A stretch of 36,653 nt of DNA from Thiogranum sp. (GTDB lineage Bacteria; Pseudomonadota; Gammaproteobacteria; DSM-19610). The DNA lies in contig JASBSS010000034.1 in the NCBI GenBank assembly GCA_030148805.1, positions 1-36,653 of the forward strand, read 5' to 3'. Made by a program: the position numbers and the translations under genes. How positions within the stretch are numbered: the stretch's first letter is position 1; every line of letters starts with the position of its first letter. Shown one piece after another: positions 1-36,653 of this stretch. The notes beneath the pieces were generated by a model. That model worked only from the letters and a program-made list of their open reading frames with translations, ran no database searches and was not told the DNA's origin.

Positions 1-2
1 GC

Positions 3-2558
3 CTGCGGGCACGGGAGATGCTGCGCATCGCCTGGCGCGACCTGGCGGGCTGGGCCTCGCTGGAGGAGACGCTGGGCGACTTGTCCGATCTGGCCGATGC
101 CTGTATTCAGGGCGCCCTGGAGCGGCTCGCGCAATGGCAGGCACGGGTCGCAACCGCGCCCCTGCGGCCCGACCGGCAACCGGCGCGGCTGGTGGTCCTC
201 GCCATGGGCAAGCTGGGGGCGCGCGAACTGAACTTCTCCTCGGACGTGGATCTGATTTTCGCCTATCCCGACTGCAAGCCGGGAAAAGGCGGCGAACTCA
301 GTGCCGAGGAGTACTTCAGCCGGCTCGGACAGGCGCTGATCCATGCGCTGTCGCATCAGGACGCCGACGGATTCGTGTTTCGCGTCGACATGCGTCTGCG
401 CCCTTATGGCAGCAGCGGGGCGTTGGTATACAGCTTCGAGGCGCTGGAGGAGTATTACCAGTTCCAGGGCCGGGAATGGGAGCGCTATGCGATGATCAAG
501 GCGCGCGCCATCAGCGGCGACGAACAGAGTCGCGACGAATTGATGCAACTGTTGCGGCCCTTCGTCTACCGGCGCTATCTGGATTTCCACGCTTTCGATG
601 CGCTGCGCGATCTCAAACGCCAGATCCGCAGCGACGTCGAGCGCCGTGGCCAGGAGGAGAACCTGAAACTCGGGCCGGGCGGCATCCGCGAAATCGAATT
701 CATTGCCCAGGCCTTCCAACTGGTGCGCGGCGGGCGCGAAAAACGTTTGCGCCGCCGCGGTGTCATGGGCGTGCTCAGGACCCTCGGCGCGCTGGAGCTG
801 CTGCCACAGCCGGTGGTCGACGAGCTGCTCGCCGCCTACCGCTTTCTGCGCCGGGCCGAGAACCGTCTGCAGGCCATGAACGACCAACAGGTGCACACCC
901 TGCCCGACGATCCCGTCGAGCAGGCGGCGCTGGCGCTGGCGATGGGTTACGCCGGCTGGCAGCCCTTTCACGCCGCCCTCAACCGCCACCGGCGCCAGGT
1001 GGAAACCCACTTCCAGCAGGTTTTCGATCTGGCGCCGGACGACAAGGCCGCGGATGTCGATCCGCTGGCCGATCTTTGGGCGCGGCGGTTGGGCGAGGAA
1101 CAGGCGCTGCGCCTGCTAGAAAGCCGGGGCTTCGACGACAGCGCCGAGGCGTTGCGCTGGCTGGAACAACTGCGCGAGGGCACCGCGCCGCGCTATCTGG
1201 GCGAACAGGGACGGATCCGTTTTGACGCCCTGATACCCAAACTACTGGCCGCGGTCGGACGCCAGCCCGCCGCCGCCGAGGTCCTCGGGCGGCTGGTCAA
1301 GGTGCTCGAACACATCGCCGGACGTACCACCTATCTGGCCCTGCTGCAGGAAAATCCCCAGGCGCTGGCGCAGTTGGTGAAACTCTGCGCCGCCAGTCCG
1401 TGGATCGCCGAGCAGATCGGCCAGTTTCCCATGCTGCTTGATCAGCTGCTCGACCCGCGCGCCCTGTATGCGCCGTTGCAGCGCTTGCCGATGGAGGCCG
1501 ATCTGGAGCAGCGGCTCGCCGGCGTGGCCGCCGACGACCTGGAAGGACAAATGGACCGTCTGCGCCAGTTCCGCCATGCGATGGTGCTGCGGGTGGCGGC
1601 GGCGGACGTGGCCGGCGTGGCTGAAGTCACCCTGGTCAGCGACCAGCTGAGCGCCGTGGCCGAGATCATTCTGCACAAGGTGCTGGCCATCGCCTGGGAG
1701 CACATGGTCGCCCGTTACGGCCGCCCGCAGTGCCGGGTGGGACGGGTAAAGCGCCCGGTGGCGTTCAGCATCATCGGCTACGGCAAGTTGGGCGGCCGCG
1801 AACTCGGTTATGGGTCCGATCTGGATCTGGTTTTTCTGCACGACAGCGAAGGCGCCGCGGAGGTCACGTCGGGCAGGAAAAGCGTAGACAATTCAGTATT
1901 TTTCGCGCGTTTGGGACAACGTATCATTCATCTGTTGGAGACCTTCACCGCCGCCGGCATTCTCTACGAGGTGGATATGCGTCTGCGGCCCTCGGGCAAC
2001 GCCGGCATGCTGGTCAGCAGTCTGGAGGCCTTCGAGGACTACCAGCGCACCAGCGCCTGGGTCTGGGAGCACCAGGCGCTGGTGCGCGCCCGTCCGGTTG
2101 CCGGTGATGCCGCGCTGGGGGAAAAGTTCGCGGCGGTCCGCGCCGATGTGCTGGCCGCGGACGCCCGCCTGGAAAACCTGCGCGAACAGGTGCGCGAGAT
2201 GCGCGAGCGTATGCGGCGCGAGTTGGGCAGCCGCGACGAGGCGGGATTTCACCTCAAACAGGACCGCGGAGGTATCGTTGATATCGAATTTATGGTTCAA
2301 TTTCTGACGTTGCGCTGGTGCGGGGAGCATCCGCAGTTGTTGCGCCATACAGCGACCATCCATTTGCTGAAAGCGCTGGCCAAACACGGCCTGCTCAAGT
2401 CGGCCTACGCCCAGACCCTCATCGAGGCCTATCGCCAATACCGGGCGCTGGGTCACCGCCTGACGCTGGCCGAAGCCTCGACGGTAATCGACGAGAAACA
2501 GCTGCGCGGCGAACGGACTCGGGTGAGCGCGATCTGGCAACAGCTGATGGAAGTCTGA
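3..2558 (+). CDS. glnE: Bifunctional glutamine synthetase adenylyltransferase/adenylyl-removing enzyme (5' truncated by window)
   Basis: Cytoplasmic regulator of nitrogen assimilation that adds AMP to, and removes it from, glutamine synthetase in response to PII and glutamine. The frame is open from base 3, so the N-terminus lies outside the window; the ATG at 18 is internal. Counting from that ATG, an N-terminal adenylyl-removing nucleotidyltransferase core is seen at about residues 62-80 (MGKLGARELNFSSDVDLIF, paired Asp). The adenylyltransferase core follows near 587-608 (GKLGGRELGYGSDLDLVF). Each is followed by a helical GlnD-type segment with the GGIREIEF or GGIVDIEF motif. The two half-enzymes in this order are diagnostic. 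The gene ends 43 bases before ilvE on the same strand, a glnE-ilvE arrangement known from other Gammaproteobacteria such as Pseudomonas. No frameshift is seen. Confidence 0.97.
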   Translation: MRAREMLRIAWRDLAGWASLEETLGDLSDLADACIQGALERLAQWQARVATAPLRPDRQPARLVVLAMGKLGARELNFSSDVDLIFAYPDCKPGKGGELSAEEYFSRLGQALIHALSHQDADGFVFRVDMRLRPYGSSGALVYSFEALEEYYQFQGREWERYAMIKARAISGDEQSRDELMQLLRPFVYRRYLDFHAFDALRDLKRQIRSDVERRGQEENLKLGPGGIREIEFIAQAFQLVRGGREKRLRRRGVMGVLRTLGALELLPQPVVDELLAAYRFLRRAENRLQAMNDQQVHTLPDDPVEQAALALAMGYAGWQPFHAALNRHRRQVETHFQQVFDLAPDDKAADVDPLADLWARRLGEEQALRLLESRGFDDSAEALRWLEQLREGTAPRYLGEQGRIRFDALIPKLLAAVGRQPAAAEVLGRLVKVLEHIAGRTTYLALLQENPQALAQLVKLCAASPWIAEQIGQFPMLLDQLLDPRALYAPLQRLPMEADLEQRLAGVAADDLEGQMDRLRQFRHAMVLRVAAADVAGVAEVTLVSDQLSAVAEIILHKVLAIAWEHMVARYGRPQCRVGRVKRPVAFSIIGYGKLGGRELGYGSDLDLVFLHDSEGAAEVTSGRKSVDNSVFFARLGQRIIHLLETFTAAGILYEVDMRLRPSGNAGMLVSSLEAFEDYQRTSAWVWEHQALVRARPVAGDAALGEKFAAVRADVLAADARLENLREQVREMRERMRRELGSRDEAGFHLKQDRGGIVDIEFMVQFLTLRWCGEHPQLLRHTATIHLLKALAKHGLLKSAYAQTLIEAYRQYRALGHRLTLAEASTVIDEKQLRGERTRVSAIWQQLMEV

Positions 2559-2601
2559 GTGCAGAAGAAGATTTCGTAATACGGTTTTAAGGAGTTATTT
2601 C

Positions 2602-3522
2602 ATGTCGATGGCCGATCGTGACGGCGTCATCTGGTACGACGGGCAACTGGTGCCCTGGCGCGAAGCCACCACTCATGTGCTGACCCATACCTTGCACTAC
2701 GGCATGGGCGTGTTCGAAGGCGTACGCGCCTATGACGCCGAGCAGGGGACGGCGATCTTCCGCCTCAAGGAGCATACCGAACGGCTGTTTCGCTCGGCGC
2801 ACATCCTGCAAATGGACATGCCCTTCGACCGCGAGACGCTCAATCAGGCGCAGCTCGCCGTGGTGCGCGAAAACAAACTCGAATCGGCCTACATACGGCC
2901 GATGTGTTTCTACGGCTCCGAGGGCATGGGTCTGCGCGCCGACAATCTGAAGACGCACGTTATCGTCGCCGCCTGGTCGTGGGGTACCTACCTGGGGAAA
3001 GAGGCGCTGGAGCAGGGGATTCGCATTCGCACGTCCTCCTACACCCGCCACCATGTCAATATCACCATGTGCAAGGCCAAGGCTAACGGCAATTACATGA
3101 ACTCCATGCTGGCGCTGCAGGAGGCTTTGAGCTGTGGTTACGACGAAGCGATGCTGCTGGACAACGAGGGTTATGTCGCCGAGGGCAGCGGCGAGAACAT
3201 TTTCATCGTGCGCGACGGTGTGCTCTACACCCCCGAACTGACCTCGGCGCTGGAGGGCATCACCCGCGATACCATTATTGCGCTGGCCGCCGGCGAGGGT
3301 CTGACGGTGCGCGAAAAACGCCTCACGCGTGACGAGGTGTACGTCGCCGACGAGGCTTTCTTCAGCGGTACCGCGGCGGAAGTCACGCCGATCCGCGAAG
3401 TCGACGACCGGGTGATCGGCGGCGGCACCCGCGGCCCGATCACGGAGAAGCTGCAGACACTCTATTTCGACCAGGTGCACGGCCGCCGCGAGGATTATCC
3501 GCAGTGGCTGACCCTCGTGTGA
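2602..3522 (+). CDS. ilvE: Branched-chain amino acid aminotransferase
   Basis: PLP-dependent class IV aminotransferase for the last step of Leu, Ile and Val synthesis (and the first step of their breakdown), using glutamate/2-oxoglutarate. The 306-residue length is normal for the family. The PLP-binding Lys is K160 in the segment CKAKANGNYMNS. Other family motifs are YGMGVFEGVRAY near 33-44, EGSGENIF near 194-201, and SGTAAEVTPIR near the C-terminus. A strong ribosome-binding site (AAGGAG, 2589-2594) sits 7 bases before the ATG at 2602; a second in-frame ATG lies 6 bases later. It is followed at 34 bases by the small zinc-finger gene, a conserved neighbour of ilvE at LPS-core loci in related bacteria. 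Confidence 0.96.
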   Translation: MSMADRDGVIWYDGQLVPWREATTHVLTHTLHYGMGVFEGVRAYDAEQGTAIFRLKEHTERLFRSAHILQMDMPFDRETLNQAQLAVVRENKLESAYIRPMCFYGSEGMGLRADNLKTHVIVAAWSWGTYLGKEALEQGIRIRTSSYTRHHVNITMCKAKANGNYMNSMLALQEALSCGYDEAMLLDNEGYVAEGSGENIFIVRDGVLYTPELTSALEGITRDTIIALAAGEGLTVREKRLTRDEVYVADEAFFSGTAAEVTPIREVDDRVIGGGTRGPITEKLQTLYFDQVHGRREDYPQWLTLV

Positions 3523-3556
3523 GCCGCCGTAGCCGCCAAACCAGGAGAACAACACC

Positions 3557-3781
3557 GTGCCGAATCCCAAAACCGCCGCCGAAGCCGGTCAGAGCCAGGG
3601 CAAGTACATCCAGGCCAACGCGCAGAATCGCTATGAAGTCACGCGCGCGGACCTGCCGCTGCATTGCCCGCTCGACAGCATGACCCTGTGGAATTCCCAC
3701 CCCAGGGTGTACCTGCCGATCGAGGACAGCGGCAAGGCCAAGTGTCCGTATTGCGGGGCCGACTATATCCTGATCGACTGA
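3557..3781 (+). CDS. Small CHCC-type zinc-finger domain protein
   Basis: A 74-residue protein with the zf-CHCC signature: Cys37, His48, Cys63 and Cys66, the last two in KCPYCGADYILID at the C-terminus. Related to the zinc-binding part of mitochondrial complex I subunit NDUFS6; the bacterial role is not established. GTG start at 3557 is supported by AGGAG at 3543-3547, 9 bases upstream. It sits between ilvE and the ELM1-like gene and is probably co-transcribed with both. Confidence 0.9.
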   Translation: MPNPKTAAEAGQSQGKYIQANAQNRYEVTRADLPLHCPLDSMTLWNSHPRVYLPIEDSGKAKCPYCGADYILID

Positions 3782-3795
3782 CGGCGGCCGCCGTC

Positions 3796-4698
3796 GTGTC
3801 CCGCACGATCGTTGTCTGGCGTTTCAGCGACGCCAAGGCTGGTCACGACAGCCAGAGCCGCGGGCTGGTCGCGGCCCTGGCGCGCTGCGTACCGTTGCGG
3901 TGTCATGAGCTCGGCGTGGTGGCGCCGGCCCGGGCCGGCCGCTGGTGGTTGCTGGGACGCTTTCCGGGCGCTGAAAATCTGCCCGCGCCCGATCTGCTGA
4001 TCGGGGCCGGCCATGCGACACATCTGTCGATAATGGCCGCGCGCCGCGCCCGGGGCGGACGCAGCGTGGTGTTGATGAAGCCGAGCCTGCCGCGCGCCTG
4101 CTTTGACCTGTGCGTGGTACCGGCCCACGATGGTGTGCGCCCCGGCGCAGGGGTGCTGGTCACCGAAGGCGCGTTGACGGCGGTGCGCCCGGGACGGGAT
4201 CGGGACGCCGATAGCGGCCTGATTGTCATCGGCGGTCCCTCGCGCCATGTCCGCTGGGACGATGCGGACATCCTGCGGCAGGTCGAGACCCTGCTGGAGC
4301 GGCGCCGCAAGTCGCGCTGGTCCGTGACCACGTCGCGGCGCACGCCGGCGGCATTGACTGGCGAATTGTGCCGGCTTTATCCGCACCAATGCCGTCCGTT
4401 GGTGGCGACCCCGCCCGATTGGTTGCCGGCGCAACTGGCGCGGGCCGGCGAAGTCTGGGTCAGCCAGGACAGTGTGTCGATGATCTACGAGGCCCTGTCG
4501 GCGGGGGCGCGGGTCGGGTTGTTGCAGGTGCCGGTGCGGCGCGGGGCGCGCATCGGCCGCGCACTGGAGCGTCTGCTGGCCGCCGGTTGGGTGGCCCCGC
4601 CCGGGGCGGACGAACTGGTCGCGGGTCCGCCGCGACCGCTGGACGAAGCCACGCGCTGCGCGCAATGGATAATAAAACAATGGTTGAACGCAAACTGA
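3796..4698 (+). CDS. ELM1-family protein (first of two paralogs), GT-B-like, function unknown
   Basis: A 300-residue member of the 'mitochondrial fission ELM1' family, which despite its name is common in proteobacteria and looks like a GT-B glycosyltransferase fold; the bacterial substrate is not known. Motifs shared with the paralog at 6622-7650 are SDxxxGHxxQSRG (residues 11-23), a central GG (VIGGPSRH), TSRRTP, and a late QDSVSMIYEALSAG acid-binding-like segment. GTG 3796 is chosen as start because the open frame upstream to 3664 would run through the zinc-finger gene and has no family similarity, while the family N-terminus begins right at VSRTIVVW. Its 3' end overlaps the start of the GT4 gene, implying translational coupling. 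The surface-polysaccharide neighbours suggest an envelope glycan role (inference). Confidence 0.83.
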   Translation: MSRTIVVWRFSDAKAGHDSQSRGLVAALARCVPLRCHELGVVAPARAGRWWLLGRFPGAENLPAPDLLIGAGHATHLSIMAARRARGGRSVVLMKPSLPRACFDLCVVPAHDGVRPGAGVLVTEGALTAVRPGRDRDADSGLIVIGGPSRHVRWDDADILRQVETLLERRRKSRWSVTTSRRTPAALTGELCRLYPHQCRPLVATPPDWLPAQLARAGEVWVSQDSVSMIYEALSAGARVGLLQVPVRRGARIGRALERLLAAGWVAPPGADELVAGPPRPLDEATRCAQWIIKQWLNAN

Positions 4699-5798
4699 CG
4701 GTTCTGCAACTGTTGCCGGCACTGGAGACCGGCGGGGTCGAGCGTGGCACCCTGGAACTGGGCGCCGGATTGGTGCGCGCCGGTCACCGTTCGCTGGTGC
4801 TGTCGGCCGGCGGACCGCTGGTCAGCCGGCTCACCGGCCAGGGCAGTGAACATATCCAATGGCCGATCGGACGCAAATCGCTCTGGACCCTGCGCCTGGT
4901 GCCGCGTCTGCGCCAACTGTTGCGCGCGCAGCAGGTCGACATCCTGCACGCCCGGTCGCGCCTGCCGGCCTGGATCGCCTGGTTGGCCTGGCGGGGCATG
5001 CCATCGGCCGCGCGGCCGCGTTTTGTCACTACCGTGCACGGCCTGTATTCGGTCAATCGCTACAGCCGCATCATGGCGCGCGGCGAAGCCGTGGTGGCGG
5101 TATCCACCGCGGCCCGGGAATACCTGCTGCGCAATTATCCCGGCGTCGAAGCGCGCCGCGTGCACCTCATCGAGCGCGGTATCGATCCGGCGGTGTACCC
5201 GTTCGGCTACCGGCCCGCGCAGTCCTGGATGGCGCGCTGGTATCAGGAACACCCCTATCTGCTCGAGCGGCAGGTGCTGACGTTGCCGGGGCGGATCACC
5301 CGTCTCAAGGGTCATCTGGACTTTCTCCAATTGCTGGCGCGTTTGCTGCGCGACGGCTTGCCGGTCTACGGGCTGATCGTCGGCGGCGAAGATCCGCGCC
5401 GCGCCGGCTACCTGCGCGACGTGCGCGCCGCGGTGCAGCGTCTGGGGTTGCAGGGGTCGGTGACCTTCACCGGTCAGCGTATGGATTTGCGCGATATTCT
5501 TGCCGTTTCCAACCTGGTGTATTCGCTTTCGCGACAACCCGAATCGTTCGGGCGTACGGTGCGCGAGGCACTCAGCCTGGGCGTGCCGGTGGTCGGCTAC
5601 GATCATGGCGGCGTTGGCGAAACGCTGCAGGCGGCATATCCGGTCGGCCGTGTTCCGCCGGCCGACCTGGATACGCTGGAGCGGGTTACCCGTGAGTTGA
5701 TCGAGCACCGGGTGGAGGTATCGCCGATCGCTTTTCCCAGCGTCCAGGACATGGTCGACGCCACAGAGTCCCTCTATGGCGAACTGGTAAGCGCATGA
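4665..5798 (+). CDS. GT4-family glycosyltransferase
   Basis: GT-B fold, retaining glycosyltransferase expected to move a sugar from a nucleotide donor to a lipid-linked or LPS-core acceptor at the cytoplasmic membrane face. The N-terminus has the acceptor-side motif ETGGVERGTLEL (residues 21-32). The C-terminal donor domain has the E-x7-E motif at E293 and E301 within QPESFGRTVREALSLGVPVV, followed by GGVGE. ATG 4665 gives 377 residues; ATG 4680 (MVERKLTVLQLL) is an equally plausible start. Either way the start overlaps the upstream ELM1-like gene, and the stop overlaps the next ATG (ATGA, 5795-5798). Donor and acceptor cannot be read from sequence. Confidence 0.9.
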   Translation: MDNKTMVERKLTVLQLLPALETGGVERGTLELGAGLVRAGHRSLVLSAGGPLVSRLTGQGSEHIQWPIGRKSLWTLRLVPRLRQLLRAQQVDILHARSRLPAWIAWLAWRGMPSAARPRFVTTVHGLYSVNRYSRIMARGEAVVAVSTAAREYLLRNYPGVEARRVHLIERGIDPAVYPFGYRPAQSWMARWYQEHPYLLERQVLTLPGRITRLKGHLDFLQLLARLLRDGLPVYGLIVGGEDPRRAGYLRDVRAAVQRLGLQGSVTFTGQRMDLRDILAVSNLVYSLSRQPESFGRTVREALSLGVPVVGYDHGGVGETLQAAYPVGRVPPADLDTLERVTRELIEHRVEVSPIAFPSVQDMVDATESLYGELVSA

Positions 5799-6613
5799 GC
5801 GCGCTGTTGCTGGGTGTGGCGGCGTGCGGCTTGGGCGGCCTGTCACTGCGCTACGCCTGGTGGCGACCGGCGGTTGTCGCCGCGAACCCGCGTGTGCTGA
5901 TGTACCACATGATCAGCGAGCCGCGCCCGGGCGCGCGCTTCAACGGCCTGCGGGTAAGACCGGCGATGTTCGCCCGCCAGCTGCGCTGGCTGCGCGAGCA
6001 GGGATGGCAAAGCTTCACCGTCAGCGAACTTCTGGCCCGGGGCGAGCGGCTGCCCGAGCGCGCCTTCGCCATCACTTTCGATGACGGCTACGCCGACAAT
6101 CTGTTACAGGCCTTGCCGCTGTTGCGGCAGTACCGCTGTAAGGCCACGCTGTATCTGGTGGTGGAACGTTTTGAACGCGATTGGTCGGTGATGCGCAAGG
6201 CCCACCACGACGGCGGCGAATTGCAGCGCGAAGCCAAACTGAGTGACGCGCAGGTCGAGACCCTGTTGGCGTCCGGCTGCATCGAGCTGGGTTCGCACAG
6301 CATGACGCACGCAAATTTCCTCCACCTGGACGCCCTGGCGGCACGGCACGAACTGCTGGCGTCGAAACAGGCGCTGGAGGCGCGCTTCGGCGTGACGGTG
6401 GAGAGTTTTGCCTGGCCTTTCGGGCTGTACCGCGAGGAACAGGTAGCATTCGCCGCCGAGGCCGGTTACCGCAGCGCGGTAACCACGCGCGAAGGCATCG
6501 ATTCACCCCGCAGCTGGCAGCCGCTACAGTTGAAGCGCATCAAGATCAGCGGCAAGGACGGTTGGCTGGACTTCCGCCTGCGGCTGCGCAGCGGCCGTCG
6601 CGGCTGGCGTTAG
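5795..6613 (+). CDS. Polysaccharide deacetylase family protein (NodB/CE4 homology domain)
   Basis: A 272-residue CE4-type metal-dependent deacetylase, expected to remove N-acetyl (or formyl) groups from a glycan. Motif 1 is TFDDGYAD (residues 94-101) with catalytic and metal-binding Asp96/Asp97. Motif 2 is SHSMTH with metal-ligand His168 and His172. Motif 3 is WPFG near 207-210. A hydrophobic stretch at residues 1-20 could be a signal anchor, placing the enzyme at the inner membrane. Its ATG overlaps the glycosyltransferase stop by four bases, so the two products probably act on the same glycan. Substrate is unknown. Confidence 0.88.
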   Translation: MSALLLGVAACGLGGLSLRYAWWRPAVVAANPRVLMYHMISEPRPGARFNGLRVRPAMFARQLRWLREQGWQSFTVSELLARGERLPERAFAITFDDGYADNLLQALPLLRQYRCKATLYLVVERFERDWSVMRKAHHDGGELQREAKLSDAQVETLLASGCIELGSHSMTHANFLHLDALAARHELLASKQALEARFGVTVESFAWPFGLYREEQVAFAAEAGYRSAVTTREGIDSPRSWQPLQLKRIKISGKDGWLDFRLRLRSGRRGWR

Positions 6614-6621
6614 ACCCGATC

Positions 6622-7650
6622 ATGGCGGCGCCGTTGCAGGTTTGGGTCTTGTCGGACCAACAGCCCGGCCATTACAACCAGTCGCGCGGGATTATCACCG
6701 CGCTGGAGCAGGTGCGGCCGTTGCAGGTGCACTGGCTGGACCTTGTCCTGAGGATGGGGCTGTTGCGCAGCCCCATGCGCTGGTGGCTCAACCGGGGCGT
6801 TCCGCCGCCGCCGGCCTGGCTGCATGTTTGTTACCGTCTGCCGCGATTGCCGCGGACCGCCTGCGATCTGATCGTCTCCACCGGCGGCAAGACGTCGTTC
6901 GCCAACGCCTGGCTGGCCCGACGTCTGGGCGCGCGCAATATCTTTGCCGGTTCGCTGAGGCGTCTGTCCGACGATCTGTTCGATGTGGTGCTGACCTTGC
7001 CGGGTTTCGCGCCGCAGGCGTCCTCGCAGCTGCGGGTGGAACTGCCGCCTAGCCCGATGGATGCGCCGAGACTGCGACAGGCCGGTGCCGAGCTGCGGCG
7101 TTCGCTGGATGATGGACACGAGCTGTGGGCGCTGATGGTTGGGGGGGACGGTGCCGGGTTTCATTATCGTAAGGCGGACTGGCGTGCACTGGCCGAATTG
7201 GTCAACCGCGCCGCGGCCGTGTTCGGCATCCGCTGGCTGTTTTTGACTTCCCGGCGAACCGATCGCCAGGTGGAGCAAAGATTGAAGGCGGCGTTGAACG
7301 GCTCGCGCCTGGCGGCCGCCTGCTGGTACCACGGCGGCGAAACCGCAGAGGTCGCGTCGTTTCTGGGCGCGGCCGACAAAGTCTTCGTCACCGAGGACAG
7401 CATGACCATGCTGACCGAAGCCATTTACACTCAGAAACCCGTCATCAGTCTGCGGCCGGCGCGCGCCGGCCCGGACTGGCGTTACGCCGGGATGCTCGAA
7501 CGTTTTGCCGCGCAGGGCTGGATCCGGCGCGAAGCCCTCGCCACGCTGGCGGCGGACGTGCGCCGCCTGCGGACGGCGGACTGGCGACCATTGCGGGTCT
7601 CTCCTTTGGACAGCCTGTCGCGACAGTTGCAGGAACGACTGAAGCTGTAA
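6622..7650 (+). CDS. ELM1-family protein (second paralog)
   Basis: A 342-residue ELM1-family protein, paralogous to the gene at 3796. It carries SDQQPGHYNQSRG (residues 10-22), a STGGKTS turn near 92, MVGGDG, TSRRTD, and EDSMTMLTEAI near the C-terminus, the same order of motifs as its partner but with only moderate overall similarity. Between QSRG and TGGK it has an extra Arg/Trp-rich segment that the shorter paralog largely lacks. ATG 6622 begins exactly where family similarity begins, 8 bases after the deacetylase stop; the open frame extends upstream but would overlap that gene. It ends the plus-strand surface block and faces convergent lpxL. Function unknown; a glycosyltransferase-like role in LPS or glycolipid is inferred. 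Confidence 0.83.
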   Translation: MAAPLQVWVLSDQQPGHYNQSRGIITALEQVRPLQVHWLDLVLRMGLLRSPMRWWLNRGVPPPPAWLHVCYRLPRLPRTACDLIVSTGGKTSFANAWLARRLGARNIFAGSLRRLSDDLFDVVLTLPGFAPQASSQLRVELPPSPMDAPRLRQAGAELRRSLDDGHELWALMVGGDGAGFHYRKADWRALAELVNRAAAVFGIRWLFLTSRRTDRQVEQRLKAALNGSRLAAACWYHGGETAEVASFLGAADKVFVTEDSMTMLTEAIYTQKPVISLRPARAGPDWRYAGMLERFAAQGWIRREALATLAADVRRLRTADWRPLRVSPLDSLSRQLQERLKL

Positions 7651-7672
7651 GCCGGCGGACGAGGCAATCGCT

Positions 7673-8596
7673 TCAACCGTACGGCGAGGGTTCGCCGGGC
7701 GGGCGCGTCTTGAAACGGCGGTGTACCCACAGATACTGCTCCGGCATTTCCCGCACCACGGCCTCGATCAGGCGATTGATGCGCGCGGCATCGCGCTGGG
7801 GATCGGCGCCCGGAAAATCCTCGAGCGCGGGACACAACACCAGGACGTAGCCCCGCGTGCCCGGCAGGCGCAACTGGAAGAAGGGCACGACGGCGGCGCC
7901 GCTCAGTCGTGCCAGCCGCGAGGTGGTGGTGAGCGTCGCCGCCGGCACATCGAAAAAGGGGGCAAATACGCAATGGTCGGCGCCGTGGTTCTGGTCGGGA
8001 GCATACCAGACCACCTGATTCTCGCGCAGGCGCCGCAGCAGCGCGCGCATGTTGTCGCGGCCGATGGCCGACTGGAAACGGCGTTGCCGCGCACGCTGCA
8101 TCACGGCTTCGAACAAGGGATTCTTATGCCGGCGGTAGAGCACATGAAAAGGGTGGGTGCGCGCCAGCAGGCGCCCGCCGAGTTCGAGCGTGGTGAAGTG
8201 GGCGCTGAGTAGAATGACGCCGCGCCCGCGCGCGCGCGCGCTGTGCAGATGCCGCTCGCCCAGCAACTGATATCGCGCCCGCAGATCCGCATCGCGGCCC
8301 CACCAGCACAGCGCCGTCTCCACCACCCCATGGCCCAGCGAGCGGAAGTGATCGTCCAGCAGCCGGCGCCGATCGGCGGCGTCCATCTCGGGGAAGCACA
8401 GACCGAGGTTCACCGCGGCGATGCGCCGTCGCCGGCCCGCCAGACGCAGCGCCAGCCGACCGATGACGCGCCCGGCGTGCATCTGCACGGCAAAGGGCAG
8501 TCGCGTCAGCAGCCACAGCAGGCCGAACATTGCCCACAACGGCCAGAACCGGGGGCGCCAGTAGCTCGACCACCAGGGGGAGGATTGGGCTTGCAC
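7673..8596 (-). CDS. lpxL: Lipid A biosynthesis acyltransferase (LpxL/HtrB family)
   Basis: Inner-membrane late acyltransferase that adds a secondary fatty acid to Kdo2-lipid IVA from acyl-ACP. It has 307 residues, usual for LpxL. An N-terminal membrane anchor spans about residues 16-35. The catalytic HX4(D/E) dyad is His133...Glu138 in SAHFTTLE, and a second block follows with WYAPDQNHG. The start is a GTG at 8594-8596; the typical family N-terminus (RFWPLW...LLWLL) follows directly, so a later Met is unlikely. No clear Shine-Dalgarno precedes it. Whether it is LpxL, LpxM or LpxP in acyl specificity cannot be told. It is divergent from waaA, which makes the Kdo acceptor for this reaction. 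Confidence 0.9.
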   Translation of the reverse strand: MQAQSSPWWSSYWRPRFWPLWAMFGLLWLLTRLPFAVQMHAGRVIGRLALRLAGRRRRIAAVNLGLCFPEMDAADRRRLLDDHFRSLGHGVVETALCWWGRDADLRARYQLLGERHLHSARARGRGVILLSAHFTTLELGGRLLARTHPFHVLYRRHKNPLFEAVMQRARQRRFQSAIGRDNMRALLRRLRENQVVWYAPDQNHGADHCVFAPFFDVPAATLTTTSRLARLSGAAVVPFFQLRLPGTRGYVLVLCPALEDFPGADPQRDAARINRLIEAVVREMPEQYLWVHRRFKTRPPGEPSPYG

Positions 8597-8603
8597 GTCA
8601 TCG

Positions 8604-8632
8604 ATTGTACCAAAAGGGCCGAATGATATGAT
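8604..8632. promoter_or_regulatory. Overlapping divergent promoters lpxL/waaA
   Basis: Only 44 bases separate the two divergent starts. On the plus strand TTGTAC (8605-8610) and TATGAT (8627-8632), spaced 16, form a good sigma-70-like promoter for waaA that would start transcription only about one or two bases before its ATG. On the minus strand TACAAT (complement of 8604-8609) is a possible -10 for lpxL. The elements physically overlap, so the two promoters may exclude each other. Prediction from sequence only. Confidence 0.45.
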
Positions 8633-8640
8633 CGGCCGTC

Positions 8641-9900
8641 ATGTCCATCGTCTATTCACTGATGCTGTATCTGCTGGTGCCGGTCTTATTGCTGCGGTTG
8701 TGGCTCAGGGGGCGCGTGTTACCCGCTTATCGGCGCCATTGGGCCGAGCGTTTCGGTTACGCCGCAGGCGTGCGCCCGGGAGTCATCTGGCTGCACGCGG
8801 TGTCCGTCGGCGAAGTGCGTGCCGCCGCCGCGCTGGTGGAGGCGCTGCGGGCGCGCGATCCGCGGCGTGAGCTGTTGATCACCGTGACCACGCCGAGCGG
8901 CCGGGAGACCGTCGCCAGGCTGTTCGGCGAGCAGGTGCATTGCCGTTATCTGCCTTATGATCTGCCCGCGGCGGGACGACGGTTCCTGCGCGCCTGGCAA
9001 CCCTGCGTGGCGGTCTTTGTCGAGCGGGAGCTGTGGCCGAACCTGTACGCGTCGCTGGCCGCGCGCGCGGTTCCGTTGTATCTGGTCAGTGCCCGACTGA
9101 ATGCGCGTTCCCTGGCGTGGTATCGACGTCTCTCCACGCTTGTGCGGCCCAGCCTGAACGCGATCCATCGAGTGGCGGCGCAGAGCGAGAGCGACCGGCA
9201 GCGGTTCGTATCGCTGGGGCTGGCGGCCGACAGGATCAGTGTCAGCGGCGATCTCAAATTCGCCGCCCGTCTGCCGCCGGATTTTGCGCAACAGGTGTCG
9301 CGCCTGCAGGCGCGCCTGCAAGCCGCCGCGCCGCTGTGGGTCGGTGCAAGCACCCACCCCGGTGAGGAAGCCATCCTGTTGCAGGCCCACGCCCAGCTGC
9401 GACAGCGATTTCCCCGGGCGCGTCTGCTGCTGGTGCCGCGACATCCGCAACGTGCTGCCGGCCTGCTTGCCCAGTGCCGCGCCGTGGAATCGAGCTGCGA
9501 GCTGTCCAGCGCCGTTGCGGCGCGCGGCGCCGGTGTGGTGCTGGTGGACGAATTGGGATTGCTGCTCGCTTGTTATGCGCTGGCCGACGTGGCGTTCATC
9601 GGCGGCACTCTGGTGGCGGCCGGCGGACACAACCCGCTGGAGGCGCTGATGTGCGGGACGCCGGTTGTGGTGGGGCCGTGCCATGGCAATTTCGCCGAAC
9701 TCTATCGCCAACTGCAGACGCTGGGGGGGGCGCAAACGGCGACGGACGCCGGCGCGGTGGCACTGCAAGTGGGCACCTGGCTGGCCGACCCGGACGCGCG
9801 TGGGCGTGCCGTGCGGGCCGGGCAGGCGCTGTTGCAGGAAAACCGGCAGGTGCTGGAGCGCGTGCTGACAGTGATCGGTACGCCCCCCGATTACCGCTAG
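8641..9900 (+). CDS. waaA: 3-deoxy-D-manno-octulosonic acid (Kdo) transferase
   Basis: Membrane-anchored GT30 enzyme that adds Kdo from CMP-Kdo to lipid IVA, the first step of LPS core assembly and the prerequisite for LpxL. It has 419 residues, as in E. coli KdtA. An N-terminal membrane segment spans residues 5-22. The catalytic base is Glu58 in LHAVSVGEVRAA. A TVTTPSGRE motif follows, and the C-terminal domain carries the GGTLVAAGGHNPLEAL donor-binding block. Whether one or two Kdo residues are added cannot be predicted. It is convergent with the hemerythrin gene, 13 bases apart. Confidence 0.96.
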   Translation: MSIVYSLMLYLLVPVLLLRLWLRGRVLPAYRRHWAERFGYAAGVRPGVIWLHAVSVGEVRAAAALVEALRARDPRRELLITVTTPSGRETVARLFGEQVHCRYLPYDLPAAGRRFLRAWQPCVAVFVERELWPNLYASLAARAVPLYLVSARLNARSLAWYRRLSTLVRPSLNAIHRVAAQSESDRQRFVSLGLAADRISVSGDLKFAARLPPDFAQQVSRLQARLQAAAPLWVGASTHPGEEAILLQAHAQLRQRFPRARLLLVPRHPQRAAGLLAQCRAVESSCELSSAVAARGAGVVLVDELGLLLACYALADVAFIGGTLVAAGGHNPLEALMCGTPVVVGPCHGNFAELYRQLQTLGGAQTATDAGAVALQVGTWLADPDARGRAVRAGQALLQENRQVLERVLTVIGTPPDYR

Positions 9901-9913
9901 AGAATATAAAGCT

Positions 9914-10432
9914 TCAGCCGATCTCGCGCCGCCGTGCCATGGCGCGGCCCAAGCCCTGCAATTGGCTCCGGCTCAGACTCTGTTGCGCCAGGCTCAGCAG
10001 TTCGTCGTTCTCAACCTGGATGTGTTCCCGGCAGGCGTCGCAGAATGCCGCCGCCCGTGACGCGAAATCAGGGCTTTCGCCCCGCGCGGCCGGCGCCTTC
10101 AGCAGTGGCAGCAGTTGTCCCCACAAATCGTCTAGTCGGCGGTGATCCTGCTGCAGGCGATCTACCCGTTCGGCCAGTTCCAGCGACTGTCGCTTGAGCA
10201 GCGGAAACAGATCCTGCTCTTCGTCCTGATGATGCTGCAGCGCGCTGGTGGAGAAATAGGTCACCACCCGGCGCAGGGCGCTGCGCGCTTGCTCGTCGAC
10301 GCCATTGACCGCCACATGGGCGGGGAGTTTTTGCAGCACATCGCATTGGGCCAACATGCGCTGGTGGCAGGCCTGAAGCACCGCCAGCGGGTCGTCGAAA
10401 CCCGGCAGCTGCGGGATCAGACTCTCGCTCAT
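9914..10432 (-). CDS. Hemerythrin-like HHE-domain protein
   Basis: A 172-residue helical protein with hemerythrin-type metal ligands: His23 (HQRML), His67/His68 with Glu71/Glu72 (QHHQDEEQDLFP), His97 (DHRRL), and His137 with Glu141 (EHIQVENDELL). The family binds a non-haem di-iron centre for oxygen/NO sensing, iron handling or repair; the exact role here is unknown. It starts 8 bases after the TolC-like gene and is likely the last gene of that operon. A cytoplasmic location is expected because no signal peptide is seen. Confidence 0.85.
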   Translation of the reverse strand: MSESLIPQLPGFDDPLAVLQACHQRMLAQCDVLQKLPAHVAVNGVDEQARSALRRVVTYFSTSALQHHQDEEQDLFPLLKRQSLELAERVDRLQQDHRRLDDLWGQLLPLLKAPAARGESPDFASRAAAFCDACREHIQVENDELLSLAQQSLSRSQLQGLGRAMARRREIG

Positions 10433-10440
10433 GGCGGATT

Positions 10441-11769
10441 TTATTTTGCCTCCGGAGCAGCAGCCGGTATCAGGGCGGTGTTCACCGCCTCGATGTCGCT
10501 CTCGCTGAGAATGCCGGCGGCGCGTTTCAAGCGCAGCTGGTCGACCACGTACTGGTAACGTGCCCGGGCATAGTTCAGTCGCGCGAGATAGGATTCGCGC
10601 TGTGAATTAAGCAGATCGACAATAGTGCGGGTACCGACTTCGAATCCCGCTTCCTCGGCCTGTACCGCGACCTCGGTGGATTCCAGCGAGCGCTTCAGCG
10701 CTTTCACCTGGGCGATATCGGTTCTGATGCCACGGAAGGCGTTGCGCGTCTCCAGCTCGGCGGCGCGTACGGCCTGGCTGAGCTGCTCGGTGGACTCCTG
10801 AAAGCGGCTGCGTGCCTCGCGTGTCTGGGAACTGACCAGCCCGCCGGAATAGAGGGGGACGCTCAATTCGATGCCGAATTGTGTGTCGTGACGTTTGATC
10901 GGTACGATGCCGCCAAAGTTGACGTCGGAGTAACCCGTGCTGGCATCGAAGTCGAGCGTCGGCAGATGGCCCGCCCGGCGGCGCTTGATCTCCTGCTGGG
11001 CGGCTTCGGCGTTGGCCTGTGCGGCGAGAATGTTCAGATTGTGTAGTTTGGCGCGCTCGATCCATTCCTTGGCAATATCCGGTTGCGGCCCGGTGAGTTT
11101 AAGTTCGGGGTCGAGTTCGTCTACATCATCGTAATAGACCCCCACCGTTTCGTGTAACGCGTCCTTCGCCTCGGCCAGATCGCTGACAGCCTGGATTTCC
11201 TGACTGACGGCGAGATCGTAGCGCACCTGTGCGGCCTTGACGTCGGTGATAGCGATCAGGCCGACATCGAAGCGCTGTTTGGCCTGATCCAGTTGGCGGC
11301 TGATGGCATTTTTCTCCGCCTGCGCGAACTGTACGTTGTCCTGCGCCTCCAGCACTTTGAAATAACGTTGCGCGACCAGCACCATCAGATCCTGACTGGA
11401 GGCGAGGTACTGGGCTTCGGTGGCGGCGATGCGGCTGTCGGCCTGCTTCAGCGACAACCAGCGGTCGTAGTTGAACAGCGGCTGGGTCAGATTGATGCTG
11501 GCCGTCTTGTCGGTGCTGTAGCGGGCGGGTTCCGAGGGATCGATGTTCTTGAAACGCTTGCGGGTAATGGCCGCACCGGCTCCCAGCGTGGGCAGCAAGC
11601 CGGCCCTGGCTTGCGGCTTCAGCTCGCGCACAGCGTCTAGATTGGCCTGGGCCGCGGCCAGCTGCGGATTGGTTCTGGCGGCCTCCCGGTAGATCTGCAA
11701 CAGATCCGCCGCCGAGGCGGTGCCGGCGGCCAACAACAGGCTCGAGAATAGGACTAAGCGAATGCGCAT
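10441..11769 (-). CDS. tolC: TolC-family outer membrane efflux channel
   Basis: Outer-membrane channel-tunnel subunit that pairs with inner-membrane transporters for export of drugs or proteins. The N-terminus MRIRLVLFSSLLLAAGTASA is a clear Sec signal peptide, with cleavage expected after about residue 21. The mature protein shows the two OEP repeats with long Ala/Gln/Glu-rich coiled-coil helices, the LTQPLFNYDRW segment near 90-100, and the second-repeat GGLVSSQTREARSRFQ segment. At 442 residues it is close to the family norm. No pump or adaptor genes are nearby, so it probably serves several systems, as TolC does in E. coli. The pcm-rhodanese-tolC order recurs in Gammaproteobacteria. Confidence 0.93.
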   Translation of the reverse strand: MRIRLVLFSSLLLAAGTASAADLLQIYREAARTNPQLAAAQANLDAVRELKPQARAGLLPTLGAGAAITRKRFKNIDPSEPARYSTDKTASINLTQPLFNYDRWLSLKQADSRIAATEAQYLASSQDLMVLVAQRYFKVLEAQDNVQFAQAEKNAISRQLDQAKQRFDVGLIAITDVKAAQVRYDLAVSQEIQAVSDLAEAKDALHETVGVYYDDVDELDPELKLTGPQPDIAKEWIERAKLHNLNILAAQANAEAAQQEIKRRRAGHLPTLDFDASTGYSDVNFGGIVPIKRHDTQFGIELSVPLYSGGLVSSQTREARSRFQESTEQLSQAVRAAELETRNAFRGIRTDIAQVKALKRSLESTEVAVQAEEAGFEVGTRTIVDLLNSQRESYLARLNYARARYQYVVDQLRLKRAAGILSESDIEAVNTALIPAAAPEAK

Positions 11770-11792
11770 GATGGGTTACTACTGTCGGTCGA

Positions 11793-12113
11793 TTAATAGG
11801 TCGGCATCTGCCGGTCGACATCACTGGCCCAGGCGGCAACGCCGCCGCTGAGGTTGATGATGTTACTGAAACCCTGGTTCTCAAGGAAGCGACCGATCAT
11901 GCGGCTGCGCACGCCGTGGTGGCAGATGACCACGATTTCGCGCTCCGGGTCGAGTTCGTCCAGGTGGGACGGAACCGAGCGCATCGGCACCAGGGTGGAG
12001 CCGTCGATACGCGCTTTGTCGTATTCCCAGGGTTCGCGCACGTCGAGTAACAACGGCGGTTGCGGTGCCGACTGCAAATACTGGTGCAACTCGATGGCGG
12101 AGAATTCGCGCAT
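11793..12113 (-). CDS. Single-domain rhodanese-like protein
   Basis: A 106-residue single rhodanese domain, the GlpE-like sulfurtransferase size. The active-site loop is CHHGVRS with catalytic Cys64, preceded by the LLDVREPWEY substrate-side motif (22-31) and followed by NLSGGVAAW. ATG 12113 is preferred because it begins right at the domain; the frame is open to 12146, but that start would overlap the end of pcm by 32 bases. It probably carries persulfide sulfur; donor and acceptor are unknown. The pcm stop lies one base upstream, so the two are almost certainly co-transcribed with tolC downstream. Confidence 0.88.
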   Translation of the reverse strand: MREFSAIELHQYLQSAPQPPLLLDVREPWEYDKARIDGSTLVPMRSVPSHLDELDPEREIVVICHHGVRSRMIGRFLENQGFSNIINLSGGVAAWASDVDRQMPTY

Positions 12114-12114
12114 A

Positions 12115-12777
12115 CTAAAACCTGAAGGCGGCAGGGCGCGGGGCATTCAGCAGCGCCGGGATGGCCGTCTCGAACAGGCTTTCCGTGGTCCATTCCCGCT
12201 CGCCGGCGCGGGTGATCAACAGTGCCTGCATAATCGGTGGCTGCCCAACAATCACAAACAACCGGCCGCCCGGTTTGAGTAACGTATGAAAGCCCTGGTG
12301 CAGCATCGGCAGCGAACCGGTGACGGCGATAACGTCATAACGGGCCTCGCCTTGCCAGCCGCAGGCGGCGTCGCCCTGCTCCAACGTGACATTGCTGATG
12401 TTGTGCTGCGCCAGTCGCGCGCCTGCGCTGTCGATGAAATCGGCAAACAAGTCGAGGCTGTGGACACGGCCGCCCAGACGCGCCAGACAGGCGCTCAGGT
12501 AGCCGCTGCCGGTGCCGATTTCCAGGATTTCGTCGTCGGGCCGGATGGACAGGCTCTGCAGCAGGCGGCCTTCGAGTTTCGGCGGCATCATGCACTGCTC
12601 GTTGGCCAGCGGGATGCAGATATCGCTGAACGCCAGTTCGCGAAATGCCGCCGGCACAAAGTCCTCGCGCGGCGTCGCCGAGAGCACGCCCAGCACCAGA
12701 TCGTCGAGCACATCCCAGGGCCTGATCTGCTGCTCGATCATGTTGAAGCGGGCCTGTTCGAGATTCATGGGGTTCAT
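12115..12777 (-). CDS. pcm: Protein-L-isoaspartate O-methyltransferase family protein
   Basis: SAM-dependent methyltransferase that repairs isomerised Asp/Asn residues in aged proteins. Key features are the N-terminal NMIEQQIRPWDVLDDLVL segment, the substrate loop ...IPLANEQCMMPPKL, and SAM motif I EIGTGSGYLSACLARLG. About 220 residues. The two candidate starts are ATG 12777 (MNPMNLEQ) and ATG 12768 (MNLEQ); the longer open frame to 12843 has no family similarity. This variant, found beside rhodanese and tolC, is a second Pcm-like clade distinct from the surE-linked pcm, and its substrate is less certain. Confidence 0.88.
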   Translation of the reverse strand: MNPMNLEQARFNMIEQQIRPWDVLDDLVLGVLSATPREDFVPAAFRELAFSDICIPLANEQCMMPPKLEGRLLQSLSIRPDDEILEIGTGSGYLSACLARLGGRVHSLDLFADFIDSAGARLAQHNISNVTLEQGDAACGWQGEARYDVIAVTGSLPMLHQGFHTLLKPGGRLFVIVGQPPIMQALLITRAGEREWTTESLFETAIPALLNAPRPAAFRF

Positions 12778-12886
12778 TGGGGAATTTCCGCTGTCGACCT
12801 GGTTCAGAAGGGTACGGGCTTTGGCAAAATCAGGCAAGATCAACAGGCTTGCATTCTATCAATCGTTTCGATACCGTTATTGGCCG

Positions 12887-12967
12887 CAGCTAGGGGTGCA
12901 CCGCGACAGGCGGCGCTGAGACACACCCTTCGAACCTGATCCGGTTAATTCCAGCGCAGGGAAGCTG
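12887..12967 (+). ncRNA. TPP riboswitch aptamer (THI element)
   Basis: The conserved thi-box elements are present in order: GGGGTGC (12893-12899), GCTGAGA (12915-12921), ACCCTTCGAACCTGATCCGG (12925-12944), and the AGCGCAGGGA block (12953-12962). Closing helix P1 is perfect: CAGCT (12887-12891) with AGCTG (12963-12967). It binds thiamin pyrophosphate and lowers expression of the downstream thiC when TPP is plentiful. It lies 55 bases before the thiC ATG, in the correct orientation. Confidence 0.96.
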
Positions 12968-12968
12968 A

Positions 12969-14899
<1,931 letters not shown>

Positions 14900-14900
<1 letters not shown>

Positions 14901-14916
14901 GCCCGGCGCCCGGGCT
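14900..14916. terminator. Short GC hairpin after thiC (weak terminator candidate)
   Basis: AGCCCGG (14900-14906) and CCGGGCT (14910-14916) form a perfect 7-bp stem with a 3-base loop directly at the thiC stop. There is no following T-run, so intrinsic termination is doubtful; it may simply protect the 3' end between the convergent genes. Confidence 0.3.
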
Positions 14917-14942
14917 GCCTGGCGGCGCGTCGACCGGTAGCG

Positions 14943-16340
14943 CTAGGGCGCGGGATCGTCGCTCGGCGGCGGCGCGGGCGTCAGCGAGACCGACACGCGG
15001 TTGTTGGCCTGGGCCGCCTGATTCCAGATTTGGGCGCTGGTGGTGGCGGATTTCTCCGGATAGGCGAACAGCGGGGTCGTGCGCGGCAGCGTGGTCACCT
15101 CCAGCGTGATGCCGCCGCCGTTCAACAGCGGCGTGCTGGCGACGAAATTGGCAAAGCGCAGCGATTGCTGGGCCGAGGGTGTGTCCGCGGCCTGTACCGG
15201 ATTGCCGATGAATTCGCATTGCTCCACGGGCAGGTCCGGCGGCGGTAGCCGAAAACCTTTCTCCTCGCTGCCCAGCAGACAGAACTCACCGGCGTGGGTC
15301 TCGACCACCAGCTTGCCGGCAAAGCCGCTGTCGGCCAGACGGCCGAGCAGGCTTTCGATGATGTCCACGCGCTGGTCGTCGAGGGCGATCTCGTCGTAGC
15401 CGTATTCCAGCGATTGATTCATGGCCCAGGCGGTGCTGTCCCAGCTGGCCTGCAGATAGCCCAGATTCCGTTGGCGCGCGGATTTCAGGCCGGCGATGGT
15501 GTTGGCTTGCGCGTCCACCCGACCGTCCAGGGCGCGGGTTTGCCCATTCCCGGCGGTGGCGTCCGCGGTATTTCGCTCCCGCGCCTGATAAAGATTGAAC
15601 ACCAACGAACCGGCCAGCAACAGCGCCAACGTGACCAGCGGCCAGCCGCGGGCGCTTGGGTCGCGATCGCGATCGGCGCGTAACCCCTCGAGGGTGTCTT
15701 CCAGCTCCCGGTGCAGCTTGGCGCCGCTTTGACGGGCCACCGTTTCCATGCTGAGGAGGATATCCTTGCGCAATTCCACCCGTTGTTCGTCCAGCATGGC
15801 GCGCAATTGCTGGTCGAGCTGCGCCGAGACCGGTTCCGCGCCGGGCGCGGTCATCCCGGGTTCGCTCAAGCGCGGCGGCGCAACGGGAGCGCGGCGCGGC
15901 TGGATGTCCTCGGCGCGTTCCGAGGCGCCGTCCTCGTCGAGCTGCTGGTGTTCGTCGCGTCGTTCCCTGACCAGGCCGATCCGGCACAGCGACGCGTAGA
16001 GTTGCGCCGGCGCGACGGTTTTCGGCAGCACGCCCACGGCGCCGAGGGCGCGCGCCTGGCCGATGTACAGATCGCCGCCCTTGGAGGTGTACATCATCAC
16101 CGGGATGGTGGCGGTGCGGGGGTTGGCCTTGATCGCCTTGACCGCCTGAAACCCGTCCATGCCGGGCATCATGTGATCCATGAAGATGGCGTCCGGGCGG
16201 TTGTGGGCGAGGAAATCCAGCGCCAGGCTGGCCGATTCGACCGTATCCACCCGCAGATCGTGTTTTTCCAGCATGCGGCGCAACACCAGGCGGGCGGATT
16301 TCGAGTCGTCTACCACCAGTACGCGTTTGTGTTCTGACAT
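14943..16340 (-). CDS. Receiver-domain protein with one membrane segment and an extracytoplasmic C-terminal domain
   Basis: A 465-residue protein with an unusual order of parts. Residues 5-122 are a CheY-like receiver with acidic pair Asp11/Asp12, phospho-acceptor Asp55 (IFMDHMMPGMDG), Thr85 and Lys107. A Pro/Glu-rich linker (about 125-175) and a helical, coiled-coil-like segment (175-225) follow. One membrane helix is seen at about 232-250 (GWPLVTLALLLAGSLVFNLY). The rest (about 255-465) would then lie in the periplasm; it begins helical and ends with beta-like segments plus a Pro-rich tail, and I do not recognise a family. A good ribosome-binding site (AGGAAAG) precedes ATG 16340. No sensor kinase gene is adjacent. 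It may carry cytoplasmic phosphorylation status to an envelope partner (inference). Confidence 0.75.
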   Translation of the reverse strand: MSEHKRVLVVDDSKSARLVLRRMLEKHDLRVDTVESASLALDFLAHNRPDAIFMDHMMPGMDGFQAVKAIKANPRTATIPVMMYTSKGGDLYIGQARALGAVGVLPKTVAPAQLYASLCRIGLVRERRDEHQQLDEDGASERAEDIQPRRAPVAPPRLSEPGMTAPGAEPVSAQLDQQLRAMLDEQRVELRKDILLSMETVARQSGAKLHRELEDTLEGLRADRDRDPSARGWPLVTLALLLAGSLVFNLYQARERNTADATAGNGQTRALDGRVDAQANTIAGLKSARQRNLGYLQASWDSTAWAMNQSLEYGYDEIALDDQRVDIIESLLGRLADSGFAGKLVVETHAGEFCLLGSEEKGFRLPPPDLPVEQCEFIGNPVQAADTPSAQQSLRFANFVASTPLLNGGGITLEVTTLPRTTPLFAYPEKSATTSAQIWNQAAQANNRVSVSLTPAPPPSDDPAP

Positions 16341-16476
16341 CAGCTTTCCTGTTCGCCGCGCCGCGCGCCGTGCGCGTGTCTGAATGTACCCCAATCCGTC
16401 ACGGCCGTCAGCTAAAGCGCGTCGCGGTCATTGCCTTGGCCGAGTTAGCGGCGTGGGCGGGCGAATCTTTGACCCC

Positions 16477-17769
16477 TCAGTGGCTGTGGGCGAGGAAGCG
16501 GCGCAAGGCGCGGTGCAGGTACTGGGTGTCGTGGGCGCCGGCGAGTTCGCGGATGGAGTGCATGGCAAATGTGGCCACGCCGATGTCCAGCGTGCGCACG
16601 CCGATGTTGGCGGCGGTGATGGGGCCGATGGTACTGCCGCAGGCCATGTCGCTGCGCACGACGAACGACTGCACCGGGATCTCGGCCTGTTCGCACAACA
16701 GCCGGAACAGGCCGGCCGTTTCGCTGTTGCTGGCGTAACGCTGGTTGGCGTTGGTCTTGATCACGGGGCCGTGGTTGAGCAGCGGGCCGTGCCGGGCGTC
16801 GTGACGGTCGGCGTAGTTGGGGTGGATGCCGTGGGCGTTGTCGACCGATATCAGCAACGAACGGTTGACGCAGCGCGCCAGTTCCTGGGGGCCCGGACAG
16901 AGCCGTTCGAGCACCGACTTGAGAAACGGGCCGTCGGCGCCGCAGGCGGAGGTGCTGCCGACTTCCTCGTGATCGCTGCACACCAACAGCCGGCTGGCGC
17001 TGCCGCCGCTGTCGATCAGGGCCCGCGCGCCGATAAAACAGCTCAGCAGGTTGTCCAGACGGGCCGCGGCAATGAATTCCTGTTGCAGGCCCACCAAGGC
17101 GCCCGGCTGGCAATCGTACAGCGACAGTTCGTGCTCCAGTACCGCCTCGATGGCGGTCTCCGGGTGTTGTTCGCGTGCCAGCTGCAGCAGCAATTGGCGC
17201 AGCGTCACCGGCTCGGCGTCGCCCGGTTGCATCAATACCGGCGGCAGATGCTGCTGGGCGTTGATGCGGCGCGACTCGTTGGCCTCGCGATCGAGATGGA
17301 TGGCGAGGCTGGGAATCACCGCCACCGGCGTCTGGAAGTCGATCAGGGTGGTGCCGGGACGGCCGTTGCCGTCGCGAAAGCAGATGCGGCCGGCGAGCGA
17401 CAGGTCGCGATCGAACCAGGGGTTGAGCAGGGCGCCGCCATAGACTTCGACGCCAAGTTGATAGTAGCCGTTGTTGCTCATGTCGGCCTGCGGCTTGACC
17501 CGCAGGCAGGGGCTGTCGGTGTGGGCGCCGAGCATGCGCACGCCCGCTTCGGCCGGCGACCGGTCGCCGACGACGAAGGCGATCAGCGATGAATCGTTGC
17601 GCGTTACCACGTAGCGTCCGCCGCTTTCCAGGCGCCAGTCCCGTGCTTCATCCAGCAGGCTGAAACCGGCGTCTGCAAACAGCGCCTTGAGCGTCGCCGT
17701 GGCGTGGAACGGCGTCGGCGAGGCCTGGATGAAGTCGAGCAGGGAGCGATTGAGCGAGTGATTCGTCAT
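16477..17769 (-). CDS. apeB: M18-family aminopeptidase
   Basis: Zinc metallo-aminopeptidase of the M18 (aspartyl aminopeptidase-like) family, 430 residues, expected to form a large cytoplasmic dodecamer that trims N-terminal residues from peptides. Metal and catalytic residues are visible: His83/Asp85 in [13 protein letters not shown], Glu268/Glu269 in CSDHEEVGS, and His404 in AMHSIRE. Also present is [13 protein letters not shown] 17769 is chosen because the family N-terminus ([14 protein letters not shown]) begins at about residue 10; the open frame upstream overlaps DUF1289. It follows the DUF1289 gene by 8 bases. Confidence 0.93.
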
Positions 17770-17777
17770 GGGTGTCG

Positions 17778-17987
17778 TTACCGGGAACTCTGTTGTCGGC
17801 GTTGTTGCGCGCGCCGCAGGATAGCGTGTCGTTGCGCGTCGGTCGAGCAGCCCCAGGCGGTGATCTCCTCCAGGCTGCGGTAGCAGCCCAGACAGATGTC
17901 GCGCTCGTCGAGGCAGCAATTGCGAACGCAGGGGGAAGCGACAGAAGCGGGCGTGGTGGGAGGAGGCGGCGGCAACCGTTCAGGCAT
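17778..17987 (-). CDS. DUF1289-domain small Cys-rich protein
   Basis: A 69-residue protein whose C-terminal half is a DUF1289 domain: [20 protein letters not shown] then EEITAW. Four conserved Cys probably bind a metal, likely zinc or an Fe-S cluster. The N-terminus is a Pro-rich linker. ATG 17987 overlaps the end of the upstream gene by 8 bases, which suggests coupled translation; a longer in-frame reading upstream runs through that gene and looks spurious. Function unknown. Confidence 0.8.
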
Positions 17988-18309
17988 ACAGGTCGATCGA
18001 TCGTCGGCCTGTCCGCCTGGGCGAGCCACCGGCCGCGCGCTGGGTGCCGCCCGCCTGGCGACGGTCCTCGCCACAGCGCGTATCCAGCAACACCGGGACC
18101 TGACGGCGACGCCGCTCGCCCCCGGCCCTGCGCTCACTGCGCGGCGGGGTGGGTAGCGCCGGCGCGGCCTGATCGTCGGGGTTCGACGGCGGTGGGCTCG
18201 GCGCGGTCGCCGCGACCGCGCTTAGCGGGCGCGCCCGCGCGGCGTCGGCCTGCAGGCGGCGCAAGTTGCCTTCCTCGGGGACCAGGGTCAGCCATTGCAT
18301 GAGCGCCAT
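17980..18309 (-). CDS. Arg/Pro-rich hypothetical protein
   Basis: A 109-residue protein with a short ordered-looking N-terminus (MALMQWLTLVPEEGNLRRLQ), then a Pro/Ala-rich linker, then a strongly basic part with RRAGGERRRRQVPVLLDTR followed by GEDRRQ. The 'RR...PVLLDTR...DRR' pattern looks like a short conserved motif rather than random high-GC sequence, but I cannot assign a family. It overlaps DUF1289 by 8 bases in a likely operon with DUF1289 and the aminopeptidase. A nucleic-acid or membrane-surface contact through the basic tail is possible but unproven. Confidence 0.55.
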   Translation of the reverse strand: MALMQWLTLVPEEGNLRRLQADAARARPLSAVAATAPSPPPSNPDDQAAPALPTPPRSERRAGGERRRRQVPVLLDTRCGEDRRQAGGTQRAAGGSPRRTGRRSIDLYA

Positions 18310-18369
18310 TATACGGGATTCCCGCGAGGGTCGCGGCGAAACCGGCTAGATAAGTTTTAACACTTTGTT

Positions 18370-20496
18370 TTAAAGGCCAGTTTTTCCGAGTGTCGAGCGT
18401 TCGATGGTGATGGTCTGTGGTTCTTGCAGCGCCTGCGGTTCGCCGAAGTGATAGCCCTGGGCAAAGTCGACGCCGATGGCTTTGAGCTGTTCGGCGACGT
18501 CCGCGCTCTCGACGAACTCGGCGATGGTGCGGATGCTCAGGCTGTGGCCCACCTGATGGATGGCTTCGACGATGGCGCGGTTCATCGGGTCGACATGCAT
18601 GTCATGGACAAAACTGCCGTCGATTTTCAGAAAGTCCACCGGCAGGCTTTTCAGATAGCCGAAGGAGCTCAGGCCGCTGCCGAAATCGTCCAGCGAAAAG
18701 CGACAGCCGAGCGCCTTGAGCAGGCGGATCATATGGCTGACCTTGTCCAGATTGAAGACCGCGGCGGTTTCGGTGACCTCGAAGCACAGCTGTCCCGGGT
18801 TGACCTTGTGCTGGCCGATCTTCTTCTGGATGTAGTCGGGCAGGTCGTCGTCGTTGAGCGAGTTGCCCGAAAGGTTGATGGCGTAGATGCCGTCGTCGCC
18901 GTTCAACTGCATGCGCCGCAGATAGGCGAACGCCGTGTCGATCACCCAGTGGTCGATGGCGTTCATCAGATTGTAGCGTTCCGCCGCCGGGATAAACGCG
19001 CTGGGCATGATTGTCTGGTTGTCCTGATCACGCATGCGCACCAGGAATTCAAAATGCGGTGTCCGGTCCGCGCCATTTAGCGACTGGATCCTCTGTTTGT
19101 AGAGCACGAAACGATTGCTTTCCAGGGCTTCCTTGATGCGCGACACCCAGTGCATTTCATTGTGTCGCTCGCCCAGATCGATGTCGCTGTCCTGGTAGAT
19201 ATGCACCCGGTTGCGGCCGGATTCCTTGGCCACGTAACAGGCCACGTCGGCGGTGCTGAGCACGAACGAGGGGCTGGGGGTCTGGGCGTTGATCGGTACC
19301 AGGCCGATGCTGACCCCCACCGCGAAGCGGCGTTGTTGCCATTCAAAGGTGAAATCGGCGAAGGTATGCAGTAGGTGGTTGGCCGTCTCGGTGGCCTGGC
19401 CCAGGTCGACGTTCTCCAGCAGGATACCGAATTCGTCCCCGCCCAACCTGGCAAGCGATGCGCCCGCGGGCACGTTGGCGCGCAGGGTGCGGCTCAGTTG
19501 CTTGAGCAGTTCGTCGCCGGCGTTGTGGCCGCAGGTGTCGTTGACCACCTTGAACTGATCGAGGTCCAGATACAGCAGCGCGTGTTCCTTCGCCGCCTGC
19601 TCGTCGACGCCTTCCAGCAGATAGGCCAAACGGTCGGCGAACTCGTTGCGGTTGGCCAGCCCGGTGAGACTGTCGTGGGTGGCCTGCCAGGTCATCTGCC
19701 GGGCCATGCGGCGTTCCCGGGTGATGTCATGGAACACCAGTACCGTGCCGATGATCCGGTTGTCGCGGTCGTAGATCGGCGAGGTCGAGACTTCGACGTT
19801 GTGTTCCTGGCCGTTTCGATTGGTCAGGATGCAGGGGTCGCTGGTCTGGATGGTCTGGCCGCTGGCCAGCGTCAGCGCGGAGGGGTTTTCGGCCGGCAGA
19901 CGGGTCACCTCGTCGACCAACGGCAGGACTTCGGTCAGCAGGTAACCGTGGGCCTCGCCGTAACTCCACCCGGTCACCGTCTCGGCCACCGGGTTCATGT
20001 AATCCACCCGGCATTGCGCGTCGGTGGTGATCACGCCGTCGCCAATTGAATGCAGGGTGATCAGCGCGCGTTCGCGCTCCTGGAACAACGATTCCTCGGT
20101 GCGGCGGCGTTCGCGCCGTTCGGCCGATTCGCGCAGTTCCCGCTCGATGGCCGGAACCAGTCGCGCCAGGTTGTCCTTCATGATGTAGTCGTTGGCGCCC
20201 TTGCGCATGGCTTCCACGGCGGTCTCTTCGCCGACGGTGCCGGAGACCAGGATGAAGGGGGTGTCGGGGTTGAGCTCGCGCAGGATCTGCAGCGCCCGCA
20301 GGCCACTGAAACCGGGCATGACGTAGTCGGAGATCACCAGTTGCCAGCCGCCCTCGGCAAGGGCGCTGCGCATGGCCTTTTCGCTGTCGACCCGGGTACA
20401 GTCCGGGACATAGCCGGCCTGTCGCAGCTTCACCAACAACAGCTCGGCGTCGTCCTCGCTGTCCTCCACCATGAGAAACCGGATGCGTTTGCTCAT
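18370..20496 (-). CDS. Response regulator with PAS, GGDEF and EAL domains (cyclic-di-GMP signalling)
   Basis: A 708-residue cytoplasmic signalling protein. The receiver at 1-125 has Asp57 as phospho-acceptor (VISDYVMPGFSG). A PAS domain lies at about 145-262. The GGDEF domain at about 270-435 has an intact GGDEF at 352-356, and its DLDQFKVVND block is typical of active cyclases. The EAL domain at about 450-695 has EFL at 483-485 in place of EAL, but keeps Asn541, Glu573, Asp603/Asp604 (SLDDFGSGLS), Lys624, Glu644 and Gln680, so phosphodiesterase activity is plausible. Start is ATG 20496, where receiver similarity begins. No kinase is adjacent. Which activity dominates cannot be read from sequence. 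Confidence 0.94.
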   Translation of the reverse strand: MSKRIRFLMVEDSEDDAELLLVKLRQAGYVPDCTRVDSEKAMRSALAEGGWQLVISDYVMPGFSGLRALQILRELNPDTPFILVSGTVGEETAVEAMRKGANDYIMKDNLARLVPAIERELRESAERRERRRTEESLFQERERALITLHSIGDGVITTDAQCRVDYMNPVAETVTGWSYGEAHGYLLTEVLPLVDEVTRLPAENPSALTLASGQTIQTSDPCILTNRNGQEHNVEVSTSPIYDRDNRIIGTVLVFHDITRERRMARQMTWQATHDSLTGLANRNEFADRLAYLLEGVDEQAAKEHALLYLDLDQFKVVNDTCGHNAGDELLKQLSRTLRANVPAGASLARLGGDEFGILLENVDLGQATETANHLLHTFADFTFEWQQRRFAVGVSIGLVPINAQTPSPSFVLSTADVACYVAKESGRNRVHIYQDSDIDLGERHNEMHWVSRIKEALESNRFVLYKQRIQSLNGADRTPHFEFLVRMRDQDNQTIMPSAFIPAAERYNLMNAIDHWVIDTAFAYLRRMQLNGDDGIYAINLSGNSLNDDDLPDYIQKKIGQHKVNPGQLCFEVTETAAVFNLDKVSHMIRLLKALGCRFSLDDFGSGLSSFGYLKSLPVDFLKIDGSFVHDMHVDPMNRAIVEAIHQVGHSLSIRTIAEFVESADVAEQLKAIGVDFAQGYHFGEPQALQEPQTITIERSTLGKTGL

Positions 20497-20716
20497 CGGC
20501 ACGAGGCGCCTCGCCGGCGATGTTCGCTTGCAATGCCCGCCCGGCAAAGGGCCATCGGCCCGGTCAAGCCAGGGCCGCGCGCAGCCACGTTCTCATCCCT
20601 GTTTTCCATCGGCGCAAGCCTGGGTGCTCTTGGTTTTGGATTAAAAGTTCGAGCCCATTTCCCTATCGTTGTGTGCCCATGGTAGCCTTTTGACCGGTCG
20701 ACTGTACATGTTCTGT

Positions 20717-21202
20717 TCAGGCTTTCTGGCGGCGGATCCAATCGCCTGATTTCCCTCCGGATTTTTCCAGCAGTCGAATGCCCTCCAGGGACATGCCGCG
20801 GTCGACCGCCTTGCACATGTCATAAATCGTCAGCAAGGTGACCTGCACCGCGGTCAGCGCTTCCATCTCCACCCCGGTCTGGCCGCGGGTTTCCACCGTG
20901 GCGCGGCAGTACACGGCCGGCGCGTCCGTCTCGGCGTTCAGCTCGATCTCCACCCGGGTCAGGGCCAGGGGATGGCACAGCGGTACCAACTCAGCGGTTT
21001 TCTTGGCGCCCATGATGCCGGCGACCCGCGCCACGCCCAGGACATCGCCCTTGCGGTGGCCACCCTCGCGGATCAGGGCCAGGGTTTCCGGGCGCATTTC
21101 GATGCGCCCCTCGGCGACCGCCCGGCGGGCGCTGGCGGCCTTGTCGCCGATGTCCACCATGTGGGCTTCGCCGGCGTCGTTGAAATGGCTCAGGTCATTC
21201 AT
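20717..21202 (-). CDS. moaC: Cyclic pyranopterin monophosphate synthase
   Basis: Molybdenum-cofactor step that, together with MoaA, turns GTP into cyclic pyranopterin monophosphate. It has 161 residues, the same as E. coli MoaC. Conserved parts are [26 protein letters not shown] and the catalytic-Lys segment [13 protein letters not shown] 21202 is chosen over longer readings because it gives the family length and N-terminus; ATG 21208 is possible. Divergent from moaD, with 111 bases between, so both Moco units may share control. The partner moaA is not in the window. Confidence 0.96.
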
Positions 21203-21313
21203 ACACATTGTCCGGAAAACGCTGACGCGGCGGCGTGTTACACTTAGAGACGCCGACGCTATCGCGGTGATCAACTATAAAAGGCCGGGTTTCGGCGTGC
21301 AACGGGATTGCGG

Positions 21314-21553
21314 ATGATGCGGATATCTGTGCGGTTTTTTGCCGGTTTGCGCGAGCAGCTGGAACAGGCGGAACTCGAATTGTCGCTGCCCGCGGATGCC
21401 ACCGTGGCGCAGGTCTGGGAGCAGGCCGCCAAAGGGGCGGTCAGCGGCCCCGTGCTGGCCGCGCGCAACATGGAATATGTCGATTTTTCCGCGCGCCTGC
21501 ACGACGGTGACGAAGTGGCCTTCTTCCCGCCGGTCACGGGGGGCGGACGGTGA
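21314..21553 (+). CDS. moaD: Molybdopterin synthase small subunit (sulfur carrier), with odd C-terminus
   Basis: Ubiquitin-fold sulfur carrier whose C-terminal Gly is normally made a thiocarboxylate by MoeB and then delivered to MoaE. 79 residues from ATG 21314 (ATG 21317 also possible). The end reads FFPPVTGGGR instead of the usual ...TGG or ...AGG: two extra residues, Gly-Arg, follow the Gly-Gly. If codon 21545-21547 (GGA) were TGA, the protein would end in the normal Gly-Gly. The stop TGA overlaps the moaE GTG start by four bases (GTGA), so the two are translationally coupled. Otherwise normal. Confidence 0.9.
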   Translation: MMRISVRFFAGLREQLEQAELELSLPADATVAQVWEQAAKGAVSGPVLAARNMEYVDFSARLHDGDEVAFFPPVTGGGR

Positions 21554-21990
21554 GCAGTGTGGTGCTCGCGCAACCGCTGGCGCCCTGGGAATGCTTGCGC
21601 CGCCACGAGCAGGCGCGCGCCGGCGAACCCGGGCAGTTCGGCGCCACGGCCGTTTTTGTTGGCACAATGCGCGATTTTAATCAGGGGGATGCCGTTTCCG
21701 GCCTTTTTCTGGAGCACTACCCCGGCATGACGGAGCGCTGTCTCGAGGCTATCGAGCAGCGTGCCGGTGAGCGCTGGGAGCTCACCGACAGCCTGATCGT
21801 CCATCGGGTCGGTCAGTTGCACCCCGGTGACCCCATCGTGCTGGTGGCGGTCTGGTCGACGCACCGGCGCGCGGCGTTCGAGGCCAGCCGCTGGATGATG
21901 GAGGAGCTGAAATCCAACGCGCCGTTGTGGAAAAAGGAGCAGCTGGCCCAGGGCAGCCGTTGGGTGGAAAAAAACACGCCCGGTTACTGA
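21550..21990 (+). CDS. moaE: Molybdopterin synthase catalytic subunit
   Basis: Large subunit of molybdopterin synthase, which transfers two sulfurs from MoaD thiocarboxylate to cyclic pyranopterin monophosphate. 146 residues. Family blocks are GATAVFVGTMRDFNQGD, LEHYPGMTE, HRVGQLHPGD, and the active-site Lys pair in APLWKKEQ. GTG start at 21550, overlapping moaD by four bases. The partner subunits are adjacent, as expected for the MoaD2-MoaE2 complex. Confidence 0.95.
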   Translation: MSSVVLAQPLAPWECLRRHEQARAGEPGQFGATAVFVGTMRDFNQGDAVSGLFLEHYPGMTERCLEAIEQRAGERWELTDSLIVHRVGQLHPGDPIVLVAVWSTHRRAAFEASRWMMEELKSNAPLWKKEQLAQGSRWVEKNTPGY

Positions 21991-22013
21991 GTGGCCTCAA
22001 AGGCGCCTGGGGC

Positions 22014-22541
22014 TCAGGCGTCCTCGGGCGCGGCGACCACTTCGTGGATGCTGAATTCCATGCGCTCCAGGTCGCCGATGGCGTAGGTGGCCGGCGCGGC
22101 GACGCCGCCGACCGTGCCCGGGTTGACCAGCAGGGTGCGTTTGCCCTTGATGTTGTCCACGGCGCTGATGCGGGCTTCGTGATCGTGGCCGCAGCAGACC
22201 AGATCCCAGTCGCCGGTGGTGGCCATGGCGCGCGCGTAGTGCGGGTAGTGCACCAGGAAAATCCGCCGGCCGCCGAGCTCGAGGGCGGCGTCCTGCCCGT
22301 AGAAGGTGACCTGATTGGACGGCTGGCTGGCGATCCGCGCCATCATGAACGGGTCGCCGACATTGTTGCCCTGAATGACATGCACCGGCAGGCCGAGCGG
22401 CTTGAGGACATTCAGCGTGCTGGGCGCCACCAGGTCGCCACAGTGCAAGACCGCCTCGGCGCCGGCCTGGCGCGCCGCGCGCACCGCCGCGGCCAGCAGG
22501 GGACGGTGGTCGTGACTGTCGGAAACGATGCAGACTTTCAT
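22014..22541 (-). CDS. YfcE/MJ0936-type metallophosphoesterase
   Basis: A 175-residue calcineurin-like phosphodiesterase. The dimetal site motifs run SDSHDH (N-terminus), CGD, GNN, and CGHDHE, with HYPH between. Members hydrolyse phosphodiesters with broad specificity and unclear physiological substrate. ATG 22541 begins exactly at the family start (MKVCIVSDSH); the longer reading to 22814 runs antiframe through ppa and is not real. It follows ppa by 16 bases in the same direction, so it is probably co-transcribed with a pyrophosphatase. Confidence 0.88.
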   Translation of the reverse strand: MKVCIVSDSHDHRPLLAAAVRAARQAGAEAVLHCGDLVAPSTLNVLKPLGLPVHVIQGNNVGDPFMMARIASQPSNQVTFYGQDAALELGGRRIFLVHYPHYARAMATTGDWDLVCCGHDHEARISAVDNIKGKRTLLVNPGTVGGVAAPATYAIGDLERMEFSIHEVVAAPEDA

Positions 22542-22557
22542 GGGCGGCGGCTGGGCT

Positions 22558-23106
22558 TCAGAAATTCGGCCGCTCCGGGGCGGCTTTGTACATGGCCACG
22601 CTGTCGAGGATCTCCTGCTTGGCCTCGTCGACGCCGGCCCAGCCTTCCACGCGCACCCATTTGCCCTCGTCGAGATCCTTGTAATGCTCGAAGAAGTGGG
22701 CGATCTGGTCGAGAATGGCCGGCGACAGGTCGCGGAAGTCCTGCACCCGGCGGTACTCCTTGCAGAGCTTGTCCACCGGCACCGCCAGTACTTTGGCGTC
22801 GTCGCCCGATTCATCGGTCATCTTGAGCACCCCGACCGGTCGACAGCGCACCACCGAGCCGCTGATCAGCGGCACCGGCGTCAGCACCAGCACGTCCACC
22901 GGATCGCCGTCCTTGGACAGGGTGTGGGGCACATAACCGTAATTGCAAGGGTAATGCATCGCCGTGGTCATGAACCGATCGACGAACATGGCGCCGGTTT
23001 TTTTATCCACCTCGTATTTCACCGGGTCGGCGTGGGCGGGGATCTCCACGATCACGTTGATGTCGTTGGGACAGTCTTCGCCGGGGGTGACGCGGTCGAG
23101 GTTCAT
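22558..23106 (-). CDS. ppa: Soluble inorganic pyrophosphatase (family I)
   Basis: Cytoplasmic Mg2+-dependent enzyme that hydrolyses PPi to phosphate. 182 residues, normal for bacterial family I. The signature DGDPVDVLV (metal-binding Asp residues) is at about residues 66-74, with YEVDKKTG and NYGYVPHT upstream and KWVRVEGW near the C-terminus. It sits 146 bases downstream of the membrane H+-PPase gene on the same strand, with a terminator between, so the cell has both an energy-conserving and an energy-wasting route for PPi. Confidence 0.97.
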
Positions 23107-23199
23107 GGCACGATTCCGTTACTGCAAGCAAAAATGGGTCGGTGATTATACGGGGCCGGGGCTGAAAAAGGCGAATTACCCTGTTGTTTTGGCGGCTAC

Positions 23200-23228
23200 A
23201 AAAAAAGGTCGACCGAACGGCCGACCTT
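23200..23228 (-). terminator. Rho-independent terminator after hppA
   Basis: On the minus strand an 11-pair stem (complement of 23205-23215 with 23218-23228, one G-U pair, 2-base inner gap closing as a tight loop) is followed by a run of seven U (A-run 23200-23206 on the plus strand). It lies 25 bases past the hppA stop and separates hppA from ppa. Confidence 0.8.
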
Positions 23229-23252
23229 GATGGGTGCCTGTGGCGAGGCGAT

Positions 23253-25268
23253 TCAGAGCAGCGGCACGATCAGCAGCGCCACGATATTGATGATTTTGAT
23301 CAACGGATTGATGGCCGGCCCCGCGGTGTCCTTGTAGGGGTCGCCGACGGTGTCGCCGGTGACCGCCGCCTTGTGCGCGTCGGAGCCCTTGCCGCCGTGG
23401 TTGCCGTCCTCGATGTATTTCTTCGCGTTGTCCCAGGCGCCGCCGCCGGTGGTCATGGAGATAGCCACGAACAGGCCGGTGACGATGGTGCCGAGCAGCA
23501 TGCCGCCGAGGGCCTGCGCACCCAGAAACAGGCCGACGATCACCGGCAGCAGGACCGGTAGCAGGGAGGGAATGACCATCTCCTTGATCGCCGAGCGGGT
23601 GAGCATGTCCACGGCGCGCGAGTAGTCGGGCTTCTGGCTGCGATCCATGATCCCCGGGAGTTCCCTGAACTGGCGGCGCACTTCATTGACGATGCCGCCG
23701 GCGGCGCGCCCGACCGCCTCCATGGCCATGGCGCCGAACAGGTAGGGGACCAACCCGCCGATGAACAGCCCGATGATCACCATGTGATCCGACAGATCGA
23801 AGCTCAGGTGCAGGCCGCGGGCTTCCAGGCCATGGGTGTAGTCGGCGAACAACACCAGCGCGGCCAGCCCAGCCGAACCGATGGCGTAGCCCTTGGTGAC
23901 CGCCTTGGTGGTGTTGCCCACGGCGTCCAGCGGATCGGTGATGTTGCGGATCTTTTCGTCGAGTTCGGCCATTTCGGCGATACCGCCGGCGTTGTCGGTG
24001 ATCGGTCCGTAGGCGTCCAGGGCCACGATAATGCCGGTCATCGACAGCATCGACGTGGCGGCCACGGCAATGCCGTAGAGGCCGGCGAATTCGTAGGCGC
24101 CCCAGATGGAGGCGCATACGGCGAGCACCGGCGCGGCGGTGGCTTTCATGGAAACCCCCAGACCGGCGATGACGTTGGTGCCGTCCCCGGTGGTCGAGGC
24201 CGCGGCGATATGCCGCACCGGCGAGTATTCGGTGGCGGTGTAGTATTCGGTGATCACCACCATCGCCGCGGTCAACGCCAGCCCGATCAGCGCGCAGTAG
24301 TACAGATCGAGCGTCGAGTAGACGCCGTTGTCGCCCATGACCGCGTCGGTGACGAAATAGAAGGCGATGGCGGCCAGAATGCCGGCGACGATCAGGCCGC
24401 GATACAGGGCGTTCATGATCTTGCCGCCGTCGCGCGCCTTGACGAAATACGTGCCGATGATGGAGGCGATGATCGACACGCCGCCCAGCACCAGGGGGTA
24501 GACCGCCGCCTGGGCGGCCACGTCCTTGAGCATCAGGCTGCCGAGTAACATGGTGGCGACGACGGTAACGGCGTAGGTTTCGAACAGGTCGGCGGCCATG
24601 CCGGCGCAGTCGCCGACATTGTCGCCGACGTTGTCGGCGATCACCGCGGGGTTGCGCGGATCGTCTTCCGGTATACCGGCTTCGACCTTGCCGACGATGT
24701 CCGCGCCGACGTCCGCGCCCTTGGTGAAGATGCCGCCGCCGAGGCGGGCGAAAATGGAAATCAGCGAGCCGCCGAACGCCAGGCCGACCAGCGGATGCAG
24801 CGGATCCTGCACGCCCATGAGCACTAGAATGGCGTAGAGGCCGGCCACGCCCAGCAGGCCCAGCCCGACGACCAGCATCCCGGTGATGGCCCCACCGCGG
24901 AAGGCGATCTGCATCGCGGCGTCGAGGCCGCTGTTGGCCGCCTCGGCCGTGCGCACATTCGAGCGCACGGAAATGTTCATGCCGATATAGCCGGCCAGGC
25001 CCGAGAACACCGCGCCGACGGCGAAACCGATGGCGGTGGTCCAGCCGATGCCGGAGAAGCCGATGATGACAAACAGTACCAGTCCGGCCAGGCCGATGGT
25101 GGTGTACTGGCGGTTCAGATACGCCTTGGCGCCTTCCTGGATGGCGCCGGCGATCTCCTGCATGCGCGGATTGCCGCTGGGTTTGGCCAGTATCCAGCGC
25201 ACCGAGAACACCCCGTAGAGCACGGCGATCACGGCGCAGACCAGCGCGAAAATCAGTTCTGTTGACAT
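23253..25268 (-). CDS. hppA: K+-independent membrane-bound proton-pumping pyrophosphatase
   Basis: Integral inner-membrane pump that couples PPi hydrolysis to H+ export (or runs backward to make PPi). 671 residues with about 16 membrane helices. Substrate motifs are [16 protein letters not shown] (about 181-196), [20 protein letters not shown] (201-220) and the DNAGGIAEM block (425-433). Lys455 in GNTTK marks the K+-independent subfamily; K+-requiring pumps have Ala there. A strong ribosome-binding site GGAGG lies 7 bases from ATG 25268, within a potential hairpin. Co-location with pfp resembles Methylococcus capsulatus, where the two are co-transcribed. Confidence 0.98.
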
Positions 25269-25275
25269 TGCGTTT

Positions 25276-25309
25276 CCTCCGACGATAGTAGCCTCACTGC
25301 GTCGGAAGG
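25276..25309 (-). promoter_or_regulatory. Hairpin enclosing the hppA ribosome-binding site
   Basis: In the hppA leader, CCTTCCGACG (complement of 25300-25309) pairs with CGTCGGAGG (complement of 25276-25284), nine pairs with one bulged T and a 15-base loop. The GGAGG of this stem is the hppA Shine-Dalgarno. Closing it would block translation. Read from sequence; a regulatory role is inferred. Confidence 0.5.
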
Positions 25310-25390
25310 CAGGTCACTGAAAGAATAGAATCACTGCAGCCATTCTCCGGCGCACAGCCTCCCGCTGATAAATCCTTCCGTTCCCGGCCA

Positions 25391-25423
25391 GCGACCGGCC
25401 GCCGTGCGAGGGCGGCCGGTCGC
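25391..25423. terminator. Perfect 13-bp hairpin downstream of the pfp-linked small gene
   Basis: GCGACCGGCCGCC (25391-25403) and its exact reverse complement (25411-25423) flank a 7-base loop, ending one base before the stop codon of the minus-strand gene at 25425. There is no T-run after it. It may act as a rho-assisted terminator, a 3'-end RNA stabiliser or an intercistronic processing site between the pfp unit and hppA. Confidence 0.45.
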
Positions 25424-25424
25424 T

Positions 25425-25622
25425 TCAGGGCCCACTGAAGACCTTGCCCGGTTTGAAGCCGAACAGGTTTTCTAAATCGAATTCGCGAATCAGGGCGTCC
25501 ACCGCCTGCTGGCCGTGTTCGCGTTGCACTTCGGCCAGGATCAGGCGCGCGCCGTTGCGGTTGTAGCCACCGCCCATGTTGGCTTGCACGGCGATCAATT
25601 CGCGGGCTTTTGCGAGCGTCAT
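25425..25622 (-). CDS. Small conserved-looking hypothetical protein after pfp
   Basis: A 65-residue protein without recognised family. The N-terminal half is helical; a Gly/Asn-rich turn (MGGGYNRNGARL, residues 16-27) and a helical segment (ILAEVQREHGQQAVDALIREF) lead to the end NLFGFKPGKVF. Its ATG begins one base after the pfp stop, so translation is very likely coupled to pfp. The composition is normal for this genome and not like a random reading frame. A role with Pfp, or as a small regulator, is possible but unsupported by any known domain. Confidence 0.7.
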   Translation of the reverse strand: MTLAKARELIAVQANMGGGYNRNGARLILAEVQREHGQQAVDALIREFDLENLFGFKPGKVFSGP

Positions 25623-25623
25623 G

Positions 25624-26901
25624 TCACTGGATTTCGAAATCCCCGAGTTTGCGCTTCACCGGGGCGTTTTTCAGAATGACGTATTTCGGCATGCCGTCCT
25701 TGCCGTAGGGCGGATAATCCTCGCCCTTGATCAGCGGGGTGAGATACTCGCGGCATTTCGGCGTAATGCCGAAGCCGTCCTTGGTGATGAAGTTCTTCGG
25801 CATCATTTTCTCGACGTTGGCCACTTTCGCCAGGGGGGCCTCGCCGATGGTCCATTTGTAGGGTTTGCTCGACTTGCGCACCACCGTGGGCATGACCGAA
25901 TTCTTGCCGCTCAACGCCAGTTTCACCGCCGCCTTGCCCAGTTCGTAGGCCTGGTCGACATCGGATTTCGAGGCGATGTGGCGCGCGGCGCGCTGCAGAT
26001 AATCGGCCACCGCCCAGTGGAATTTGTAACCCAGAGCATCCTTGATCATGTTGGCCACCACCGGCGCGGCGCCGCCGAGCTGGGCGTGGCCGAAGGCATC
26101 GCGGGTGCCCTGCTCGGCGAGGAACTTGCCGTCGGGCCAGTGACAGCCTTCGGAGACCACGATCGAGCAATAGCCGTATTTCTTCACCTTCTTTTCCACA
26201 GTGGCGAGAAACGCTTTTTGATCGAACTCGACTTCCGGGAACAGGATGACGATCGGCAGATCGCAGTCCTCGTCGGCGGCCAGCCCGCCAGCGGCGGCGA
26301 TCCAACCCGCGTGGCGTCCCATGACCTCGAGGACGAAAATCTTGGTGGACGTCTTGGCCATGCTGGCGACGTCGAAACTGGCTTCGCGGGTGCTGACGGC
26401 GATGTACTTGGCCACCGAGCCGAAGCCGGGGCAGTTGTCGGTAATGGGCAGGTCGTTGTCGACGGTCTTGGGGACGTGGATGGCCTGGATCGGGTAGCCC
26501 ATTTTCTCCGCCAGCTCCGAGACCTTGAGGCAGGTATCGGCCGAATCGCCGCCGCCGTTGTAGAAGAAATAACCGATATTGTGCGCTTCGAACACCTCGA
26601 TCAGGCGTTCGTACTCACGGCGGTTGGCTTCCAGGCTTTTCAGTTTGTAACGACAGGAACCGAAAGCGCCGCTCGGGGTGTGGCGCAGGGCGGCGATGGC
26701 GCGCGCCGATTCCTTGCTGGTGTCGATCAGATCCTCGGTCAGCGCGCCGATGATGCCGTTGCGCCCGGCCAGGACTTTGCCGATTTTATGTTTGTTGGCG
26801 CGCGCGGTTTCGATCACGCCGCAGGCGCTGGCGTTGATGACCGCGGTGACGCCGCCCGATTGGGCGTAAAACGCATTCTTTTTTCCTGTGGATTTCGCCA
26901 T
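25624..26901 (-). CDS. pfp: Pyrophosphate-dependent 6-phosphofructokinase
   Basis: Cytoplasmic enzyme that reversibly phosphorylates fructose 6-phosphate with PPi; in methylotrophs and autotrophs it also acts on sedoheptulose 7-phosphate and ribulose 5-phosphate. 425 residues. The phosphate-donor loop is GGGDS (116-120), with Asp at the position that excludes ATP in PPi-type enzymes. The catalytic block is PKTVDND (144-150, with Lys145 and base Asp148), and MGRHAGW (194-200) binds fructose 6-phosphate. Ribosome-binding site GGAG is 6 bases from ATG 26901. It lies between two small unknown genes and just upstream of hppA. Confidence 0.96.
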   Translation of the reverse strand: MAKSTGKKNAFYAQSGGVTAVINASACGVIETARANKHKIGKVLAGRNGIIGALTEDLIDTSKESARAIAALRHTPSGAFGSCRYKLKSLEANRREYERLIEVFEAHNIGYFFYNGGGDSADTCLKVSELAEKMGYPIQAIHVPKTVDNDLPITDNCPGFGSVAKYIAVSTREASFDVASMAKTSTKIFVLEVMGRHAGWIAAAGGLAADEDCDLPIVILFPEVEFDQKAFLATVEKKVKKYGYCSIVVSEGCHWPDGKFLAEQGTRDAFGHAQLGGAAPVVANMIKDALGYKFHWAVADYLQRAARHIASKSDVDQAYELGKAAVKLALSGKNSVMPTVVRKSSKPYKWTIGEAPLAKVANVEKMMPKNFITKDGFGITPKCREYLTPLIKGEDYPPYGKDGMPKYVILKNAPVKRKLGDFEIQ

Positions 26902-26947
26902 CAGAATCTCCTATTGCTGGTATTTGATTCGGTTGTTCGCCGCCGAT

Positions 26948-27298
26948 CTAGTCCAGTTCGTCGGCGTGTTCCCGCGCATGGTGGTCGGCCTGGACCTGCA
27001 GCAGGGTGACGACGCACTCGGTAAGATCGTCGTATTGATCGATGCCGGTGCCGTACATCTGGTGGATGCGATAGAAAAATTGACAGCGATAACGGCGATC
27101 TCCCGTCTTCACCACCACGAAGTGGCAGTCTCCGGCTTCCCAATAAGCCGTCGGGCAGGGGGTCAGTTCGGTTCGACCCGGATCCAGACGCATTTCGGTC
27201 TCGGCCAGCTGAATGTCCGGGACAGTGCCGTAACGTTCCTGCAAGGTGGTCTGGATGACCCAAAGTTCGCTGTCTGAAAAGTCCGGGATTCCGCTCAT
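26948..27298 (-). CDS. Hypothetical protein upstream of pfp
   Basis: A 116-residue protein of unknown family. It begins MSGIPDFSDSELWVIQTTL, has a central alternating segment (HFVVVKTGDRRYRCQFFYRI) suggesting beta-strands, and ends in an acidic/His-rich tail with HHAREHADELD. It contains Cys48, Cys58, Cys72 and Cys94 but no obvious metal motif. It is the first gene of the minus-strand unit that includes pfp (46 bases apart) and is divergent from adk. Function unknown. Confidence 0.65.
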   Translation of the reverse strand: MSGIPDFSDSELWVIQTTLQERYGTVPDIQLAETEMRLDPGRTELTPCPTAYWEAGDCHFVVVKTGDRRYRCQFFYRIHQMYGTGIDQYDDLTECVVTLLQVQADHHAREHADELD

Positions 27299-27547
27299 TT
27301 TACCGCTGTCAGGTCCCTGCAGCTTTCAAAGTGGCGCCCAAGCATAGAGCAAAAAGCAATGAAATTCAGGTGCTTTGTTTGACTTAGACGGTGTGCAGGC
27401 GGTAGCTTAATCACTGTTTCGATATTCAGCCATGTAAAATATTGAATATCCCTATGAAAAATCTTTTATTGCCGAGGGACTTCCGCGAAGCGCCGCGGGA
27501 GGGAGATTTTTAATAAAAAACAATCACACAGCGAGCGTGGAAAGCGT
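27299..27547. promoter_or_regulatory. Divergent control region pfp unit / adk
   Basis: A 249-base, clearly AT-richer spacer between the pfp unit and adk. It holds a perfect inverted repeat, GATATTCA (27421-27428) with TGAATATC (27443-27450), 14 bases apart, resembling a dimeric regulator's operator. A possible adk-side promoter is TTGACT (27379-27384) with TAGCTT (27403-27408), spaced 18 and weak. No coding frame or structured RNA was recognised. Confidence 0.45.
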
Positions 27548-29026
27548 ATGAGGCTTGTACTCTCAGGGCCACCGGGCAGCGGCAAGGGCACGCAGGGACA
27601 CCGGCTGGCGAAGCATTACAAGGTGCCCGAGATCTCCACCGGCGACCTGCTACGCGAAGCCGTGGCGGCGGGGACGCCCCTCGGTCGGGCGGCCAAGGCG
27701 GTGATGGACGCAGGCCAGTTGGTGTCCGACGACATCGTGTTGGGGGTGATTCGCCAGCGTCTGGCCAAGTCCGATGTGCGCAAGGGCTTCATTCTGGACG
27801 GATTTCCGCGCAATCTCGCCCAGGCCGAGCAGCTCGACGAGATGCTCGACCAGCTGGGACAGCCGATCGACCTGGTGCTGGTCATCGACGTGGACGTCGA
27901 TGTCATCCTGCAGCGCTTGCTGGGGCGCCGTACCTGTGTTTCCTGCGGCGCCAGCTACAACGTATTTTTCGCGCCGCCGCGGATGGACGACAGCTGCGAC
28001 GAGTGTGGCGGGCGCTTGCGCCGCCGCGCCGACGACAATGAGGAGACCATCGGCAACCGTCTGCGCATCTACGAAGCGCAGACCGCGCCGATGCTGGAGC
28101 GCTATCGGGAGCAGGGCCGGTTACGCGTGGTGCAGGGGCTAGGCGAAATCGACGACGTTTTCCGGGCGGTCAGCAAGGCCGTCGAGGAGGCGCGGCCGGG
28201 TTTCGGCGATGCCCGCGCCAATGCCATTCGCCGCGCGGTGGCGCGCACCCGCGTCGCCCAGCAGGAAAGCACAGAGGCGCCGGTGCGCAAGCAAGCCGCC
28301 GGGCGCAGTGCCGACAAGGCATCCTCCGCCGCAGGGGCTGGCAAGCAACCCAACGGAACCGCCGCACGCAAGTCGGCGGCTTCCAGGGACGCGGATGCAG
28401 GCAAATTGTCCGCCAAGAGCGCCAAGACGAAAACCGCCGCGCGCAAGTCCGGGGTCGGGAAACAGGCGGCGGAAAAGGCGCCGTCGAGCGGGGCCAACGA
28501 AAAAGGGGGTTCAAAAAATAAAGCGGCATCCAAGAAGAAAGTGACCGCAGGCCAGCAGCCGGGTGCCACGAAGAAGGTGGCAAGTGGTAAGCCATCCACG
28601 TCGAACGCGAGTGCCGCGAAGAAGGCCGTCGCCAAGAAGAAGGCCGTCGCGAAGAAAAGGGTGGCAGTGAAGAAGAAAGCTGTTACCCAGAAGAAGATTG
28701 TTGCGAAGAAGAAGGATATCACCCAGAAGAAGGCCGCTACGAAGAAGAAGGCCGCTACGAAGAAGAAGGTGGTAGCGAAGAAAAAGGCATCCAAGAAAGG
28801 TGGCGTGGCCGCCGGCAAGGCGCCCCGTCGCGCCAAGGCGGCGACCGGCGCCAGGAAAGTGGCGAAAAAAGCTGGGGTGAAGAACGCCGCGGCCGGAAAG
28901 GCGGCGACAAAGCGCGCGGCGGTGAAAAAGAAGACGACCGGCAAGGCGGCTGGCAAGCCGGTCGGCCGCAAGCGGGCGCCGGCGAAAAACAAAGTCGCAG
29001 CGAAAAAATCGCCCCGCAGGCGTTGA
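27548..29026 (+). CDS. adk: Adenylate kinase fused to a long Lys/Ala-rich histone H1-like tail
   Basis: Residues 1-215 form a normal adenylate kinase (2 ADP = ATP + AMP): P-loop GPPGSGKGT (7-15), STGDLLR (30-36), DGFPRN (84-89), and a zinc-type LID with Cys130, Cys133, Cys150 and Cys153. Typical bacterial Adk ends near residue 215-220. Here the same frame continues for about 270 more residues, strongly basic and built of Lys, Ala, Thr, Val, Ser and Gly with many AAKK and AKKK units, like bacterial histone H1-like and AlgP proteins. No stop, frameshift or internal start separates the parts. Such a tail could bind DNA, RNA or polyphosphate. Divergent from the pfp unit. Confidence 0.93.
   Translation: MRLVLSGPPGSGKGTQGHRLAKHYKVPEISTGDLLREAVAAGTPLGRAAKAVMDAGQLVSDDIVLGVIRQRLAKSDVRKGFILDGFPRNLAQAEQLDEMLDQLGQPIDLVLVIDVDVDVILQRLLGRRTCVSCGASYNVFFAPPRMDDSCDECGGRLRRRADDNEETIGNRLRIYEAQTAPMLERYREQGRLRVVQGLGEIDDVFRAVSKAVEEARPGFGDARANAIRRAVARTRVAQQESTEAPVRKQAAGRSADKASSAAGAGKQPNGTAARKSAASRDADAGKLSAKSAKTKTAARKSGVGKQAAEKAPSSGANEKGGSKNKAASKKKVTAGQQPGATKKVASGKPSTSNASAAKKAVAKKKAVAKKRVAVKKKAVTQKKIVAKKKDITQKKAATKKKAATKKKVVAKKKASKKGGVAAGKAPRRAKAATGARKVAKKAGVKNAAAGKAATKRAAVKKKTTGKAAGKPVGRKRAPAKNKVAAKKSPRRR
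28613..28796 (+). repeat. Short tandem repeats coding the Lys/Ala tail of Adk
   Basis: Degenerate 18-base units encode KKK(A/V)(A/V)x-type hexapeptides. The clearest exact pair is 28741-28758 (GAAGAAGAAGGCCGCTAC) with a near copy ending at 28740 and partial copies after 28759. Copy number here is likely to vary between strains by slippage without losing frame, since units are multiples of three. Confidence 0.75.
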
Positions 29027-29040
29027 GGTCGCGCGTTCCC

Positions 29041-30234
29041 CTAGAGATTCTGCGCCAGCCCGGGGATCTTCTCGGCGATGGCCAGCGGGAGCGTCACCCC
29101 GGGGTGATGGCCGCTGTGGCCGGCCTGCCAGCGACAGCCGGTATTGCCCAGGATGATTTCATACTGCGACAGCTGGCCTTGCTCCAGCAGGACCATCTCG
29201 CTGGCGAGGTGCCACTCCCAGGCGCGGACCCGTGGTTCGCCGAAATACCGCGCGACGGTTTCGCGCTGGCGGCGCAGGCGCCTGGCATAGCTGTGCAGAT
29301 CCTGCCAGCGGTCGGCCGACAGGTCCTGGAGTTGCAAGGCGCGCAGCGGACTGTTTTCGAGCGCCCTATGCAGCCTGGCGAGCGTAGGCAGCGCAGCGGC
29401 ACAACGGGGTGGCAGCGCGACGTCCACCGGCAGGCGCCGCGCCCGGAATTGCAACCAGGCCAGTCCGTTAGCGTGCAGCAGCGCCGTGATTTTCGGGAGC
29501 AACCGGTGGGCCGGGTTGGCCGGGTCGACGATGTCGTTGGCGACGATCCGATCGAAACGGTCGGGGCGGCGGTAGCCTGTTCGCAGATGAAACGTGACAA
29601 TGGCGGAAAGCCCGCGGCGTTGGGCTTCCTGGCGCGCATGGCGCAGTTGTCGCTCGCCGGCGACCAGGCCGGTTACCCGGACCCCGGTGTGCTGCGCCAA
29701 AAACAGCGCCAGTGCGCCCCAGCCGGCGCTCAGATCGAGCAGCTGCTGTTCGGGCGTCAGCCGCAGTTGCGCGCACAGGTCGCGGCAGCGAAGCCGTTGC
29801 GCCTGTTCCTGGCCGATACCCGGTTCGCGGTAGTGCGCGCACCCCTGCAGCAGTTCCTCGCCCAGACAGGCGCGCGCCAGCCACAGGTCGCTGTCGTGCC
29901 AATCCGGGGAAGCGCGATCCCACCGCGCCTGAAGCTGGCGGGCGGCCTGGTCCCCCAGGGGCAGCCGGGAAGACCAGGGGCGCCGGGGACAGGCGCGCGC
30001 GAACGCCAGTATCAGCGCGGGAAGGTGGCGGGTATCCAGCTCCCAGTCACCACGCAGGTAGCTGCGTTCGAGGCGCGGAAACGGGCGGCGCAGGATCCGC
30101 CGCAACAGGCGTGGGTGGCGCAGACGCCAATCGACCACCGGATCGCGGTGTCCGATGGGGGTGATCCGCCCGTCGGGAAAGCGGGCGTTCAGACTGATGC
30201 CACGCAGATTATCCGCCAAGGTACATAAGTCCAT
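29041..30234 (-). CDS. Diverged cyclopropane-fatty-acid-synthase-like SAM methyltransferase
   Basis: A 397-residue protein with the layout of CFA synthases: a basic N-terminal lipid-binding part (1-110) then a Rossmann methyltransferase. The family GCAHY segment keeps Cys132, but the SAM motif is LDLSAGWGALA (166-176) rather than LDIGCGWG, the EHVG block that carries a catalytic Glu is replaced by NDIVDPANP, and the later LLH segment reads AWLQF, losing the His. Tyr in HSYARRL remains. The sequence is intact, so this looks like a functional relative with changed chemistry or a pseudo-enzyme. AAGGTG precedes ATG 30234. Convergent with adk. Confidence 0.72.
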   Translation of the reverse strand: MDLCTLADNLRGISLNARFPDGRITPIGHRDPVVDWRLRHPRLLRRILRRPFPRLERSYLRGDWELDTRHLPALILAFARACPRRPWSSRLPLGDQAARQLQARWDRASPDWHDSDLWLARACLGEELLQGCAHYREPGIGQEQAQRLRCRDLCAQLRLTPEQQLLDLSAGWGALALFLAQHTGVRVTGLVAGERQLRHARQEAQRRGLSAIVTFHLRTGYRRPDRFDRIVANDIVDPANPAHRLLPKITALLHANGLAWLQFRARRLPVDVALPPRCAAALPTLARLHRALENSPLRALQLQDLSADRWQDLHSYARRLRRQRETVARYFGEPRVRAWEWHLASEMVLLEQGQLSQYEIILGNTGCRWQAGHSGHHPGVTLPLAIAEKIPGLAQNL

Positions 30235-30323
30235 TTATAACACCTTATACTTATGACGAGCCGTCCCCGATCTGTTAAAACATAGACAGCCGACGGGGTC
30301 CTGTAAAGCAAACGCAGATCATT

Positions 30324-30869
30324 ATGAATGCACCCAGCCTGGTCAGTTGGCCCTACTCCTGGTGGGAGCAACTGTTGCTCAAGCGCGCCCCCCAGCAGGA
30401 CGCCTACTCGCCGGCGGCGCTGGCCGCCGCGCTGTTGATGTATCTGCTGGTCGATCTGGCGCAGGTGAGCTCCGGTTCGCCCGCCAAGGGTGCCTGGGCG
30501 GTGGCCTTGACCGATACCGCGGTGACGGTGATATTCGCCGCAGCCGTCCTGAGCCTGGCGGCGAAAACGCAGCGCCTGGTGCAGACGCTGACGGCGCTGG
30601 CCGGCACCGGCGCGCTGCTCGGGTTGTTGGGGTTGCCGCTGATCTGGCAGGTGGCGCGCACCCAGGAAGCTGGCGCGGCGCCCACCCTGCTGGCGGTGGG
30701 TTGGGTGCTGCTGGTGGCCTGGAGTGTCGTCGTGCAGGCGCACATTTTCCGCCATGCCCTGTCCACCCGGTTCGGATACGGACTCCTGTTGGCGGTCCTG
30801 CACAGCCTGATCGCCGTCAGCGTGCTGAGCCGGCTTTTCCCCGGGGCCCTGGGTCAAGCGGCCGAATGA
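30324..30869 (+). CDS. Small multi-pass membrane protein, unknown function
   Basis: A 181-residue hydrophobic protein with about four membrane helices: roughly 28-48, 60-80, 86-108, 118-140, and a possible fifth at 150-170. No catalytic motif is seen. Its overall look resembles Yip1-type membrane proteins, but that is not secure. It is immediately upstream of mpl (20 bases) on the same strand, so the two are probably co-transcribed. ATG 30324 has only a weak ribosome-binding site. Confidence 0.72.
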   Translation: MNAPSLVSWPYSWWEQLLLKRAPQQDAYSPAALAAALLMYLLVDLAQVSSGSPAKGAWAVALTDTAVTVIFAAAVLSLAAKTQRLVQTLTALAGTGALLGLLGLPLIWQVARTQEAGAAPTLLAVGWVLLVAWSVVVQAHIFRHALSTRFGYGLLLAVLHSLIAVSVLSRLFPGALGQAAE

Positions 30870-30889
30870 TTGTGAGACCATAACGGACG

Positions 30890-32293
30890 ATGAAAATACA
30901 TATTCTTGGCGTATGCGGCACCTTCATGGGCGGTCTGGCGGTATTGGCCAAGCAGGTCGGTTTCGCGGTGGCCGGGTCCGATGCCAACGTGTACCCCCCC
31001 ATGAGCACTCAACTCGAGGCCGAGGGGATCGAGCTGCACGAAGGCTACTCGGCCCAGGCGCTCGAACCGCCGCCGGACCAGGTGGTGGTGGGAAACGCGA
31101 TGAGTCGCGGCAACCCGGCGGTGGAGGCGATGCTCGAGCGCGGCCTGCGCTACACCTCCGGTCCGCAATGGTTGTGCGAGCAGGTGTTGCAGGAGCGCTG
31201 GGTGCTGGCGGTGGCCGGTACCCACGGGAAAACCAGTACCGCCAGTATGCTGGCGTGGATACTCGAATATGCCGGGCTCAAGCCGGGGTTCCTGATCGGC
31301 GGCGTGGCGAACGATTTCGGCATCTCGGCGCGTCTCGGGGAGGGGCCGTTCTTTGTCATCGAGGCGGACGAATACGACACCGCCTTTTTCGACAAGCGCT
31401 CGAAGTTCCTGCACTACCGTCCGCGCACCCTGGTGCTGAACAACCTGGAATACGACCACGCCGATATTTTTCCCGACCTGGGCGCCATCCAGCGTCAGTT
31501 CCATCATCTGCTGCGGATCGTGCCCGCCAACGGCCTGGTGCTGGTCAATGCCAACGACACCAACCTCTCGGAGGTGCTGGACATGGGGTGCTGGACGCCG
31601 CTGGAGACGGTCTCCGCCGGTACTTTTCCCGCGCGCTGGCAGGCGCGCGCGCTCAGCGCCGATGGCAGCGCCTTCGACGTTCTGTTGGACGGCCAGCCGC
31701 AGGGCGAGGTGCGTTGGTCGCAGTTGGGCGAGCACAATCTGCACAATGCGCTCTCGGCGATCGCCGCGGCCCGGCATGTCGGCGTGCCGGTGGCCGAGTC
31801 GATCGCCGCGCTGTGCCGTTTCAGCGGCGTCAAACGGCGGTTGGAGCTGCGTGGCGAGGTCGACGGTGTGCGTGTCTATGACGACTTCGCCCATCATCCG
31901 ACGGCCATCGCCGCGACGCTGGCCGGGCTCAGAGGCCGCCGCGAAGGTGGGCGCCTGTTGGTGATCCTGGAGCCGCGCTCGAACACCATGCGTCTGGGCG
32001 TGCATCGTGACGCCCTCGCCGCCTCGCTGGCGGCCGCCGACGCGGTATGGTTGTTCCAGCCGCCGGACCTGGGCTGGGATCTGCGCGCGGTGGGCGCCAC
32101 GCTGGGCGCGCCGCTGGAAGTCAGTGCCGACATCGACGCCTTGGTGGTCTCGGTGAGCGCCGTGGCCCGCCCCGGCGACAGCCTGGTCGTCATGAGCAAT
32201 GGGGGCTTCGGCGGCATCCACGAGCGGCTGTTGGCCGCGCTGGCCGATCGGGGCGGGGATCCTGCCACTTGCGTTTCCAGCGGCGAGGGCTAG
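30890..32293 (+). CDS. mpl: UDP-N-acetylmuramate:L-alanyl-gamma-D-glutamyl-meso-diaminopimelate ligase
   Basis: Cytoplasmic Mur-family ligase that re-attaches recycled murein tripeptide to UDP-MurNAc, bypassing MurC, D and E. 467 residues. The N-terminus MKIHILGVCGTFMGGLA is characteristic of Mpl rather than MurC. The ATP P-loop is GTHGKTST (110-117); the central domain has the EADEYDTAFFDKRSKFLHY block and the C-terminal domain has DDFAHHPTA. Membrane-protein gene upstream, ubiX 114 bases downstream. Confidence 0.97.
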   Translation: MKIHILGVCGTFMGGLAVLAKQVGFAVAGSDANVYPPMSTQLEAEGIELHEGYSAQALEPPPDQVVVGNAMSRGNPAVEAMLERGLRYTSGPQWLCEQVLQERWVLAVAGTHGKTSTASMLAWILEYAGLKPGFLIGGVANDFGISARLGEGPFFVIEADEYDTAFFDKRSKFLHYRPRTLVLNNLEYDHADIFPDLGAIQRQFHHLLRIVPANGLVLVNANDTNLSEVLDMGCWTPLETVSAGTFPARWQARALSADGSAFDVLLDGQPQGEVRWSQLGEHNLHNALSAIAAARHVGVPVAESIAALCRFSGVKRRLELRGEVDGVRVYDDFAHHPTAIAATLAGLRGRREGGRLLVILEPRSNTMRLGVHRDALAASLAAADAVWLFQPPDLGWDLRAVGATLGAPLEVSADIDALVVSVSAVARPGDSLVVMSNGGFGGIHERLLAALADRGGDPATCVSSGEG

Positions 32294-32407
32294 GTCTTTG
32301 CCCGCGCCACGATGCGCTCACGTCCTCCGGGCGGCAGCCGGGGCGGGGGCGCGGGCCAGAGCCGTTTCAGCGGTGGCGAATTCTGAGCTAAGAGGTAAGC
32401 TAGGGCG

Positions 32408-33022
32408 ATGACATTGCGCGATACACCACTGGCGCTGGCGGTGACCGGGGCTTCCGGCGCGGCTTACGCGCTGCGTTTGTTGCAGGTGCTGCTCGCGCAG
32501 GGCGAGCGCGTCGACCTGATGATCTCGGTGCCGGGACAAATCGTGATCGACATGGAAACCGGGTTGAAGCTGCCCGGGCAGACCGCGGGCATCCGCCAGG
32601 CGCTGATCCAGCGCTATGCCGCTGACGAGGGTCAGCTGCGGGTATTCGGGCGCGAGGAATGGACCGCGCCGGTGGCCAGCGGCTCGAGCGCGCCCCGGGC
32701 GATGGTGGTCTGTCCCTGCACCACCGGTACCCTCGCCGGCATCGCCGCGGGAACCAGCCACAACCTCATCGAGCGGGCCGCCGACGTGACCCTCAAGGAG
32801 GGCCGCAAGCTGGTGCTGGTGCCGCGCGAAACGCCTTTCTCGGCGCTGCATCTGGAGAACATGTTGAAGCTGGCCCGCCTCGGCGTGGTCATCCTGCCGC
32901 CCAACCCGGGTTTTTACCACCAGCCGCAATCGCTCGACGATCTGGTGGATTTTGTCGTCGCCCGCATCCTGGATCAGCTGGGCATCGACAACGATCTGTC
33001 GCCCCGTTGGGGCGAGCCATAG
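32408..33022 (+). CDS. ubiX: Flavin prenyltransferase
   Basis: Makes prenylated FMN, the cofactor of the UbiD decarboxylase in ubiquinone synthesis, from FMN and dimethylallyl phosphate. 204 residues. Family features: the N-terminal Rossmann [12 protein letters not shown] (about 14-25), the [25 protein letters not shown] block, [16 protein letters not shown] and the C-terminal [13 protein letters not shown] 32408. No ubiD is in the window. The next gene starts 11 bases after the stop. Confidence 0.96.
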
Positions 33023-33033
33023 CCGGACGGCGG

Positions 33034-33633
33034 ATGCTCGACGGCGACGAAATTCCGCTCTTCCCTTTGAGTACCGTGCTGTTCCCCGGCGGGGTGTTGC
33101 CGCTGCGGATTTTCGAGGCGCGCTATCTGGACATGATCGGCGAATGCCTGCGCGAACACAAAGGCTTCGGTGTCTGCGCCATCACCCACGGTCGCGAGGT
33201 GGGACAGGCGGCAGCCTGCGAGGCGGTGGGAACCCTGGCGATGGTCGAGGATTTCGGTCGCGGCGACGAGGCGCAGCTGGCGATCGTGGCGCGCGGGGTG
33301 CGCCGCTTTCGGGTGTTGCATCGCCGGGTCCAGCCCAATCAACTGGTGCGGGCCAATGTCGCCTGGCTCGACGACAGCGACGACCCGCCGTTGCCGGCTC
33401 AACACCGTCCCATGGCGGACTTTCTGGCGCAGCTGATCCGGCGCGCCGGGGCGCCCTATACCGGCATGGTGGCCGACTACGACAGCAGCGCCTGGGTCGC
33501 CGGCCGGCTGGCCGAGCTGGTGCCCTTCGCCCTGAGCGACAAGCAGCGGCTGCTGGAAATGGATTCCCCGCTCGACCGGCTCGACGTGATCTACGGCGAG
33601 TTGCTGGCCGAGGAACTCAGCCACCATCGATGA
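33034..33633 (+). CDS. LON N-terminal substrate-binding domain protein (no protease domain)
   Basis: A 199-residue stand-alone LON-N domain: IPLFPLSTVLFPGGVLPLRIFEARYLDMI at the N-terminus (residues 7-35) is diagnostic, and the protein ends after the helical part with no AAA or Ser-Lys protease domain. Such proteins may act as adaptors or substrate binders, but the role is unknown. ATG 33034 is just after ubiX, so co-transcription is likely. Its 3' end overlaps the convergent DedA-PAP2 gene by 17 bases. Confidence 0.9.
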   Translation: MLDGDEIPLFPLSTVLFPGGVLPLRIFEARYLDMIGECLREHKGFGVCAITHGREVGQAAACEAVGTLAMVEDFGRGDEAQLAIVARGVRRFRVLHRRVQPNQLVRANVAWLDDSDDPPLPAQHRPMADFLAQLIRRAGAPYTGMVADYDSSAWVAGRLAELVPFALSDKQRLLEMDSPLDRLDVIYGELLAEELSHHR

Positions 33634-35647
33634 GCAGCACCCTGCCGCCCCAGCGCGAGACCGACGGTTGGAGTCGCTGCGCGTCGTGCTGTCGCAGGGA
33701 ATGTTTCAGGTCCGCCACCCAGGGGATGAATTCGCGCAGCGGAGCACGGTAATCGGCGCTGGTGCGCAGAAAATGGATCACCCGTAAGCGTTCGTCGACG
33801 AACAGATAGCTGACGCTGCCGATCCACAGCCGCTGGGTGGCGCCCGCCAACCGGTACTCGGTCTGCCAGAGTCGCAAGGTCAGCAGGTGACCGGGCCGGC
33901 GCTCGCTTGCGCGCACCAGCAGGATCTGCTGCGTTTCTCCCTGGTGGACCTGCGGCAGCACCGGCAATTCATCCAGACCGGTGCCGCTGTTGAGCAGGTC
34001 CAACAGGCTTGAGCTGGAGAGGTGGGGCGGCGAGCGCCAGCCCCGCGCGCGCAGCGTCGTCTCGATGGCCTCGCGCGAGCCCAGCCACTGCACGTCCAGC
34101 GGGTGGTGGTGTTGGCCGGCGAAATCGTCGCGGTAGACCGGCAGTTCGCGCCAGCCCCCCTGCAGCCAGTGCTGGCGGGAGATCGGGATTTCCGCCCCGG
34201 GCACGGGTTTGTAGAAGGCCAACTGGGTGCTGAACTGCTGACTGGTATACAGGCCCGCGGTCACCGCCAGGGCCGCCAGCGCCACCGGCGCGAAGACGCG
34301 CGAGGGGATGTGTTCGGCCGGGTGCTGCCGATAGGCGATGCCCAGCAGCGCCACCCACAACAGGCCCAAACTCCAGCCGGCGAGGATATCGGAGAACCAC
34401 TGCACGCCGAGATAGAGACGGGCAAAGCCGATCGCCACCACCAAAAACACCGCGCTGGAATAAGGCACCCAGTGCCAGTTGCTGCGCAACTCCCGCGCGA
34501 TGGCCACCGCGAGAAAGCCGAACACCGCCAGCGACAGACCGGCGTGGTCGCCGGGAAAGGAGTAACTCATGCCCATCGACTGCCAGGCCGGCGGCCGCGG
34601 CACCTGGGTGTAGTATTTCAACAAGGCGGTCATCGCCGAGACCGCCGCTATCGTCACCAGCCAGTGGACCGTCACCCGCCAGTGACGATACCAAAGCAGC
34701 CAGAGGCTCATCAGCAGGCTGAAGCCGTAGAGTACCCAGCCGCTGCCGAGTCCGGAAATGAACACCATGAGTTGATCGCCGAGCGGACCGCGCAGGCTCT
34801 GCAACTGGTAGTAGAGATAAAGATCCAGGTTGCCCAGGCCGCCTGCCGGCGACAGATTGCCCGGCAGCAACGCCAGCAGCGACCAGGAGGCGGCCAGCAG
34901 CAGCAGGGTGAGCACCGTCATGCCGCGGGCTTCCGGGTGTTGCGGATCGAGCAGCGAGGCGGCCAGCGGGTGCAGCCAGCGGTGACCGCGCGACCAGTCG
35001 AGGACGCGCAACTGCAGGGCGTGGGCGTGCGGCTGCAGACTGCGGGTGAGACGCCGTACCAGCCACCAGGAGAACCACAGCAGCAGCACCAGCAATCCCA
35101 GGAGCAGGGCCAGATGGCCGGCGATTTCCGCCGCCACGCCCAACGAGGCGCCGAACAACACGCCCGGCAGAATATAGGCCGGCGCCCAGATCAGCGCCGA
35201 GAGCGTATTGAACAGAAAGAAACGACGCGCTGGCATGTCGAGCATGCCGGCCACCGCCGGCAACAGCGGCCGCACGGGGCCGACAAAGCGCGCCATGAGA
35301 ATGCTTTTGCCGCCGTGCTGGTGGAAAAAATCGACCCCGCGAGTGATCATCTGGGGGTATTTGCGAAACGGCCACATAACGCGCAGCCGCTGATGGTAAT
35401 GGCGGCCGATGAAGTAGCTGGTGCCGTCACCCAGCACCGCGCCCACAGCTGCGAACAACAACGTCGGCAGCAGTTGCATGCTGCCGGCGGCGATCATGGC
35501 GCCGATGCCGAACATCACCACGGTGCCCGGCACGATCAGTCCCACTACCAGAAACGACTCCAGTGCTGAGACCACCAGCACGAACAGCCCCGCCCAGTGC
35601 GGGTGCGCGTGCACCCAGGCCATCAGATCGCTCAGCAAGGTCTCCAT
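33617..35647 (-). CDS. DedA - PAP2 phosphatase - LssY fusion protein
   Basis: A 676-residue inner-membrane protein joining three parts. Residues 1-200 are a DedA/SNARE-associated domain with EsxxxxGLIVPG (30-41) and GKSILMARFVGPVRP (113-127), as in undecaprenyl-phosphate flippases. About 240-440 is a PAP2-like membrane phosphatase: KX6RP at Lys344...Arg351-Pro352, PGDH (365-368) where PSGH is usual, and ARLYLGVQWFSD (409-420) where family members have His instead of Gln416. About 470-676 is an LssY-type soluble C-terminal domain. The combination suggests recycling of a prenyl- or lipid-phosphate carrier, but the phosphatase nucleophile looks lost. Downstream of hemL in the same direction. Confidence 0.9.
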   Translation of the reverse strand: METLLSDLMAWVHAHPHWAGLFVLVVSALESFLVVGLIVPGTVVMFGIGAMIAAGSMQLLPTLLFAAVGAVLGDGTSYFIGRHYHQRLRVMWPFRKYPQMITRGVDFFHQHGGKSILMARFVGPVRPLLPAVAGMLDMPARRFFLFNTLSALIWAPAYILPGVLFGASLGVAAEIAGHLALLLGLLVLLLWFSWWLVRRLTRSLQPHAHALQLRVLDWSRGHRWLHPLAASLLDPQHPEARGMTVLTLLLLAASWSLLALLPGNLSPAGGLGNLDLYLYYQLQSLRGPLGDQLMVFISGLGSGWVLYGFSLLMSLWLLWYRHWRVTVHWLVTIAAVSAMTALLKYYTQVPRPPAWQSMGMSYSFPGDHAGLSLAVFGFLAVAIARELRSNWHWVPYSSAVFLVVAIGFARLYLGVQWFSDILAGWSLGLLWVALLGIAYRQHPAEHIPSRVFAPVALAALAVTAGLYTSQQFSTQLAFYKPVPGAEIPISRQHWLQGGWRELPVYRDDFAGQHHHPLDVQWLGSREAIETTLRARGWRSPPHLSSSSLLDLLNSGTGLDELPVLPQVHQGETQQILLVRASERRPGHLLTLRLWQTEYRLAGATQRLWIGSVSYLFVDERLRVIHFLRTSADYRAPLREFIPWVADLKHSLRQHDAQRLQPSVSRWGGRVLLIDGG

Positions 35648-35705
35648 GAGCGCGCTCGCCGGGTTCAGGGCGTTAGGGGCGAAGTCGGCGGCATCGCGCG
35701 CCCGC

Positions 35706-36653
35706 TCACAGTGCAGCGAAAGTCTGGTGCGCGGCTTCCAGCGTCAGGTCTATGGCTTCGTCGTCGTGCGCCGCGGAGACGAAACCGGCTTCGAAGGCTG
35801 AGGGCGCCAGATACACGCCGGCCTCCAGCATGCCGTGGAAAAAGCGCCGGAAACGTTCCTGATCACAGGCGTTGACCGTGGCGAAATTGCATACCGCCGG
35901 TGCGTCGGTGAAGAACAGGCCGAACATGCTGCCCACCTGATTGGTGGTGAAGCCGATGCCGGCGTCGCTGGCGCGGGCGCGCAGACCCTCGAGCAGGCGG
36001 GTGGTGGTCGCCGCCAGTCGCTGGTGGAAACCGCTTTGGCGCACCAGCGCCAGCGTCGCCAGCCCGGCGGCCATGGCCACGGGATTGCCCGAGAGGGTGC
36101 CGGCCTGATAGACCGGTCCAAGGGGGGCGAGATGTTCCATCACCTCCCGCCGTCCGCCGAAGGCGCCCACCGGCAGACCGCCGCCGATGACCTTGCCGAG
36201 CGTGGTGAGATCCGGCATGACGCCGTAATAGCCCTGGGCGCAATCGGGGGCGAAGCGGAAACCGGTCATCACTTCGTCGAAAATCAACAGGGCGCCGATG
36301 CGGTCGCACACCGCACGCAGCGTCGGCAGAAAACCCTCGGCCGGGGGGACGCAGTTCATGTTGCCCGCGACCGGTTCGACGATGATCGCGGCGATCGTCT
36401 CGCCCATTTCGGCGCCGAGCTGTTCGACCTGCGCCGCGTTGTTGTACTCCAGGGTCAGCGTGTGGCGCGCCAGATCCGCGGGCACGCCCGGCGAGGTGGG
36501 CACGCCGAGGGTCAGCGCGCCCGAGCCCGCCTTGACCAGCAGGGAATCGGCGTGCCCATGATAGCAGCCCTCGAACTTGACGATGTTGTCGCGCCCGGTA
36601 TAGCCGCGCGCCAGGCGTATGGCGCTCATGGTGGCCTCGGTGCCGGAGTTGAC
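35706..36653 (-). CDS. hemL: Glutamate-1-semialdehyde 2,1-aminomutase (5' part outside window)
   Basis: PLP-dependent aminomutase that makes 5-aminolevulinate from glutamate-1-semialdehyde in the C5 haem/tetrapyrrole pathway. The frame is open to the window edge (VNSGTEAT before Met 36629), so the N-terminal ~115 residues are missing. The PLP-binding Lys is in [18 protein letters not shown], and [11 protein letters not shown] and [10 protein letters not shown] are family blocks. The C-terminus is complete. 58 bases separate it from the DedA-PAP2 gene. Confidence 0.97.

Follow-up and report, generated by a model that had tools for sequence, protein, structure and literature searches.

We report that an adenylate kinase (Adk) gene of a Thiogranum sp. 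encodes an enzyme core of ordinary type that runs on, in the same frame, into a histone H1-like, Lys/Ala-rich tail longer than the core, that this tail is real and inherited in many gammaproteobacteria, and that a comparable tail, judging from the phylogeny, was gained independently in another family of the phylum. The explanation that we favour, at about even chances, is that the disordered polycation tail tethers a catalytically normal Adk to nucleic acid, i.e. nucleoid DNA and/or RNA and ribosomes, as suggested by the tail composition and by the AlgP and PhaF precedents. The stretch of DNA analysed (36,653 nucleotides, below referred to as the window) constitutes contig C20 of a draft genome that spans 3.78 Mb and comprises 38 contigs.

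The adk gene (27548-29026, + strand) translates as a single ATG-started frame of 492 amino acids without an internal stop. Residues 1-216 (27548..28195, +) form the adenylate kinase core, as identified by matches to Pfam, NCBIfam and PDB sequences, an AF2 model and conserved residues. Specifically, the Pfam ADK domain (PF00406) matched residues 5-190 (E 2.4e-53, 180.7 bits, cut-off 26.8), and ADK_lid (PF05191) matched residues 127-162 (E 2.6e-13, 50.1 bits, cut-off 26.6), which is the lid with four cysteines (27926..28033, +). TIGR01351 (243.6 bits, cut-off 168) and NCBIfam NF001380 also scored over cut-off and both matches stop at residues 212-214. The core has the P-loop GPPGSGKGT, the DGFPRN motif and the lid cysteines C130, C133, C150 and C153, the first three being invariant and C153 nearly invariant among 16 aligned sequences. 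In the same alignment G7, P9, G10, G12-T15, R36, D84, G85, P87, R88, R123, R160 and R171 are invariant, and we take these (P-loop, DGFPR motif and arginines) to have their usual catalytic roles. The core carries a net charge of -1 and was modelled with pLDDT blocks of 84-93 (AF2, 16-row alignment), and the 60 sequences among the PDB matches listed are all Adks of at most 245 residues. With domains over curated cut-offs and intact catalytic motifs, the window enzyme is an ordinary Adk whose activity is predicted from its sequence.

The tail comprises residues 217-492 plus the stop codon (28196..29026, +) and was delimited by translation, composition and AF2. Its 276 residues include 71 Ala, 66 Lys and 20 Arg, giving a net charge of +77, and the lysine codons (AAR) are retained despite the 65% GC of the window. 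A preliminary description of this DNA had placed a core of about 215 and an H1-like tail of roughly 270 residues in one frame; the sizes were accurate (we measured approximately 216 and 276), and the H1-like tail on an intact Adk was borne out both here and by its recurrence in relatives. The start of the tail (residues 222-241; 28211..28270, +) is a predicted helix with an AIRRAVAR-type motif (AF2 pLDDT blocks 56-58), a pattern present in 14 of 100 tails, i.e. those of the window protein, of 12 close relatives and of L142. Past residue 241 secondary structure is absent from the model and pLDDT is mostly <50 for residues 243-477 (AF2, 16-row alignment). Tandem Repeats Finder detected a degenerate array of 18-bp units encoding hexapeptides of the AVAKKK kind (28618..28788, +; 9.5 copies, 71% matches), the Lys/Arg autocorrelation of the window tail peaks at 6, and a spacing peak at 5 or 6 residues was seen in 76 of the 100 tails, from which we infer that the tail grows by slippage. 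The median aromatic content of the 100 tails is 0. No KPAA repeats were found in residues 217-492, the units instead being 5-6-residue AKKK-type. Being long, of low complexity, Lys/Ala-rich, predicted disordered and highly positive, the tail is H1-like in the sense used for AlgP and PhaF.

Our search of the own family covered 20 genomes, and the order-level search gave those 20 again. Sixteen, the window's own included, have a full-length core of ≥67% identity with open frames of 291-522, and all 16 carry the extension when translated, three of them reaching a contig end. Among the others, G013 gave a partial match (open frame 297), and the matches in G001, G010 and G014 were only 44-49%. The preliminary description had proposed this comparison of orthologs and had set a normal Adk stop in close relatives against its own reading; the tail was present in all 16 close orthologs, with three ending at the contig edge, and no such stop was seen. 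By this gene, the nearest named relatives are metagenome-assembled genomes (MAGs) labelled Thiogranum sp., with core identities of 94-95%. On contigs of named genomes the extension was present in 29 of the 30 loci L033-L062, L060 being the one without, and absent from the 50 more distant loci L063-L112.

From a class survey of 370 genomes we took the 80 orthologs that scored best beyond the own genus, which are consecutive top-scoring and thus non-random entries that include own-family G002. Defining as tailed those with ≥60 residues past position 216, 66 of these 80 are tailed and 14 stop at 214-226. The tailed orthologs are spread over 34 families (hand count of labels), and together with G000, G004, G012 and G016 they bring the tailed genomes to at least 70 of the 370. 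The 63 tails free of N runs are 86-314 residues long (median 183), with K+R and D+E fractions of 0.40 and 0.03 and a median net charge of +65 (range 13-113); in L177, L185 and L201, N runs lie within the tail-coding repeat, and tail lengths in draft genomes are therefore unsure. That repetitive tails trouble assemblies (five of the 80 orthologous genes reach a contig end and three of the 66 tails have N runs) gives some room for an assembly or annotation artefact, i.e. a missed stop or a two-gene fusion, but the identical architecture in other assemblies, including the single-contig G004, G374, G126 and G123, makes this extremely unlikely, and the tailed relatives rule out a sequencing error or a gene fusion that is confined to one strain.

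A tree of 178 cores requires at least six changes of the label "tail" compared to 58 when labels are shuffled, and 99 of 100 tailed entries together with 14 tailless ones lie on one side of a branch with a weak support of 61; this is a quick tree in which 69 of 175 inner branches are open, with several long branches and weak backbone support. The Adk of the MAG ZC4RG39 (L061) is 439 aa long, ≈220 aa of which form a basic tail; on a long branch, it falls among tailless Adks in the trees, and its tail is possibly a further gain. A plasmid search with 219 records gave matches all of <60% identity.

The preliminary description knew of no such tail on Adk. The combination is a widespread subfamily trait and not peculiar to one genome, and a curated model of another tailed Adk exists: NCBIfam NF010381 (PRK13808), an adenylate kinase model of 335 positions. 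This model was passed by 9 of 299 genomes of the phylum, all from one family (f198) that we take to belong to Alphaproteobacteria and to comprise Bradyrhizobium-type organisms. The nine proteins resemble the window protein in that the Adk is followed by an AKKA-rich basic tail, which ends in AKKVTK(K/R)RAKR in eight of the nine, and differ from it in total length (284-309 aa), gene neighbours and position in the tree. With a support of 99 they group in one clade that is surrounded by 21 tailless relatives (L227-L247) and distant from the window's group, and the starred branches of a quick tree of 76 cores force at least two trait changes. This topology points to two tailed groups without common ancestry of the tail. 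The window protein scores 178.2 bits on NF010381 against a cut-off of 426, and this score and the tree rule out its membership. All nine f198 genes are flanked by a SecY-like frame on one side and by S13-like and S11-like frames on the other (names read from the L219 sequence). An S13-like neighbour also adjoins the gene in 18 of the 21 tailless relatives; this ribosomal-operon setting is therefore older than the tail and gives no evidence for an RNA ligand.

Does the tail matter to the cell? It varies in length from 86 to 314 aa, contains a degenerate 18-bp array, has near-perfect KKAPA repeats in L041 and is missing from 14 of 80 orthologs, all of which would fit a tail of little or no function, i.e. 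a slippage-grown C-terminal appendage tolerated since it is soluble. We regard this as improbable on several grounds. Using K≥20% and D/E≤8% over the last 80 residues as criterion, such a basic end is absent from all 1475 other ORFs (six frames, ≥150 aa) in 111 loci compared to its presence in 78 of the 111 Adk genes, and the tail was gained on Adk again in f198. Moreover, non-synonymous/synonymous ratios for 18 pairs of relatives (some sharing members) range between 0.09 and 0.35 for the tail, four of these values being uncorrected ratios because synonymous sites were saturated, and between 0.01 and 0.10 for the core. Alignment of low-complexity sequence can bias the tail ratios downward; they are also well below 1 in pairs of near-equal length (0.09 for L145/L151 and 0.22 for L012/L038). 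By these ratios, purifying selection acts on the tail, though less strongly than on the core, and the charge is kept across many families. A second such tail was not found in the own genome by a BLAST-type search, which low-complexity sequence can defeat.

Upstream of adk the window holds a gene for a 116-aa conserved protein (26948..27298, -), divergent from adk, followed by genes for a diphosphate-dependent phosphofructokinase (PPi-PFK; 25624..26901, -; NF010675 650 bits, cut-off 273; PF00365) and an H+-translocating membrane pyrophosphatase (23253..25268, -; PF03030, E 3.3e-271). The 116-aa protein has no Pfam or NCBIfam match; AF2 predicted a helix, five strands and a helix (pLDDT 82.6), and a PDB fold search gave no match at E≤0.001. 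It adjoins adk in L033-L043, L062 and many of L138-L217 and is well conserved in the alignment; in the nearest relatives it looks decayed (L033, 37.5% identity and shortened; L034, 65%) despite Adk core identities of 94-95%. With a PPi-PFK neighbour defined by >55% identity and a distance of 0.9-2.3 kb, and among loci with ≥2.3 kb upstream, the gene is a divergent neighbour of adk in 45 of the 61 tailed and one of the 14 tailless loci (Fisher 5.7e-6, ignoring relatedness); the numbers without the flank condition are 47 of 66 and one of 14. Fifteen tailless Adks outside the clade (among L070-L110) adjoin PPi-PFK as well, and we therefore reject the reading that the tail marks the PPi cluster. 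In a whole-genome search for PPi-PFK, tailed G038 gave no match, and G337, G263 and G169 were absent from the genomes with a match. The link to PPi metabolism drawn in the preliminary description is consequently real as gene order but is not restricted to tailed Adks.

This gene order could mean that the tail anchors Adk to an anionic membrane or to a protein partner, such as the H+-PPase, the PPi-PFK or the 116-aa neighbour, in an AMP/PPi-recycling assembly. Coiled-coil-like tails in one subclade would agree with such a partner: in L049-L053 and L055-L059 a shorter basic part precedes a charged, coiled-coil-like segment (D/E 0.07-0.14), and a PE(V/I)IRTQ motif is common to L049-L053 and L055-L058, with PEIIRTK in L059. 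A protein partner would suit these tails no less than nucleic acid, and tail function may have shifted in places. We nevertheless consider an anchor of this kind unlikely, given the 15 tailless Adks with the same neighbour, the 16 of 61 tailed loci without PPi-PFK, and the f198 genes, which have SecY-like and S13-like/S11-like neighbours instead. A variant tail in which a charged, coiled-coil-like segment at the C-terminus follows the basic part, or takes over some of it, was also noted in L046, L054, L211, L216 and L181.

On the other side of adk, a convergent gene (29041-30234, -) encodes a protein of 397 aa that matches PF02353 (cyclopropane synthetase) only over residues 122-237 and scores far below NCBIfam cut-offs. 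A 181-aa hydrophobic-looking protein without Pfam or NCBIfam match (30324-30869, +) precedes a Mur-ligase (mpl-like) gene and holds that place in relatives too (29-77% identity). A promoter scan found 0 compared to 0.6 expected.

The preliminary description also raised polyphosphate (polyP) as a ligand, and the tail might bind polyP granules such that Adk uses polyP as a phosphate store (AMP to ADP to ATP). E. coli reportedly uses polyP in an Adk-dependent manner, and the own genome has ppk1. According to PMC9239181, the H1-like AlgP associates with polyP granules and its KPAA tail is required for granule spacing. Among 45 genomes tested, PPK1 was present in 22 of 31 tailed genomes (one of the 22, G063, by a partial match below cut-off), which were hand-picked out of 70 and where drafts may hide genes, and in 13 of 14 tailless ones. 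Eight of the nine tailed genomes without PPK1 also lack PPK2, including the single-contig G089 (99% complete) and G133 (100%), and this speaks against polyP as a general ligand and weakens the proposed tie. PolyP is hardly the common partner, and we think a polyP tether doubtful as the main explanation; it could still apply in lineages that make polyP.

The tailed Adk is the single one found in 34 of the 66 tailed genomes (one protein query; hand count), and in 12 of 22 chosen genomes, two-contig G231 included, it is the sole PF00406 match, noting that the 22 were chosen partly for having one Adk match in the class survey. Where it is the only Adk found, the tailed protein is presumably the housekeeping enzyme. 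The own genome carries a second, tailless and divergent Adk (L024; G000:C33:53201-53785, -), which in the tree shares a long branch with copies from G015, G016, G004 and G010.

We favour nucleic acid as the ligand since it is present in every cell and is a reported ligand of such tails. In the proposed mechanism the tail would keep Adk attached, through non-specific electrostatic contacts, to nucleoid DNA and/or RNA and ribosomes. The tethered enzyme would interconvert ATP, ADP and AMP near the sites at which the synthesis of nucleic acids and proteins sets AMP and PPi free, and the adjoining PPi-PFK and H+-pyrophosphatase would handle that PPi. Here we infer the binding, the localisation and any effect on the adenylate balance; data on binding or localisation of a tailed Adk did not turn up, and among the open-licence PMC matches listed, none dealt with a lysine-rich tail of a bacterial adenylate kinase as judged from title and start of abstract. 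Counting against a tether, 14 orthologs of the class do without the tail, which is thus dispensable there, and it evolves fast, by slippage, as filler would. The tail could also bind any polyanion, membranes included. The nucleic-acid tether is a plausible mechanism that joins a known enzyme to a known tail type in a combination that we did not find described, NF010381 covering the parallel case.

The adenylate kinase of bacteria is usually regarded as a small housekeeping enzyme that diffuses freely. It is conceivable, though we put it somewhat below even chances, that across much of Gammaproteobacteria and, independently, in another proteobacterial family the Adk, often the sole one, is tethered to nucleic acid, with adenylate equilibration organised on the nucleoid or ribosomes and not free in the cytosol. 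If true, a conserved H1-like tail on an Adk that is often the only copy means that some bacteria localise their adenylate equilibrium, the spatial organisation of bacterial energy metabolism becomes testable with one gene and one truncation, and H1-like tailed proteins, with AlgP, PhaF and Hc2 as nucleoid or granule proteins, gain a core metabolic enzyme.

Compared to known systems, the window protein has the whole core, the P-loop, the lid and the catalytic motifs in common with the canonical four-cysteine-lid bacterial Adk (TIGR01351, NF001380, PF00406 plus PF05191), but the latter stops near residue 217 whereas the window protein runs on to 492. AlgP and PhaF, whose H1-like tails are believed to bind DNA, likewise have a long, predicted-disordered, Lys/Ala-rich C-terminal domain on another N-terminal part; in contrast to both, the N-terminal part of the window protein is an enzyme, and its DNA binding is putative. 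PMC9239181 describes fragments of the AlgP H1-like C-terminal domain and KPAA peptides that bind DNA, and gives the AlgP repeats as KPAA, unlike the AKKK-type units of the window tail. Chlamydial Hc2 (PMC2848022) shares lysine-rich repeat units in variable number but is a DNA-binding histone-like protein and not an enzyme. Finally, TcADKn, the nuclear adenylate kinase of Trypanosoma cruzi (PMC3567042), provides a case of an Adk in a DNA-holding compartment, although it is a eukaryotic nuclear isoform and is likened to the window protein by description.
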